NCBI RefSeq assembly: GCF_003633725.1
Contig: NZ_RBIJ01000002.1
Location: forward strand, 130,598-194,597
DNA: 64,000 nt
Direction: 5' to 3'
Source of the DNA: Brockia lithotrophica
GTDB taxonomy: Bacteria > Bacillota > Bacilli > Thermicanales > DSM-22653
Shown here one piece after another: positions 1-64,000 of this stretch. The first letter of the stretch is position 1; the number at the start of each line of letters is the position of its first letter. The notes below the pieces were generated by a model. That model was not told the DNA's origin. It made no database searches and saw only the letters and a list, made by a program, of their open reading frames with translations. Both the position numbers and the translations under genes were made by a program.

Positions 1-196
<196 letters not shown>

Positions 197-1519
197 TCAC
201 AAGAGGACGACGTTGTCCGAAGGCGAACGCCGATACACGCCCCGCGTATCCAAAATCTTACGTGCGTGTCTGCGCACAAACTCGTAGTCGACACTCGTGT
301 GGTCCGTCGTCAGAACGACGAGGTCGTGTTCCCGAAGGACCTCGTCCGTAAGCGGAACACTGCGGAGGGAGATCCCCTCCCAAGAAAGTTCCGGAACAAA
401 CGGGTCGTGATAAGCCACCTGAGCGCCCTCCCGCCTCAGAAGGCGGAGGACGTCGAGGGCGGGGCTTTCCCGCAAGTCCGAAACGTCCTTCTTGTAGGCA
501 ACGCCCAAGAGGAGAACGCGGGCGGCAGAAGGGGCGAGGCGCATGTCGTTCAGAATCCTCCGGACCTTTTCGAGGACGAACTCGGGCATCTTGCGGTTAA
601 TCTCGCCCGCCAGCGCGATGAAGTGCGTATTGAAGTTGAACTCCTTCGCCTTCCACTCCAGGTAGTGGGGGTCGATCGGGATGCAGTGGCCCCCGACTCC
701 GGGGCCGGGGTAAAACGGCATGATCCCGAACGGCTTGGTAAACGCCGCGTCCAATACCTCCCACACGTTCAGCCCCATGCGGTCGCAAAGCAGAGCGAGT
801 TCGTTGACGAGGGCGATGTTTACGGCGCGAAACGTGTTCTCGTACACCTTGACGAGTTCCGCCGCCTTCGCACTCGATACGGGTACGACTTGATCGATCA
901 CTTGGGCGTAAAAGGCCGAGGCCACCTCCAACGACGCCGGGCCAACGCCGCCGACGACCTTAGAGGTATTTTTTGTGGTGAAGTTCTTGTTCCCGGGATC
1001 AACGCGTTCCGGAGAGTGCGCGAGGAAGAAGTCCTCCTCGACGCGAAGGCCGGAGCCACGTTCCAAGATGGGAAGCATGACTTCCTCGGTAGTCCCGGGG
1101 TACGTCGTAGATTCGAGGCTTACGAGCTGTCCGGGGCGGAGCCGCGAAGAAAGTTCGCGGGTCACACCCTCTACGTACTGCAAGTCCGGTACGAGATTTC
1201 GGGTGAGAGGGGTGGGGACGGCAATCACGATTACGTCCATCTCGGGAACGCGCGAAAAATCTACGCGAGCTTCCAACCGCCCCTCCCGGACCACTTCGGC
1301 AAGTTTTTCCGTAGGAACATCGTCGATGTAGCTTTTCCCGGAATTCACGAGATCGACTCGTTTGGGATTCCGCTCTACTCCCAAGACGCGAAAACCTACG
1401 CGGGCAATTTCCACGGCCAGCGGAAGACCTACGTACCCCAACCCTACGACCCCGACGACGGCATTTCGATTGCGGATCTTGCGAAGGAGCTCTTCCTTCG
1501 TGCGGTGCAAATCCCCCAT
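197..1519 (-). CDS. wbpA: UDP-N-acetylglucosamine 6-dehydrogenase (WbpA/WecC type)
   Basis: A 440-residue nucleotide-sugar dehydrogenase that oxidises the C6 hydroxyl of a UDP-HexNAc to a carboxylate with two NAD. The NAD-binding motif GLGYVGLP is at residues 26-33, the conserved ELVKVYENTFR helix with Lys224 at 221-231, and the catalytic cysteine in GPGVGGHCIPIDPHYL is Cys279. I chose the ATG at 1519 because GGGAGGAAGG lies five bases upstream; an ATG at 1558 in the same frame has a poor site. It lies between the CapD-like dehydratase and a WlbA-like oxidase, which fits formation of UDP-GlcNAcA as the first step of a diacetamido-uronic acid pathway. WecC-type use of UDP-ManNAc cannot be excluded. 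Confidence 0.88.
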   Translation of the reverse strand: MGDLHRTKEELLRKIRNRNAVVGVVGLGYVGLPLAVEIARVGFRVLGVERNPKRVDLVNSGKSYIDDVPTEKLAEVVREGRLEARVDFSRVPEMDVIVIAVPTPLTRNLVPDLQYVEGVTRELSSRLRPGQLVSLESTTYPGTTEEVMLPILERGSGLRVEEDFFLAHSPERVDPGNKNFTTKNTSKVVGGVGPASLEVASAFYAQVIDQVVPVSSAKAAELVKVYENTFRAVNIALVNELALLCDRMGLNVWEVLDAAFTKPFGIMPFYPGPGVGGHCIPIDPHYLEWKAKEFNFNTHFIALAGEINRKMPEFVLEKVRRILNDMRLAPSAARVLLLGVAYKKDVSDLRESPALDVLRLLRREGAQVAYHDPFVPELSWEGISLRSVPLTDEVLREHDLVVLTTDHTSVDYEFVRRHARKILDTRGVYRRSPSDNVVLL

Positions 1520-1609
1520 GGGCCTTCCTCCCGTGTGAAGGTAGAATAGTTTCCTCATCTCTCGGGGTCTTTTTCGAACCCGCCCCGAACTCGTGGAACG
1601 CCAACGCCC

Positions 1610-3574
1610 TCACGTCCCTCCCGTCGCACTCCGGGAAGGCCACAGGAGCTCCTGGGCCTGGGAGACGACCAAATCGCCTCCAGAGGAACCCGAACCGTCC
1701 GCCCTCCGCGTTTCCCGACCGTTTTCCAACCTCTTCCCGTCTTCTCCGGAAAACGAGGCGGGGGTGTACGTCGGCACGAGTTCGCGCAGGGCCTTGCGGA
1801 TCGCGTCTCCGTTCCCCGTCCGAGCCGCTTCGAAAAGCGCGTGCAACTTTTCCTCGAAGTCGGGCGGAACGTCGGTATTACGGGCCACAAAGATCTTTTC
1901 GTGTTTTGTCGCACGCGTACCCTCTTCTGCCGTGAGGAGTTCCTCGAAGAGCTTTTCTCCCGGCCGTTTCCCGGTGAACACGATGTCGATGTCCACGTGG
2001 GGTTCCAGGCCGGAAAGGCGGATGAGGTCGTACGCCAAGTCGAGGATGCGGACGGGTTCTCCCATGTCGAGGACGTACACGGCGCCGTTTTCGCCCAGGC
2101 CGCCCGCCTGCAAGACGAGTTGGGCCGCTTCGGGAATGGTCATGAAATACCGAACCATATCCGGGTGGGTGATCGTCACCGGACCGCCCCGACGGATTTG
2201 CTCCTTAAAGAGCGGAATCACGCTCCCCCTGCTCCCCAAGACGTTGCCGAAGCGCACGGAGACGAACACCTGACCAGGTCGAGCGCGGGACGCCGCCCAA
2301 GTTACGATGTACTCCGCAACCCGCTTGCTCGCTCCCATGATCGAAGTCGGGTTGACCGCCTTGTCCGTGGAGATGTTGACAAACCGCTCGACGCCGAAAC
2401 TCAGGGAGACCTCCACCAGGTTCTTCGTACCCCCGACGTTGTTGAAAATCGCCTCGTCGGGGTTGAGTTCCATGAGCGGCACGTGCTTGTGGGCGGCCGC
2501 GTGAAAGACCACCTGTGGGCGAAAACGCTCGAAGATAGAAATCAGCTTGTCCTTCCGACGAACGTCCGCGACGATCGTCGCCCACCGGGCGGAAGGATAC
2601 TCCCGCTCCAAGCGCTTCTCGAGTTCGTACAGGCTGTTTTCGCCCCGCCCCACGAGCACGAGAAATTTGGGGCGAAACGGAAGCACCTGCCGAACGATCT
2701 CGCTCCCGATAGAGCCCCCGGCCCCCGTAACCAAAATCACCTTGTCTTCGAGGTAGCCGGCGATTTCTTCTACCTGGAGACGTACAGGATCGCGCCGGAG
2801 GAGGTCTTCCACGTCCACCTCGCGGATTTGGGTTACGCTTACGCGGTCCGCAAGGATGTCGTAGATCCCGGGGATGATGCGGTAGCGCACGCCCGCCTTG
2901 CGGGCGAGGTCTACGACCCGGCGGACCACCGTGCCGGGGGCGGACGGAATGGCGATGAGCACCTCTTCTGCGGCCGTGTGCCGTACGACTCGCGGAAGGT
3001 CACCCAGCTTTCCCAAAACGCGGAGCCCTAGGTACCTTTGTCCGGCTTTGTTCGGATCATCGTCGAGAAAGCCCACGGGCATAAGCCCGGTTTCCGGATG
3101 CCTGAGCATCTCCCGCGCGATCATCGTTCCGGCTTCCCCGGCACCTACGATGAGGACGCGGCGTTCCCTTCCCGAAAGCGCCCGCCGACCGCTCCGTTCC
3201 TCGGACATGCGGACGATCACGCGCAACCCCCCGAGAAAGAGCAGGGCGAGAACTCCGTGGATGAGGGGAATGCTTCGGGGTATTCCGAGATCGGGGTGGC
3301 CGACGCCGACGATGAGAAAGAGGAACCCGGTCCCCAGGGCCGTAGCCCGAAACACCGCAAAGGCATCCCGCAAACCCGCCTTGTTCCAAGCCTGCCGCGG
3401 CAACCCGAGAGCGGCGATTACGAGCCCGCCTACAACCGCCCCCAGGAGCACGTACAGGAGCAAGGGGCGTGCGTAGAGGGGGAGGGGATCCTCCAACCGG
3501 AGCCAAAAGCTGAGAAGCGCCGCCGCGCTCCACGCCAAAAGATCGAGCGAAAACTTCAGGAAACTCCGAGGCAT
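1610..3574 (-). CDS. capD: Membrane nucleoside-diphosphate-sugar dehydratase/epimerase (CapD/WbpM type)
   Basis: A 654-residue inner-membrane enzyme. The N-terminus has about four hydrophobic segments (roughly residues 5-110), then a CoA-binding-like Rossmann fold (VLIVGAGEAG near 120) and an extended short-chain dehydrogenase domain (VTGAGGSIGSE near 285). The catalytic region reads NISTDKAVNPTSIMGASKR, with Met in place of the usual Tyr; this Ser-Met-Lys arrangement is known from WbpM-type UDP-GlcNAc 4,6-dehydratases. The C-terminus has the family's GEPVRILDLA and GKRPGEKLFEELLT motifs. I start at 3574 (MPRSFLK), where the membrane segment begins directly, rather than at 3628. It probably makes a 4-keto-6-deoxy precursor of the initiating sugar. 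Confidence 0.86.
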   Translation of the reverse strand: MPRSFLKFSLDLLAWSAAALLSFWLRLEDPLPLYARPLLLYVLLGAVVGGLVIAALGLPRQAWNKAGLRDAFAVFRATALGTGFLFLIVGVGHPDLGIPRSIPLIHGVLALLFLGGLRVIVRMSEERSGRRALSGRERRVLIVGAGEAGTMIAREMLRHPETGLMPVGFLDDDPNKAGQRYLGLRVLGKLGDLPRVVRHTAAEEVLIAIPSAPGTVVRRVVDLARKAGVRYRIIPGIYDILADRVSVTQIREVDVEDLLRRDPVRLQVEEIAGYLEDKVILVTGAGGSIGSEIVRQVLPFRPKFLVLVGRGENSLYELEKRLEREYPSARWATIVADVRRKDKLISIFERFRPQVVFHAAAHKHVPLMELNPDEAIFNNVGGTKNLVEVSLSFGVERFVNISTDKAVNPTSIMGASKRVAEYIVTWAASRARPGQVFVSVRFGNVLGSRGSVIPLFKEQIRRGGPVTITHPDMVRYFMTIPEAAQLVLQAGGLGENGAVYVLDMGEPVRILDLAYDLIRLSGLEPHVDIDIVFTGKRPGEKLFEELLTAEEGTRATKHEKIFVARNTDVPPDFEEKLHALFEAARTGNGDAIRKALRELVPTYTPASFSGEDGKRLENGRETRRADGSGSSGGDLVVSQAQELLWPSRSATGGT

Positions 3575-3653
3575 TGCGCCTTCACCTTGCTTTCGCCCTC
3601 GGGCTAAGAAGTCGTTCCCCGTCCGCATTTTGGCGCGCAGTTCCCCGTATAGC

Positions 3654-4307
3654 TTACCCTAAATCGGAACGCCTGTCATCCGAGGGCTCGACGGTGGGAC
3701 CCATGTCCGAAGACCGAAAGAGGGCCAAAAACGTGTGCAAGATTACCGCAAAGTCGCTCCATACCGTAGCGCGCTCGGCATACTCCAAATTCAAGCGGAT
3801 TTTTTCCGGCATGACGACCTCGACATATGTCCTTTCAGGATCCGGAGAACGGGCGAGGAGTTCGCTTTCGTGGCGAAAGCGAATAGAAGCGGGGTCGGTA
3901 ATTCCCGGTACGAGTTCTAGAACTCGCCGCTGTTCTTCCGTGTAAAGGGCGACGTACTGGGGAACTTCCGGCCTCGGACCCACGAGGCTCATCTCGCCCT
4001 TAAGTACGTTCCAAAGCTGCGGGAGTTCGTCGAGCTTGGTCTTCCGCAACCAGTACCCCACGCGCGTAACCCTCGGGTCCCTTCCCACGGTAAGGGGCCC
4101 TCCCCTTCGCTCCGCATCGACGACCATCGTGCGGAACTTCCACATCGTAAACGGCCGTCCCCGGTACCCGATGCGCTGTTGGCGGAAAAACACAGGCCCT
4201 CCGTCGTCGAGTTTGATCGCCAGTGCGATTCCGAGAAACACGGGGAGGAGGAGAAGAAGGCCCAGCGCGCTCCAGAAGATGTCAAAAAGGCGCTTCGATC
4301 GCCGCAC
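3654..4307 (-). CDS. Bacterial sugar transferase (polyprenyl-phosphate phosphoglycosyl transferase)
   Basis: A 217-residue monotopic phosphoglycosyl transferase of the WcaJ/PglC family, which starts repeat-unit synthesis by moving a sugar phosphate onto undecaprenyl phosphate. One hydrophobic N-terminal segment (about residues 8-29) is followed by the signature FFRQQRIGYRGRPFTMWKFR, then KLDELPQLWNVLKGEMSLVG and GPRPEVP. The start is a GTG at 4307 preceded by GGGAGGCGG; reading further upstream gives non-homologous sequence inside the aminotransferase gene. It starts 32 bases after that gene and is probably co-transcribed. The sugar donor cannot be read from sequence. Confidence 0.88.
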   Translation of the reverse strand: MRRSKRLFDIFWSALGLLLLLPVFLGIALAIKLDDGGPVFFRQQRIGYRGRPFTMWKFRTMVVDAERRGGPLTVGRDPRVTRVGYWLRKTKLDELPQLWNVLKGEMSLVGPRPEVPQYVALYTEEQRRVLELVPGITDPASIRFRHESELLARSPDPERTYVEVVMPEKIRLNLEYAERATVWSDFAVILHTFLALFRSSDMGPTVEPSDDRRSDLG

Positions 4308-4339
4308 GCCACCGCCTCCCGAAAAAAACTCCGAAGACC

Positions 4340-5497
4340 TCACCGCCGAAATTCGCGAACGACGTCCAGGACCGCCTCGATGACGTCGTCCACGTCGCGG
4401 TCGCTGAGGCCGGGATGAAGGGGAAGGCTGATGCTCCGCAGGTAGTTTTCGTAGGAAACCGGGAAATCCTCCGGACGGTACCCGTACTTCTCGCGGTAGT
4501 ATGGGTGGAGGTGAACGGGAATGAAATGCACGGAAGTCCCAATATTCCTCTGTTTGAGCTCTTCGATAAACCGGGCTCGGTCGATCGTAAGAGCGGAAAG
4601 GTTGAGTCGGAGAACGTAGAGATGCCACGCGTGTTCTACGTCCGGCCGCTCCACGGGCACGACGAGCTCCTCACGTTCGGAAAAGGCCGCCGTGTACCGT
4701 GCGGCAATTTCCCGCCTGCGCCTGTGAAATTCCGGCAGCTTTCTCAACTGGTGGAGCCCGAGGGACGCCTGGATGTCCGTCATGTTGTACTTAAAGCCGG
4801 GGACGGTTACTTCGTAGTACCAGGACCCCTCCTTCCCGTACCGCTTCCACGCGTCCCGAGTCATCCCGTGCAAGGCGAGGACGGCAGCCTTAGCCAAAAA
4901 GTCCGGTGTGCCCGTAAGCATCCCGCCTTCTGCGGTCGTGAGGTTTTTGGTCGCGTAAAAGCTAAACGCCACGGGGTTACGGCTCGACCCGATCATCTGC
5001 CCTCGATAGCGCGCCGGAAGGGCATGGGCCGCATCCTCGATGAGAGCGAGCCCGTGTGCTTGCGCGATCTCCCGTATGGGATCGAGGTCCGCCGGATGTC
5101 CGGCGAAGTGCACGGGCATGATGGCGCGCGTCCGCGGCGTAAGGGCCGCCTCGATGCGCGACGGATCGATGTTCAACGTATCAGGTTCTACGTCGACGAA
5201 GACAGGACGTGCTCCGACGTGTTCGATCACGTTTGCCGTTGCCGCAAAGGTGTGGGGGGTGGTGATCACTTCGTCTCCGGGACCAATACCTAAGGTCACG
5301 AGGGCCGTGTGAAGGGCTGCCGTGCAGGAATTCAACGCCAAGGCTCCGGGAGCCCCCAAGAATTCCTGAAACCTGCGCTCGAATTCCTTGGTTTTCGGGC
5401 CCGTGGTGATCCACTCAGACCGCAGCGTGTCCACCACCTCTTGGATCTCCTCTTCGCCGATGAGCGGAGGAGAAAAGGGAAGAAACGAATCACGCAC
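4340..5497 (-). CDS. wbpE: DegT/DnrJ/EryC1-family PLP aminotransferase (WbpE-like)
   Basis: A 385-residue sugar aminotransferase, fold type I PLP. The Schiff-base lysine is Lys184 in SFYATKN, the PLP-ring Asp is Asp155 in LIEDAAHA, and the N-terminus MRDSFLPFSPPLIGEEE is typical of the family. The start is the GTG at 5497, with GGAAGGGGG eight bases upstream; the in-frame GTG at 5530 has its purine run too close. In the WbpA-B-E-D-I pathway this step adds the amine at C3 of the 3-keto UDP-GlcNAcA made by the WlbA-like oxidase, using glutamate. Other 3- or 4-amino sugars are possible, but the neighbours favour this role. Confidence 0.85.
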   Translation of the reverse strand: MRDSFLPFSPPLIGEEEIQEVVDTLRSEWITTGPKTKEFERRFQEFLGAPGALALNSCTAALHTALVTLGIGPGDEVITTPHTFAATANVIEHVGARPVFVDVEPDTLNIDPSRIEAALTPRTRAIMPVHFAGHPADLDPIREIAQAHGLALIEDAAHALPARYRGQMIGSSRNPVAFSFYATKNLTTAEGGMLTGTPDFLAKAAVLALHGMTRDAWKRYGKEGSWYYEVTVPGFKYNMTDIQASLGLHQLRKLPEFHRRRREIAARYTAAFSEREELVVPVERPDVEHAWHLYVLRLNLSALTIDRARFIEELKQRNIGTSVHFIPVHLHPYYREKYGYRPEDFPVSYENYLRSISLPLHPGLSDRDVDDVIEAVLDVVREFRR

Positions 5498-5591
5498 GGA
5501 GAAATCCCCCTTCCCTATGCGTACTTTCACGCCTTCCCGAAACGGGTGCGAAAAGGTGCAGCCGCGACTTTCTGCCGTCGAAGGCGGATTT

Positions 5592-6875
5592 CTAAGGACG
5601 GTTCCGAAGGGGGACGATCTCTTGCAAAATCCCTTCCAACCGCTCCGCCAGCTTCGGAAAGCTGTGATGCTCTTCCACGTATGCGCGTGCCCGCCTGCCC
5701 ATGGCTTCCCGTTCTTCCCGCGAGAGAGATGCGAGGTCGCGCACCGCCCTCGCCAAGGCACCCGGACTTGCGTCCGAAACCGTAATTCCCGCACGCGACT
5801 CTTGGACGGGGTTGTACGGAGAATTTACGGCAAAGATTACCGGTCGCCCCATCGCCATGTAGTCGTACAGCTTGTTCGGGCTTGCGCCAAATCGAAATAC
5901 GGGAGCTTCCTTGAGAAGGAGGAGGAACGCATCCGCCTCGGCCAACACGCGAAAGACCTCGCGTTTGGGAACGGGGTCACGGAACTCCACGTTGTGAAGC
6001 CCCATTTGCCGGGCCTTCTCCATCAGCCTTTCCTTTTCCGGACCGTCTCCTACGAGGACGAAACGGATTGCCCTTTCGCCCCCCTCGTTTTGCAGGAGGC
6101 GGGCCGCGTCGAGAACGCGATCGAGATCGTTGGCCAAGCCGTGGCTCCCCGCGTACATCACGGTAAAGGTCTCTCCTTCCGGCGGAGGGAGAAAGGATGG
6201 GACGTTCGTAAGGTCAATTCCGTTGGGGAGCCAAAAAATCTTCTCCCGTGCCGCACCTTGGCGCACCATGTGTTCATGGGCGTAAGGAAGTATGGAAAGG
6301 ATACGCGTCGATTTCCGGTACAGGTAACGTTCGGCCCACCGCATCCAGAGGATGAACGGATGGAACGGAGAAACGTCTCCCAAATCGATGAGGGAATCTG
6401 GCCAAAGATCTCGAACCTCGAGCACGAAAGGAACGCGGTACCTCCGGGAAAGGCGTTCTGCGGCAAGTCCGATAAAGGGATGGGGGACGGAGCCCAAAAC
6501 GACGTCCGGAACACCTAAAATTTCCGGACGGCTTCGGCGCACGGCAGAAAGCCCGAAGGACACCATGTTCCAAACGCGCGCTGCGGAATTCCCCCGATAG
6601 GCGGGAGTCCGAAGCCAGAGGAAGGGAACGCCCTCAACTTCCTCATAGCGCCACGCTTCCCCCGGTTCTAAGCGCGTGTCCTTTCGCAAGGTGTGGTGGA
6701 AGCTTGTCGCGACGATGCTCACGCGGTGTCCGCGACGAATGAGCTCCCGCGCAAGGCTGTAGTGCCGGGTAAACCCGGGTTGATCGGGAGCGCCGGCGTA
6801 CTGGTTTACGATCCAGATGTTCATCGAACGCAAGGTCGGTCCGTCCTCCGTGTAGACGTTCCTCTCCAAAACCAT
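5592..6875 (-). CDS. Glycosyltransferase, GT-B fold, group 1 (WbuB-like)
   Basis: A glycosyltransferase of up to 427 residues for repeat-unit assembly at the cytoplasmic membrane. The N-terminal domain holds PGFTRHYSLARELIRRGHRV; the C-terminal donor domain has FTVMYAGSHGLAND, RFVLVGDGPEKERL and a FRFGASPNKLYDYMAMGRPV loop that contacts the nucleotide sugar, as in WbuB and related GT4 enzymes. Two starts are possible: ATG 6875, which has GAGGAAGG ten bases upstream, and ATG 6824 (MNIWIVNQYAG), which matches the family N-terminus better but lacks a clear ribosome binding site. I give the longer form. Acceptor and donor sugars are unknown. Confidence 0.82.
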   Translation of the reverse strand: MVLERNVYTEDGPTLRSMNIWIVNQYAGAPDQPGFTRHYSLARELIRRGHRVSIVATSFHHTLRKDTRLEPGEAWRYEEVEGVPFLWLRTPAYRGNSAARVWNMVSFGLSAVRRSRPEILGVPDVVLGSVPHPFIGLAAERLSRRYRVPFVLEVRDLWPDSLIDLGDVSPFHPFILWMRWAERYLYRKSTRILSILPYAHEHMVRQGAAREKIFWLPNGIDLTNVPSFLPPPEGETFTVMYAGSHGLANDLDRVLDAARLLQNEGGERAIRFVLVGDGPEKERLMEKARQMGLHNVEFRDPVPKREVFRVLAEADAFLLLLKEAPVFRFGASPNKLYDYMAMGRPVIFAVNSPYNPVQESRAGITVSDASPGALARAVRDLASLSREEREAMGRRARAYVEEHHSFPKLAERLEGILQEIVPLRNRP

Positions 6876-6938
6876 CGGGAGAGCGCCTTCCTCATCCGCA
6901 AGCGAGGAAAAGACGTATCCTTCGGATGAAGCGCGTAC

Positions 6939-8102
6939 CTACCCGTACCGCCGAAGGAGTTCTTGTACGATCTTCCGCGAAGCGTCTCCTCTGCCGTACG
7001 GAAAGGCCTCGCGCCCGCGACTTTGATATGCCTCTGTGAGGCATGCGTACAAATCGTCGACGCTCGACGGCGGGCAGAGCCGATTCCAACCGAGTTCGAC
7101 AAGTTCGGTCCACTCGGTTTCTTCCCGTAGTGTAGCGCACGGCACGCGGTAAAAGAAGGCCTCCTTTTGTACGCCGCCCGAATCCGTAGCGATGAAACGG
7201 GCGTTCCGCTCCAAAACGATCATTTCTCCGTATCCTACGGGTCGGAGCCACCAAACGTTTCTCCGGACAACCGCACCCGATGCATCAAGCTCGGCCAAAA
7301 ACTCCCGGTCGATCACACCACGAACGTCCTGGGGAAAAACATCCTCCTCAAGGAATGTCTCGAAGACCTTGCGCGTCCGGGGATGAAGAGGCCAGACGAC
7401 AGGCATGAGTTCGGCAAAACGGAGAAACCCCTGTACGATGGTCAACAGCCGTTCCGGACGATCTGTATTTTCCGCACGATGAACGGTAACCAAGGCGTAT
7501 GCGTTCGGACGGATGCCGTACGAAGCGAGGATGTCTTCCTGCCCACCTACACTCTCGGCAAACCACAAGGCCGCGTCATACATCACATCTCCTACGAGAC
7601 GAACGCGCTCCCCCGAAATTCCCTCCCGCCTAAGGTTTTCCACGGCTTGCTCCGTCGGGGCAAAGAGGAGGTCGGAGACGTGGTCCGTAAGGACACGGTT
7701 GATCTCCTCCGGCATGCGTCGGTTAAACGAGCGAAGTCCCGCTTCGACGTGAACTACGGGAATGTGAAGCTTTGCCGCAGCGAGGGCTCCCGCCAAGGTG
7801 CTGTCCGTATCCCCGTACACGAGGACGACGTCTGGGCGTTCGCGAAAGAGCACGCTTTCTACGGCCTCCAGCATACGCCCCGTGTTTTGGCCATGGGTAC
7901 CACCCCCGATTCCCAAATGGTAGTCGGGGTTGGGAAGCTCCAGTTCGCGGAAAAACACGTCGGACATATAGGGGTCAAAATGCTGCCCCGTGTGGACGAG
8001 GACTTCTCTCACGGTTTCGCCGAGCTTCCGAAGTTCGCGGGAAACGACGGAGGCTTTAATGAACTGGGGGCGAGCGCCGACTACGGTGAGGATCTTGGTC
8101 AT
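6939..8102 (-). CDS. wbpI: Non-hydrolysing UDP-sugar 2-epimerase (WbpI/WecB family)
   Basis: A 387-residue UDP-GlcNAc-type 2-epimerase. It begins MTKILTVVGARPQFIKASVV and carries LVHTGQHFD, GGGTHGQNTGRML, VLVYGDTDSTLAGALAA, HVEAGLRSFNRRMPEE and GDVMYDAALWF. The ASVV, QHFD and GDVM wording is closer to WbpI (acting on UDP-2,3-diacetamido-glucuronic acid) than to E. coli WecB (acting on UDP-GlcNAc), which agrees with WbpA-, WlbA- and WbpE-like genes downstream. The ATG at 8102 has AAGGAGAAGGAG upstream; the frame is open to 8150 but without a better site. It is the first gene after a hairpin that separates it from the phosphatase. Substrate assignment is inference. Confidence 0.85.
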   Translation of the reverse strand: MTKILTVVGARPQFIKASVVSRELRKLGETVREVLVHTGQHFDPYMSDVFFRELELPNPDYHLGIGGGTHGQNTGRMLEAVESVLFRERPDVVLVYGDTDSTLAGALAAAKLHIPVVHVEAGLRSFNRRMPEEINRVLTDHVSDLLFAPTEQAVENLRREGISGERVRLVGDVMYDAALWFAESVGGQEDILASYGIRPNAYALVTVHRAENTDRPERLLTIVQGFLRFAELMPVVWPLHPRTRKVFETFLEEDVFPQDVRGVIDREFLAELDASGAVVRRNVWWLRPVGYGEMIVLERNARFIATDSGGVQKEAFFYRVPCATLREETEWTELVELGWNRLCPPSSVDDLYACLTEAYQSRGREAFPYGRGDASRKIVQELLRRYG

Positions 8103-8192
8103 CGGGTTCTCCTTCTCCTTACCTCGCATGCGCGGTGTGCGAAGGTCCACATCCCGCTACCGATCACGACGTACGTAAGTCTACCACAAGAG

Positions 8193-8221
8193 AAAGGGCG
8201 GGGATAAACCGCCCGCCCTTT
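8193..8221 (-). terminator. Ten-base-pair hairpin after the phosphatase gene
   Basis: Perfect inverted repeat with arms 8193-8202 and 8212-8221 and a nine-base loop, 35 bases beyond the phosphatase stop. Only short T runs follow on either strand, so termination may be partial and may set the ratio of regulatory to sugar genes. Confidence 0.55.
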
Positions 8222-8255
8222 TCGATAACCCCCTTAGAACACCGTACGTTCCAAA

Positions 8256-9062
8256 CTACCGTTTGCGGACGAACAAGCTCCTCAAGCGGGTGAAGAAGAC
8301 CTCCGTCTTCCCTGGCGGAGAGAAGGGTTCTCCCTCCTCGACGAAAATTTCTCGGCCGGAAAGGATTTCCTGGGCACGCGTGTACATAGCCGCAACCTCC
8401 TCCGGCCCGAGTATGCGTTCGAGAATCTGGTTGGCCTCCGCGAGGTGAAACCCTCTTCGACCAAACGCTCTATGGGCGTCGGAGGCCACGAGGTGGACCC
8501 ACCCGTGTTCCGCAAGCCGTAGGGCGAAAGTTCTCACGTCCTCTCCAAATACCCCGGAAAAACTGCCAGCCGTAACTTGCAGAACCGCACCCTCTTCGAC
8601 GAGAGCGAAGAGACGTTGGGGCCGTTCGCGAAAATAAGCGTATCGCTCCACGTGAGCAAGCACTGGAACGATTCCCCGAAGGCGAAGTTCGTATACCCAC
8701 CGGTCAATGTCCGAAGGAATACGATGAGGCAGTTCGAGAAGGAGGTAGCGTCCCTTCCTCCCGTCGAGAAACAAGATCTCATCGTTGTCAATTGCCGAAA
8801 AGAGCTCTACGCTCAAATGCACTTCTTGCGCAGCGCGAATCTGAAGGGGAATTTCTCGTTCCAAGAGAAGGGCACGGGCTCTTCCCTCCGCCTTCAGTAC
8901 CCTGTCGGCGGGATTCACGTATACTCCGTTCAGGTGGTGAGGAGTACCGACAACCGTCCGGATTCCCTCTCGTACGGCAGCTTCGGCCATACGGAGGAAT
9001 TCGTCCTCGTCCTGCGCTCCGTCGTCCAGACCCGGAAACAAGTGGGTGTGAAGGTCGACCAC
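8256..9062 (-). CDS. cpsB: PHP-family protein-tyrosine phosphatase (CpsB/YwqE type)
   Basis: A 268-residue manganese-dependent phosphatase that dephosphorylates the C-terminal tyrosines of the BY-kinase encoded just upstream. Metal-binding motifs are visible: DLHTHLFPGLDDGA at the N-terminus (His5, His7), GTPHHLNGVY, VLAHVERYAYF, and LVASDAHR near the end. The GTG at 9062 gives the normal family N-terminus and has GGTAGGTGGG upstream. A second GTG at 9095 overlaps the kinase stop by one base and would add 11 residues, so coupling from there is possible. The YwqC-YwqD-YwqE set is the standard control module of Firmicutes capsule loci. Confidence 0.88.
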   Translation of the reverse strand: MVDLHTHLFPGLDDGAQDEDEFLRMAEAAVREGIRTVVGTPHHLNGVYVNPADRVLKAEGRARALLLEREIPLQIRAAQEVHLSVELFSAIDNDEILFLDGRKGRYLLLELPHRIPSDIDRWVYELRLRGIVPVLAHVERYAYFRERPQRLFALVEEGAVLQVTAGSFSGVFGEDVRTFALRLAEHGWVHLVASDAHRAFGRRGFHLAEANQILERILGPEEVAAMYTRAQEILSGREIFVEEGEPFSPPGKTEVFFTRLRSLFVRKR

Positions 9063-9094
9063 GTGGAACCCACCTACCCGGAATTGAAAACACA

Positions 9095-9808
9095 CTATTT
9101 CAAATACCCGTAGCCACCATAGTAAGAATTCATCTCGTAATTTACCACATAATTAAAAATTACTCCGTAAATATGGGTATTCGTTAGGCGCAAAAGCTGA
9201 ACCGCTTTTTTTACGAGCTCACGGTGAGCAAACTTCCAACGTACGACGAGGAGGGCCCCGTCAACGGAAGGGGCGAGAAGACGTGCGTCGCTCATGAGCA
9301 AGACCGGCGGTGTATCCACCAAAACGAGGTCGAACCGATCGGCAAGCTGCCCGAGGAGCTGTTGCATGGCTTGCGAACCCAAAAGTTCGCCGGGGTTTGG
9401 CGGTACGGGGCCCGAGGGCAAAAATGAAAGTCCCGGAATGCGCAACTCTTGGATTGCCGGAGAAAGGGAATACGTGCCTACGAGGACGTTGGTCAACCCT
9501 ACGCGGTTGGACGTCCGAAGGTACCTGTGCAACGTAGGACGCCGCAGATCGGCGTCTACGAGGAGAACCTTCTTCCCGGCCTGCGCAAAAACTACGCCCA
9601 AATTGGCCGTAACGAGGCTCTTTCCCTCTCCCGGAACAGTGCTTGTAACGAGAAGCGATCGGTAAGGCCGGGCCGCAGCCGCAAACTGCAAATTCGTACG
9701 CAGGCTCCGAAAGGCTTCGGCCTCGGGAGACGTCGGATCGTCCCAACTTACGAGCTGGGTATGGCGCTCGTCCTTGGATACGCGGTTATGAAAGATCTTG
9801 CCAATCAC
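9095..9808 (-). CDS. cpsD: BY-type protein-tyrosine kinase (CpsD/YwqD)
   Basis: A 237-residue bacterial tyrosine kinase, a P-loop ATPase that autophosphorylates a C-terminal tyrosine cluster and works with the membrane partner CpsC. Walker A is PGEGKS (59-64), Walker A' is VLLVDADLR (81-89), and Walker B is LVLVDTPP. The tail NSYYGGYGY is the expected tyrosine cluster. The GTG start at 9808 overlaps the TGA of the upstream cpsC-like gene (four-base GTGA), indicating coupling. It is about as long as the second kinase at 10822-11535 and similar throughout, but it lacks that gene's AT-rich 3' end. Confidence 0.9.
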   Translation of the reverse strand: MIGKIFHNRVSKDERHTQLVSWDDPTSPEAEAFRSLRTNLQFAAAARPYRSLLVTSTVPGEGKSLVTANLGVVFAQAGKKVLLVDADLRRPTLHRYLRTSNRVGLTNVLVGTYSLSPAIQELRIPGLSFLPSGPVPPNPGELLGSQAMQQLLGQLADRFDLVLVDTPPVLLMSDARLLAPSVDGALLVVRWKFAHRELVKKAVQLLRLTNTHIYGVIFNYVVNYEMNSYYGGYGYLK

Positions 9809-10665
9809 ACCTCCACCCTCCCTTCGTGAGGAGGAGAACCGGAAGTCGAAGTTCCGGGTTTCGGTTTCGCTTTCTCCTCCTCCTGGAACATTGCAGTCGG
9901 CGCCAAACCTCGCGGTCGCTTTCTTCGCCCAGCTGTGGATACAATTCCGACCTCTCCCAAAACCGGAAGCCCCAAAACCTCCTCTATTTGCTTTTCTTCG
10001 CGAAATGTAGTATCTAAGGCTTCGAGAAGAAACGCAAGCAAAATTCCTGCGAAAAGTCCAATCACACCCCCGACGAGAGTATTCAAGAAAACTTTAGGGC
10101 GTACAGGCGAAGAAGGCGGATACGCTTCAGCAAGAATCTCTACGTTATCAACTCTTAGTATTTTTGGAATCTCTTGCTGAAATACCTTTGCGATTGCGTT
10201 TGCCAAAACCGCCGCCCGTTCGGGCGATGTATCTTCAACAGTCACAGAAAGGACCTGGGATTGCTTTACCGTATTTACTTTTACGTGTTTATTAAGTTCG
10301 CCTACTCCTTTTGAATATCCCGTTAATTGAACTACTTTTTCTAAAATCCTAGGGCTTTTTAAAACTTCTTTGTAAGTTTCTATCAAATTTAGGCTTATTT
10401 GTAAATCTGAGTAAGTTAAAGGAGCATTTTCGTTCTGTTTTGGATTAACGATAAGTTGCGTTGAAGCAGAGTATACAGGGGTAGTAAAATAAGCACTAAA
10501 AACATACGCAATAAGCGCTCCTATTATTGTGAGTAAAATAATCCAAATTAACCGTTTACGCAAAACCCGAACGACATCTTGTAGGCCAAGTTCCTCCGAC
10601 AAGGAGGTTCCTCCTTTCGCAACCTCGTCACCCGTTTCCCCCGGGAGATCCGCCATGCGGACCAC
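9805..10665 (-). CDS. cpsC: Wzz-type chain-length regulator / kinase activator (CpsC/YwqC)
   Basis: A 286-residue membrane protein with two transmembrane segments (about residues 36-58 and 195-220), a Wzz domain between them and a cytoplasmic tail. It controls polysaccharide chain length and activates the separately encoded kinase. The second hydrophobic segment follows the Pro-rich SSPVRPKVFLNTL motif typical of Wzz. The GTG at 10665 has GAGG five bases upstream; the ATG at 10656 is an alternative. The middle of the gene, about 10180-10560, is clearly AT-richer than its neighbours, which suggests a transferred or recombined segment. A promoter lies directly upstream. Confidence 0.85.
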   Translation of the reverse strand: MVRMADLPGETGDEVAKGGTSLSEELGLQDVVRVLRKRLIWIILLTIIGALIAYVFSAYFTTPVYSASTQLIVNPKQNENAPLTYSDLQISLNLIETYKEVLKSPRILEKVVQLTGYSKGVGELNKHVKVNTVKQSQVLSVTVEDTSPERAAVLANAIAKVFQQEIPKILRVDNVEILAEAYPPSSPVRPKVFLNTLVGGVIGLFAGILLAFLLEALDTTFREEKQIEEVLGLPVLGEVGIVSTAGRRKRPRGLAPTAMFQEEEKAKPKPGTSTSGSPPHEGRVEV

Positions 10666-10796
10666 GTAACCCTCGATCCCGCTCGTTTTAGCATACGACA
10701 AAAAGGTTCGCGTTCGCAAGCGAGGAGTGTCGAACCATCGAGAAATCGATCACGCGACAGCGAATTCCATAGATTTCGGATTCTAGTACCTAGGAA

Positions 10797-10825
10797 TTTA
10801 TGAGAGAAATTGCTTTGTTTGTCAA
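10797..10825 (-). promoter_or_regulatory. Sigma-A-type promoter before cpsC
   Basis: On the minus strand TTGACA is followed after 17 bases by CATAAA. The -35 box overlaps the stop codon of the upstream kinase gene. The start of transcription would be about 125 bases before the cpsC start, so cpsC, cpsD and cpsB could be expressed separately from the first kinase. Confidence 0.6.
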
Positions 10826-11535
10826 TAATTGTAATAATATTTTACATCATTATAATAGTTTTTTTCTTTGACACTTCCGTTGAATACAGCCCCTAATATT
10901 TTTACATTAGAATTTGTTAAAATTTTAACAGATTTTTTCGCGTCTTCTTTGCGAGTGTGCTTCCCGCGAACTACTAAGACGGCTCCATCCGTACGCGAGG
11001 AAACGATCACGCCGTCCGCCATGAGCAAGAGCGGGGGGGTATCGAACAGCACAAAGTCAAAAAGAGAAGAGACTTCCGCACACACGCCGTCCATCGATTC
11101 CGATGCCAAAAGTTCCGCAGGAGTCGGAGGGAGGGGGCCCGAGGGAAGGAGGAAGAGGTTGGGAACGGGAGTCGGAACCACTGCGTCCGGTAAAGAGACC
11201 ATCCCCGCAAGAAGCGAAGAAAGGCCGGGGCTCTGGCGGCTCCTAAAATACCTATGGAGTGAGGGTTTGCGCAAGTCTGCATCGACGAGGAGCACCCGCT
11301 TCCCGGACTGCGCTACGACGATTGCCAAATTGGCCGCCACAAAACTCTTCCCTTCATCGGGCAGGGAACTTACAATGGCTGCGGAGCGAAGCGGCACCCC
11401 GACCCCGCGAAAAAAGAGGTTCGTGCGGAGGATGCGAAACGACTCCGCCTCTTCGGACTCGGGGATGTGGTGCGCGACCAGCATGTTCCACGGCTCTTCG
11501 CGTCTTTTCCTTCTCCTCGTGTGCCAAAGTCCCAT
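10822..11535 (-). CDS. Second BY-type protein-tyrosine kinase (CpsD/YwqD paralogue)
   Basis: A 237-residue paralogue of the kinase at 9095-9808, placed upstream of the Wzz gene instead of downstream. Walker A reads PDEGKS (59-64), Walker A' VLLVDADLRK (81-90), Walker B FVLFDTPP. The C-terminus holds two tyrosine groups, YYNDVKYYYNY, more than the other kinase has. Its last 120 bases are AT-rich, unlike the rest. The ATG at 11535 has GCAAGGAG upstream. It is first in the polysaccharide locus and has its own promoter. Whether it phosphorylates the same Wzz partner or other proteins such as a UDP-sugar dehydrogenase is unknown. Confidence 0.88.
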   Translation of the reverse strand: MGLWHTRRRKRREEPWNMLVAHHIPESEEAESFRILRTNLFFRGVGVPLRSAAIVSSLPDEGKSFVAANLAIVVAQSGKRVLLVDADLRKPSLHRYFRSRQSPGLSSLLAGMVSLPDAVVPTPVPNLFLLPSGPLPPTPAELLASESMDGVCAEVSSLFDFVLFDTPPLLLMADGVIVSSRTDGAVLVVRGKHTRKEDAKKSVKILTNSNVKILGAVFNGSVKEKNYYNDVKYYYNY

Positions 11536-11597
11536 GTGGTCTCCTTGCCCTCCCGAAAGGTAGAATGGATGAAGAAGCGGGGCAATTGCTATGTGCC

Positions 11598-11628
11598 CTT
11601 CCTAGTATAAGAATGCGGAGCTAGGAAG
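11598..11628. repeat. Eight-base inverted repeat across the kinase promoter
   Basis: CTTCCTAG (11598-11605) and CTAGGAAG (11621-11628) form perfect arms separated by 15 bases. They cover the region between and over the -10 and -35 boxes, so the element could be an operator. A related half-site (CTAGGAA) recurs at 10790-10796. Confidence 0.5.
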
Positions 11629-11632
11629 TCTA
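11604..11632 (-). promoter_or_regulatory. Probable promoter of the polysaccharide locus
   Basis: On the minus strand TAGACT is followed after 17 bases by TATACT, four and five matches to the sigma-A consensus. The leader to the kinase start would be about 60 bases. The inverted repeat at 11598-11628 overlaps it. Confidence 0.5.
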
Positions 11633-11671
11633 GACAAAAAACGCTACACGACGAAGGGAGCTTCTCGGCCG

Positions 11672-12775
11672 GTGAAAATCGCCTTCCTTGCCGCACAGAG
11701 TTCCGTTCACACGGTCCGTTGGGTAAACGCTTTGGCAGACCGGGGGTACGAAATCCACCTGTTTACCGTTCATCCGGAAAGAGAACCGGTACATCCTGCC
11801 GTTCGCGTGCACGAAATCCACGGACTGTTCCCCAAACCGGCCCTTTCCTATTTCTTTTCCGCCCCTGCCCTCAGGAAAAAAATTTCCGAGGTCAAACCGG
11901 ACATCTTGCACGCCCACTACGCAACGGGATACGGAACCTTGGGGCGCCTTTCCCGTTTCCGGCCCTTTCTCCTATCCGTATGGGGCTCCGACGTGTACGA
12001 ATACCCCTTTTACTCGCCGCTTCACCGCTACATCGTCACAAAAAACCTCCGAGCGGCAGATCTCATCTTGTCGACCAGTCGTGCCATGGCCCAACAAACC
12101 CTCAAACTCGAACCAAACGTTCGGGGAATTGAAATCACCCCCTTCGGCGTCGACGTCGCCCAATTTCGTCCCCAACCGGAATACAAAGACCCACGCTTCT
12201 TTACCGTCGGCACGGTAAAATCCCTCGCCCCGCAATACGGTATAGACCTCCTACTCCACGCCTTTGCCTTGGCCCAAAGATACCTCGTGGAAACCGCCCC
12301 CGACGTCGGGCGTTCGCTCCGCCTGCTCATTGTGGGAGACGGACCGGAACGCAAACGTCTGGAAGCCCTGAGCAGACATCTCGGGATCGACAAAAGAACA
12401 ACGTTCGTGGGGGCCGTTCCCCACAGAGAAGTAACTCGTTACCTCAACCAATTGGACGTCTACATCGCCCTCAGCCGATACGAAAGCTTCGGGGTAGCCG
12501 TACTCGAAGCCCAGGCCTGCGGGATCCCCGTCATCGTCTCCGACGTAGGGGGGCTCCCCGAAGTCGTATCCCACGAATCTACGGGGTTTGTCGTCCCTAA
12601 AGAAAACCCGCAATCTGCAGCCGAGAAAATTGTTCTTTTTGCTTTAAATAGAGAAATACTAAACAAGATGAAGAATAGTGCAAGAGAATTTGTTATTCAA
12701 AAATTTTCTTGGGAAAGTAGCGTGAAAAAGATGGAAAGTGTGTATGAGTCTTTTTATAAAAATAAAAATCGGTAG
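11672..12775 (+). CDS. Glycosyltransferase family 4 (group 1)
   Basis: A 367-residue GT-B glycosyltransferase, the only plus-strand gene between the polysaccharide locus and the tRNAs. The N-terminal domain has the acceptor-side start KIAFLAAQSSVHTVRWVNAL and DILHAHYATGYGTLG; the donor domain has RLLIVGDGPERKRLE, ALSRYESFGVAVLEAQACG and IPVIVSDVGGLPEVV, where the E-x7-E-type motif is recognisable. The GTG start at 11672 follows GAAGGGAG. It is divergent from the kinase gene, sharing a 136-base intergenic region. The last 150 bases are AT-rich, again unlike the rest. It probably adds a sugar to the same surface glycan; the specificity is unknown. Confidence 0.87.
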   Translation: MKIAFLAAQSSVHTVRWVNALADRGYEIHLFTVHPEREPVHPAVRVHEIHGLFPKPALSYFFSAPALRKKISEVKPDILHAHYATGYGTLGRLSRFRPFLLSVWGSDVYEYPFYSPLHRYIVTKNLRAADLILSTSRAMAQQTLKLEPNVRGIEITPFGVDVAQFRPQPEYKDPRFFTVGTVKSLAPQYGIDLLLHAFALAQRYLVETAPDVGRSLRLLIVGDGPERKRLEALSRHLGIDKRTTFVGAVPHREVTRYLNQLDVYIALSRYESFGVAVLEAQACGIPVIVSDVGGLPEVVSHESTGFVVPKENPQSAAEKIVLFALNREILNKMKNSAREFVIQKFSWESSVKKMESVYESFYKNKNR

Positions 12776-12792
12776 ATCTTTTGGATCTACCG
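12756..12792 (-). terminator. Terminator of the tRNA operon
   Basis: Perfect nine-base-pair hairpin (arms 12770-12778 and 12784-12792, five-base loop). On the minus strand it is followed by ATTTTTATTTTT, a good intrinsic terminator for the tRNA transcript. The hairpin overlaps the stop codon of the convergent glycosyltransferase gene. Confidence 0.8.
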
Positions 12793-12863
12793 AAAGAATA
12801 TTCTGATACCTGTGTATATAGAAAAATTTCCCTCCATCGCAAAAACGCCGTCCACTATAGGAG

Positions 12864-12939
12864 TGGTGAGCCGGGCGGGAATCGAACCCGCGACACCCGG
12901 ATTAAAAGTCCGGTGCTCTACCGGCTGAGCTACCGGCTC
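12864..12939 (-). tRNA. tRNA-Lys (UUU)
   Basis: 76 bases with encoded CCA. The acceptor arms GAGCCGG and CCGGCTC pair fully, the discriminator is A, and the anticodon loop CTTTTAA gives UUU. It is the last of six tRNAs in the transcript. Confidence 0.97.
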
Positions 12940-12947
12940 ACGGCAAA

Positions 12948-13022
12948 TGGCTGGGGTGGTAGGATTCGAACCTACGAATCGCGGATCCAAAGTCCGCTGC
13001 CTTACCGCTTGGCTACACCCCA
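12948..13022 (-). tRNA. tRNA-Gln (UUG)
   Basis: 75 bases with encoded CCA. The acceptor arms TGGGGTG and CACCCCA pair, the discriminator is G, and the anticodon loop CTTTGGA gives UUG. The U1-A72 pair at the acceptor end is common in bacterial tRNA-Gln. Confidence 0.97.
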
Positions 13023-13034
13023 ACGACAGGATCG

Positions 13035-13120
13035 TGGTGGAGGGGGAGGGATTCGAACCCCCGAACCCAAGAGGGAGCAGATTTACAGTCTGCCGCGTTT
13101 GACCGCTTCGCTACCCCTCC
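13035..13120 (-). tRNA. tRNA-Tyr (GUA)
   Basis: 86 bases with encoded CCA and a long variable arm, as expected for a class II tRNA. The acceptor begins GGAGGGG and the anticodon loop CTGTAAA gives GUA. Confidence 0.97.
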
Positions 13121-13123
13121 AAC

Positions 13124-13198
13124 TGGTGGACGATGACGGATTCGAACCGCCGACCCCCTGCTTGTAAGGCAGGTGCTCTCCCACTGAGCTAATCGTCC
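13124..13198 (-). tRNA. tRNA-Val (UAC)
   Basis: 75 bases with encoded CCA. The acceptor arms GGACGAT and ATCGTCC pair, and the anticodon loop CTTACAA gives UAC. Only three bases separate it from tRNA-Tyr. Confidence 0.97.
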
Positions 13199-13200
13199 AT

Positions 13201-13275
13201 TGGTGACCCCTAGGGGAATCGAACCCCTGCTACCACCTTGAAAGGGTGGTGTCTTAACCACTCGACCAAGGGGCC
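13201..13275 (-). tRNA. tRNA-Glu (UUC)
   Basis: 75 bases with encoded CCA. The acceptor arms GGCCCCT and AGGGGTC pair with one G-U, and the anticodon loop CTTTCAA gives UUC. Its presence matters because a glutamyl-tRNA-synthetase-like gene without catalytic motifs lies at 56-57 kb. Confidence 0.97.
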
Positions 13276-13280
13276 GTGGA

Positions 13281-13355
13281 TGGTGCTCCCGGCAGGGATC
13301 GAACCTGCGGCCTCATCCTTACCAAGGATGCGCTCTGCCACTGAGCTACAGGAGC
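13281..13355 (-). tRNA. tRNA-Thr (GGU)
   Basis: 75 bases with encoded CCA. The acceptor arms GCTCCTG and CGGGAGC pair with one U-G, and the anticodon loop TTGGTAA gives GGU. It is the first tRNA of the transcript, 18 bases after the -10 box of the promoter. Confidence 0.97.
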
Positions 13356-13373
13356 AGGCCAAACGCGCTATTC

Positions 13374-13402
13374 ATTATAGCGACCCCCGAGAGAAAAGGC
13401 AA
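13374..13402 (-). promoter_or_regulatory. Strong sigma-A promoter of the tRNA operon
   Basis: TTGCCT, 17 bases, TATAAT on the minus strand, ending 18 bases before tRNA-Thr. The same two hexamers with the same spacing precede rpsJ at 35683-35711. Confidence 0.85.
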
Positions 13403-13539
13403 GATACGAAACGCAAAACGGCCTCGCCTCTTCTTTCCGGGCGAGCGGAAGAACTTGGCGCTCGGGGCGCACGCCCGGGTACCCTCTGTCGGGCGAGACC
13501 CCAAGCGCTTGTTGAAGCCCGTTCCCGGAAATTAGGTGG

Positions 13540-13740
13540 TTACGGAGACCGTAAAAAACGTCGCACCTCCCGTGGAGGGGCCACCCGGCTGTACAGGCGT
13601 AAGAGAAGTGCGTAGCGTTCTTCGAGAACGCTCCGAAGGAGCCCTTCGAGACGTCGGTCTTCGAGGTCGGTAAGGAGGTCTTCCAACTCCTTGCGCAAGA
13701 TGTATTCGAGTTCTACCTGTTCGTGCGGCGTAAGGAGCAT
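13540..13740 (-). CDS. Small helical protein of unknown function
   Basis: A possible 66-residue protein starting MLLTPHEQVELEYILRK. It is rich in Leu, Glu and Arg with heptad-like spacing, and looks like two amphipathic helices ending in a basic tail (REVRRFLRSP). The same frame stays open upstream to 14088, but that part has no protein-like composition, so I start at the ATG at 13740. The upstream purine stretch (GGGACGGAG) is about 17 bases away and weak. It lies between OsmC and the tRNA promoter on the same strand as both. I do not recognise a family; small proteins of this type are often annotated as hypothetical in Firmicutes. Confidence 0.45.
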   Translation of the reverse strand: MLLTPHEQVELEYILRKELEDLLTDLEDRRLEGLLRSVLEERYALLLRLYSRVAPPREVRRFLRSP

Positions 13741-14124
13741 GCCCAATTTTGCCAACTCCGTCCCTCCTCTCCACACGTATAGGTTGATTCGGCTCTTGGC
13801 GAAACCACACGTCCGCGGAAACGCAACCTTCTTCCTGAGAAGGAGGTGGCTTTGCCCGGCGCAGCACGAGGCCATGTTGGGAATCGTTCCCGGCCTTCTT
13901 GTACCCCAAACCCGGAAAACGCCGGCAAAGCGACGGAGCATCGGAGCCTTCGCAAAAAACGTCGTTGGCCGCCGTGCCCGGCATAAGTCCGACACCTTTT
14001 GCGCTTTGAAAATGCAAAGGAGGCCCGTCGGCAAAATCCGCGGGCCCTTCCACCCTTCCAAAAGATAGACCACATTCTTCCACGGCATGCGTGCAAGCGG
14101 CCGGGCAACCCTAACCCTGAGCCT
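13741..14124. other. Gene-free stretch with several hairpins
   Basis: No convincing coding sequence. Several frames are open on both strands only because stops are rare at this base composition. The stretch has several inverted repeats: a compact element at 13798-13856 in which GGCGAAACCA pairs with TGGCTTTGCC around a nine-base-pair hairpin (arms 13826-13834 and 13839-13847), and GGGAA-TCG-TTCCC near 13880. I do not recognise 6S, SRP, RNase P or tmRNA signatures or a known riboswitch. It may be an untranslated leader or an unrecognised structured RNA. Confidence 0.35.
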
Positions 14125-14586
14125 CTAACTCTCCCCTTCCGATACGCAATGGGGGAGTTTTGTCCCGTACGTGTACGTCTGGCCGTTGACCTCGTACGTG
14201 ACCACGATGGGGGCGGCAATCGAAGCAGAGGCCGAGCAGTACTTTTCTACGGATAGGCCGACCGCCCGTTTGACTTTGTCCTCGGGCAGATTTGTACCCA
14301 CGAAACGGTAGTGGAGGTGGATTTTGGTAAATCTCCGCGGATGTTCTTCCGCACGTTCGGCGTTCACTTGAATCGAAAATCCCTCGAGTGGCACGCGCAT
14401 TCGTTGCAAGATGAGGACGATGTCTATTCCCGTGCATCCGGCCAGTCCGTGAAGCAAAAGTTCCATGGGACGCGGACCTTGGTCCGTTCCCCCGTGGTCG
14501 GGGTCCGTGTCGATCACGACAGAATGCCCGCTCGGACCCGTAGACCGAAAGCGCAAATTCCCTTCCCAAAGTGTTTCGACGTGCAC
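14125..14586 (-). CDS. OsmC-family protein
   Basis: A 153-residue OsmC/Ohr-superfamily protein, usually a cytosolic dimeric thiol peroxidase acting on organic hydroperoxides. The two redox cysteines are present: Cys51 in MELLLHGLAGCTGIDIV and Cys117 in EKYCSASASIA. The arrangement is nearer to OsmC/YhfA-like proteins than to Ohr. The start is a GTG at 14586 with GGGGGAG upstream, and a TATACT box lies at 14628-14633 without a good -35. It is probably a single-gene unit; the plus-strand gene at 14734 diverges from it. Confidence 0.87.
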   Translation of the reverse strand: MHVETLWEGNLRFRSTGPSGHSVVIDTDPDHGGTDQGPRPMELLLHGLAGCTGIDIVLILQRMRVPLEGFSIQVNAERAEEHPRRFTKIHLHYRFVGTNLPEDKVKRAVGLSVEKYCSASASIAAPIVVTYEVNGQTYTYGTKLPHCVSEGES

Positions 14587-14733
14587 GTGGACTCCCCCTT
14601 TGCGCCGCTATTCACATTACCCTACCCAGTATAATCTTTCCCAAGGCCTAAGGAAAAGGGAACGGAAGAGGGTTCGGCCTTAGGTGAATGCGTTCGTTGC
14701 CGAAATTCGCATGGGAAAGCGACGTGATGGGAC

Positions 14734-15606
14734 ATGCACCCGGTCTTCCTCGGATTCCAAAAAGGCCTGGCCTTCCTGGGAATTCTTTTTTTCACCGCGG
14801 CGGTTCCTCCCGAAGAACCCCGAGAACACGCCCAGCCGAATGAGACCGCCGAGAAAGCGTACGCGGAAGCCAAGCCCTTCTTCGCCGTACCCGGGGAAGA
14901 AAGGGCGATCGCGGTCGGGGTTTACGTTCCTCACCGGAGGGCGTACGAAGCGATGAAGATCGGATGGGAAGGGGCGGGAAAACCGCCGCTCACCGTCTTT
15001 CTCGACCCCCAGACGTGGAAACGGGAGGAGGAAAGCCGCCACCCATCCGCTCCGTACCTTCGCCTCCCCGACCGGGAAGCCTTCTGGCCCCCGACGTGGG
15101 AACTAGGGCTTGTCTGGGAAGCGCTCCTTCAAAAGGACGGACAAAACGCCACGGATTCTCCGTTTCGTACGTCGTTTCGCCGAAGCGAGGCCCTTGTCTC
15201 GGCCGCCGGGGCAGAGTCGGACAGCCGCCCTGGGGAAGAAGAACTTGCCAACCGGCTTCAGCACGAGCGCAACGAGGCCGCACGGCTTTTCGGCCGCTCG
15301 CCGGAAGAAGTTTCGTACCTCTTGCTCCCCATGTTTCCTTACCGCCGGGCGGACGTCGACACCTTGGCCCGGATCTGCCAGCAGGAGGGTATGCGGCTCG
15401 TCGTAGGACAAAGGACCGTCACCCCGCACGACGGAGGTCAGGAAAAGAAACCCGCGTACGGGGGAGGTCTCGTCGTCCTGACGTGGGACGAAGGGGCAAC
15501 CCCCGAATGGGTGGAGAAAGAGCTGCGGGATCTCCAAGGTCGGTGGAACGTAGTTCCTTTACGGAACTTGGTCTACGGCGAAAACGCACGCATCGTACCG
15601 CAATAG
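14734..15606 (+). CDS. Exported protein of unknown function, possible inactive NodB fold
   Basis: A 290-residue protein with a hydrophobic N-terminus (about residues 11-24) that looks like a signal peptide or anchor, followed by a Glu-rich linker. The pattern of the rest (ERAIAVGVYVP, PPLTVFLDP, SYLLLPMFPYRRADVDTLARI, GMRLVV, GGGLVVLTWDEG, RWNVVPLRNL) follows the strand order of polysaccharide deacetylases, but the usual TFDDG and HSxxH metal motifs are absent. It precedes gerD on the same strand by about 170 bases. In B. subtilis the deacetylase gene pdaB lies in this neighbourhood. The ATG at 14734 is the first possible start after an in-frame stop; its ribosome binding site is weak. The fold assignment is tentative. 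Confidence 0.6.
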   Translation: MHPVFLGFQKGLAFLGILFFTAAVPPEEPREHAQPNETAEKAYAEAKPFFAVPGEERAIAVGVYVPHRRAYEAMKIGWEGAGKPPLTVFLDPQTWKREEESRHPSAPYLRLPDREAFWPPTWELGLVWEALLQKDGQNATDSPFRTSFRRSEALVSAAGAESDSRPGEEELANRLQHERNEAARLFGRSPEEVSYLLLPMFPYRRADVDTLARICQQEGMRLVVGQRTVTPHDGGQEKKPAYGGGLVVLTWDEGATPEWVEKELRDLQGRWNVVPLRNLVYGENARIVPQ

Positions 15607-15774
15607 GGGGATGTGGGGGCGAAGCGGACCTGCCGAGGGGAGCTTCCCCAAAACTGGCGAAGGGAGAAGCACATACCCCACCCGTACCCCACCCAGCCTA
15701 CCGGGTGAGGGCGCCTTCGGAGCGTCTTCCGCAAACCGTTGATTTTGCAAGGAACGGGTAAAGGGGGGAAACCG

Positions 15775-16476
15775 ATGAAACGCCGACGCGTGTGGCGCAG
15801 GTGGCTCAAACGTTTGCGGCTTTGGGGCGTACTTGCGGGCGCCTTGGCCGTCCTCATGGGAGCCATGGGGGGATGTGCCTCCGAAGGGCAAACTACCGGG
15901 ACGAACCGTGGCAGCGAATATTCCTCCCTTAAAGAAATGGTGCGGGACATCCTGCAGACGGAAGAAGGAAAGAACGCCCTCCGCGAGGCGCTTAAAGATC
16001 CCGAGGTGAGGAAATCCCTGTACCTTCAGGAAACGGAAGCCAAGGCGACCATCCGGGAAACGCTCCTTTCTCCCGAAGGGACGCAACTCTTACAAGAGAC
16101 CTTTCACGATCCGGCCTTTGTGGCGGAGTACGCAAAGGCGACCGCTCAGGAACACGCCAAACTCTTGAAAGATCTCATGAAGGATCCCGACTACCAAAAA
16201 CTCCTTCTCACGACGCTCAAAAGCCCGGAATTTTCCCAACACATCGTGCACACGCTTCAGTCCTCGGACTTTCGCTCGGTGGTCAAAGAGACCGCCCAGG
16301 AAGTCCTTGAAGGCCCCCTCTTTCAAGAACGGGTGGCAAAACTCGTAAAGAGCCAGGTTGAACAACAGGCAAAGCCCCAAGGACAAAAGCAAGGAGACAA
16401 GGAACAAAAGGAACAAAAACAGAAAGAAAAGACGGAATCCGAAGGACGAGAAGAGGAAGGACAGGGAGGACAATAA
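15775..16476 (+). CDS. gerD: Spore germination lipoprotein GerD
   Basis: A 233-residue lipoprotein needed in Bacillus for clustering nutrient germinant receptors in the spore inner membrane. A basic, hydrophobic signal peptide ends at GAMGGC with the lipid cysteine at Cys34. The central GerD region (LKEMVRDILQTEEGKNALRE, DPDYQKLLLTTLKSPEF, VVKETAQEVLEGPLFQER) is strongly helical; the last 35 residues are a Lys/Gln/Glu tail. The ATG at 15775 has AAGGGGGG upstream. It is convergent with mrp/salA and near cwlD, exactly as in B. subtilis, which supports the call. Expected forespore control (sigma-G) could not be confirmed from the upstream sequence. Confidence 0.9.
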   Translation: MKRRRVWRRWLKRLRLWGVLAGALAVLMGAMGGCASEGQTTGTNRGSEYSSLKEMVRDILQTEEGKNALREALKDPEVRKSLYLQETEAKATIRETLLSPEGTQLLQETFHDPAFVAEYAKATAQEHAKLLKDLMKDPDYQKLLLTTLKSPEFSQHIVHTLQSSDFRSVVKETAQEVLEGPLFQERVAKLVKSQVEQQAKPQGQKQGDKEQKEQKQKEKTESEGREEEGQGGQ

Positions 16477-16505
16477 AAAAGCGCCCGGAAATTCTTTCCC
16501 GGGCG
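16475..16505 (-). terminator. Terminator after mrp
   Basis: Arms 16482-16488 and 16499-16505 (CGCCCGG/CCGGGCG), followed on the minus strand by six T. It lies nine bases after the mrp stop and touches the gerD stop codon, so it separates the convergent genes. Confidence 0.85.
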
Positions 16506-16513
16506 ACGTGCCT

Positions 16514-17623
16514 TCAGCGGACGGCTTCCGGACGCGGTTCGAGGCCGAGCTTCTCCATGACCTTTTCCGCGAGAGAGGCGTAGACCTTTCCCACGGGGTG
16601 ATCCGCCGGGAAGAGCCCCGGGGCGGTTTCTCCCGTCACGGGGTCTTCGACCCCGGGAGAATCTCCCGCCAAGGGGATCTGTGCCAAAAGTTCCGTCCGG
16701 AAGTGGGCCGCGAGATCGCGCCCCCCGCCTTCGCCAAAGGGGTATACGCGCGTCCCGTCGGGACATTCGACGTAGGACATGTTTTCTACAATTCCCAAGA
16801 TCGAACGGTTGAGGCGTAAGGTCATCGCCCCGGCACGGGCGGCGACGCGCGTCGCCGTCGGATGCGGCGTGGTGACGAGGATGTCCATGGCCCAGCTCAC
16901 GCGCCGGCTGATGTCCAGGGGAATGTCCCCCGTACCGGGAGGTAGGTCAAAGAGGAGGACGTCAAGGTCCTCGTCCCAGTGAACCTCTTTAAAGAACGTG
17001 TCGAGCATCTTCCCGAGCATAGGCCCGCGCCAGATGACGGGGGTGTTGTGGGGAACGAAAAACCCCATGGAGATCACGCTCATCCCGAAGCTGTACAGGG
17101 GCACGATGAGCTTTTCGAGAACCGTGGGCTGGCGGCGAATTCCGAGGATCTCGGGGATGCTGAAACCGTAAATATCCGCGTCGATGAGCCCCACCTTGAG
17201 CCCGGAGCGGGCGAGGGCGTACGCGAGGTTGGCGGTAACTGTGGACTTCCCTACACCACCCTTTCCCGAGGAAACCGTGAGGTACACGGTCTTTTCCGAA
17301 CCGGGAGGGCGGTCCGGCGTGAGCGTAACAAGGCCTTTAGAAGCTTGAAGCTTAGCGGCAAGGGCCTGTCGTTCCGCTTCGGTCATCGCCGTGAGGCGTA
17401 CGTACACCTTCTTCGCCCCCGCGGCTAGGATGGCCTCCTTTGCCCGTTCGGAAATTACGCCCTGAAGCGGGCAGTTCGGCACGGTGAGCGCGATTACGAC
17501 GCGAACCGTATCCCCCTCGACTTCGATGTCTTTGACCATATCGAGATCGACGAGGCTTTGACGAAGTTCGGGGTCTTCGACGGTGCGCAACGCCTCGCGC
17601 ACCTCTTCTACCGTAAGGGCCAC
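16514..17623 (-). CDS. mrp: Mrp/NBP35-type P-loop ATPase (SalA-like)
   Basis: A 369-residue protein with an N-terminal MIP18/DUF59 domain (about 1-80) and a deviant Walker A ATPase domain (SSGKGGVGKST, 118-128; VGLIDADIYGFSIP; LLFDLPPGTGD). Mrp proteins carry iron-sulphur clusters in many bacteria, but here the usual CxxC reads CPDG (ENMSYVECPDG) and the second cysteine is missing. The same loss is seen in B. subtilis SalA, a regulator of exoprotease genes that sits at the same place beside gerD. The GTG at 17623 has GGAAGG eight bases upstream. SalA-like regulation is therefore more likely than cluster transfer. Confidence 0.87.
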   Translation of the reverse strand: MALTVEEVREALRTVEDPELRQSLVDLDMVKDIEVEGDTVRVVIALTVPNCPLQGVISERAKEAILAAGAKKVYVRLTAMTEAERQALAAKLQASKGLVTLTPDRPPGSEKTVYLTVSSGKGGVGKSTVTANLAYALARSGLKVGLIDADIYGFSIPEILGIRRQPTVLEKLIVPLYSFGMSVISMGFFVPHNTPVIWRGPMLGKMLDTFFKEVHWDEDLDVLLFDLPPGTGDIPLDISRRVSWAMDILVTTPHPTATRVAARAGAMTLRLNRSILGIVENMSYVECPDGTRVYPFGEGGGRDLAAHFRTELLAQIPLAGDSPGVEDPVTGETAPGLFPADHPVGKVYASLAEKVMEKLGLEPRPEAVR

Positions 17624-17682
17624 GGATTGCACCTTCCTTTCCCGATCTTTCCCTACCCCGGTACAGACGTACGGAAGACGGC

Positions 17683-17708
17683 AAAAAGAAGAGGGCTTTT
17701 TTGCCCTC
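17683..17708 (-). terminator. Possible terminator between cwlD and mrp
   Basis: GAGGGC and GCCCTC form a six-base-pair stem with an A6 loop, followed on the minus strand by TTCTTTTT. It lies 120 bases after cwlD. A second, weaker hairpin (AAGGGG/CCCCTT) lies closer to cwlD near 17800. Confidence 0.5.
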
Positions 17709-17828
17709 GTTTTCATTATAGACCAGTTCCTTAGGAAAGCGCTACCGCAGAACGGTGAACTTCTCTTGAACACCTCTTCCTTTGAAGTTCCCAAAGGGAA
17801 AAGGGGCCCTTGCAGCCCCCTTGGTCGT

Positions 17829-18629
17829 TCAATCCCGAAATTCCCCTTGCGCAGGGACGGAAGAAGGCGGAGGACAGGGTTCGTTCCCTGCCGCGTACCG
17901 TGCAATCCCGTCGTAAACGGCCAGAGCTACGCGTCTTTGGTACGTCCGATCGAGAAGGAGGCGGGCCTCTTCGGGATGGGAAAGAAAGCCGGCTTCGACG
18001 AGGATCGTGGGAACCCTCGCAACCCGCAGAAGGTAGAGGTCGTCTCGCTTCTTGGGAAGCCGAGGCGTCCCTAAGTGCTCGGCCAAGGCACGCTGCACGT
18101 GCCAGGCCAGGCAGGCGCTCTCTGGAGGATCCTCACCGTAAAACACCTGAGCCCCCCACCACTTGGGGGAAGGAACGCTGTTGAGGTGGATGCTTACGGC
18201 AAGGTCCACGTCTGGAGAATTCATGATCTGGGCGCGGGCGCGCATGTCGCGTTCCTTTCTCCGTCCTCTCCCCTCACCCGCGAGATCGTAATCCCCCTCC
18301 CGCGTGAGCCGCACGTATGCTCCCGCACCCTGGAGGTAATCCCGAAGGTAAAGGGCAATAGCCAAAACCGTGTCGTCCTCGACGATTTCCCCACCCAGAC
18401 CCACGGCCCCACCGTCAATGCCGCCGTGCCCGGGATCAAGAACGACGACCTTCCCGGCTAGGGCCCCGTGCGAAGACGCGGCCGAAGATGCAGCAAACCA
18501 CCGCCCCGAGCTCCACGGGACGACGCGCAGGGCGAAAATCGCCGCGCTTCCCAGGACAATTCCCAGAAGGAAAACAAGGGCTTTTCGCTGTTCCGGGCGA
18601 ACTGCAAACCGCACGCGGCGAATCCCCAT
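17829..18629 (-). CDS. cwlD: Germination-specific N-acetylmuramoyl-L-alanine amidase CwlD
   Basis: A 266-residue zinc amidase (Amidase_3) that removes peptides from muramic acid so that muramic delta-lactam can form in spore cortex. The N-terminal hydrophobic stretch (18-36) is a signal or anchor. Zinc and catalytic residues are visible: His68 in LDPGHGGIDGG, Glu84 in EIVEDDTVL, the His of SIHLNS and the Glu of ILVEAGFLSHPEE. The ATG at 18629 has GGGAGGG nine bases upstream. Its place between rpsI and mrp/salA, with gerD beyond, is the B. subtilis arrangement. The terminator after rpsI implies its own promoter, not identified. Confidence 0.9.
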   Translation of the reverse strand: MGIRRVRFAVRPEQRKALVFLLGIVLGSAAIFALRVVPWSSGRWFAASSAASSHGALAGKVVVLDPGHGGIDGGAVGLGGEIVEDDTVLAIALYLRDYLQGAGAYVRLTREGDYDLAGEGRGRRKERDMRARAQIMNSPDVDLAVSIHLNSVPSPKWWGAQVFYGEDPPESACLAWHVQRALAEHLGTPRLPKKRDDLYLLRVARVPTILVEAGFLSHPEEARLLLDRTYQRRVALAVYDGIARYAAGNEPCPPPSSVPAQGEFRD

Positions 18630-18697
18630 CGGACGTAGCCCTCCCACCTTTCGAAAACCCCCGCGGTTGTCCCTCGCTCCAACGTATGCGCCAGAGC

Positions 18698-18733
18698 AAA
18701 AAAAAACACCGCCTGCCCAGGGCAAGCGGTGTT
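18698..18733 (-). terminator. Terminator after rpsI
   Basis: AACACCGC (18705-18712) pairs with GCGGTGTT (18726-18733), extended by GCCC/GGGC in the loop, and is followed by nine T on the minus strand. It marks the end of the rplM-rpsI transcript. Confidence 0.93.
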
Positions 18734-18766
18734 CCTTGGATCGACCGTCCAGATCGAACCAAACCC

Positions 18767-19159
18767 TCACCGTTTCGAAAACTGCGGCGCCCGCCGCGCC
18801 TTCTTGAGACCGTACTTCTTCCGTTCCTTCATCCGCGGGTCGCGACGCAAAAGACCCGCCTTTTTGAGAACGGGGCGGAATTCCGGGTTGATAAGGAGGA
18901 GGGCTCGGGCAATTCCGTGACGGATCGCCCCCAGTTGTCCGGTAATCCCGCCTCCGCTTACGTTTGCGTACACGTCGTACTGCCCAAGAACCCCCGCGCG
19001 TTCAAGCGGCTCCTGTACGATCAGGCGGTAGGCGAGGAGGCTGTAGCGCTTCTCGAAGGGCTCTCCGTTTACGAAGATCTTGCCATCCCCAGGAACGAGA
19101 CGCACCCGGGCTACCGCTTCTTTGCGACGACCGGTTGCCATGTACTGGAGCGTGCTCAC
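18767..19159 (-). CDS. rpsI: Ribosomal protein S9
   Basis: 130 residues, small subunit, with the extended basic C-terminal tail ending [11 protein letters not shown] that reaches the P-site t[15 protein letters not shown] near the N-terminus and RHGIARALL are family signatures. The GTG at 19159 overlaps the rplM stop by four bases and has GGGGGTGA six bases upstream; the later ATG at 19141 would lose six residues. Last gene before the terminator at 18698. Confidence 0.97.
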
Positions 19160-19656
19160 TTCGTTTCACCCCCGTCGTGCGACGCGCGTTCCCGGCCCGT
19201 AGGCCAAAACTTTCCCAACGGCCAAGGTTCCGGCTTTTGGGCGGCGTGTGGATGGTCGGGACCCGCGTATACGTACAACTTCTTCATGAGCTTACGCCCG
19301 AGCCGGTTTTTGGGAAGCATCCGCCGAACGGCGAGCTCGAGCAACCGCTCCGGGCGCTTTTGCCAAAGCTGACGGGCCGTGTACGTGCGCAACCCACCGG
19401 GATAGCGGGAGTGGAAGTGGTACAGCTTTTTCTCCCACTTCTCCCCGGTAAGTTCCACCTTGTCCGCGTTGACGACGATCACGAAGTCGCCGACATCGAG
19501 ATGCGGAACGAAGATGGCCTTGTGCTTCCCCCGCAAGATCCGGGCGATCTCCGCCGCAATCCGCCCCAGGGGCTGTCCCGCGGCGTCGACAACGTACCAC
19601 TTGCGCTGCGCGAGCGCTTCTTCTTCCGTAGGCATAAAGGTCCTCTGGACCTGCAT
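19156..19656 (-). CDS. rplM: Ribosomal protein L13
   Basis: 166 residues, an early-assembling large-subunit protein. [36 protein letters not shown] and GMLP-like [11 protein letters not shown] motifs identify it. It is about 20 residues longer than the 145-residue B. subtilis protein, almost all of it a hydrophilic C-terminal tail after AQKPEPWPL. The ATG at 19656 has AAAGGAGGA nine bases upstream. It is translationally coupled to rpsI. Confidence 0.97.
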
Positions 19657-19685
19657 CGCGTTCGTCCTCCTTTACCCGAACCATC

Positions 19686-20480
19686 TTAGCGGATGTCTTC
19701 GGGGAAGTCAAACAGCTGAACGGCGGGCGGGTCCGGCAAGAGATGCGGCGGATAGTACACGTGGAAAAGCCACAAGCCCTCGGGCGGAGCCGTAGGTCCC
19801 GCCTCCTCGCGACGTCCGGAAGTGAGAAGACGGGCGACGTCTTCCGGAGTACGGCGGTTGCGCCCGACTTCCAAAAGGGTCCCCGCAAGGATGCGCACCA
19901 TGTGGTAGAGAAAGCCGTCGCCTTCCACGAGGAAAAAGACGTCGAAACCGCGGGCGAAAACTTCGGCGCGGAACACCGTCCGAACCGTCGTTCGGGCAGA
20001 AGATCCTAGGTTGCGAAAGGCGCGAAAGTCGTGCGTACCCACGAGGTAACGTGCCGCTTCGGCCATCCGCTCGACGTCCAACCTTCCGGGAACATGGGCG
20101 GAAAAGGTGCGGAGAAAGGGAAGGCGTATCGGTCGGGTATCGAAGCGGTACACGTAACGTTTGCGTATGGCGTCCTTTCGGGCGTGAAACTCGGAGGGAA
20201 CGACGTGAGCCTCCCACACCCGAACGTCCGGCGGGAGGCGGGTATTCAAGGCGTACGGAATCTTTTCGACGGGGACGTTGGCGTCCACGTCGCAGTGCAC
20301 GACCTGACCTACGGCGTGAACCCCAGCGTCGGTCCGACCTGCGGGAACCACGCGAATCGGGCGACCGTACGTCTCGAGAAGCGCGGCTTCGAGTTCGTCT
20401 TGAACCGTGCGTCCCTGCTTTTGACGCTCGAAGCCGAAGAACCCGGTTCCTTCGTACGCAACTCGGAGGGCCACACGCAA
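19686..20480 (-). CDS. truA: tRNA pseudouridine(38-40) synthase TruA
   Basis: 264 residues. It isomerises uridines 38-40 in the anticodon stem of many tRNAs. The catalytic Asp is Asp51 in AGRTDAGVHA, and the family motifs YEGTGFFGF and FLYHMVRILAGTLLEVGR are present. The start appears to be TTG at 20480, with GGAGGTGA six bases upstream; a GTG two codons later is too far from it. In B. subtilis three ECF-transporter genes separate rplQ from truA; here the interval is only 197 bases, with a terminator and nothing coding. Confidence 0.95.
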   Translation of the reverse strand: MRVALRVAYEGTGFFGFERQKQGRTVQDELEAALLETYGRPIRVVPAGRTDAGVHAVGQVVHCDVDANVPVEKIPYALNTRLPPDVRVWEAHVVPSEFHARKDAIRKRYVYRFDTRPIRLPFLRTFSAHVPGRLDVERMAEAARYLVGTHDFRAFRNLGSSARTTVRTVFRAEVFARGFDVFFLVEGDGFLYHMVRILAGTLLEVGRNRRTPEDVARLLTSGRREEAGPTAPPEGLWLFHVYYPPHLLPDPPAVQLFDFPEDIR

Positions 20481-20569
20481 GGACGGTCACCTCCGAGGAG
20501 TTTCCCCTTGACCCGTTCGCAAGGAGGGAAGCCGGCGACCCGGAGGGGCAAAGGCTTCGCCCCCGTGCG

Positions 20570-20602
20570 AAAAAGCGAAAACGCCGCGTGCAACGGCGCG
20601 GC
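20570..20602 (-). terminator. Terminator of the alpha operon after rplQ
   Basis: GCCGCG (20597-20602) and CGCGGC (20583-20588) pair around an eight-base loop on the minus strand and are followed by GTTTTCGCTTTTT. It lies about 75 bases after the rplQ stop and probably ends the S10-spc-alpha transcript. Confidence 0.75.
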
Positions 20603-20677
20603 TCTTGCCCTCGCAAAGACGCCCGCCCTTCCCTTCTCGGGACAGCCGCGGCCCCCTCCCGTAGACCGCGAAAGGCC

Positions 20678-21052
20678 CTATTCTTCCACCCATTCGATCA
20701 CGGCCATGGGAGCGGCGTCGCCGCGGCGCGGTCCGAGTTTGAGCACGCGCGTGTATCCCCCGGCGCGGTCCCGGTACCGAGGAGCGATTTCGTCAAAGAG
20801 CTTCCGCAGCGCGTCCCGCGAACGGGGGTCGTCGGGATTTTCCCGTTCTTTGCGGACGATCCGGGCAGCCTGCCTCCGGGCGTGCAGGGAGCCGTCCTTC
20901 GCCCACGTTACGAGTTTGTCGGCCAACTTCCGCACTTCCTTGGCCCGAGTTTCGGTCGTCACGATCCGCTCGTAGAGGATGAGGTCGGTTACGAGGCTGC
21001 GGAGCATTGCCAGGCGCGCCGACGTCGGGCGCCGGAGTTTCCGGTAGGACAT
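20678..21052 (-). CDS. rplQ: Ribosomal protein L17
   Basis: 124 residues, at the exit region of the large subunit. It begins [20 protein letters not shown] and has the [18 protein letters not shown] helix typical of L17. The ATG at 21052 has GAGGAGGGAG upstream; the GTG at 21070 is itself part of that site. It follows rpoA directly, as in all Firmicutes alpha operons. Confidence 0.96.
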
Positions 21053-21085
21053 GAGAGACTCCCTCCTCACAGGAAAGGCGCGACC

Positions 21086-22030
21086 TCAATCTTCCTTGCG
21101 AAAGTCGAGGCCGAGCTCGGCAAGTTTGGCGCGAATTTCTTCGAGGGACTTCTTGCCCAAGTTGCGGATCTTCATCATGTCCTCTTCCGTGCGCGAAACG
21201 AGTTCCTGAACGGTGTTGATTCCCGCACGCTTCAAGCTGTTGTAGGAACGCACGGAAAGGTCCAAATCCTCGATGGGCATTTCGTAAAGGCGATCCTTGG
21301 GGTCGGCAGAACGTTCCACGAGTACAGACCCCGGATCCCCTCCTCCGGAGAGGGAGGTAAAGAGCGAAAGGTGGTCCGTGAGAATTCGCGCCGCGTAGCC
21401 CACCGCTTCGTCCGGGCGTACGGTTCGATCCGTCCACACCTCGAGGATGAGGCGGTCGTAGTTCGTGATCTGTCCCACACGCGTATCCTCGACCGTGTAG
21501 TTCACGCGGACGACAGGGGAGTAGATGGCGTCGATGGGGATGACCCCGATCGGGGCGTCTTCGCGCTTGTTGTTCTCCGCCCCTACGTACCCACGGCCAC
21601 GTCGGGCCGTCATCCGCATGTACAGTCGCGCCCCCTCCGTGAGGGTGGCGATGTGGTGTTCGGGGTTCAAGATCTCTACGTCGCTGTCTGCACGAATGTC
21701 CCCTGCGGTAACCGTTCCCTCGCCTTCCGCCTCGATCTCCAGGATTTTTTCCTCGTCAGAGTGGATCCGGAGGGCCACGCGCTTGAGGTTGAGGACGATC
21801 TCCGTAACGTCCTCGAGGACGCCCTCGATCGTGGAGAATTCGTGCAGAACGCCGTCAATGTACACAGAGGTGATGGCGGCACCGGGGATCGACGAGAGGA
21901 GAACGCGGCGGAGAGAGTTCCCCAACGTCGTGCCGAAGCCGCGTTCGAGCGGCTCTACGACGAATTTCCCGTAGCTTCCGTCGGGTGAGATCTCCGCCAC
22001 TTCAACACGGGGTTTTTCCATTTCGATCAT
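21086..22030 (-). CDS. rpoA: RNA polymerase subunit alpha
   Basis: 314 residues. The N-terminal domain (about 1-230) dimerises and nucleates polymerase assembly ([20 protein letters not shown]); a linker leads to the C-terminal domain (about 245-310), whose helix-hairpin-helix contacts UP elements and activators ([18 protein letters not shown]). Length is normal for Bacilli. As usual in Firmicutes, rpsD is not between rpsK and rpoA. The ATG at 22030 follows GGGGGAAGA. Confidence 0.97.
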
Positions 22031-22125
22031 AGCGTGCGTCTTCCCCCTCTCGGGCGTGCTGCGTCGGGCATAGACTCAGCTTCACCCAATCCGCGCTTTC
22101 GTAAACATTTTTACAAATCCTCCGG

Positions 22126-22524
22126 TTACACCCGACGCCGCTTGGGGGGACGACAACCGTTGTGGGGGATCGGGGTGACGTCGCGAATTACGGTAACCTC
22201 GAGGCCGGCTGCCTGGAGCGTACGGATTGCCGCCTCGCGTCCAGATCCGGGCCCCTTGACGCGAACCTCCACCTCGCGCATCCCGTGCTCGATCGCCGCG
22301 CGCGCCGCCTGTTCTGCGGCCAGCTGTGCGGCAAAGGGCGTTCCCTTTCGCGTTCCCTTAAACCCTGCCGTACCCCCGCTCGCCCAAGCGATCGTGTTGC
22401 CCTGCGGATCCGTGATCGTGACGATCGTGTTGTTGAACGTGGAGTTGATGTGGGCGATTCCCTTGAGAACGTTTTTCCGCTCGCGGCGCTTCACGCGCGT
22501 CGTCGTGCGCTTCTTCGTCGCCAA
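22126..22524 (-). CDS. rpsK: Ribosomal protein S11
   Basis: 132 residues, small-subunit platform. [38 protein letters not shown] and the C-terminal [15 protein letters not shown] are diagnostic. The start is TTG at 22524, with GGGGGGA seven bases upstream; the next codons ([10 protein letters not shown]) match the family N-terminus. It follows rpsM by 18 bases. Confidence 0.96.
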
Positions 22525-22542
22525 ACGATATCCCCCCTTGTC

Positions 22543-22923
22543 TTACTTCTTCGTAGCCTTCTTCTTCCCGGCGACCGTCCGCCGCGGTCCCTTTCGCGTA
22601 CGTGCGTTCGTGCGCGTACGTTGGCCGCGAACGGGGAGGTTGCGGCGGTGGCGGCTGCCCCGGTAGCTTCCGATTTCGATCAGGCGGCGAATGTTCATCG
22701 CCACTTCACGGCGCAGGTCCCCTTCGACCTTGAGGTTCCGCTCGATGTACGTGCGGATCCTTCCGATTTCGTCTTCCGTGAGATCGCGCACGCGCTTGTT
22801 CGGATCTACGCCCGTCTCCTTCAGGATTTTCTCGCTGAGCGAACGCCCGATCCCGTAGATGTACGTAAGCGAGATGACAACCCGCTTGTCGCGGGGGATG
22901 TCGACCCCGGCAATTCGCGCCAT
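22543..22923 (-). CDS. rpsM: Ribosomal protein S13
   Basis: 126 residues, head of the small subunit. [16 protein letters not shown] at the N-terminus, YIYGIGRS in the helix-hairpin-helix and the basic tail [19 protein letters not shown] identify it. The last residues, KKKATKK, reach toward the P-site tRNA. ATG 22923 has GAGGAGGG upstream. Confidence 0.97.
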
Positions 22924-22935
22924 GGAATTCCCTCC

Positions 22936-23049
22936 TCAACCTTGCCGCTGCTTGTGTTTGGGGTTAGAACAGATCACCATGACCTTCCCGTGGCGGCGGA
23001 TGACCTTACACTTCTCACACATCGGCTTTACCGAGGGTCGGACTTTCAC
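22936..23049 (-). CDS. rpmJ: Ribosomal protein L36
   Basis: 37 residues, starting [20 protein letters not shown] from a GTG at 23049 with GAGGAGGCG upstream. Cys11, Cys14, Cys27 and His32 form the zinc site, so this is the zinc-binding (C+) version. It sits between infA and rpsM as usual, but a 204-base non-coding gap separates it from infA, unusually long for this operon. Confidence 0.96.
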
Positions 23050-23253
23050 GGAAATCGCCTCCTCTTCGCACTCGCGTACGGATGTACCCGCTCGTGCGGA
23101 TTTCCCTTCGCCTCTTCAGAGAAAAGGAGCTCGAAACCGCGCGAAAGCGCTGCAAACCCGCACGCGCGGGGACGGCGTTCGCCCCCGGGCACGATGCCGC
23201 CGCAAACCCATGCGGGGGCGGAGCGCATCCGGCGTGCGGAGAAACCCCCTCTT

Positions 23254-23469
23254 TCACTTGTGGCGGTAAGTGATCCGACCGCGCGTGAGGTCGTACGGGG
23301 AAAGTTCGACCGTCACGCGGTCCCCAGGAAGAATCCGGATGTAGTGCATGCGGATCTTCCCGGAGGCGTGGGCGAGGACCGTGTGCCCGTTGATCAATTG
23401 TACGCGAAACATCGCGTTGGGCAAAGCTTCGACGACGGTCCCTTCCATTTCGATGACATCCTTGCCCAC
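23254..23469 (-). CDS. infA: Translation initiation factor IF-1
   Basis: 71 residues, one S1-type OB fold that occupies the A site during initiation. [20 protein letters not shown] and [23 protein letters not shown] are canonical. The GTG at 23469 has GGAAGGAGGGAG upstream and gives the usual length; an upstream ATG at 23496 would add nine residues overlapping that site. A KOW-protein gene, found between map and infA in B. subtilis, is absent. Confidence 0.96.
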
Positions 23470-23537
23470 CTTCTCTCCCTCCTTCCCCGATGGCATTCCC
23501 GTTCGGACGAGGGATGGATTTCATCCGGAGAAAGACC

Positions 23538-24946
<1,409 letters not shown>

Positions 24947-24987
24947 CTAGCCTCCTTCGTCGCGAGAGCGCTCGCCGCATGCCTACC

Positions 24988-26283
24988 CTAACGCAAGAAT
25001 CCCTCGTAGTGCCTCCGCACGAGCTGGCTCTCGATGTTCTTCATCGTCTCCAAAGCCACCCCGATGAGGATGAGGAGGGATGTCCCTCCAATCCGGACGG
25101 AACGCGGGAGACCAAAGACGTCCGTGAAAAACACGGGCAGGACGGCGACAAGGGCGAGAAAGAGCCCGCCGAAAAGCGTGATCCGGTTGATCACCCGTGT
25201 GAGGTAGACCTCCGTGGCCTTTCCCGGGCGCACGCCGGGGATAAACCCCCCCTGCTTTTGCAGGTTTTCCGCAAGTTGCTGGGGGTTGAGTTGTACATAC
25301 GTGTAGAAGTAGGTGAAGGCGACGATGAGCGTCACGTAGAGGAAAAGGCCCAGCGGCGCGTCAAAGGCGAACATCCGCGCGACAGCTTGGGCAAAACCGC
25401 TGGCGGGGAAAAAGGAGGCTACGATCGAGGGAAACATGAGAATCGAAACGGCAAAGATTACGGGAATGACCCCCGCCGAGTTTACGCGGAGGGGGATGTG
25501 CGTCATCTGCCCTCCGTACACCCGCCTCCCCACGACGCGCTTCGCGTACTGAACGGGGATCCGCCGAATCCCCTCCTGTACAAAGATCACACCTGCGAAG
25601 AGGACGACAACGAGGAGGAGGAGAAAGAGCGTGCCCAACACGACGAGAAAGGGGCTTACCCTTCCTTCTTCCGTGAAGAACTTGGATACGTAGATCTGTT
25701 CGAGCGTCGAGGGAATGGAGGCGGCAATCCCCGCAAAGATCAGGAGGGAAATCCCGTTTCCGATCCCCTTTTCCGTGATCTGCTCCCCGAGCCACATGAG
25801 GAACATCGTGCCCGTCGTCAGGGTGAGGGCGGTGAGGAGGTAGCTCCCGAGACCCGGTTCCCGAAGAAGGTGGTACTGGCTCTGGAGCGTCATCGTAAAC
25901 CCGATGGCTTGAAGAAAGGCGAGAGCGGCTGTGAGGTAGCGGGTAACCTGGGCCAGTTTGCGCCGCCCGACCTCCCCTTCCTTCGCCCACTCGCTAAAGG
26001 CAGGGATCACGTCCATGGAGAGGAGCTGAACGATGATCGACGCGGTGATGTAGGGCATCACGCCCATGGCGAAAAGGGAGAAGTTCGACAGCGCCCGACC
26101 GGAAAAGGCGTCGAAAAGTCCGAAGAGGGCACTCGACGCCAGGCCGCGGTGCAGCGCGGCGACGTCGATGCCCGGGACGGGAATGTAGCTGCCGATGCGA
26201 AAGACGACGAAGGCGAAGAGGGTGTAGAGGAGTCGCCGCCGGAGGTCCGGAACGCGGAAGGCGTTCGCCAGCGTGCGGAACAC
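24988..26283 (-). CDS. secY: Protein translocase subunit SecY
   Basis: 431 residues with about ten transmembrane segments, forming the protein-conducting channel. The plug region follows GSYIPVPGID. Conserved loops include IPVQYAKRVVGRR and the cytoplasmic QQLAENLQKQGGFIPGVRPG loop near the C-terminus, which binds SecA and ribosomes. The GTG at 26283 directly abuts the rplO stop, so translation is coupled. Its partner SecE is at 51.8 kb. Confidence 0.97.
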   Translation of the reverse strand: MFRTLANAFRVPDLRRRLLYTLFAFVVFRIGSYIPVPGIDVAALHRGLASSALFGLFDAFSGRALSNFSLFAMGVMPYITASIIVQLLSMDVIPAFSEWAKEGEVGRRKLAQVTRYLTAALAFLQAIGFTMTLQSQYHLLREPGLGSYLLTALTLTTGTMFLMWLGEQITEKGIGNGISLLIFAGIAASIPSTLEQIYVSKFFTEEGRVSPFLVVLGTLFLLLLVVVLFAGVIFVQEGIRRIPVQYAKRVVGRRVYGGQMTHIPLRVNSAGVIPVIFAVSILMFPSIVASFFPASGFAQAVARMFAFDAPLGLFLYVTLIVAFTYFYTYVQLNPQQLAENLQKQGGFIPGVRPGKATEVYLTRVINRITLFGGLFLALVAVLPVFFTDVFGLPRSVRIGGTSLLILIGVALETMKNIESQLVRRHYEGFLR

Positions 26284-26727
26284 TCAGATCACCTCGACGC
26301 GACCGCCGGCCGCCTCGATTTTCTCCACCGCTCCGCGGGAAAACTTGTGCGCCCGAACCGTGAGGGTGACTTCGAGCTCGCCGTCTCCCAAAACCTTGAG
26401 CCCGTCGCCCAGCTTCTTCACGATCCCCCGGGCGAGGAGCTCTTCGGGGCCCACGACGGAACCCGGAGGAAAGACGTTGAGCTCGCCCACGTTCACGTAC
26501 GCGTACTCCTTTTTAAAGGGCGCATTCGTAAATCCGCGCTTGGGCAGGCGGAGGATGAGGGGGTTTTGTCCGCCCTCGAACCCGGGACGCACGCCGCCGC
26601 CAGAGCGAGCCTTCTGGCCCTTGTGCCCGCGACCGGACGTCTTCCCGTGCCCGCTCGCCGTTCCGCGACCGACGCGCTTCTTCCGCTTTTTCGACCCCGG
26701 GGTTGGCCGGAGCTCGTGCAGCTTCAT
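26284..26727 (-). CDS. rplO: Ribosomal protein L15
   Basis: 147 residues, large subunit. The Gly/Arg/Lys-rich start [20 protein letters not shown] with the following [20 protein letters not shown] is diagnostic, and the globular part ends with [14 protein letters not shown]. The start overlaps the rpmD stop by four bases and the stop abuts the secY start. Confidence 0.97.
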
Positions 26728-26933
26728 CGCGCTTCCTCCTTTCCGCCCGCCTCATCGGGAAGTTCCTCCACGTCCACCAAGTGGGCGACCTTGGCGATCA
26801 TCCCCCGAATCGACGGATGATCCTCGTGGATCACGGACTGCCGGATTTTCCGAAGGCCGAGCGACCGCACGGTAGCCCGTTGTTCCTCCGTCCGGCCGAT
26901 GAGGCTCCGCTTGAGGGTAATCTTGAGGCGCAT
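26724..26933 (-). CDS. rpmD: Ribosomal protein L30
   Basis: 69 residues, large subunit. [19 protein letters not shown] and VHLV-like HLVDVEELP are typical, with about ten extra hydrophilic residues at the C-terminus ([10 protein letters not shown]) compared with B. subtilis. ATG 26933 has GAGGAGG upstream. Coupled to rplO. Confidence 0.95.
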
Positions 26934-26945
26934 GGCGATTCCTCC

Positions 26946-27464
26946 TCAGCCGAGGATTTCCTCCGGGCGCTTGCCCCGAAGCCGTGCCACCTGCTCTACG
27001 GTCTTGAGCTGTTTGAGGGCTTCGAGCGTTGCGTACACCACGTTGATCGGGTTGTTCGACCCTAGGGACTTCGTGAGGACGTCTTTGACACCCGCGAGTT
27101 CCAGCACTGCGCGCACCGGGCCTCCGGCAATTACTCCCGTACCGGGAGCGGCGGGTTTGAGCAAGACCTTGGAGGAGACGAATTCTCCGATGATCTCGTG
27201 CGGGATCGTCGTGCCGCGTAGGGGGACGGTGATGAGCTCCTTCTTGGCCTTTTCCACGCCTTTGCGGATGGCATCGGGCACTTCTGTCGCCTTGCCAAGC
27301 GCAGCCCCTACGTGGCCTTCTCTATCGCCGACGACCACGAGAACGGAAAAGTGAAAGCGCCGTCCGCCTTCGACCACCTTGGCCGTACGGCGAATCATGA
27401 CGACGCGTTCTTCGAGCTTAAGCGCCTCCGGATCGAGGCGTTCTTCGCGGGGGCGGCGTGCCAT
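26946..27464 (-). CDS. rpsE: Ribosomal protein S5
   Basis: 172 residues, small subunit; it acts in accuracy and mRNA unwinding. The double-stranded RNA-binding fold has [20 protein letters not shown], and the loop VEGGRR, where spectinomycin-resistance changes map, looks wild type. [18 protein letters not shown] and [12 protein letters not shown] are canonical. The ATG at 27464 has GGAGGGTGA upstream; a longer open frame to 27578 is not used. Confidence 0.97.
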
Positions 27465-27489
27465 GGTCACCCTCCTTTCGAAATGGGCG

Positions 27490-27858
27490 TCAGAATTCCA
27501 AACCGGCTTCGCGTGCGGCCTCTGCCAAGGCCTGAATTCGTCCGTGGTACGGATAGCCGCCGCGATCGAAGACGACACGCGTGATCCCCTTCTCGAGCGC
27601 GCGGCGGGCGATGACCTCGCCCACGCGACGTGCCGCTTCTATGTCCTTTGTGGAGGTAAGGCCGCTACGGATCTCCGGTTCGAGGGAGGACGCCGCGACG
27701 AGCGTATGCCCCCGCGTATCGTCGATGATCTGGGCGTAGATGTAGCGGAGAGAGCGGTATACGGAAAGCCGCGGCCGTTCCGGAGTGCCTACGACCTTCT
27801 TGCGAATGCGGCGGTGGCGGACTTTGCGCAGTTCGTTGCGCGACTCTCGTTTGATCAC
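27490..27858 (-). CDS. rplR: Ribosomal protein L18
   Basis: 122 residues, 5S rRNA-binding protein of the central protuberance. [20 protein letters not shown] near the start and [20 protein letters not shown] at the end are diagnostic. The GTG at 27858 has GGGGTGA upstream. Confidence 0.96.
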
Positions 27859-27871
27859 GGCCGGTCACCCC

Positions 27872-28426
27872 TCACTTCTTCTTGCCGCCGGCCTTACCAG
27901 CCTTACCGGCCTTGAGATGCACTTCTTCGCCTTCGTAGCGAATTCCTTTTCCTTTGTACGGCTCGGGCGGACGGGCGGCGCGGATGTTTGCGGCTACGAG
28001 GCCGACCTTTTGCTTGTCGATGCCGCGCACGACGATCTTCGTCGGTTGCGGAACGTCGAACTCGATGCCCTCCGGCGGGTCGAATTCGACGGGGTGGGAA
28101 TAGCCCAAGCTGAGCACGAGCTTTTTCCCCTGCTTTTGCGCGCGGTATCCTACGCCGACGATGTCCAGACGCACCTCAAAGCCCTTGGTTACCCCTTCCA
28201 CGAGGTTCGCGAGGAGCGCCCGCGTCGTGCCGTGCATCGCACGCTGGAACTTTTCATCGCCCTTGCGCCGCACGACGAGCGAACCGTCTTCCACGGCTAC
28301 TTCTACCTCGGGGTGTACTTCGAGCTCGAGGGTGCCCTTAGGGCCCTTCACGCTCACCCGCCTCCCCTCGAGCGACACGCTCACGCCCGGAGGGATGGGG
28401 ATCGGCTTTCGGCCGATGCGAGACAT
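27872..28426 (-). CDS. rplF: Ribosomal protein L6
   Basis: 184 residues, near the sarcin-ricin loop. It begins [20 protein letters not shown] and has [20 protein letters not shown]; the C-terminus [16 protein letters not shown] is followed by a Lys-rich tail with an AGK repeat. ATG 28426 follows GGGGGGTAA. Confidence 0.97.
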
Positions 28427-28450
28427 CTCTTACCCCCCTTTCCCACGACC

Positions 28451-28846
28451 TCACCAGATGTACGCGATGACTTCGCCGCCGACGCGCGCCTTGCGCGCCT
28501 CCTTGTCCGTCATGATCCCGCGCGAAGTGGAGAGAACGGCAATCCCGAGGCCGCCCAGAACGCGGGGAATGTCGTCCGCACCGACGTACACGCGCAAGCC
28601 CGGCTTGGAAATCCGCCTAAGGCCCGTGATCACCCGTTCTCCCCCGGGTCCGTACTTCAGGTAAATCCGCAGGGTCGCCTTGGGGCCGTTTTGCACGACT
28701 TCGAAATCGCGAATGTACCCCTCGCGCTTGAGGATTTCCAGAATCGCCCGCTTCATCTTAGAAGCAGGTACCTCCACGCGATCCTTCCGCACCTGATTGG
28801 CGTTGCGGATGCGCGTGAGCATATCGGCAATGGGGTCCGTCATCAT
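28451..28846 (-). CDS. rpsH: Ribosomal protein S8
   Basis: 131 residues, small-subunit assembly protein. It begins [19 protein letters not shown] and ends with [20 protein letters not shown]. Two adjacent ATG codons (28846 and 28843) are possible starts after GGGAGGGAG. An upstream open extension to 28975 overlaps rpsN and is not protein-like. Confidence 0.96.
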
Positions 28847-28874
28847 GGCACTCCCTCCCTTCCCGACCACCCGC

Positions 28875-29060
28875 TCACCAGCTCGCCTTCTTAAGCCCCG
28901 GGATCTGCCCCTTGTGGGCAAGCTCCCGCAGGCAAATCCGGCAAAGGCCGAACTTCCGGTATACGGCGCGAGCACGCCCGCACCGCTTGCACCGCGTGTA
29001 CTTGCGCACCTTGTACTTCGGCTCGCGCTGCGCCTTTACGACCAAAGCCTTACGCGCCAC
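28875..29060 (-). CDS. rpsN: Ribosomal protein S14, zinc type
   Basis: 61 residues, the short zinc-binding form of S14. Cys24, Cys27, Cys40 and Cys43 (CKRC, CRIC) make the zinc site. It ends with [10 protein letters not shown], as in B. subtilis RpsN. The GTG at 29060 has AAAGGAGGGAG upstream. Confidence 0.96.
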
Positions 29061-29156
29061 ATGTCTCCCTCCTTTACGCACGATGGAGTTTTCTTCCCGC
29101 TTCGGCAAACCGGAGAATCCGACCGATCGGACCTTCCCGTACCGGCCTAGGGGACG

Positions 29157-29723
29157 TCAGCTCCGGGCGAAGGGCATGCCCAGCTCCTTGAGGAGGGCGT
29201 AGGCCTCTTCGTCCGTCTTCGCCGTGGTGATGATCGAAATCTCCATGCCGCGGATCTTTTCCACTTTGTCGTAGTCCACTTCGGGAAAGACGAGCTGCTC
29301 CTTGAGACCCAACGTGTAGTTCCCGCGCCCGTCAAAACCTCGCGGGCTTACGCCTCGAAAGTCGCGGACGCGCGGGAGGGCGAGGTGGAAGAGCTTGTCG
29401 AGAAAGTAGTACATGCGGTTTCCCCGCAGGGTCACCTTCACCCCGACGGGCATGCCTTTGCGAATCCGAAAGCTCGCCACGCTCTTGCGCGCCCGCGTGA
29501 CGACCGGACGTTGGCCTGTGATCGCAGCGATTTCCTCGACCGTAGAGTCGATGAGCTTGGGCTGGTGCGCTCCTTCGCCCACGCCTACGTTGATCACGAC
29601 CTTTTCCAAGCGGGGAACTTGCATGGGGTTTGTGTAGCCGAATTGCGCCATGAGGGCGGGAACGACTTCCTTGAGGTACTTTTCCTTGAGGCGCGGCATG
29701 GGCTTGGCGCTTGTTTCGGACAC
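29157..29723 (-). CDS. rplE: Ribosomal protein L5
   Basis: 188 residues, 5S rRNA-binding. The motifs [29 protein letters not shown] and [20 protein letters not shown] identify it. I use the GTG at 29723, which has GAGGGGGTGA at good distance; a GTG at 29732 sits inside that site. The N-terminus is about eight residues longer than in B. subtilis. The gap to rpsN is 96 bases, longer than most here. Confidence 0.95.
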
Positions 29724-29736
29724 GCCGCTCACCCCC

Positions 29737-30048
29737 TCAATCCAAGATGGCGCCGGAGCGCTTCGCGTACCTGACCTTGCGGCCGTCCTCGAGAACCTTG
29801 TACCCTATGCGGGTCGGCTTCCCCGTTTTGGGGTCTACGGGAAGTACGTTGGAGGCGTGGATCGGAGCCTCGATTTCGATGATCCCCCCACGCGGGTTTT
29901 TGGGCGAGGGGCGCATGTGCTTTTTCACGACGTTCACGCCCTCTACGAGCACGCGGTTCTTCTTGGGGTACACGGCGAGGACGCGCCCGCGCTTCCCTTT
30001 GTCCTTTCCGGAAATGACGATGACCTCGTCACCCTTCTTCACGTGCAT
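29737..30048 (-). CDS. rplX: Ribosomal protein L24
   Basis: 103 residues with an N-terminal KOW motif ([20 protein letters not shown]); an early assembly initiator near the exit tunnel. [20 protein letters not shown] is family-typical. ATG 30048 has AGGAGG upstream. Confidence 0.97.
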
Positions 30049-30060
30049 GGCAGAGACCTC

Positions 30061-30429
30061 CTACACCACTTCCGGTGCGAGGGAGATGATCCGCGTGAAG
30101 TCTTTCTCGCGGAGCTCCCGCGCGACGGGACCGAAAATGCGCGTGCCCCGCGGGCTCTTGTCGTCGCGGATGATCACCGCGGCGTTGTCGTCGAAGCGGA
30201 TGTACGAACCGTCAGGCCTACGAATTCCCTTTCGCGTGCGGACGACCACCGCCTTTACGACGTCGCCCTTTTGGACAACGCCTCCGGGCGTGGCGCTCTT
30301 TACGGAAGCGACGATGATGTCGCCGATGTTCGCGTACTTCGGATTTCCGTGGCCGAGAACGCGGATGCACATGATTTCCTTGGCTCCCGTGTTGTCGGCT
30401 ACGACAAGCCGGGTCTGAGGACGGATCAC
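30061..30429 (-). CDS. rplN: Ribosomal protein L14
   Basis: 122 residues, at the subunit interface. It begins [20 protein letters not shown] and ends with [34 protein letters not shown] is conserved. The GTG at 30429 lies 13 bases after rpsQ. Confidence 0.97.
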
Positions 30430-30442
30430 CTTAGGTCACCCC

Positions 30443-30787
30443 TCACTCTGCGGCAGGCTCGGGCGCCTCTTCCGCATGGTGCTTGTCGACCACGCGGAGT
30501 TCTCCGCCCTTTGGCCGTTCCACGATTTCGAGGAGGCGAAAGTGCTTGCGACGCGAAAGCGGACGGGTTTCCACGATGCGCACCCGGTCACCGACACGCG
30601 CCTCGCCGTGTTCGTCGTGGACGAGGTACTTCTTAGAGCGGACGATCGCCTTCTTGTAGATCGGGTGGTGGACGACGCGGTCCACGCGAACGGCGATCGT
30701 CTTTTCCATCTTCGCGGAAACGACAACCCCTTCGAGCACGCGCCGCCGCCCCCGTTCCTTCGTCGACTCCCTGAGGTCTTCGCTCAC
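30443..30787 (-). CDS. rpsQ: Ribosomal protein S17
   Basis: 114 residues, small subunit OB fold. [40 protein letters not shown] and [16 protein letters not shown] are diagnostic. It has extra residues at both ends: about 13 before the core and an acidic tail ([12 protein letters not shown]). I start at the GTG at 30787; a GTG at 30796 lies within the ribosome binding site. Confidence 0.95.
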
Positions 30788-30804
30788 GCCTTCCACCCCC
30801 TCGC

Positions 30805-31005
30805 TTACCGCTTAAGACCGAGCTCGCGCTCGCGAAGGATCGTCTTCGCACGTGCGATGTCCTTTTTCACTTCCTTCAGGCGGTGAGGCTTGTCGAGCTG
30901 GCCCATCGCCTGCTGAAAGCGAAGACGGAAGAGCTCTTCCTTGAGTTCGCGAATCTTCGCAGCGATTTCCTCGTCCGTGAGCTTCCGCAGGTCCTGAGGC
31001 TTCAT
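30805..31005 (-). CDS. rpmC: Ribosomal protein L29
   Basis: 66 residues, two long helices near the exit tunnel. [20 protein letters not shown] and [19 protein letters not shown] are typical. The ATG at 31005 follows AGGTGAGGAG; ten bases separate it from the rplP stop. Confidence 0.96.
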
Positions 31006-31015
31006 GCTCCTCACC

Positions 31016-31426
31016 TCACCCTTCCCGCCGTACGATCTTCGTGCGGATAGGGAGCTTATACCGCGCCAGACGCAGGGCTTCCAGGGCGACCTCTTCGTCC
31101 ACCCCGCCTACCTCGAAGAGGACGCGGTCGGGTTTCACCACGGCCACCCAGCCCTCTACGCTCCCTTTTCCTCCGCCCATACGCACCTCGAGGGGCTTCT
31201 TCGTGTACGGCTTATCCGGAAAGATGCGGATGATCACCTTGCCGCCGCGGCGCATGTGTCGGGTGATAGCGATACGCGCGGCCTCGATTTGCCGGTCCGT
31301 AATCCACCCGGGTTCGAGGGCGACGAGCCCGAAATCGCCGAACACGACGCGGTTCCCGCGCGTCGCGCGCCCCTTTGTACGGCCGCGGTGCTGCTTGCGC
31401 CACTTCGTCCTGCGCGGCATGAGCAT
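31016..31426 (-). CDS. rplP: Ribosomal protein L16
   Basis: 136 residues, beside the A site and needed for peptidyl transfer. It begins [20 protein letters not shown] and contains [20 protein letters not shown] and [20 protein letters not shown]. The ATG at 31426 has GAGGAGTGA eight bases upstream. Confidence 0.97.
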
Positions 31427-31431
31427 GGCGG

Positions 31432-32088
31432 TCACTCCTCTTTGGCCTTTCCCTTTTTCGGCAACACGTCCCCGCGGTAAATCCAAACCTTTACGCCGAT
31501 CACGCCGTAGGTCGTAAACGCCTCGGCACGGGCGAAGTCGATGTCCGCCCGCAACGTGTGCAGGGGAACCTTCCCCTCCAGGTACCCTTCCGTACGGGCG
31601 ATTTCCGCACCGCCGAGACGGCCGGAAACTTGGACGCGCACCCCTTTCGCCCCGGCGCGCATCACCCTCTGGATCGCCTGCTTCATGGCCCGACGGAAGG
31701 AAACCCGCTGTTCCAGCTGCCGGGCGATGCTCTCGGCGACCAGCTTGGCCTCGAGATCCGGCTTTTTCACCTCGACGACGTTTACGTGCACCTTCTTCCC
31801 CGTGAGGGCCTGAAGCGCTTCGCGCAGGTGCTCGATCTCCTGTCCGCCGCGCCCGATCACCATTCCGGGTTTCGCCGTGTGCACGGTGACGTTTACGCGG
31901 TTTGCCGCCCGTTCGATCTCCACCCGAGCGAGAGCCGCACCCCGCAGGCGTTCCTCGAGAAAGGAGCGGATCTTGAGGTCCTCGTGGAGGAGTTCCTGAA
32001 ACTCCTTCTTACCCCTGGCGTACCACTTCGTCTCCCAGTCGCGGATGATGCCAAGGCGAAGTCCCACCGGGCTTACCTTTTGCCCCAC
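31432..32088 (-). CDS. rpsC: Ribosomal protein S3
   Basis: 218 residues, small-subunit head at the mRNA entry. It has the KH domain ([20 protein letters not shown]) and [15 protein letters not shown] at the C-terminus. Its GTG start at 32088, after GGGAGGGGA, lies inside the end of rplV, overlapping it by 16 bases. Confidence 0.97.
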
Positions 32089-32459
32089 GGTTTCCCCTCC
32101 CTTTCCGCGAGCACGACCGTCAGGTGGCTCGTTCGCTTGATGATCCGCGCGGCACGCCCCATCGCCCGTGCACGCCAACGCTTAAGCCTCGGACCTTCGT
32201 CTACGTAGATCTCCTTCACGTAGAGCTTTTCTACGTCCATTTCGTGGTTGTTTTCCGCGTTGGCCATCGCGGAGCGGATCGTCTTCTCCACGATCTTCGC
32301 CCCGCGCTTAGGGGTGAAGCGGAGGATCGCCAGGGCGTGAAGCGCCTGCTTCCCGCGCACGAGATCGGCGACGAGGCGGAGCTTCCGCGGGGCGATGCGG
32401 ACGTGGCGGGCGATCGCCCGCGCGACCTTTTCCTCCTTGGTCTTGGTTTCCGACTTCAC
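32073..32459 (-). CDS. rplV: Ribosomal protein L22
   Basis: 128 residues, with the long hairpin that lines the exit tunnel ([20 protein letters not shown]). The N-terminal [20 protein letters not shown] and NAENNHEMD are typical. I use the GTG at 32459 behind GGGAGGTG. It overlaps rpsC. Confidence 0.96.
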
Positions 32460-32477
32460 GGCGTGCACCTCCCCTCT

Positions 32478-32759
32478 TCAGCGCCGCTGCGTCTTCTTGT
32501 CGTCCCCGGCGTGACCGCGGAACGTCCGCGTCGGGACGAATTCTCCTAGCTTGTGCCCCACCATCTCTTCCGTCACGTATACGGGAACGTGCTTCCTTCC
32601 GTCGTATACGGCAAACGTGTGCCCCACGAACTCCGGCAAAATCGTCGAACGACGTGACCACGTCTTGATCACGCGCTTCTCGCCCGTCTCGTTGAGCTTG
32701 CGAACCTTTTCCAGCAGGTGGTCGTCAACAAAGGGACCCTTTTTCAAGCTGCGCCCCAC
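32478..32759 (-). CDS. rpsS: Ribosomal protein S19
   Basis: 93 residues, small-subunit head. It begins [19 protein letters not shown] and has [20 protein letters not shown] and [18 protein letters not shown]. The GTG at 32759 has GGAAGGAGGGA upstream. Confidence 0.97.
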
Positions 32760-32798
32760 GGCCGTCCCTCCTTCCTCGCGGGATTCCCGAACCCGTCC

Positions 32799-33635
32799 TC
32801 AGCGCTTCTTCTTACGCCGCTCGAGGATGAAGCGGCTCGAAGGCTTGCGGGGGTTGCGCGTCTTCTTTCCGAGCGTGGGTTTCCCCCATGGACTCTTTGG
32901 CGAAGGCATCCCGATGGGGGCCTTCCCTTCCCCACCGCCGTGGGGGTGATCCACGGGGTTCATCGCCGACCCGCGCACGTGCGGACGGCGCCCGAGCCAG
33001 CGGCTGCGCCCCGCCTTACCGAGGACGATGAGCTCGTGCTCGACGTTGCCCACCTGTCCAATCGTCGCCCGACACGACTTGTGAATCTTGCGGACCTCCC
33101 CGGACGTAAGACGCAAGATCACGTAGTCGCCTTCACGCCCGAGAATCTGAGCGGAAGCACCGGCGGCGCGGGCGATCTGACCGCCCTTCCCCGGCTTGAG
33201 CTCGATGTTGTGCACTACAGTTCCGACGGGGATGTTTTCCAAGGGGAGGGCGTTCCCCACGCGAATCTCGGCGTTCGGCCCGCTCATCACCGTGTCTCCG
33301 ACCTTAAGGCCTTCCGGGGCGAGGATGTAGCGCTTTTCCCCATCCGCATAGTGAATGAGCGCAATGCGCGCCGTACGGTTCGGATCGTACTCGATCGCCG
33401 CCACCTTCCCCGGAACGCCGTCCTTGTTCCGGCGAAAGTCGATGATCCGGTACATCCGCTTGTGGCCACCGCCGCGGAAGCGCACGGTGACCCGCCCCAT
33501 GTTGTTGCGCCCCGCCTTGCTCTTAAGGGGCTCGACGAGGGACTTCTCCGGCTCCGTCTTGGTAATCTCTTCGAACGTGTATACCGTCATCCCCCGGCGC
33601 CCCGGCGAAGTCGGGCGGTAATGCCGGATCCCCAT
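32799..33635 (-). CDS. rplB: Ribosomal protein L2
   Basis: 278 residues, essential for subunit joining and the peptidyl transferase centre. It starts [18 protein letters not shown] and contains [16 protein letters not shown] and, near the C-terminus, [20 protein letters not shown] with the conserved functional His. ATG 33635 follows AGGGAGGGA. Confidence 0.98.
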
Positions 33636-33656
33636 CTCGTTCCCTCCCTTACAGGC

Positions 33657-33953
33657 TCACGCCTGCACGCCTTCGAAAAAGTCGGGGGTCTTGGAGTCGG
33701 GCGTGAGCTTGACGATCGCCTTTTTCCAAGACTTCGTCCGCCCCACGGAGCGGCCTTGGCGCTTCAGCTTTCCGCGCACGTGCATCGTGTTCACCTTTTC
33801 TACCTTGACGCCGAAGATCGCCTCCACGGCCTTGCGGATCTCCGGCTTCGTCGCCCGCGGATCCACCTCGAAGACGTACTTCCGTTCCCGCATGAGGTCG
33901 GTGGTCTTCTCCGTGATCACAGGTCGGAGAATGATGTCGTGCGGATCCTTCAT
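33657..33953 (-). CDS. rplW: Ribosomal protein L23
   Basis: 98 residues, docking site for trigger factor and SRP at the tunnel exit. [16 protein letters not shown] and [20 protein letters not shown] identify it. The ATG at 33953 overlaps the rplD stop by four bases; GGAGGAGG lies ten bases upstream. The open frame continues upstream to 34604 without homology. Confidence 0.96.
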
Positions 33954-34576
33954 CGCGCGAAGACCTCCTCCAGCTTCCGGATCGCGTCCACCGTTGCCAC
34001 GAGCGCCTCGTGGTTCAAGATGTCGTAGGTGTTCGTGCGATCCCACGTCACGACCTTCACGCCCGGCAGGTTGCGGGCGGAAAGTTCGACGTTTGCGTCC
34101 TCTTCCCCGAGAACGACGAGTACTTTGGAAGGGAGTTGGAGGTTGCGAAAGATCCGCACCATTTCCTTCGTCCGCGGCCGCTCGAGGGAGAGGCGGTCGA
34201 GGGCCCAAAGCTTCGATTCGCGCACGCGCAGAGAAAGCGCCGAGGCGAGCGCGAGGCGGCGCAGCTTCTTGGGAAGGGTGAAGCCGTACTCCCGCGGCTT
34301 GGGGCCGTGGGTCACGCCGCCGCCTACCCAAAGCGGCGAGCGGATGCTCCCGTGGCGCGCGCGACCCGTGCCCTTCTGCCGCCAAGGCTTCCGTCCGCCC
34401 CCACGCACCTCTCCCCGGGTCTTCGTCGCGTGCGTACCCTGCCGCTCGGAAGCGAGCTTGAGAACGACCGCCCGGTGGAGCGCGTCGGCGTGCGGCTCGA
34501 TGCCGAAGAGTTTGTCGCTTAGGTCGAGTTCTCCGATGACGTTCCCTTCCTGGTCGTACAGCGGGACGGTCGGCAT
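33950..34576 (-). CDS. rplD: Ribosomal protein L4
   Basis: 208 residues. Its loop [20 protein letters not shown] followed by [11 protein letters not shown] lines the exit tunnel and contacts macrolides; it looks wild type. In some bacteria L4 also represses the S10 operon, but no matching leader structure was identified here. ATG 34576 has AAAGGAGGAGGA upstream. Confidence 0.97.
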
Positions 34577-34604
34577 GGTCCTCCTCCTTTCCCGTTCCCG
34601 TCAC

Positions 34605-35243
34605 CTAGGCGCGAATGAGTTTGCGCGCGGCGTTCCGAATGATCACGAGGCCCCCCCGCGGCCCGGGAACCGAACCGCGAACGAGCAGCACGTGCTCCTC
34701 CGGAATCACACGGACGATCTCCAGGTTTTGCACGGTGACGCGTTCGTTCCCCATCCGCCCCATGTGCGGCATACCCTTGAGTACGCGATAGGGCCCGACG
34801 GCACCAATGGATCCGTGTGTGCGGTGAAACCCAGACCCATGGGACATCCGACCGCGGGCAAAGCCGTGCCGCTTGATCGGGCCCTGCGTTCCCTTCCCCT
34901 TGCTCGTACCCGTGACGTCGACGAGCTCTCCCGGGGCGAAGATGTCCACGTCTACGGTCTGTCCGACCTCGTAGCGGTCGAGGTCGACGTCGCGGATCTC
35001 CCGGAGGTACCGCACCGGGGGAACTCCCGCCTTCTTGAGATGTCCGAGAAGGGGGCGGGTGAGGCGCTGCTCCTTTTGCACGCCGAATCCAAGCTGTACC
35101 GCCACGTAGCCGTCCTTTTCCGGCGTCTTTTTCTGTACGACGTAGTTCGGACCCGCGAGGATTACGGTCACAGGGATGAGCGTGCCGTCCTCCGCAAAGA
35201 TGTGCGTCATCCCGATCTTCTGCCCGAGTAGGCCCTTGCGCAC
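34605..35243 (-). CDS. rplC: Ribosomal protein L3
   Basis: 212 residues, reaching the peptidyl transferase centre. It begins [16 protein letters not shown] and contains [20 protein letters not shown] and [20 protein letters not shown]. The GTG at 35243 has GGGGGTGAGGGAAG upstream and lies 14 bases after rpsJ. Confidence 0.97.
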
Positions 35244-35257
35244 CTTCCCTCACCCCC

Positions 35258-35566
35258 TTACAGCTTGATCTCGATGTCCACGCCCGCGGGGAGGTCAAGG
35301 CGCATGAGCGCTTCGACCGTTTGCGGGGTAGGTTCGTGGATGTCGATGAGCCGCTTGTGCGTCTTCATCTCGAACTGCTCGCGCGAGTCCTTGTACTTGT
35401 GGGGGGCCCGGATAACCGTGTACAACGACCGTTCCGTGGGCAAGGGGATCGGGCCGGAAACCTTTGCCCCCGTACGCCGGGCCGTCTCCACGATCTTCGC
35501 TGCGGATTGGTCGAGTACGCGAAAGTCGAACGCCCGCAGGCGAATGCGGATCCGCTGCTTGGCCAC
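35258..35566 (-). CDS. rpsJ: Ribosomal protein S10
   Basis: 102 residues, first gene of the S10-spc-alpha transcript; S10 also partners NusB in antitermination. It begins [20 protein letters not shown] and has [20 protein letters not shown]. The GTG at 35566 has AAGGAGGAG upstream. The promoter at 35683-35711 gives a leader of about 110 bases. Confidence 0.97.
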
Positions 35567-35682
35567 GCTGAACTCCTCCTTCCTGCCCAAAACCCGCATC
35601 TGAGGCGGCAACTCGAGCGCTCGTATGACAATGGCTTCGGGCGTGTCGCCATCCCGACAAACGTCACGGCCAACGGTTTTAC

Positions 35683-35711
35683 ATTATATCGCGCGGGGGG
35701 AAGAAAGGCAA
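35683..35711 (-). promoter_or_regulatory. Strong sigma-A promoter of the S10 operon
   Basis: TTGCCT, 17 bases, TATAAT on the minus strand, placed only six bases after the terminator of tuf. The S10-spc-alpha genes thus have their own promoter. The hexamers are identical to those of the tRNA promoter at 13374. Confidence 0.87.
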
Positions 35712-35716
35712 GGCAG

Positions 35717-35746
35717 AAAAACGCCCGCGGCGCATGGCCGCGGGCG
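35717..35746 (-). terminator. Terminator after tuf
   Basis: CGCCCGCGGC (35722-35731) pairs perfectly with GCCGCGGGCG (35737-35746) around a five-base loop, and five T follow on the minus strand. It ends the rpsL-rpsG-fusA-tuf transcript just upstream of the S10 promoter. Confidence 0.93.
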
Positions 35747-35767
35747 CATCGAACCCGCCGGCAGGAG

Positions 35768-36958
35768 TTACTGAAGGATCTTCGTGACCACCCCGGCGCC
35801 GATCGTACGTCCGCCCTCGCGGATCGCGAAGCGCGTCCCTTCTTCGACGGCGATGGGGGCGATGAGTTCTACCGTAAAGCGAACGTTGTCGCCGGGCATG
35901 ACCATCTCCACGCCCTCGGGCAGGGTAATCGTCCCGGTGACGTCCGTCGTACGGAAGTAGAACTGCGGACGGTACCCGGTGAAGAACGGCTTTTCGCGTC
36001 CTCCTTCTTCCTTCGTGAGGACGTACACTTCCGCTTCAAACTTCGTGTGCGGCGTGATCGTCCCGGGCTTCGCGAGAACCATTCCGCGTTCGACGTCGCG
36101 GCGGTCGATCCCGCGAAGGAGGACGCCGATGTTGTCACCCGCCACGGCCTCATCGAGGATCTTCCGGAACATCTCGATGCCCGTGACCGTGGTCTTGCGC
36201 ACCTCGTCCCTGAGTCCGACGATCTCCACCTCTTCACCGAGCTTCAGGCGCCCGCGTTCGACGCGGCCCGTGACGACCGTACCGCGGCCCGTGATCGTAA
36301 AGACGTCCTCGATGGGCATGAGGAAGGGCTTGTCGACGTCGCGCTCAGGCGTCGGAATGTACTCGTCTACGACGTTCATGAGCTCGAGGATCTTCTGACC
36401 CCACTCCCCCTGCGGGTCCTCCAACGCCTTGAGCGCGGATCCGCGGATCACGGGGACCTCGTCCCCGGGGTAGCCGTAGTGGCTCAAAAGGTCGCGAACC
36501 TCCATCTCTACGAGGTCGAGGAGCTCGGGGTCGTCGACCATGTCCACCTTGTTGATGAACACGACGATGTACGGCACGCCGACCTGACGGGCGAGGAGAA
36601 TGTGCTCCCGAGTCTGGGGCATGGGACCGTCCGCGCCGGAGACGACGAGGATCGCGCCGTCCATCTGCGCCGCACCCGTGATCATGTTCTTCACGTAGTC
36701 CGCGTGGCCGGGAGCGTCGATGTGGGCGTAGTGCCGCTTGTCCGTCTCGTACTCCACGTGGGAGATGTTGATCGTAATTCCCCGTTGCTTTTCTTCCGGA
36801 GCGTTGTCGATCTGGTCGTAGGACTTCTCCTGAGCGAGGCCCCGCAAGGCGAGCACCTTGGTGATCGCCGCGGTAAGCGTCGTCTTCCCGTGGTCCACGT
36901 GACCGATCGTACCGATGTTCACGTGCGGCTTCGTCCGCTCGAACTTCTGCTTCGCCAT
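35768..36958 (-). CDS. tuf: Elongation factor Tu
   Basis: 396 residues, the normal Bacilli length. The GTPase brings aminoacyl-tRNA to the ribosome. The G motifs GHVDHGKT (19-26), DAPGHADY and NKVD are intact, and the switch I sequence [16 protein letters not shown] is canonical. It is the last gene of the str transcript, 85 bases after fusA. ATG 36958 follows AAAGGAGGA. Only one tuf copy is in this window. Confidence 0.98.
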
Positions 36959-37043
36959 TCTGCTTCCTCCTTTGACGGACTCGCGGAACGCGAGTGCGTA
37001 GTTGTGGAAGGGGCAAACGAGAAAAGGAACATCTTGTATGGGG

Positions 37044-39122
<2,079 letters not shown>

Positions 39123-39180
39123 CCTCACTCTCCTCCAGACGCTTCGGCAGCCCGAAGCCCGTCCTTGTGCCGGGCGGCGC

Positions 39181-39651
39181 TCACCAGCGGTAGTGGGCAA
39201 AGGCGCGGTTGGCTTCGGCCATGCGGTGCATTTCCTCGCGCTTCTTTACCGCTCCGCCCGTACCTTGCGCGGCGTCGAGAATTTCCGCGGCAAGCTTGTC
39301 GATCATGGAACGTCCTTCCCGCTCACGTGCGGCGAGGACGATCCAACGGATCCCCAGGCTCACGCGGCGGTGTGGGTTTACCTCCACGGGAACGAGGTAG
39401 TTCGCGCCGCCGACGCGCCGCGGGCGCACCTCGAGCACGGGCATCACGTTTTTGAGCGCCGCCTCGAATACCTCGACAGGGTTCTTCCCCGTGCGCTCGC
39501 GAATGCGGTCAAACGCGCCATAGACGATGCGCATGGCCAAGCTCTTCTTCCCGTCGAGCATCACGCGGTTGATGAGCTTGTGAACGTAAACGTTTTGGTA
39601 TACGGGATCCGGGGCGATTTCGCGTTTGGGAACGGGCCCTCTCCGCGGCAT
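39181..39651 (-). CDS. rpsG: Ribosomal protein S7
   Basis: 156 residues, assembly initiator of the small-subunit head. It begins [20 protein letters not shown] and contains [34 protein letters not shown] and the C-terminal AFAHYRW. ATG 39651 has AAAGGAGGGGG upstream. Confidence 0.97.
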
Positions 39652-39696
39652 AAGCCCCCTCCTTTCTTTTGACGGTACCCGGCGGTTCCCGTCTCT

Positions 39697-40125
39697 TTAC
39701 TTCTTGGCCTTGGCTTCCTTGGGCCGCTTAGCGCCGTACTTCGAACGCCCCTGCTTCCGGTTCGCCACACCCGCGGCATCCAACGCGCCGCGGATCACCT
39801 TGTAGCGCACGCCCGGGAGGTCCTTCACGCGACCCCCGCGCACGAGAACGACGCTGTGTTCCTGAAGGTTGTGTCCGATCCCCGGGATGTACGCCGTAAC
39901 CTCGATGCCGTTCGTCAGACGAACGCGGGCGTACTTCCGCAAGGCGGAGTTGGGTTTCCTGGGCGTCATCGTACCTACGCGAATGCACACGCCCCGTTTT
40001 TGCGGCGCGGGAAGCACGCGGCGTTCCTTTTTCAAGCTGTTGTAGTGGTAGAGAAGCGCCGGCGCCTTGGACTTCTCCTGGAACTTTTCCCGACCCTTGC
40101 GGATGAGTTGCTGAATCGTCGGCAT
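39697..40125 (-). CDS. rpsL: Ribosomal protein S12 with Arg at the streptomycin position
   Basis: 142 residues, the decoding-centre protein. It carries the Firmicutes insertion [17 protein letters not shown] and the canonical [20 protein letters not shown]. The loop reads [13 protein letters not shown]: Arg56 replaces the lysine (Lys56 in B. subtilis, Lys42/43 in E. coli numbering) whose change to Arg gives streptomycin resistance in laboratory mutants. The other resistance lysine, in GGRVKDLPG, is unchanged. ATG 40125 has GAGGGGGTGA upstream. I call it functional and probably naturally streptomycin-insensitive. Confidence 0.97.
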
Positions 40126-40170
40126 TTGTTCACCCCCTCGAAATTTCCTCGGCTTCCGTGCGCACGAAAG

Positions 40171-40192
40171 GGCGGCCGAATCTTCGGCCGCC
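40171..40192 (-). other. Perfect hairpin between the L7Ae-like gene and rpsL
   Basis: GGCGGCCGAA (40171-40180) and TTCGGCCGCC (40183-40192) can form a nine-base-pair stem with a four-base loop. On the minus strand it is followed by CTTTCG, too poor in T for an ordinary terminator. It may be an RNA processing or stability element, or a leader structure before rpsL. Confidence 0.5.
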
Positions 40193-40266
40193 TTCGCGTC
40201 CCCGGGCGACCCTGCGGTCGGCGCGGCTTCCGAGACTCGCCCAGGGCAGTCCGCATGCCGCGCCCT

Positions 40267-40524
40267 TCACTCCTCTTCCCGCGGAAGGGCGACGACGCTT
40301 GCTCCGACATCGATCCCCGAAGCCCGCCCCAACTCTACCATGGAATCGACGAGTTCTATGGGAACCCCCGTGCGCCGGGCAAGCGCGACGATCGGTGCGA
40401 TGACGTGTTCTTCCGCGTCGCGGGCGACGACGACGAGTCGCACCCCGCCGGCTTCCAAGGCGCGGCGTACGGCCTTTGCCCCGACGATGCGGCGCGACGC
40501 CCTGCGGAGTTCGTCGTACGCCAT
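40267..40524 (-). CDS. rplGB: L7Ae-family ribosomal/K-turn-binding protein (YbxF-like)
   Basis: 85 residues, the small RNA-binding protein found between rpoC and rpsL in Bacilli (B. subtilis YbxF), which binds kink-turn RNA and associates with ribosomes. AKAVRRALEAGGVRLVVVAR, IAPIVALARRTGVPIELVDS and MVELGRASGIDVGASVVAL follow the L7Ae fold. The ATG at 40524 has GGGAGGAAG upstream. Its promoter lies in the end of rpoC. Confidence 0.9.
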   Translation of the reverse strand: MAYDELRRASRRIVGAKAVRRALEAGGVRLVVVARDAEEHVIAPIVALARRTGVPIELVDSMVELGRASGIDVGASVVALPREEE

Positions 40525-40561
40525 CCGCACTTCCTCCCTGGCCCATGGCACGGTAGATATA

Positions 40562-44173
<3,612 letters not shown>

Positions 44174-44182
44174 TCCTCCTCC

Positions 44183-47100
44183 TCACTCGTGCCCGGATTC
44201 CGGCGTCACCGTAAGCGGGAAGAAGAGGGCCTTTTCGTAGCGCGTCTCCTCGTCCAGGAGATCCTCGCGCAGGACGATTTCTTTCCCCTCGTGGTCGAGG
44301 ATCCGCACGTCGAGAGCCAGGCTCTGAAGTTCCTTGACGAGCACCTTAAACGACTCGGGAACCGTAGGCTCGGGAATGTTTTCGCCCTTTACGATCGCCT
44401 CGTACGTCTTGACGCGACCCACGACGTCGTCGGACTTCACCGTGAGGAGCTCTTGGAGCGTATGCGCCGCGCCGTAGGCTTCGAGGGCCCACACCTCCAT
44501 CTCCCCGAACCGTTGGCCGCCGAATTGCGCCTTTCCGCCGAGGGGTTGCTGCGTGACGAGGGAGTACGGGCCCGTAGAGCGGGCGTGAATCTTATCGTCG
44601 ACGAGGTGGATGAGCTTGAGCATGTAGATCACGCCCACGGTCACCCGGTTGTCGAAGGGCTCTCCCGTACGCCCGTCGTAGAGCACGGTCTTGCCGTCCT
44701 CCGGCAGCCCGGCCTCGCGCAACGTCTCCCAGATGTCGTACTCATTCGCCCCGTCGAAGACGGGCGTGGCCACCCAGATCCCGAGTTTTTCCGCCGCCCA
44801 ACCGAGGTGCGTCTCGAGGATCTGGCCGATGTTCATCCGCGAAGGAACGCCCAGGGGATTGAGGACGATGTCTACGGGCGTCCCGTCGGGCAGAAAGGGC
44901 ATATCCTCTACGGGAAGGATGCGGGATACGACGCCCTTATTCCCGTGACGACCCGCCATCTTGTCGCCAACGGAAATCTTGCGCTTTTGGGCGACGTACA
45001 CGCGCACGGCCATGTTTACCCCGGGCGGAAGCTCGTCGCCGTCCTCGCGGCGGAAGACCTTCACGTCGACGACGATTCCCGCACCCCCGTGGGGGACGCG
45101 GAGGGACGTGTCGCGAACCTCGCGCGCCTTTTCCCCAAAGATCGCGTGCAGGAGCCGCTCTTCGGCGGTGAGCTCCGTCATCCCCTTGGGCGTGACCTTT
45201 CCGACCAAGATGTCGCCGTCCTTTACCTCCGCCCCGATGCGGACGATGCCCCGTTCGTCCAGGTTGCGCAGGGCGTCTTCTCCGACGTTGGGGATGTCGC
45301 GGGTGATCTCCTCGGGGCCGAGCTTCGTCTCCCGCGCCTCGATCTCGTACTCTTCGATGTGGATGGAGGTAAAGATGTCCTCCTTCACGAGCCGTTCGCT
45401 CAAGAGGATCGCGTCTTCGTAGTTGTACCCTTCCCAAGGGAGGAACGCGACGAGTACGTTGCGTCCGAGCGCGAGTTCTCCCTGCTCCGTGGACGGACCG
45501 TCGGCGAGGATGTCCCCCTTCTTCACACGGTCGCCCTTGCGGACGATGGGACGTTGGTTCAATGTCGTCCCCTGGTTGGAACGCCGGAACTTCACGAGGC
45601 GGTAAACGTCCACGTCGCCGAGAACCTCTTGGCCGTCGCGAACCTCGATCCGCCGGACGTGGATCTCCCGCGCCGTGACCTTCTCCACGACCCCGTCGTG
45701 ACGCGCGACAACGAGTACGCCGGAGTCCAGCGCAACCCGGTGCTCGATCCCCGTGGCGATGCGCGGCGCCTCCGGCACGAGGAGCGGCACCGCTTGGCGC
45801 TGCATGTTCGCGCCCATGAGGGCGCGGTTGGCGTCGTCGTTCTCGAGGAAGGGGATGCACGCCGTAGAGACGGAGACGAGCTGCTTTGGCGAGACGTCGA
45901 TGAAGTCGATCTGATCCGGAGGCACGGTGACGATTTCGCCTGCACGCCGCGCCGCGATGAGCGTGTCCTTGAGTCGTCCGTCCTCCTCTACAGGAGCGTT
46001 GGCCTGGGCGATCGTGTAGAGCTCCTCTTCGTCCGCCGTGAGGTAGACGATCTCGTCCGTCACGCGCCGCGTCTCCGGATCGACGCGGCGGTACGGAGTT
46101 TCGAGGAACCCGTACTTGTTGATCCGCGCGTACGTGGCGAGGGTGTTGATGAGCCCGATGTTAGGTCCTTCCGGCGTTTCAATGGGACACATCCGTCCGT
46201 AGTGCGAAGGATGGACGTCGCGCACCTCGAAGCCCGCCCGTTCCCGCGTAAGCCCCCCGGGCCCGAGGGCGGACAGGCGACGCTTGTTCGTAAGTTCCGC
46301 CAAGGGGTTCGTCTGGTCCATGAACTGGGAAAGTTGGCTCGAGCCGAAGAACTCCTTGATCGCGGCGATGACAGGCCGGATGTTGATCAAGCTCGCCGGC
46401 GTGGCTCCCTCGTTGTCCTGAATGCTCATGCGCTCGCGGATCACGCGCTCCATGCGCGCGAGACCCACGCGAAACTGCCCCTGCAGGAGTTCGCCCACGG
46501 CGCGCACGCGCCGGTTCCCCAGGTGGTCGATGTCGTCCGTCGACCCGATTCCGTGGTACAATCCGATCAGGTAGTTCACGGTCGCCACGATGTCCGCCAG
46601 CGTGAGCACGCGGACGTCCTCGGGGATTCTCCCGTTCCCGATGACCTTGACGACCTTCCCTTCCTGCGTGCGGGAGTAGACGAGCACCTCCTGAACGCGC
46701 ACTTCCCGCTCTTCTCCCAGAGGTGCGCTCAGGCGGTACACCTTCTCGCCCAAGCCTCGGTCGAAGTAGGGAATCAGCCGGTCGAGAAGTCGGCGGTCAA
46801 CCGTTCGGCCTTCCTCGGCCAGGAGCTCGCCGGTTTCCGGATCCACGAGGTTCTCTGCGAGGCGGAGTCCCAAAAGGCGGTTCTTTAAGGAGAGCTTCTT
46901 GTTGATCTTGTATCGGCCGACGGGAGCGAGGTCGTAGCGCCGCGGATCGAAGAAGCGGCTCAGGAGGAGGGCACGCGCGTTTTCCGCGGTGGGCGGCTCT
47001 CCCGGCCGCAAGCGCTCGTAAATTTCCACGAGCGCGCGCTCGGCGCTGTCCACGTTGTCCTTATCTAAGGTGTTCGCGAGGAGGACGTCGTCCCCGAAGA

Positions 47101-47725
47101 GGTTGAGGATCTCGTACGAGGTGGAAAAACCTAGGGCGCGCAGAAGGATCGTCACCGGGAGTTTGCGCGTGCGGTCTACGCGCGTGTAGAGGACGTCCCG
47201 AAAGTCCCCCTCGAACTCAAGCCACGCCCCGCGGTTGGGAATCACGGTAGCGCCGTACGCGCGCTTCCCGTTTTTGTCCACCTGTTCGGAAAAGTAGACG
47301 CTGGGCGAGCGCACGAGTTGGCTTACGATCACCCGTTCCGCCCCGTTGATGATAAACGTCCCCGTCTCCGTCATGAGCGGGAGGTCGCCCATGAAGACCT
47401 CCTGCTCCTTGACTTCCCCCGTCTGGAGGTTGATGAGGCGCACGCGGGCGCGCAAAGGCGCGGCGTACGTCTGGTCGCGATCCTTGCATTCCTCGACCGA
47501 GTACTTCGGCTCCCCGAGCGTGTAGTCGAGGAACTCGAGCTGGAGGTTCCCCGTATAGTCCTGAATCGGGGAGATTTCCCGGAACAGCTCAAGAAGGCCC
47601 TCCTTAAGGAACCACTCGTAGGACGCGCGTTGGATCTCGATGAGGTTGGGAAGCTCGAGCACTTCGGGCAGGCGCGAGTACGTCCGCCGGGTCCTACGGC
47701 CGTAGGTGACCCACTTCCCCGCCAA
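44183..47725 (-). CDS. rpoB: RNA polymerase subunit beta with Asn at the His526 position
   Basis: 1180 residues. The N-terminus after the TTG at 47725 ([20 protein letters not shown]) matches Bacilli RpoB, and GGAGGTG lies upstream; longer readings add non-homologous residues. The rifampicin region reads [18 protein letters not shown], then [16 protein letters not shown]: Asn480 (codon 46288-46286) stands where B. subtilis has His482 and E. coli His526. Changes at this residue lower rifampicin binding. The serine of RRLSALG (E. coli 531) is normal. The rest, including [20 protein letters not shown] and the C-terminal [20 protein letters not shown], is canonical. Confidence 0.98.
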
Positions 47726-47843
47726 GGACCAACACCTCCACCCCGTGGTCAAACGCAAAAAAGAAAAACCGGGCCCACCTATCCCCTCAGTATGTGCCCA
47801 AACGCCGGGAGGTTATGCGCCCGTCTGATCAATGGCATTTGTG

Positions 47844-47872
47844 TATTCTATCAAGAAGGCGCCGGCAACGCA
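47844..47872 (-). promoter_or_regulatory. Promoter of rpoBC
   Basis: TTGCGT, 17 bases, TAGAAT on the minus strand, just after the methyltransferase stop. The leader to the TTG start of rpoB would be about 110 bases. Confidence 0.7.
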
Positions 47873-47877
47873 AGGGG

Positions 47878-48492
47878 CTACTCCCCAAAATTCCGCCGCC
47901 GCGCGGCACGAAACACGCGGTATCCGCCGCCGCGGGCGACGAGTTCCGCCTCCCCGGCGAGGTCGGCGAGAAAGGCGAGGTGCCGCTCGGCACCCTGGCG
48001 CGTGCGCACGACCGTCCAAAGCTCGCCTCCGGGGATCAAGCGCGCGAGGGCTTGCCGGTAGAGGGAAAAGACGAGCGCCTGCCCTGCGCGAATGGGAGGA
48101 TTCGTGAGCACGGTATGAAACCTGAGGTCGGGAGGGAGAACGTCGAGGTCCTCGCCGACGACGACGTGGACGCGCTCCACCCTGTTTTCGCGGGCGTTGC
48201 GCTCCGCAAGCTCAGCGGCACGACGGTTCACCTCGAGCATCCACACCTCCGCCTGCGGGACGACGCGGGCCGCCACGATGCCCAAAACCCCGTACCCAGC
48301 GCCAAGATCGAGGATCCGGGCGCCGTCCGGAGCTTGGAACACCTCCGCGAGAAGCCGCGTCCCCCGGTCGATCCGCTCCGGCGAAAACACCCCGCGATCC
48401 GTCCAAAAGACCAGCCTTTCCCCCCGAAGCACGACCTCCAGACGGCGCAGGGCATGCGGTGCTCCCGGATCGCGGGTGAAGTAGTGCTCCAC
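47878..48492 (-). CDS. RsmC-like class I SAM methyltransferase (YbxB)
   Basis: 204 residues. The SAM site is ILDLGAGYGVLGIVAA and the catalytic NPPIRAG motif marks N-methylation of a nucleobase, as in 16S rRNA guanine methyltransferase RsmC. It lacks the N-terminal half of E. coli RsmC, as does B. subtilis YbxB, which sits in this same place between rplL and rpoB. The GTG at 48492 has GGAGGTGG upstream. The rRNA target is inferred from the family. Confidence 0.9.
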   Translation of the reverse strand: MEHYFTRDPGAPHALRRLEVVLRGERLVFWTDRGVFSPERIDRGTRLLAEVFQAPDGARILDLGAGYGVLGIVAARVVPQAEVWMLEVNRRAAELAERNARENRVERVHVVVGEDLDVLPPDLRFHTVLTNPPIRAGQALVFSLYRQALARLIPGGELWTVVRTRQGAERHLAFLADLAGEAELVARGGGYRVFRAARRRNFGE

Positions 48493-48544
48493 GCGTCCAC
48501 CTCCGCACACGTGGTCGAACCGAAAAAGCGCGAAAAGACGGAGT

Positions 48545-48572
48545 GGGCAGGAAAGGAACCCCTCTCCTGCCC
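48545..48572 (-). terminator. Hairpin after rplL
   Basis: GGGCAGGA (48545-48552) and TCCTGCCC (48565-48572) form an eight-base-pair stem 20 bases after the rplL stop. T-rich sequence follows only after a gap (TCTTTTCGCGCTTTTTC), so it may be a partial terminator that lowers methyltransferase expression relative to rplL. Confidence 0.45.
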
Positions 48573-48591
48573 CTCAACGAGAACACTGGAT

Positions 48592-48975
48592 TTACTTGAG
48601 TTCGACTTCGGCGCCCGCTTCTTCGAGCTTCTTCTTGATCGCCTCGGCCTCCTCCTTGCTCACGCCCTCCTTAACCGGCTTGGGCGCGCCGTCAACAAGG
48701 TCCTTGGCCTCCTTAAGCCCGAGGCCCGTGATTTCGCGGACGACCTTGATCACGTTGATCTTTGCCTGACCTGCGCTCTTCAGGATCACGTCGAACGAGG
48801 TCTTTTCCTCCGCCTTCGCCTCGGCAGGGGCAGCCGCCGCCGCGCCCGCAACCGGCATCGCCGCAACAGGAGCTACGGCGCTCACGCCAAATTCCTCTTC
48901 GAGGGCCTTGACGAGCTCGTTGAGCTCCGCAACCGTCATCTTCTTGATCTCTTCGATGAACGCCTTGACGTCCAC
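48592..48975 (-). CDS. rplL: Ribosomal protein L7/L12
   Basis: 127 residues, the multi-copy stalk protein that recruits translational GTPases. N-terminal dimer domain (about 1-35), Ala-rich hinge ([17 protein letters not shown]) and C-terminal factor-binding domain ([20 protein letters not shown]). The GTG at 48975 has AAAGGAGG upstream. It is regulated with rplJ through the L10 leader. Confidence 0.97.
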
Positions 48976-49072
48976 GGTTCCAACCTCCTTTGGAGTTTTC
49001 GCGGCCTAGACCGGCCTTCCGTCCGCGTAAGACGCGCGCGCTTCGAAGCGGGTACCGGATAAAGCCCCTACG

Positions 49073-49633
49073 CTACGAAGCCTGCGCCTTGAGCTTGGCG
49101 ACTTCCTCGAGACCATACCGCAGATTCCGCAGCGGGGTATGGGTGAGGCTCTGAAGCGTTCCGACGAACCGCGTGATGGGCGCCTGAATCCCACCGACGA
49201 GTTGGGCGAGGAGTACTTCCCGCGGGGGAAGCTTGGCGATCGCGTCGACGCCGTCGCGGTCGTACACGCGCCCCTCCACCCATCCGGCCTTCACCTGGAA
49301 GCCCTCGTGCTCCTTGGTAAGTTCGAAGAGGAGCTTCGCCATCGCCGCAGCATCGCCGTAGGCAAAGGCAAAAATCGTCGGCCCTGTGAGGTACCCCTCC
49401 AAACCTCGAATCCCCGCGGCGGCAGCGGCAAGGCGGAAAAGGGTGTTCTTGTAGACGACGAGCTCGCCGCCCGCCTCCCGAACGCGCCGCCGGAATCCGG
49501 ACAACGTGGCCACGGGGATCCCCCGGTACTCTACGAGGTACACCCCTTGGCTGCGGCCGATCTTCTCCCGGATCTCCTCGACCAGAGCCACCTTTTCCGG
49601 ACGCTCCGCACCTTTTACGACCCAGTGGGCCAA
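49073..49633 (-). CDS. rplJ: Ribosomal protein L10
   Basis: 186 residues, stalk base. The rRNA-binding domain has VYLVEYRGIPVATLSGFRRR, VYKNTLFRLA and GYLTGPTIFAFAYGD; the C-terminal helix binds L7/L12 dimers. The start appears to be TTG at 49633 with GGGGGTG upstream; an in-frame GTG at 49642 lies within that site. The leader at 49688-49840 carries an L10-type binding structure and a terminator, so the L10-L12 complex probably represses its own synthesis. Confidence 0.95.
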   Translation of the reverse strand: MAHWVVKGAERPEKVALVEEIREKIGRSQGVYLVEYRGIPVATLSGFRRRVREAGGELVVYKNTLFRLAAAAAGIRGLEGYLTGPTIFAFAYGDAAAMAKLLFELTKEHEGFQVKAGWVEGRVYDRDGVDAIAKLPPREVLLAQLVGGIQAPITRFVGTLQSLTHTPLRNLRYGLEEVAKLKAQAS

Positions 49634-49687
49634 CCGGTTCACCCCCTTCCACGCTTGCGCGAGATCCCTTCGACCCGCCGCGCCACG

Positions 49688-49718
49688 AAAAAACCCCGCT
49701 CGTGGCGGGGCACCGAAA
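49688..49718 (-). terminator. Leader terminator upstream of rplJ
   Basis: CCCCGC and GCGGGG pair around a five-base loop, with six T following on the minus strand. It lies 55 bases before the rplJ start and after the L10 leader, and so looks like an attenuator controlled by the leader. Confidence 0.8.
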
Positions 49719-49749
49719 AAAGGCGACAGACGCCGGGTTTCCGACGCGC

Positions 49750-49840
49750 ACCTCGGAAGGCGGGATCTCCCCATTATGCCGCGGCGTCGCCGCGGGCACC
49801 TTCCGTCTTCGGTGCCTCCGAATCTATTCGGGTCAAAGGC
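49750..49840 (-). ncRNA. Ribosomal protein L10 leader
   Basis: On the minus strand the sequence between rplA and rplJ contains AAGACGGAAGGTG, a GC-rich hairpin (CCGCGGCGACGCCGCGG), then ATAATGGGGAGA and CCTTCCGAGGTG. The outer parts, GGAAGG and CCTTCC, pair. This matches the known Firmicutes L10 leader, which binds the L10-L12 complex. A strong terminator follows. Confidence 0.8.
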
Positions 49841-49857
49841 CTGACCTTCTTTGCATC

Positions 49858-50550
49858 TCAGGCGATTTCGCTCAGATCCACGGGAATCCCAGGACCCATC
49901 GTCGCGCTCAACGTGACGTTTCGAATGTACTGGCCTCGCGCGGCGGCGGGCTTGAGCCGCTTCAACTGGTCCAAAAAGGCGCGCAAGTTTTCTTCGAGGT
50001 GTTCCGTGGGGAAGGACACCTTGCCGATGGGGATGTGGACGTTGCCCTGCTTGTCGGTGCGGAACTCCACGCGCCCCATCTTGATCTCGCGCACGGCCTT
50101 CGCTACGTCTTGGGTCACCGTCCCCGTCTTCGGGTTCGGCATGAGTCCCCGCGGCCCGAGAATCTTCCCGAGGCGGCCGACGAGACCCATCATGTCCGGG
50201 GTGGCTACGGCGACGTCGAAGTCGAGGAAGCCCTGTTCGATCCGGGAGACGAGCTCCTCCGCCCCCACGATATCCGCACCGGCCTCCTGCGCCTCTTTCG
50301 CCTTGTCCCCCTTGGCGAACACGAGGACGCGCATCGTCTTCCCCGTCCCGTGGGGAAGGACGACCGTCCCGCGCACCTGCTGGTCGGCCTTACGCACGTC
50401 CACGCCAAGGCGCACCGCCGCCTCTACCGTCGCGTCAAAGGAGGCGTACGACGTGCGCTTTACCAGTTCGATGGCCTCCCGCACACTGTACCGGCGGTCC
50501 TTTTCCACGAGCTTGAGCGCTTCCAAGTAGTTCTTCCCGCGCTTGGGCAT
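49858..50550 (-). CDS. rplA: Ribosomal protein L1
   Basis: 230 residues, the mobile L1 stalk protein. It begins [20 protein letters not shown] and contains [10 protein letters not shown], the hinge [20 protein letters not shown] and [23 protein letters not shown] 50550 has GGAGGTGGAAGGA upstream. It follows rplK by 48 bases. Confidence 0.97.
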
Positions 50551-50598
50551 TCCTTCCACCTCCGTGGTGCGAGCGGGGAAACCCCTCCCACGCAACCT

Positions 50599-51024
50599 TT
50601 AGTCCTCGACGACGATGCCCATGCTCCGGGCGGTTCCCTCGATCATGCTCATCGCCGCCTCGAGGGAATTCGCGTTCAAATCCTTCATCTTGAGGGCGGC
50701 GATTTCCCGCAGCTTCTCGCGGGAGATCTTGCCCACGATCCGCTTGTTGGGTTCTCCCGAGCCCTTTTCCACGCCCGCGGCCTTTTTGAGCAGGTCGGAT
50801 GCCGGCGGCGTCTTCGTCACAAAGGTAAACGACCGGTCCTCGTACACGGTGATCTCCACCGGCACGATCGAGCCAGCCATGTCCGCCGTTCGGGCGTTGA
50901 ACTCCTTGACGAAGGCCATGATGTTGACTCCCGCCTGCCCCAAAGCCGGACCTACGGGCGGAGCCGGGGAAGCTTTCCCACCAGGGATCTGGAGTTTGAT
51001 GACTTTGACGACCTTCTTTGCCAC
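50599..51024 (-). CDS. rplK: Ribosomal protein L11
   Basis: 141 residues at the GTPase-associated centre. [20 protein letters not shown] contains the proline-rich thiostrepton-contact helix and looks wild type; [20 protein letters not shown] and the C-terminal RSMGIVVED are normal. The GTG at 51024 has GGGGGGAGA upstream. It has its own promoter at 51069. Confidence 0.97.
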
Positions 51025-51068
51025 GCGTTCTCCCCCCTTCCGCCTTCGGAAGCCACGTCCGTCGCCCG

Positions 51069-51097
51069 AGTTTACCACGGCCGAAACCGCGTTGCAA
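51069..51097 (-). promoter_or_regulatory. Promoter of rplK-rplA
   Basis: TTGCAA, 17 bases, TAAACT on the minus strand, giving a leader of about 40 bases. It lies in the 124-base interval between nusG and rplK. Confidence 0.78.
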
Positions 51098-51148
51098 GCT
51101 CCGGCGCGAGGCGGTGCGCCAACGAGCGCCCCGGGAAGCGAAGCCGCC

Positions 51149-51694
51149 TCAGTGGCGCTCCACCTGGTGGAAGTCGAGCTCTACGGGAGTCTCACGGCCA
51201 AAAAAGTCCACGAGGACGCGCACCTTTTTCCGAACCTCGTCCACGTGGTCCACCACGCCGTACATCCCCTCGAGCGGACCCTCACGCACCTCTACCCGGT
51301 CGCCGACGCGAAACGAGACCTCTGTTCGCGGGGTCTCCACGCCGAGGCGCGCGAGTATGCGCTCTGCCTCCTCCGGGGAAAGGGGGAGCGGCTTCATTCC
51401 AGGACCTTGGGCGCCGACGAACCCCGTGACGCCCGGTGTGTTCCGGACGACGTACCACGATTCGTCGGTCATGATCATCTCCACGAGGACGTACCCCGGG
51501 AAGATCCGGCGTTCGTGTTTATGTACCTTGCCGTTTTTTACCTCTTCGACCTCTTCCGTAGGTACGACCACGCGAAAGATGCGGTCCTGCATCCCCATGG
51601 ACTGCACGCGCTTTTCGAGGTTCGCCTTGACCTTGTTTTCATACCCAGAAAACGTGTGCACAACGTACCATTGCGGCTCTTCGCCCACGTCCAT
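51149..51694 (-). CDS. nusG: Transcription elongation factor NusG
   Basis: 181 residues. The NGN domain ([20 protein letters not shown] to [11 protein letters not shown]) binds the beta' clamp, and a C-terminal KOW domain ([18 protein letters not shown]) contacts other factors. It couples or pauses transcription. The ATG at 51694 has GGGAGGGGAGGG upstream; the GTG at 51715 lies inside secE. It is co-transcribed with rpmG and secE. Confidence 0.97.
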
Positions 51695-51711
51695 ACCCTC
51701 CCCTCCCGGAC

Positions 51712-51924
51712 TCACCAGAGGAAGGTTCGGACGAGAAATGCGAGGAGCACGTCCAGCCCGTAGAAGAACAACGCCACGATCGCAACGGTGGCGAGTACGA
51801 CGTACGTGTACGTCGCGAGTTCCTTCCGCGTGGGCCAGCGAACCTTTTTGAGCTCCGCAACGCTCTCGCGGAAAAAGGTCCGCATCTGCCGGTACGCCGC
51901 CCCGATCCTCGCCGCAACCCCCAC
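51712..51924 (-). CDS. secE: Protein translocase subunit SecE
   Basis: 70 residues with an amphipathic helix (RESVAELKKVRWPTRKELAT, the conserved SecE motif) and one transmembrane segment (about 42-65). It clamps SecY in the membrane. The GTG at 51924 has GAGGAGGGAA upstream; 16 bases separate it from rpmG. Confidence 0.96.
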   Translation of the reverse strand: MGVAARIGAAYRQMRTFFRESVAELKKVRWPTRKELATYTYVVLATVAIVALFFYGLDVLLAFLVRTFLW

Positions 51925-51940
51925 GAACTTCCCTCCTCGG

Positions 51941-52090
51941 TCACTTCGTTTCCCGGTGGAGGGTGTGCGTCCGGCAGTACTTGCAGTACTTCCGGAGTTC
52001 CAGACGTTCCGGGTGCTTCTGCTTGTTCTTCGTCGTCGCGTAGTTCCGACGCTTGCACTGCGTGCATTCCAACGTGACTACGACGCGCAC
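51941..52090 (-). CDS. rpmG: Ribosomal protein L33, zinc type
   Basis: 49 residues, large-subunit E-site region. Cys9, Cys12, Cys36 and Cys39 (CTQC, CKYC) form the zinc site, so it is the C+ form. [20 protein letters not shown] is typical. The GTG at 52090 has GGGGTGGGGTGA upstream and lies 26 bases after the -10 box. Confidence 0.96.
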
Positions 52091-52116
52091 GTCACCCCAC
52101 CCCCTCATACCCGTTG

Positions 52117-52145
52117 AATGTAGCACGGATAGGAGGAGATGTCAA
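52117..52145 (-). promoter_or_regulatory. Promoter of rpmG-secE-nusG
   Basis: TTGACA, 17 bases, TACATT on the minus strand; a near-consensus sigma-A promoter between sigH and rpmG. Confidence 0.87.
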
Positions 52146-52171
52146 CGGTTTCGGGCGCGTCGCGCGGCGGT

Positions 52172-52900
52172 TCACTCCTCGCGCGCTTCAGAGTTGGTTT
52201 TGAGAAGTCGCTCGAGTTTGCGCTTGATGCGCTGAAGGGCGTTGTCAACCGCCTTCACCTGGCGGTGGAGGCGTTCGGCAATTTCTTGGTACGAATTTCC
52301 GTCGAGGTAGAGGAGGAGGACGTTCTTTTCAAAGTCGCTCAGGATTTCCCGAAGCCTTTCCCCGAGTTCTCGGCGTTCCTCCTCGCGCACGAGGTGAACT
52401 AGGGGATCCGACTCTGCCTCATCCCCCAAGACGTCGAGGAGGGTGCGCTCGGAAAACTCATCTTCGTAGATGGGCTTGTCCAAAGAGACGTAGGAGTTGA
52501 GCGGAAGGTGCTTTTGCCGCGTCGCCGTCTTTACGGCTGTGATCATCTGGCGCGTCACGCACATCTCGGCAAAGGCGCGGAAAGACGAGGGTCGGTCGTC
52601 GCGGAAATCCCGAATCGCTTTGAAAAAACCGATCATCCCCTCTTGCACGATGTCCTCCCGATCCGCGCCTACGAGAAAATACGATCGCGCCTTTACGCGG
52701 ACGAACGTTCGGTACCGGTCGAGCAATACGTCGAGCGCCTCGCTGTGGCCGAGCTGCACGAGGCGCACGAGTTCTTCGTCGCTCCGCTCTTCTAAAGAAC
52801 TCCGGACTTCGGAAACCTCCGGCGAAGGGCTGGGGGTTTGCTCCCGAAGGGGCCCAGGCGAAACGTCGCCCGGGTAAGGTGCGCGGACCTCAAACGCCAC
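52172..52900 (-). CDS. sigH: RNA polymerase sigma factor SigH (Spo0H)
   Basis: 242 residues, the early-stationary-phase sigma factor that opens sporulation and competence programmes in Bacillus. Region 2 has VRVKARSYFLVGADREDIVQ, EGMIGFFKAIRDFRDD and SFRAFAEMCVTRQMITAVKT; region 4 has DGNSYQEIAERLHRQVKAVD and NALQRIKRKLE. The first 35 residues are an unusual Pro/Glu/Ser-rich extension. The GTG at 52900 follows GGGGGGAG; the open frame to 53026 is not needed. B. subtilis has yacP/rae1 just before sigH; it is missing here. Confidence 0.94.
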   Translation of the reverse strand: MAFEVRAPYPGDVSPGPLREQTPSPSPEVSEVRSSLEERSDEELVRLVQLGHSEALDVLLDRYRTFVRVKARSYFLVGADREDIVQEGMIGFFKAIRDFRDDRPSSFRAFAEMCVTRQMITAVKTATRQKHLPLNSYVSLDKPIYEDEFSERTLLDVLGDEAESDPLVHLVREEERRELGERLREILSDFEKNVLLLYLDGNSYQEIAERLHRQVKAVDNALQRIKRKLERLLKTNSEAREE

Positions 52901-52936
52901 AACGCTCCCCCCTGGCCATCCCGTTATCACACGTCC

Positions 52937-52966
52937 ATTATGCCGAACTTTCTCAGCACTCGTCAA
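52937..52966 (-). promoter_or_regulatory. Promoter of sigH
   Basis: TTGACG, 18 bases, CATAAT on the minus strand, 36 bases before the GTG start. It looks sigma-A dependent, as in B. subtilis, where sigH is under AbrB control; no AbrB site was identified. Confidence 0.72.
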
Positions 52967-53065
52967 GTTTCTCTTTCTTCCCTCGCGCTTCCGCGATCGG
53001 CGGTGGAAATCGATCCGCGTCCCCAAAGTCCGGCCTTCCGCCAGGAGTTTGCACGTCGGTACAAC

Positions 53066-53836
53066 TTACGACAGGGGAAACCTCTGCCTGTAGGCTTCGT
53101 AGAGGAGGAGGGCGGCGGCCACCGAGGCGTTCAGCGAACCTACGCCCCCCCGCATAGGAATTTCGACGCGCTCGTCGCAGGTCTCCAGGACGAGGCGGGA
53201 CAATCCGCGGCCCTCACTTCCCACGACAAGAACGGTAGGCGGAGTATAGTCCGCACGGCGATAGTCCTTTCCCCCGTCCATCACCGCACCGATCACCCAA
53301 GCCCCCGCCTCCTGAAGGGTTTGCAACGCCCGAACGAGGTTAGGAACGCGCGTCGGCGGAAGAATGTGCGCCGCCCCGGCGGAAGCTTTGATCACGGCAG
53401 GGGTTACCCCGGCGCTCCGACGTTCGGGTAGAAGCACCGCTCCCGCCCCGACGGCGACGGCGGTGCGGATGGCGGCGCCGACGTTTTGCGGATCTTCCCA
53501 GTGGTCGAGGGCGAGGAGGAGGGGGGTCTCCGGCCCCTTTGCCGTCCGCGTACGGGATACCCACGCGACGAGTTCGGCGAAAGATGGCCCTTCGCGCAGG
53601 ACGACGCGCGCCGCGACGCCTTGGTGCCGGATCCGCGGAACCTCGGGTGCCTCTCGGCGAAGGAGTTCGTCGAGCTTTTGCCGCGGGACGTAAAGGACAG
53701 GGACGCCGCGGGCGCGGGCCAGACGTTCGATGTCCTCCCGCGTGCGGTGCGCCAAGTCGTCCTGAAGCCATATCCGCTCTACGACGTCTCCTCGCAGGAG
53801 CGCTTCGCGTACCGGATGGCGTCCGTAGATGAGCAC
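53066..53836 (-). CDS. rlmB: 23S rRNA 2'-O-methyltransferase RlmB (TrmH family)
   Basis: 256 residues, SPOUT-fold enzyme that methylates guanosine 2251 of 23S rRNA in E. coli (B. subtilis YacO). An N-terminal substrate-binding domain ([20 protein letters not shown]) is followed by the knotted domain with LDHWEDPQNVGAAIRTAVAV, LVVGSEGRGLSRLV and GGVGSLNASVAAALLLYE. The GTG at 53836 has GGAGGAGGGAG upstream; a longer start at 53860 overlaps it. It follows cysS by 41 bases, with no mrnC between as in B. subtilis. Confidence 0.94.
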   Translation of the reverse strand: MLIYGRHPVREALLRGDVVERIWLQDDLAHRTREDIERLARARGVPVLYVPRQKLDELLRREAPEVPRIRHQGVAARVVLREGPSFAELVAWVSRTRTAKGPETPLLLALDHWEDPQNVGAAIRTAVAVGAGAVLLPERRSAGVTPAVIKASAGAAHILPPTRVPNLVRALQTLQEAGAWVIGAVMDGGKDYRRADYTPPTVLVVGSEGRGLSRLVLETCDERVEIPMRGGVGSLNASVAAALLLYEAYRQRFPLS

Positions 53837-53877
53837 GTCGCTCCCTCCTCCGACCGGCACCTGTTCGAGAACAAAGG

Positions 53878-55290
53878 TTACGACCGACGTCGGCGAACTC
53901 GCGTTCCCGTCGGGGTGTCTTCGACGATGAGCCCGCGCCGAACGAGCTCTTCTCGCAAGGAATCGGCCTTGGCGAAGTCGCGGGCCTGTCGGGCCTTTTC
54001 GCGTTCGGCGAGAAGGGCGGCCTCCTCCTCGGTGAGCTCAACGTCGGAGAGGCTGAGGTCGATGCCGAGGACGTCGGCCATACGCCTGAGGGCTTCGCGA
54101 ACCGCCGCCAACCTTTGCCGGCCTTCTTGGTCTTCGAGCTTGAGAAGGGAGTACACGCTCCGAGCCGTCTCGTATAGGACCTTGAGGGCGTTTGGCGTGT
54201 TCAGATCGTCGGCGAGGGCCTCCCAAAAAGGGCGAAGAAGGCCGGCGACGTCCTCTTCCTTCGCCTCGATCCCCTTTCCCTCCAATGCCCGTTCGGCCTC
54301 GGCGTAAGCCAGGCGCAGGCGGAAGAGGGCCTGTTCGGCCTGTACGATCGCCTCAAACCGAAAGACGAGGGGGCTTCGGTAGTGGGTACCGAGGAGGAAG
54401 AGGCGGATCGCGCTCCCCTCGCTTTGCCGGAGGAGGTCGCGGACCAAGACGACGTTCCCCAGGGACTTCGACATCTTTTCGTCCCCTACGGTCACGAAGC
54501 CCACGTGCATCCACACGCGCACGAAGGGATTCCCCGTCGCCCCTTCCGATTGGGCGATCTCGTTCTCGTGGTGGGGAAAGATGAGGTCTTCCCCGCCCCC
54601 GTGGATGTCGAAGGTCTCCCCGAGATACTTCATGGACATCGCCGAGCACTCGATGTGCCATCCCGGCCGGCCCGCAGACCAAGGGGCGTCCCACGTCGGC
54701 TCCCCTGGCTTGGCCTTTTTCCACAGGGCGAAATCCAAGGGGTCTTCTTTCCGCGGGTCGACCTCCACGCGCGCCCCCGCGAGAAGTTTCTCGGGAGGCT
54801 GTCCGGAAAGCTTCCCGTACTCGGGAAAGGCGCGCACGCGGAAATACACGTCGCCGTCTACGACGTACGCCATTCCCCGCGCGATCAGGCGTTCAATGAG
54901 CCGAACCATGTCGTGAATGTGCTCCGTCGCCCGGGGCCGAACCGTCGCCGGCAGGACACCCAAAGCGGCCATGTCTTCCTCGTACGCCCGGATGAACTTC
55001 GCGGCTATCCGTTCCGGAGGTTCGCCGCTCTCTTCCGCGGCCCGCAGAATCTTGTCGTCGACGTCCGTGTAGTTGTGCACGTACGTCACGCGGTACCCCA
55101 TGGCGCGCAAGAAGCGGTACAGCACGTCGAAGACCACGGCGACCCGGGCGTTCCCGATGTGAACGTAGTTGTACACCGTCGGACCGCACACGTACATCCG
55201 AACCTCGGGAGGGCGAAGGGGCTCGAAGCGTTCCTTTCGCCGCGTGAGGGTGTTTGTAAGAAAGATGTCGATAGAGGGAACTTCCGCCAT
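53878..55290 (-). CDS. cysS: Cysteinyl-tRNA synthetase
   Basis: 470 residues, class I synthetase. Cys35 (MYVCGPTVYNYVHIGNAR) with the cysteines and histidines of WHIECSAM and LIFPHHENE makes the zinc site that selects cysteine. The HIGH-type motif HIGN is at 44-47 and the KMSKS motif is intact (GDEKMSKSLGN). The ATG at 55290 follows GAGGT. Its intact signatures contrast with the synthetase-like gene two positions upstream. Co-directional with cysE, 133 bases away. Confidence 0.97.
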   Translation of the reverse strand: MAEVPSIDIFLTNTLTRRKERFEPLRPPEVRMYVCGPTVYNYVHIGNARVAVVFDVLYRFLRAMGYRVTYVHNYTDVDDKILRAAEESGEPPERIAAKFIRAYEEDMAALGVLPATVRPRATEHIHDMVRLIERLIARGMAYVVDGDVYFRVRAFPEYGKLSGQPPEKLLAGARVEVDPRKEDPLDFALWKKAKPGEPTWDAPWSAGRPGWHIECSAMSMKYLGETFDIHGGGEDLIFPHHENEIAQSEGATGNPFVRVWMHVGFVTVGDEKMSKSLGNVVLVRDLLRQSEGSAIRLFLLGTHYRSPLVFRFEAIVQAEQALFRLRLAYAEAERALEGKGIEAKEEDVAGLLRPFWEALADDLNTPNALKVLYETARSVYSLLKLEDQEGRQRLAAVREALRRMADVLGIDLSLSDVELTEEEAALLAEREKARQARDFAKADSLREELVRRGLIVEDTPTGTRVRRRRS

Positions 55291-55423
55291 GGGCAAACCT
55301 CACTTTCTCTGGGCATTTTTTCGAGCGATCCCCTGGGGCGCGAAGGATCGCCTCCCTCGCCCTTCCCTTTGGGATCAAAATCCGGGACGAAGTGCTTCGT
55401 TTCTCAGAGGTGCACCCGGAACG

Positions 55424-56128
55424 TTACGATTCGCGCGAAGAGCTTTTCCTTCGTTCGCGGAGGGTGATTTCGAGGGCCTCGGAAATCGCGTCCAAGCGCT
55501 TCAATTCGTGCAGGAGGTTGGCGAGTTTCGCCTCGAGGAGGGCGAGCTCCTCCGAACAAGGGTCGGGAAGATCTCCGTGATCGAGCACGTGAACGGGAGG
55601 ACGTGCGGGGTCGAAGGTCCTGCGGACGGCGCGCCCAGGTACGCCGACCACCGTCGCATGTGGTGGTACGTCTCGAAGTACCACGGCGCCGGCTCCGATC
55701 TTTGCGTAATCCCCTACCGTGATCGCACCCAACACCTTGGCCCCCGCACCCACGAGGACGCCCCTCCCCAACGTCGGATGGCGTTTCCCCTTTTCCTTCC
55801 CCGTTCCCCCCAGGGTGACGCCTTGGTAGAGCACGCAATCGTCCCCGACCTCTGCCGTCTCGCCGATGACCACGCCCATCCCGTGGTCGATCACGACGCG
55901 CCGCCCGATCTTCGCCCCGGGGTGGATTTCGATCCCCGTCAGGAAACGCACGATCTGGGAAAGCGCTCGGGCAAGAAACCGAAGCCCTAACCGCCAGAGG
56001 GCGTGGTTCACGCGGTGCGCGAGGATCGCGTGAAACCCGGGGTAGAGAAAGAAGACCTCCCAGCGGCTCCGTGCCGCCGGATCGTGGGTGAGAAAGGCAT
56101 CGAGATCTTCCCAAAGTCGTCGGAACAC
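55424..56128 (-). CDS. cysE: Serine O-acetyltransferase
   Basis: 234 residues, first step of cysteine synthesis: acetyl-CoA plus serine to O-acetylserine. An N-terminal helical domain (HDPAARSRWEVFFLYPGFHA) precedes a left-handed beta helix built of hexapeptide repeats (GIEIHPGAKIGRRVVIDHGM, IGETAEVGDDCVLYQGVTLG). The tail of about 45 residues after the helix is charged and helical. The GTG at 56128 has GGGTGAGGGG upstream. It lies next to cysS, as in B. subtilis. Confidence 0.94.
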   Translation of the reverse strand: MFRRLWEDLDAFLTHDPAARSRWEVFFLYPGFHAILAHRVNHALWRLGLRFLARALSQIVRFLTGIEIHPGAKIGRRVVIDHGMGVVIGETAEVGDDCVLYQGVTLGGTGKEKGKRHPTLGRGVLVGAGAKVLGAITVGDYAKIGAGAVVLRDVPPHATVVGVPGRAVRRTFDPARPPVHVLDHGDLPDPCSEELALLEAKLANLLHELKRLDAISEALEITLRERRKSSSRES

Positions 56129-56168
56129 GGTCCCCTCACCCGCCTTTCGCTTCCCCGAACCGTTGCGC

Positions 56169-57092
56169 TCATACTGGACGCTGCGCCCCCTCCGAAGAAA
56201 GGGAAATCCTGGGGAAAACGACCTCGAAGGCGTCTTGTGCGGACGCAAGCCCTTCTTCAGCCCCCGCCAAGCGCAGCCATACCCGGAGAAACTCCCTTAG
56301 TGGCGGCTCCGAAGAAGAGGAAATGACGACGCCTTTGCTCTTGAGTGCCGTGCGGAATTCCTCCCATGCGGGCGTCGGGGGGAATGCCCGCCATTCGGGA
56401 GAAGAAAACCCGAGGGACTCAAACAGAGCTTCTCGAACGGCAAGTTCTTCTTTTTTCTGCGGGCGCGGAGGAAAGGCGGCGGTGATGTCCATCAAGGCGT
56501 CGTCGACAACTTCCGCAAACGGGAGACTCGGTCCTCCCCGCTCGCCTACGAGAACAACTCCCGTCCCGCCTTCCGGAAGGGAAAGGAATGGGCCGCCGGA
56601 GGGAAATCCGGCACCCTCCCAGGGATACACGATCCATACCTCTTCCTTCCGTTCGCCGGGGACATCGAGGACGCGTTCGGCGGATATGGGGTGCAAAGCC
56701 TCGGGAAAAGGGCCGGACGTTACCAGATAGGCTCGGGCCTTCCCGAGCCGAAGGAGACGTTCGGCAAAGTGGCGGTATACCTCGAGTCGACGCGAGCTGC
56801 GGTAGGGTCCGTAGGGTCCGCCTACGTCCGGCCCTTCGTCCCACGTCAGAGAAAGTTCCCGGGCGAGGGACTGAAGCTCTTCCCACGTGCGGGCACCCGA
56901 CGCCCCGCCGCCGACATCGTAAACGCGAACGACAAAACTTCCCGCTTGCGAACGCGCAAAAATCCAAGAAGCGAGGAGCGCCCCGAGTTCTTCTCCTCTG
57001 AACACCGACGCCCCTTCCCGAAGCACGTACCGCGTTCGCACGCGACCTGCCTGCGCGAAACCGCGCGAAAACCAGTCAATTTCCTCACGCAT
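56169..57092 (-). CDS. Degenerate glutamyl-tRNA-synthetase-like protein lacking catalytic motifs
   Basis: A 307-residue intact gene in the gltX slot between ispF and cysE. By eye it aligns with the catalytic half of GluRS: WIFARSQAGSFVVRVYD (about 43-59) with the ATP-site region, DEGPDVGGPYGPYRSS (85-100) almost identical to GluRS, PFAEVVDDALMDIT (191-204) with NFAVVVDDHLMGIT, then VREALFESLGFSSPEW. But HIGH is replaced by FRGE (31-34), IEDTD by VYDVG, and KLSKRHG by ALKSKGV (249-255). The anticodon-binding half is absent. The ATG at 57092 lies one base after the ispF stop, so it is translated by coupling. It cannot be an ordinary synthetase; its role is unknown. Confidence 0.75.
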   Translation of the reverse strand: MREEIDWFSRGFAQAGRVRTRYVLREGASVFRGEELGALLASWIFARSQAGSFVVRVYDVGGGASGARTWEELQSLARELSLTWDEGPDVGGPYGPYRSSRRLEVYRHFAERLLRLGKARAYLVTSGPFPEALHPISAERVLDVPGERKEEVWIVYPWEGAGFPSGGPFLSLPEGGTGVVLVGERGGPSLPFAEVVDDALMDITAAFPPRPQKKEELAVREALFESLGFSSPEWRAFPPTPAWEEFRTALKSKGVVISSSSEPPLREFLRVWLRLAGAEEGLASAQDAFEVVFPRISLSSEGAQRPV

Positions 57093-57093
57093 G

Positions 57094-57606
57094 TCACCGC
57101 AGTCTCCCTTCGTCGTGCGCACCCGAAACCTCTGAGGAGAAGAGGAGGACGACGGCCCAAGCGGCAATCCCTTCTTTTTTCCCCAAAGCGCCGAGCCTCT
57201 CGGGCGTTGTCGCCTTTACGCTCACGCGCTCCGGCGAAGTGTCGAGGAGTTCGGCGATCCTTTTGCGCATCTCGGGGATATAAGGGGACAGCTTCGGTTC
57301 CTCCGCGACGATCACGGCATCCGCGTTCCCCACCCGGTATCCACGTGCGCGCACGAGATCGAAGGCGTACCGCACGATTTCTCCGCTGTCGAGGTTGCGA
57401 AAGCGGGGATCGGTATTGGGGAAGTGTTCGCCTATATCTCCCAAGGCGAGTGCGCCAAGCAGGGCGTCCGCAAGAGCGTGGAGGAGCACGTCGGCATCCG
57501 AATGGCCTTCCAGCCCGCGATCGTAGGGAATGGAAACTCCCCCCAAGACGAGCGGCCGCATTACGGCAAAGCGGTGTACGTCGTAGCCAATGCCCACCCG
57601 AAACAA
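57094..57606 (-). CDS. ispF: 2-C-methyl-D-erythritol 2,4-cyclodiphosphate synthase
   Basis: 170 residues, non-mevalonate isoprenoid pathway. GIGYDVHRF carries the zinc Asp and His; GHSDADVLLHALADALLGAL and DIGEHFPNTDPRF are diagnostic, as is VKATTPERLGALGKKEGIAA. The TTG at 57606 has AGGAGGG upstream and gives the normal N-terminus (LFRVGIGYDVHRF). It starts 13 bases after ispD and is tightly coupled to the GluRS-like gene. Confidence 0.95.
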   Translation of the reverse strand: MFRVGIGYDVHRFAVMRPLVLGGVSIPYDRGLEGHSDADVLLHALADALLGALALGDIGEHFPNTDPRFRNLDSGEIVRYAFDLVRARGYRVGNADAVIVAEEPKLSPYIPEMRKRIAELLDTSPERVSVKATTPERLGALGKKEGIAAWAVVLLFSSEVSGAHDEGRLR

Positions 57607-57619
57607 GGGCAAACCCTCC

Positions 57620-58384
57620 TCACGGTTCGGCGTCGTATCCCTTTGGCGCGGGTGGAGCGCCCGACTCAACACGGAAACCCTGTCCCTCGGCGTCCTCGGA
57701 TGCAGACAAAACTCGTAGAAGGGCTTCCGCCACGGCGAGATCCTCGGGTGTTGTGAGCTTCAGGTTGTATTCCTCACCTTCCGTCCAAAACACGGGATGG
57801 CCCAGGAGCTCGAAAACGCTCGCCTCGTCCGTGACTTCCCAACCCCGACGTTCTGCCTCTTCCAAGGCGCGCAAAAGATCCGCCCTAGGAAATGCCTGGG
57901 GAGTTTGCACCCGAACGAGACCTTCCCGCTTCGGCGTGCGCAAAACTTGCCGCCCGGAGATTTCCTTGATCGTATCCTTCACGGGAAGGGCCGGTACGAC
58001 GATGCGCCCTTCCCGCGCGTACGCCGCCATCCTTCGGACGAGCGCCTCGCTCACGAGGGGGCGCACGCCGTCGTGTACGAGCACCCCGTGCACCTCCTCG
58101 GACAAGGCGCGAACGCCCAAAAACACGCTGTCTTGCCGGCGTTCCCCGCCCGCAACGATACGAAAACCGCGAATTCCGTAAGCGGCCAAGAGGGAACCTA
58201 CCCGCGGCACATCTTCGCGGCGGACGACGATCACCTTTTCTCCGATTTCCGAAACGCGGGCAAATACTTGAGCCGTACGTACGAGGACGGGAATGCCGGC
58301 GAGGGGGAGAAAGGGCTTCCGCACGTTCCCCCCCATTCGTCTTCCCTCACCGGCCGCCACAAGTACCACACCCACTGTTCCCAT
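57620..58384 (-). CDS. ispD: 2-C-methyl-D-erythritol 4-phosphate cytidylyltransferase
   Basis: 254 residues, makes CDP-methylerythritol for isoprenoids. The CTP-binding start VGVVLVAAGEGRRMGGNVRK, VHDGVRPLVSEALVRRM, the PVKDTIKE segment and VQTPQAFPR are all present. The C-terminus has about 25 extra residues after LAVAEALL, ending close to ispF. ATG 58384 has a purine run (AAAGGGG) at long distance, so the exact start is less certain. Confidence 0.94.
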   Translation of the reverse strand: MGTVGVVLVAAGEGRRMGGNVRKPFLPLAGIPVLVRTAQVFARVSEIGEKVIVVRREDVPRVGSLLAAYGIRGFRIVAGGERRQDSVFLGVRALSEEVHGVLVHDGVRPLVSEALVRRMAAYAREGRIVVPALPVKDTIKEISGRQVLRTPKREGLVRVQTPQAFPRADLLRALEEAERRGWEVTDEASVFELLGHPVFWTEGEEYNLKLTTPEDLAVAEALLRVLSASEDAEGQGFRVESGAPPAPKGYDAEP

Positions 58385-58580
58385 GGAAAAAAGAGGCCCC
58401 TTTCGAGAAGACGAGCTGACGAATCGGCGGCGGACAACGACATTTCGCCCCTCTCGTCCATTGTAGCGGAATTTTGCAAGACGTTCCCCGGATGCGGCGC
58501 ACCTCTGCCCTGTGCGTCGCCCGAGCAAAAAAGGAAGAGCCCACCGCGTGTGCTCTTCCTCGCGTACGAGATCTCGCTCT

Positions 58581-59678
58581 CTACAGGGCCTTTTCGTATA
58601 GCTTTGGCTTTGCGAACACCATCCGTCCGGCGGACGTCTGAAGGACGCTCGTGACGACGACGGCAACTCGCTCCCCCATGTGGGCCTTCCCGTCTTCCAC
58701 GACGATCATCGTCCCGTCCTCGAGGTACGCGACTCCCTGCCCTTCTTCCTTTCCGTCGCGAATGATCTGCACGGTAAGCTCCTCGCCCGGAAGTACGATC
58801 GGTTTGAGGGCGTTGGCGAGGTCGTTTACGTTCAGCACGGGGATGCCCTGAAGCTCGCAAACTTTGTTTAGGTTGAAATCCGTAGTAAGGATCGACGCCC
58901 CGAGTTTCTTGGCCAGCTTTACGAGACGCATGTCCACGGGGCCGTCCCCCGCCTCGCCTTCGTAAATGAGGAGCGGTGCCTTCTTGGCCTTTTGCATGCG
59001 CGCGAGAATATCTAACCCTCTACGTCCGCGATTTCGCTTAAGGACGTCGGCGGAATCGGCGATGTGCTGAAGTTCCTCGAGAACAAAGAGGGGAACGAGG
59101 AGCACGCCCTCAAGAAATCCCGTGTCTAAAATGTCCGCAATGCGGCCGTCGATGATCACGCTTGTGTCCAAAATCTTTATGCTCGCCTTGGACCGTTCGG
59201 CGAGCGCCGCCCGGTCTTCCCGATCTTTTTCTCGCTCGCGTCCGCGTTCGCGTGCGCGTCCGACTTGAAAGAAAGCGAAGAGTTCGTCTTTTTTGCTCGC
59301 CCCTACTTTAAATCCGAGGTACCCCAAAAAGACGGATAAGAAAATGGGCACGAAGAGATTCAACACGGGAACTTCTTTGAGGGGCCAGTACAAAAGGAGA
59401 GAAACGAGAAGACCGACAAAAAGTCCGGCAATCCCGGTCAGGAGGTCGCCCGCCGGGATGCGGGTGAGCGCCTCCTCGAGGCGAAGAACCCCGCGTTCAA
59501 AGGGAGAAGCCAAGAGGAAGGAAATCCCGAGAAAAAGAAGCCCGCCTACCCCCGCACCGACGAAGGGGGCATATACGGTGTTTACCGGCTCCCAAAACTG
59601 AAAAAGCGTCGTCACGAAATACCCGAGTGCACCGCCCAAGAGGACCATGAAGAGTTGAAAGGCGCGACGCATCAGCAT
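58581..59678 (-). CDS. Membrane PIN-TRAM protein (YacL type)
   Basis: 365 residues. Four transmembrane segments in the first 125 residues, a charged Arg/Glu linker (RARERGREREKDRED), a PIN nuclease-like domain starting ILDTSVIIDGRIADI with Asp171, and a C-terminal TRAM domain (PGEELTVQIIRDGKEEGQGV). The acidic PIN residues are kept, so RNA cleavage at the membrane is possible, but no function is established for YacL. The ATG at 59678 has GGGAGGTGA nine bases upstream. It lies beside ispD as in B. subtilis; disA and radA are not here, and carD is upstream instead. Confidence 0.9.
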   Translation of the reverse strand: MLMRRAFQLFMVLLGGALGYFVTTLFQFWEPVNTVYAPFVGAGVGGLLFLGISFLLASPFERGVLRLEEALTRIPAGDLLTGIAGLFVGLLVSLLLYWPLKEVPVLNLFVPIFLSVFLGYLGFKVGASKKDELFAFFQVGRARERGREREKDREDRAALAERSKASIKILDTSVIIDGRIADILDTGFLEGVLLVPLFVLEELQHIADSADVLKRNRGRRGLDILARMQKAKKAPLLIYEGEAGDGPVDMRLVKLAKKLGASILTTDFNLNKVCELQGIPVLNVNDLANALKPIVLPGEELTVQIIRDGKEEGQGVAYLEDGTMIVVEDGKAHMGERVAVVVTSVLQTSAGRMVFAKPKLYEKAL

Positions 59679-59783
59679 GTGAAGGATCACCTCCCGATAC
59701 ACATTGTGGGCGGTTTTCTCGCGCCCAAAACCCTACGGCCTCCCCTTTTGCGGATCGGGAGTCTCCGCAAGTTTGTATACGCC

Positions 59784-60269
59784 TCACTCTCCGAGACACA
59801 CCCAGCCTTCGATCCATGCTCCCGCCTGCTCGAAATCTACGGAAAGCACGAAGGCAACTTCACTTACGAGAATTTGCCGGGCAAGCTCGTAGATCTTCCG
59901 TTCTCCTGCGGACAATCCCCTCCGTTTATCCCTTCGATGGAGTGTCCGAAACACGCTGGCCACCTCGAACAGGTCGCCCGTCCGAATCCGTTCCTGGTAG
60001 CTCCGTTGCCTGTGGCTCCACTGTAAGGACTCTTCCTCGTCCGGGGCGCTCAAAATCTCCGGGAGCACGTCCACCTTGGAACGATCGACGACTTCCCGTA
60101 CTCCGAGGCTTTCCACACGGTCCACGGGAAACATGACCTTCATCGAACCCAGGGGAAGGTAGACGATGTAATACGCCTTGCGTTCCCCCATGAGCTCCTT
60201 TTCTTCGATGCCCTCGACAATTCCGGCTCCATGGAGGGGATAGACCACCCGATCGCCAACGCGAAACAT
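59784..60269 (-). CDS. carD: CarD-family transcriptional regulator
   Basis: 161 residues. The N-terminal polymerase-interaction (Tudor-like) domain has FRVGDRVVYPLHGAGIVEGI and YYIVYLPLGSMKVMFPVDRV; the C-terminal helical domain ends with ARQILVSEVAFVLSV. CarD proteins bind the RNA polymerase beta subunit and stabilise open promoter complexes, often at rRNA promoters. The ATG at 60269 has AAAGGAGGGG upstream and a promoter 30 bases away. Confidence 0.93.
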   Translation of the reverse strand: MFRVGDRVVYPLHGAGIVEGIEEKELMGERKAYYIVYLPLGSMKVMFPVDRVESLGVREVVDRSKVDVLPEILSAPDEEESLQWSHRQRSYQERIRTGDLFEVASVFRTLHRRDKRRGLSAGERKIYELARQILVSEVAFVLSVDFEQAGAWIEGWVCLGE

Positions 60270-60299
60270 GTACGCCCCTCCTTTCGCGCACTCGGTTTA

Positions 60300-60328
60300 A
60301 GCATACCATAGGCGGAAGGGAGGGGCAA
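60300..60328 (-). promoter_or_regulatory. Promoter of carD
   Basis: TTGCCC, 17 bases, TATGCT on the minus strand, followed by a leader of about 25 bases. Confidence 0.8.
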
Positions 60329-60406
60329 TGACCATGAGATGTAATGATATTGCAATACACGCCTTCTTGTCAAGGAAACGATCGAGACACGCCGACCCCT
60401 GAGCAC

Positions 60407-60433
60407 AAAAAGAGACCTCCCCGAAGGGAGGCC
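60407..60433 (-). terminator. Terminator after the LPxTG protein gene
   Basis: GGCCTCCC and GGGAGGTC pair around a TTCG tetraloop on the minus strand and are followed by TCTTTTTG. It ends the surface-protein transcript before the carD promoter. Confidence 0.88.
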
Positions 60434-60449
60434 AAGGTACTCCCGCAAA

Positions 60450-61256
60450 CTAGTCTTCCTCGCGCCGGCTACGCCAGAGAAAGAAGGTTCCCAACCCAAG
60501 GAGCGCACTGGCGCCTCCGATAAGGGGTAGAGAACCTGGCACTTCCCCGGTACGTGGAAGTACGGGAGATTCCCCACGCACTTCCTGCCCTTGCCGCGGC
60601 GGAGGCTCTTCCGTAACGGGCTGCAGGGTAGGTTCCGCAGGCGCAGGCGGTGCCGGCGGCTGCTCAAGCGGTTGCTCAGGAGACGGCTGCTCGGGCGGCT
60701 TCGGCTGCTCGGGTGGCTTCGGCTGCTCGGGTGGCTTCGGTTGCTCGGGTGGCTTCGGCTGCTCGGGTGGCTTCGGTTGCTCGGGTGGCTTCGGTTGCTC
60801 AGGGGCCGGTTGCTCGGGTGGCTTCGGTTGCTCGGGTGGCTTCGGCTGCTCGGGTGGCTTCGGTTGCTCGGGTGGTTGCCCCGGGCAGAGCTTGCACGTG
60901 TCGTTTAAGAACTGATCGCCGCCGTTGCCCAAATAGCCGATGGGGTGACCCGGAGGTTGAAAGGTTTCCGGTCCCAAGTTGGGCAGAGAAGGGAGAGTAG
61001 GAAGCGGTGGAAAAGAAACAAACGTGACCGTCGTCGTCGCGCGTTGTTCCGTCTTTCCGATCCCGGATGTAGTGGTCGTAAGGTCGACGTTCACCTGTGT
61101 TGCCGCGTTTGGCGATAGAAGGCCGCGCAATTCGGCGACGAGGTCGTCGAGGGAGTTCGAAGCGTATGCGTGGGGTTTCCCTACGCCGTACAGAACGAGG
61201 GACACTCCGACCCCTGCGAGGAGGAGACGCGCGCGCGGGCGTCGGAAAAAGGACAA
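60450..61256 (-). CDS. LPxTG-type surface protein with proline-rich repeat stalk
   Basis: 268 residues. A signal peptide (about 1-32, ending HAYA) is followed by a short N-terminal module (NSLDDLVAELRGLLSP) that resembles the start of the three small secreted proteins next door, then a threonine-rich stretch, a pair of cysteines (CKLC), a run of about a dozen KPPEQP-type repeats, and a sortase signal: LPRTG, a hydrophobic segment (SLPLIGGASALLGLGTFFLW) and the tail RSRREED. It should be anchored to peptidoglycan by a sortase, which is not in this window. The TTG at 61256 has GGGGGGATAGGG upstream. It is probably co-transcribed with the gene at 61294. Confidence 0.85.
   Translation of the reverse strand: MSFFRRPRARLLLAGVGVSLVLYGVGKPHAYASNSLDDLVAELRGLLSPNAATQVNVDLTTTTSGIGKTEQRATTTVTFVSFPPLPTLPSLPNLGPETFQPPGHPIGYLGNGGDQFLNDTCKLCPGQPPEQPKPPEQPKPPEQPKPPEQPAPEQPKPPEQPKPPEQPKPPEQPKPPEQPKPPEQPKPPEQPSPEQPLEQPPAPPAPAEPTLQPVTEEPPPRQGQEVRGESPVLPRTGEVPGSLPLIGGASALLGLGTFFLWRSRREED
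60680..60885 (-). repeat. 18-base tandem repeat coding KPPEQP
   Basis: About eleven near-identical 18-base units in frame, with two shortened or altered units (PPEQPA-PEQPK, PPEQPS-PEQP) that break the periodicity. The number of units may vary between strains by slippage. The repeat encodes the extended stalk of the surface protein and is not a CRISPR array. Confidence 0.93.
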
Positions 61257-61293
61257 CCCTATCCCCCCTTTTCCATGCGGAATTCGGGGTACC

Positions 61294-61692
61294 TTACTTC
61301 CCGCTTAGAGAGCTTCCGAGCCCCGCAAGAAGTGCCCCGAGCGCCCGCGTCGTCGACGCAAGGCCGTTGTCCGCCTTCACCCGGGAAGAGGCGTAGTACT
61401 CTCCGTACGTCACGCATGCTCCGGCTTCCGTGCTGCCGCCGAGAAGCGAACTTACTACACCCGTCAGACCCCCGGCAGTTTCCTTCGTCGCCGCAACCGC
61501 CGTCACACGTACGCCGTCGGAGGTTTGGATTCCCGCTTTCGCCTGTGCGTTGATTTCCGTGGAACCCACGAGTTGCCCAACGGCGGTCAAAAGGTCACCC
61601 AACGCGTTCCCCTGCGCAAACGCAGGGATCACAGGAAGGAGCAACGAAGCAGACAAGGCAAACGCGGCTACTCCTCGGCGGACAATACGCAT
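61294..61692 (-). CDS. Small secreted protein, AQGNALGDLL family, copy 1
   Basis: 132 residues. The signal peptide ends at AFA, and the mature protein begins QGNALGDLLTAVGQLVG. It is very close to the protein at 62345-62740 through most of its length (TEINAQAKAGIQ, VTAVAATKETAGGLTGVVSS, NGLASTTRALGALLAGLGSS). Gly/Leu/Ala-rich segments alternate with polar ones, and there is one cysteine (AGACVTYG). The ATG at 61692 has GGGAGGGA upstream. It stands 37 bases before the LPxTG gene and has its own promoter. I recognise no known family; a structural surface role is inference. Confidence 0.82.
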   Translation of the reverse strand: MRIVRRGVAAFALSASLLLPVIPAFAQGNALGDLLTAVGQLVGSTEINAQAKAGIQTSDGVRVTAVAATKETAGGLTGVVSSLLGGSTEAGACVTYGEYYASSRVKADNGLASTTRALGALLAGLGSSLSGK

Positions 61693-61789
61693 GCCGATCC
61701 CTCCCACGAGGTGTAAGATTTTGAAAACGGGCCATCCACTTTAGAGGCGCATCTTTCGGATTTATATTCCTAGGACAGCCCTACGACGA

Positions 61790-61818
61790 ACTCTAGCACA
61801 CGGCTCGCCAAGGTTCAA
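61790..61818 (-). promoter_or_regulatory. Possible promoter of copy 1 and the LPxTG gene
   Basis: TTGAAC, 17 bases, TAGAGT on the minus strand, just after the terminator at 61833-61867. It would give a leader of about 90 bases that contains a TTCCTAGGAC palindrome at 61767-61776. Confidence 0.5.
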
Positions 61819-61832
61819 GCTCTGCCTCCCAG

Positions 61833-61867
61833 GAAAAAGGCGGGTAGCTTTAGGCTACCCGCCTTTT
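61833..61867 (-). terminator. Strong terminator after copy 2
   Basis: AAAAGGCGGGTAGC and GCTACCCGCCTTTT form a perfect 14-base-pair stem with a five-base loop and T runs on both sides. It divides the surface cluster into two transcripts. Confidence 0.92.
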
Positions 61868-61890
61868 GTTCTTCCTCGGGAACACTCGGA

Positions 61891-62286
61891 TTACTTTCCG
61901 AGAACCCCACCCAAAAGTCCCGCCAAACCGGCGGAGAGGGCACGGACCGAGGAAGCAAGGCCGTAGTCTCCGTTCGTGTAGGCACCGGCGGAGAGGTTGT
62001 TGGGGCCCTTGATCTCCGCAGCAGTGCTGTAGCTCCCGCCCAAAAGGCCGCCTACGAGGCCGTTCAGGCCGGTCTGCTTGTTCCCGTAGGTCGCCTGCGC
62101 CGTAAGAACGGCGTTCGGCGTGGTAGCCTCTACGTAGCTCACGGCGCCGATGTCGTGGTCACCTACCAATTGCCCTACCGCCGTGAGGAGGTCGCCGAGG
62201 GCGTTCCCCTGGGCAAACGCCAGGCCGCCGCCGGCAAAGAGAACGAGAGCCAATACGGCCACAACGACTCCCATGCGTACCTTCAT
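61891..62286 (-). CDS. Small secreted protein, AQGNALGDLL family, copy 2
   Basis: 131 residues, more divergent than the other two copies. The signal peptide ends at AFA, and the first mature 17 residues, QGNALGDLLTAVGQLVG, are identical to the others. The middle differs (VSYVEATTPNAVLTAQATYG), while the end keeps the plan (YGLASSVRALSAGLAGLLGG, then VLGK). No cysteine. The ATG at 62286 follows GGGGGGAAGGG. It is followed by a strong terminator and probably shares a transcript with copy 3. Confidence 0.82.
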   Translation of the reverse strand: MKVRMGVVVAVLALVLFAGGGLAFAQGNALGDLLTAVGQLVGDHDIGAVSYVEATTPNAVLTAQATYGNKQTGLNGLVGGLLGGSYSTAAEIKGPNNLSAGAYTNGDYGLASSVRALSAGLAGLLGGVLGK

Positions 62287-62344
62287 CGTTTCCCTTCCCC
62301 CCGCTTGTTGAGGTAGTCAGACTCCCGCTCCGAATTCCTTTGGC

Positions 62345-62740
62345 TTACTTCCCGGCCAACGCGCTGCCGAGCCCCGCAAGAAGCGCCCCAAGCGCCCGCG
62401 TCGTCGATGCGAGGCCCCAGTCGGCGTTCACGCTCGCCTTAGCCGAATACTGATCGTACGTCGCGTACGCTCCCGCCTGAGTGCTCCCGCCCATGAGGGA
62501 GGTCACGACCCCCGTGAGACCGCCAGCCGTCTCCTTCGTCGCCGCAACCGCCGTCACGCTGACGTCGCCCGTCTGGATGGCCGCCTTCGCTTGCGCGTTT
62601 ACCTCCGTAGAGCCGACGAGCTGACCTACCGCCGTCAGAAGGTCCCCCAACGCGTTCCCCTGCGCAAACGCGGGGACAACGGGGAGGAGCAGGGCTACGG
62701 ACAAAACCGCCGCCAAGAGACCCTTCTGCCCTACTTTCAC
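62345..62740 (-). CDS. Small secreted protein, AQGNALGDLL family, copy 3
   Basis: 131 residues, nearly the same as copy 1 in both protein and DNA around the signal-peptide junction, which suggests a recent duplication or gene conversion. After AFA the mature part starts QGNALGDLLTAVGQLVG; it lacks the cysteine of copy 1 (AGAYATYD instead). The GTG at 62740 has GAGGAGGGA upstream. It is preceded by another small secreted protein gene on the same strand. Confidence 0.82.
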   Translation of the reverse strand: MKVGQKGLLAAVLSVALLLPVVPAFAQGNALGDLLTAVGQLVGSTEVNAQAKAAIQTGDVSVTAVAATKETAGGLTGVVTSLMGGSTQAGAYATYDQYSAKASVNADWGLASTTRALGALLAGLGSALAGK

Positions 62741-62791
62741 GGCCGAATCCCTCCTCACCTAAGGTTTGTGTACGAACGCCCGGAGCTTGTC

Positions 62792-63091
62792 CTACTTTCC
62801 GTCCGGCAGCTTGGGCAACCACACCTGCGTCGAGGATTCTGCGCGGATGGTGACCCCGTTCTTCTCGCCTACGAAGGACGCAGAGGAGCCGTACCTCCCC
62901 GGCGAAACTTCGGTGAGCGGGGACACCACCTCCACGCTCTGGCCGTTCCAATCCACCCGTACGCTCGACGACCCGCTCAGGTCGCCAAAGGACCAGGAAT
63001 TCAATTCGGAAATCCAGGACCACAGGGCGCCCCATCCTGCCGGAAGGAACGCGAGAAGGAGGAGCGTCGCGAGTGCCGCACCTCGCCGCAT
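62792..63091 (-). CDS. Small secreted protein of unknown function
   Basis: 99 residues with a clear signal peptide (MRRGAALATLLLLAFLPAGW) and a mature part rich in Ser, Trp and beta-type residues (LWSWISELNSWSFGDLSG, then SSSVRVDWNGQSVEVVS). It does not share the QGNALGDLL start of the three following genes but is similar in size, export and position. The ATG at 63091 has GAAGGGGGTGA upstream. It is first in this cluster; an AT-rich stretch near 63160-63200 probably holds the promoter, but I could not place one. Function unknown. Confidence 0.78.
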   Translation of the reverse strand: MRRGAALATLLLLAFLPAGWGALWSWISELNSWSFGDLSGSSSVRVDWNGQSVEVVSPLTEVSPGRYGSSASFVGEKNGVTIRAESSTQVWLPKLPDGK

Positions 63092-63248
63092 CGACTCACC
63101 CCCTTCCCGGAGGACAACCCGCGCCTATAACGCTATCAGACAAGGGGGAAGAGAAGCAAGACGAATTCCTATGAATTTTTTTCTCCCTCAAGTTAACTTT
63201 TTTCCGTATCTCGGTGCCGTGCAGGGGAAACGCCTTTGCGAGTCCCCC

Positions 63249-63278
63249 TTGCCCATCTCCCGCACAATGCCGTATGGT
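63249..63278 (+). promoter_or_regulatory. Possible promoter of purU
   Basis: TTGCCC, 18 bases, TATGGT on the plus strand, 62 bases before the GTG start. Confidence 0.45.
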
Positions 63279-63340
63279 ACTTCACGTGACGCCCTTGGAT
63301 CGGAACAGCCAACGCCGTGTGCGGGAAGGAGAGAAACCAG

Positions 63341-64000
63341 GTGGAAGCGGATCGGGCACGCATCCTCCTCACCTGCGTCGACCGTCCGGGCATCGTCGCC
63401 AACGTTTCAGGTACCCTCTACCGCTTGGGGGCAAACATCGTCGAACTCGACCAGTACACAACGGCGCCTTGGGGCGGAAGGTTGTTCATGCGCGTGGAGT
63501 TCTTACTCCCCGGGCTCGAAGAAAGGCGAGGGGAGCTCGAAGAATCGCTGCACGAACTCTCGGAATCCTGGGACATCGAGTTTCAACTCCACTTCGCCTC
63601 GCAGCGCAAGCGCGTGGTCGTCTTCGCCTCCCTCGCCGACCATGCCCTTCTCGAACTCCTCCACCTTTGGAGAAACGGAGAACTTCCCGGAGACATCGTC
63701 GCCGTAGTGAGCAACCACACGCGCCTCGCCCATGCCGTATCCGCCTACGACGTTCCTTACCACCACGTACCCGTAGACCGCGAAAAGAAGGAGGAAGCGG
63801 AAAAGACCATCCTCGAACTTCTCGAAGGGTACCGCCCGGACCTCTTAGTCCTTGCCCGCTACATGCAGATCCTTTCCCCCGATTTCGTCCGCCGCTTTCC
63901 GAACCGCATCATCAACATCCACCATTCCTTTCTTCCCGCCTTTGTAGGCAAAAATCCCTACGAACAGGCGTACGCCCGCGGCGTCAAGCTCATCGGAGCG
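63341..64000 (+). CDS. purU: Formyltetrahydrofolate deformylase (partial)
   Basis: The first 220 residues; the gene continues past the right edge. PurU hydrolyses 10-formyl-THF to formate and THF and so balances one-carbon pools. An N-terminal ACT domain (ARILLTCVDRPGIVANVSGT) is followed by the formyltransferase-like domain (VVSNHTRLAHAVSAYDVPYH, LLVLARYMQILSPDF) with the active-site INIHHSFLPAF. The GTG at 63341 has GGAAGGAGAG upstream. It is divergent from the surface-protein cluster. Confidence 0.93.
   Translation, partial: MEADRARILLTCVDRPGIVANVSGTLYRLGANIVELDQYTTAPWGGRLFMRVEFLLPGLEERRGELEESLHELSESWDIEFQLHFASQRKRVVVFASLADHALLELLHLWRNGELPGDIVAVVSNHTRLAHAVSAYDVPYHHVPVDREKKEEAEKTILELLEGYRPDLLVLARYMQILSPDFVRRFPNRIINIHHSFLPAFVGKNPYEQAYARGVKLIGA

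Follow-up and report, generated by a model that had tools for sequence, protein, structure and literature searches.

Small exported proteins beside an LPxTG gene in Brockia lithotrophica: candidate subunits of an extracellular assembly

The window, by which we mean the whole 64,000-nucleotide stretch of Brockia lithotrophica DNA analysed here (contig NZ_RBIJ01000002.1; G+C content 61%; host genome 1.87 Mb in 12 contigs), raises the question of what role might be played by a group of related small secreted proteins encoded next to a putative wall-anchored protein. A B. lithotrophica-related MAG has been described (PMC5928048). The first-pass annotation reported three exported proteins of 131–132 residues adjacent to an LPxTG protein and an exported protein of 99 residues, and the positions of the five genes, all on the minus strand, confirm this arrangement. 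Along that strand they are C (62792–63091), encoding the 99-residue exported, mostly β protein; A (62345–62740; 131 residues from a GTG at 62740, with a possible alternative start at 62758 that would give 137 residues); B (61891–62286; 131 residues, start at 62286); A′ (61294–61692; 132 residues, start at 61692); and the LPxTG gene (60450–61256), whose 268-residue product comprises a signal peptide, a head of ∼90 residues with a Cys pair, a PPEQPK spacer and an LPRTG motif. Neighbouring genes at 56169–60269 include a CarD-family regulator and PIN/TRAM, ispD and ispF look-alikes (assigned by eye). The surroundings of the module look the same in the sister genome (G001), which indicates that it does not lie on an evident mobile element.

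The signal peptides of the three small proteins end in AFA and are followed by QGNALGDLLTAVGQLVG; this 17-residue mature start is exactly identical in all three and the C-terminal part of each mature protein is rich in Gly and Leu, both as first described. Within the shared stretch 38–42 of the 51 bases are identical between copies (9–13 differences), and the many silent differences argue that its identity is maintained by selection at the protein level and not by recent copying. Comparison of the window genome (G000) with its sister gave dN/dS values of 0.036, 0.050 and 0.059 for the three small genes and 0.165 for C, low values that mark all four as real genes under selection. Gly, Ala, Ser and Thr make up 48–61% of the composition, charges are few and the invariant columns of A and B consist of Gly, Leu, Ala and Ser. 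The other two precursors are 76% and 45% identical to the first copy over their whole length; for the mature proteins alone, identity is 82% between the two A-type copies and 48% between the middle copy (B) and the first. The three had been described as paralogues; they comprise two anciently diverged types, A and B, together with a later, lineage-specific duplicate of A (A′).

A strong terminator (61835–61867, minus strand) separates B from A′, with a stem that is constant and a loop that differs in three strains. It is followed by a candidate promoter (61790–61818, minus strand; TTGAAC-N17-TAGAGT in the window, TTGAA(C/T) overall) with TGC before the second hexamer and identical spacing in the window and in loci L018 and L017. 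A second candidate promoter, upstream of C (63130–63159, minus strand; TTGC[T/C][T/C]-N18-T[A/C]GCGT, with TGA before the second hexamer), matches the consensus weakly and keeps its position and spacing in the same three loci; a terminator-like hairpin (60414–60433, minus strand) is seen in the sequence 3′ of the LPxTG gene. The conserved terminator and the promoter-like site after it bear out the earlier proposal of two transcripts and point to a widely conserved unit 1 (C-A-B) and a lineage-specific unit 2 (A′-LPxTG). In L017, from the MAG Clostridiales bacterium RBS10-35, six-frame translation recovered an intact unit 1, a frameshifted A′ and a broken LPxTG gene, implying that the units can be lost separately. 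This locus (L017:1150–4409) runs out into transposase-like sequence.

AlphaFold2 placed the elements of A and B in the same order, with a helix at either end, a third in the middle and a pair of strands on each side of the middle helix; confidence was moderate (mean pLDDT of 65 and 74, respectively). The strands alternate in the modelled topology, and simple hydrophobic moments match most of the predicted elements. The subunit topology is predicted, at moderate confidence, to be helix-hairpin-helix-hairpin-helix. A Foldseek search of the PDB with these moderate-confidence models gave no match with E below 0.3 for either protein, a sequence-profile search of the PDB gave none, and Pfam, NCBIfam and PHROGs yielded weak matches only, with the small proteins never exceeding a curated cut-off; the YbcJ-like and other weak NCBIfam and Pfam matches lie far below cut-off and were discarded. 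Profile comparison did not support a single superfamily uniting A/B with C. These negatives agree with the initial impression that no described family is represented, and the module could serve to define two protein families for which neither Pfam nor NCBIfam has a profile.

A/B profile searches covered roughly 900 different genomes and found clear relatives in only six, from two classes: the window genome and its sister, Kyrpidia tusciae (G025), a second member of that genus (G059), a member of another family of the same class (G104) and a member of another class (G709). The module is missing from nearly all of the others; the RBS10-35 locus is an additional occurrence. Each genome with clear A/B genes has at least one gene of each type, and also C. 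Among 300 genomes of the class, a C profile gave clear matches only in G000, G001, G025, G059 and G104, exactly the genomes with A/B genes, and the next-best match (E = 2.6e-4) is partial and contains a stop. Some of the matched genomes had contributed to this profile. It did not contain the K. tusciae gene, which was found directly after B with E = 4.1e-19, nor the second G059 copy, likewise recovered independently. G709 has C as well. Gene order is C-A-B-A′-LPxTG in the window, the sister genome and L017, C-A-B in G709, A-B-C in G104 and on contig 27 of G059, and A-B-C-LPxTG-sortase in K. tusciae; contig 49 of G059 carries A-B-C followed by an anchor-like protein truncated by the contig end. 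The C copy on contig 49 (L021:7097–7486) has an internal stop; the contig 27 copy is intact. The invariant core is thus C, A and B, which makes the 99-residue protein a fixed partner. A′ is genus-specific so far.

A tree of the subunits, small and with many weakly supported inner branches, divides into type A (window genes at 62345 and 61294) and type B (61891); in both, the genus of the window clusters with G709, apart from the sequences of Kyrpidia and G104. Such parallel trees of ancient paralogues imply that the pair has been inherited together. The presence of the genes in another class, together with their absence from a congener of G709 (G781), makes transfer of the whole unit likely and suggests that the module has moved horizontally as a unit. 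Searches of plasmid, phage and viral-contig sequences for the module found none, and an origin from such elements was set aside. A single remote A/B relative (E = 1.4e-8) lies directly 3′ of an ECF-type sigma factor gene in G566 (L066:7456–8587); this weak homolog was left out of the argument.

The LPxTG protein of the window carries an LPRTG sorting signal recognized by TIGR01167 above cut-off (E = 5.9e-5) and by a sorting-signal profile that contained this sequence (2.7e-20); with this signal and the single sortase of the genome, it qualifies as a sortase-anchored protein. The sorting-signal profile found four LPxTG proteins in the window genome. The three others, two of them in tandem (L098:693–2912 and L099:1760–6025), use the same sortase, and these additional finds with the better profile led us to reject a one-sortase-one-substrate system. 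In the family of the window, both module-bearing genomes have one sortase each and G002–G004 have neither module nor sortase; within Kyrpidia, K. tusciae has both and G044 neither. The one clear LPxTG gene that the profile detected in K. tusciae, which has 3,401 genes in total (PMC3236038), is located at the module. Chance adjacency of the LPxTG gene is unlikely in either lineage (∼1 in 1,000 and ∼1 in 200, estimated by simple counting).

A conserved link to an LPxTG gene, whose absence the first-pass annotation had named as evidence against its view, is kept in the genus of the window and in Kyrpidia (with the sortase adjacent in K. tusciae), but it is not universal: in G104 and G709 the module has no LPxTG gene alongside, and these two genomes encode no sortase. 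The LPxTG gene is an optional addition: it is lacking in genomes devoid of a sortase, and only in such genomes does the module occur without an anchor. In the incomplete G059 MAG an anchor-like gene is present and a sortase was not found. The K. tusciae sortase scores above cut-off with the SrtD (class D) model; for that of the window genome, the class C and class E models give matches that stay below cut-off. By eye, neither the spacers (PPEQPK versus GGGSGGGETNPGGG) nor the anchor heads show evident similarity, and the anchors may accordingly have been recruited separately. A close Cys pair ends all three heads before the spacer (DTCKLC, GGCSAGPC and GSCGGC). The subunit helix opens the Kyrpidia-type anchor of L021 (26.8 bits, p = 0.0002), the K. 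tusciae anchor has weak copies of this helix only (p = 0.02) and the window anchor head showed no detectable similarity to the subunits, so that its interpretation as a subunit domain was dropped. Transcribed divergently from the module, and only beside LPxTG-bearing Kyrpidia loci, are genes for large secreted Ser/Ala/Pro-rich proteins of 657 and 518 residues with no Pfam match [L019:7393–9366 (+) and L021:4057–5613 (−)], which may be a further part there.

The fixed triplet, the unlike paralogues sharing a helix, their composition, the strength of the constraint and a link to a wall anchor that recurs lead us to propose, with roughly even confidence, that a single extracellular assembly has A, B and C as its subunits and is tethered to the wall where a sortase is present; a fibre or coat formed by the module proteins is plausible. 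From their sequences, each protein would leave the cell by the Sec route and lose its signal peptide to signal peptidase, after which the mature proteins would co-assemble non-covalently outside the cell. A and B would act as obligate unlike partners, each with the common N-terminal amphipathic helix and two small-residue-rich β-hairpins, and C would be a third, mostly β subunit. Linkage suggests that in lineages with a sortase the adjacent LPxTG protein, with its long proline- or glycine-rich spacer, is joined to the cell wall and holds the assembly through its head. In sortase-less lineages the assembly might be loosely attached or released. A′, cotranscribed with the anchor, plausibly joins anchor to assembly. 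A speculative role in hot mineral habitats would be that of a surface layer or fibre used to attach or protect the cell. The adjacency of an LPxTG gene in two lineages with sortases of different classes, the restriction of anchorless modules to sortase-less genomes and the subunit helix at the start of the L021 anchor support the proposal; the moderate AlphaFold2 confidence, the lack of a matching solved fold, the dissimilarity of the window anchor head to the subunits, a patchy distribution that would fit a toxin too and the at least three other substrates of the window sortase count against it. More tentatively, the module may be an undescribed mobile, self-assembling three-component extracellular polymer (an A/B copolymer plus C) of thermophilic Bacillota, possibly coupled twice independently to a sortase tether.

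That same patchy, apparently transferred distribution, with small amphipathic helices rich in Gly and Leu, might be expected if A and B formed a two-component membrane-active bacteriocin or toxin, with C providing immunity or an accessory function and the LPxTG protein retaining it at the surface. We think this unlikely, given that the genes flanking the module include none for transport, processing or membrane immunity in any species and that conservation within the genus is strong (dN/dS 0.04–0.06); Pfam and NCBIfam scans likewise gave no match to a bacteriocin family, membership of which the first-pass annotation had named as evidence against its own view. Soluble secreted proteins that bind, for example, minerals or peptides and act singly, beside an unrelated LPxTG neighbour, would be consistent with a model that can be read as a compact α/β domain and with the missing anchor in G104 and G709. 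The invariant columns hold no ligand-like set, however, and the strict co-occurrence of C, A and B and the anchor adjacency in two lineages also count against independent binders, an explanation that is likewise unlikely.

Spore-surface or sporulation-specific proteins seem less likely still. K. tusciae sporulates (PMC3236038) and B. lithotrophica has been described as spore-forming (PMC5928048), but nearly all other Bacillota searched lack the module, although many of them are bound to be spore formers. Its proteins have Sec signal peptides, and the promoter of unit 2, which is conserved, looks like one of the vegetative sigma-70 type. On present evidence, extracellular co-assembly appears to be a better fit than any of these three alternatives.

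Among known surface systems, TasA/camelysin proteins (PF12389) of Bacilli are exported and assemble non-covalently into fibres, the latter being a property only proposed for the module. The PF12389 match is below cut-off (12.6 bits versus 22.5, E = 0.12) and covers residues 2–40 of B, mostly signal peptide, and the moderate-confidence models gave no significant Foldseek match in the PDB. The Streptomyces chaplins, with short ChpD–H and sortase-anchored long ChpA–C, combine several small hydrophobic secreted paralogues with a longer family member whose sorting signal tethers the layer (PMC5618241), a plan that the module may share. However, a Pfam scan of 13 module members found no chaplin (PF03777), the module subunits are about twice as long, the module also occurs without any sortase and the subunit motif is recognizable in the anchor only in L021 (weakly in K. 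tusciae, not in the window). Failing the defining profile, the module is not a chaplin system; chaplins would be its nearest working analogue. In the Streptomyces rodlins RdlA and RdlB, two secreted paralogues contribute non-redundantly to a single surface layer (PMC5618241). Rodlins are more than 90% alike and A and B less than 50%. Rodlins are not known to have a fixed third partner. A search of the literature on Kyrpidia surface structures found nothing relevant.

If the assembly is real, it would be a further, unrelated case of the chaplin plan, in which small secreted subunits are combined with a wall-anchored tether, in thermophilic Bacillota. Genomes in which these subunits have an anchor and genomes in which they lack one offer a natural comparison, and with K. 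tusciae in culture the prediction is testable.
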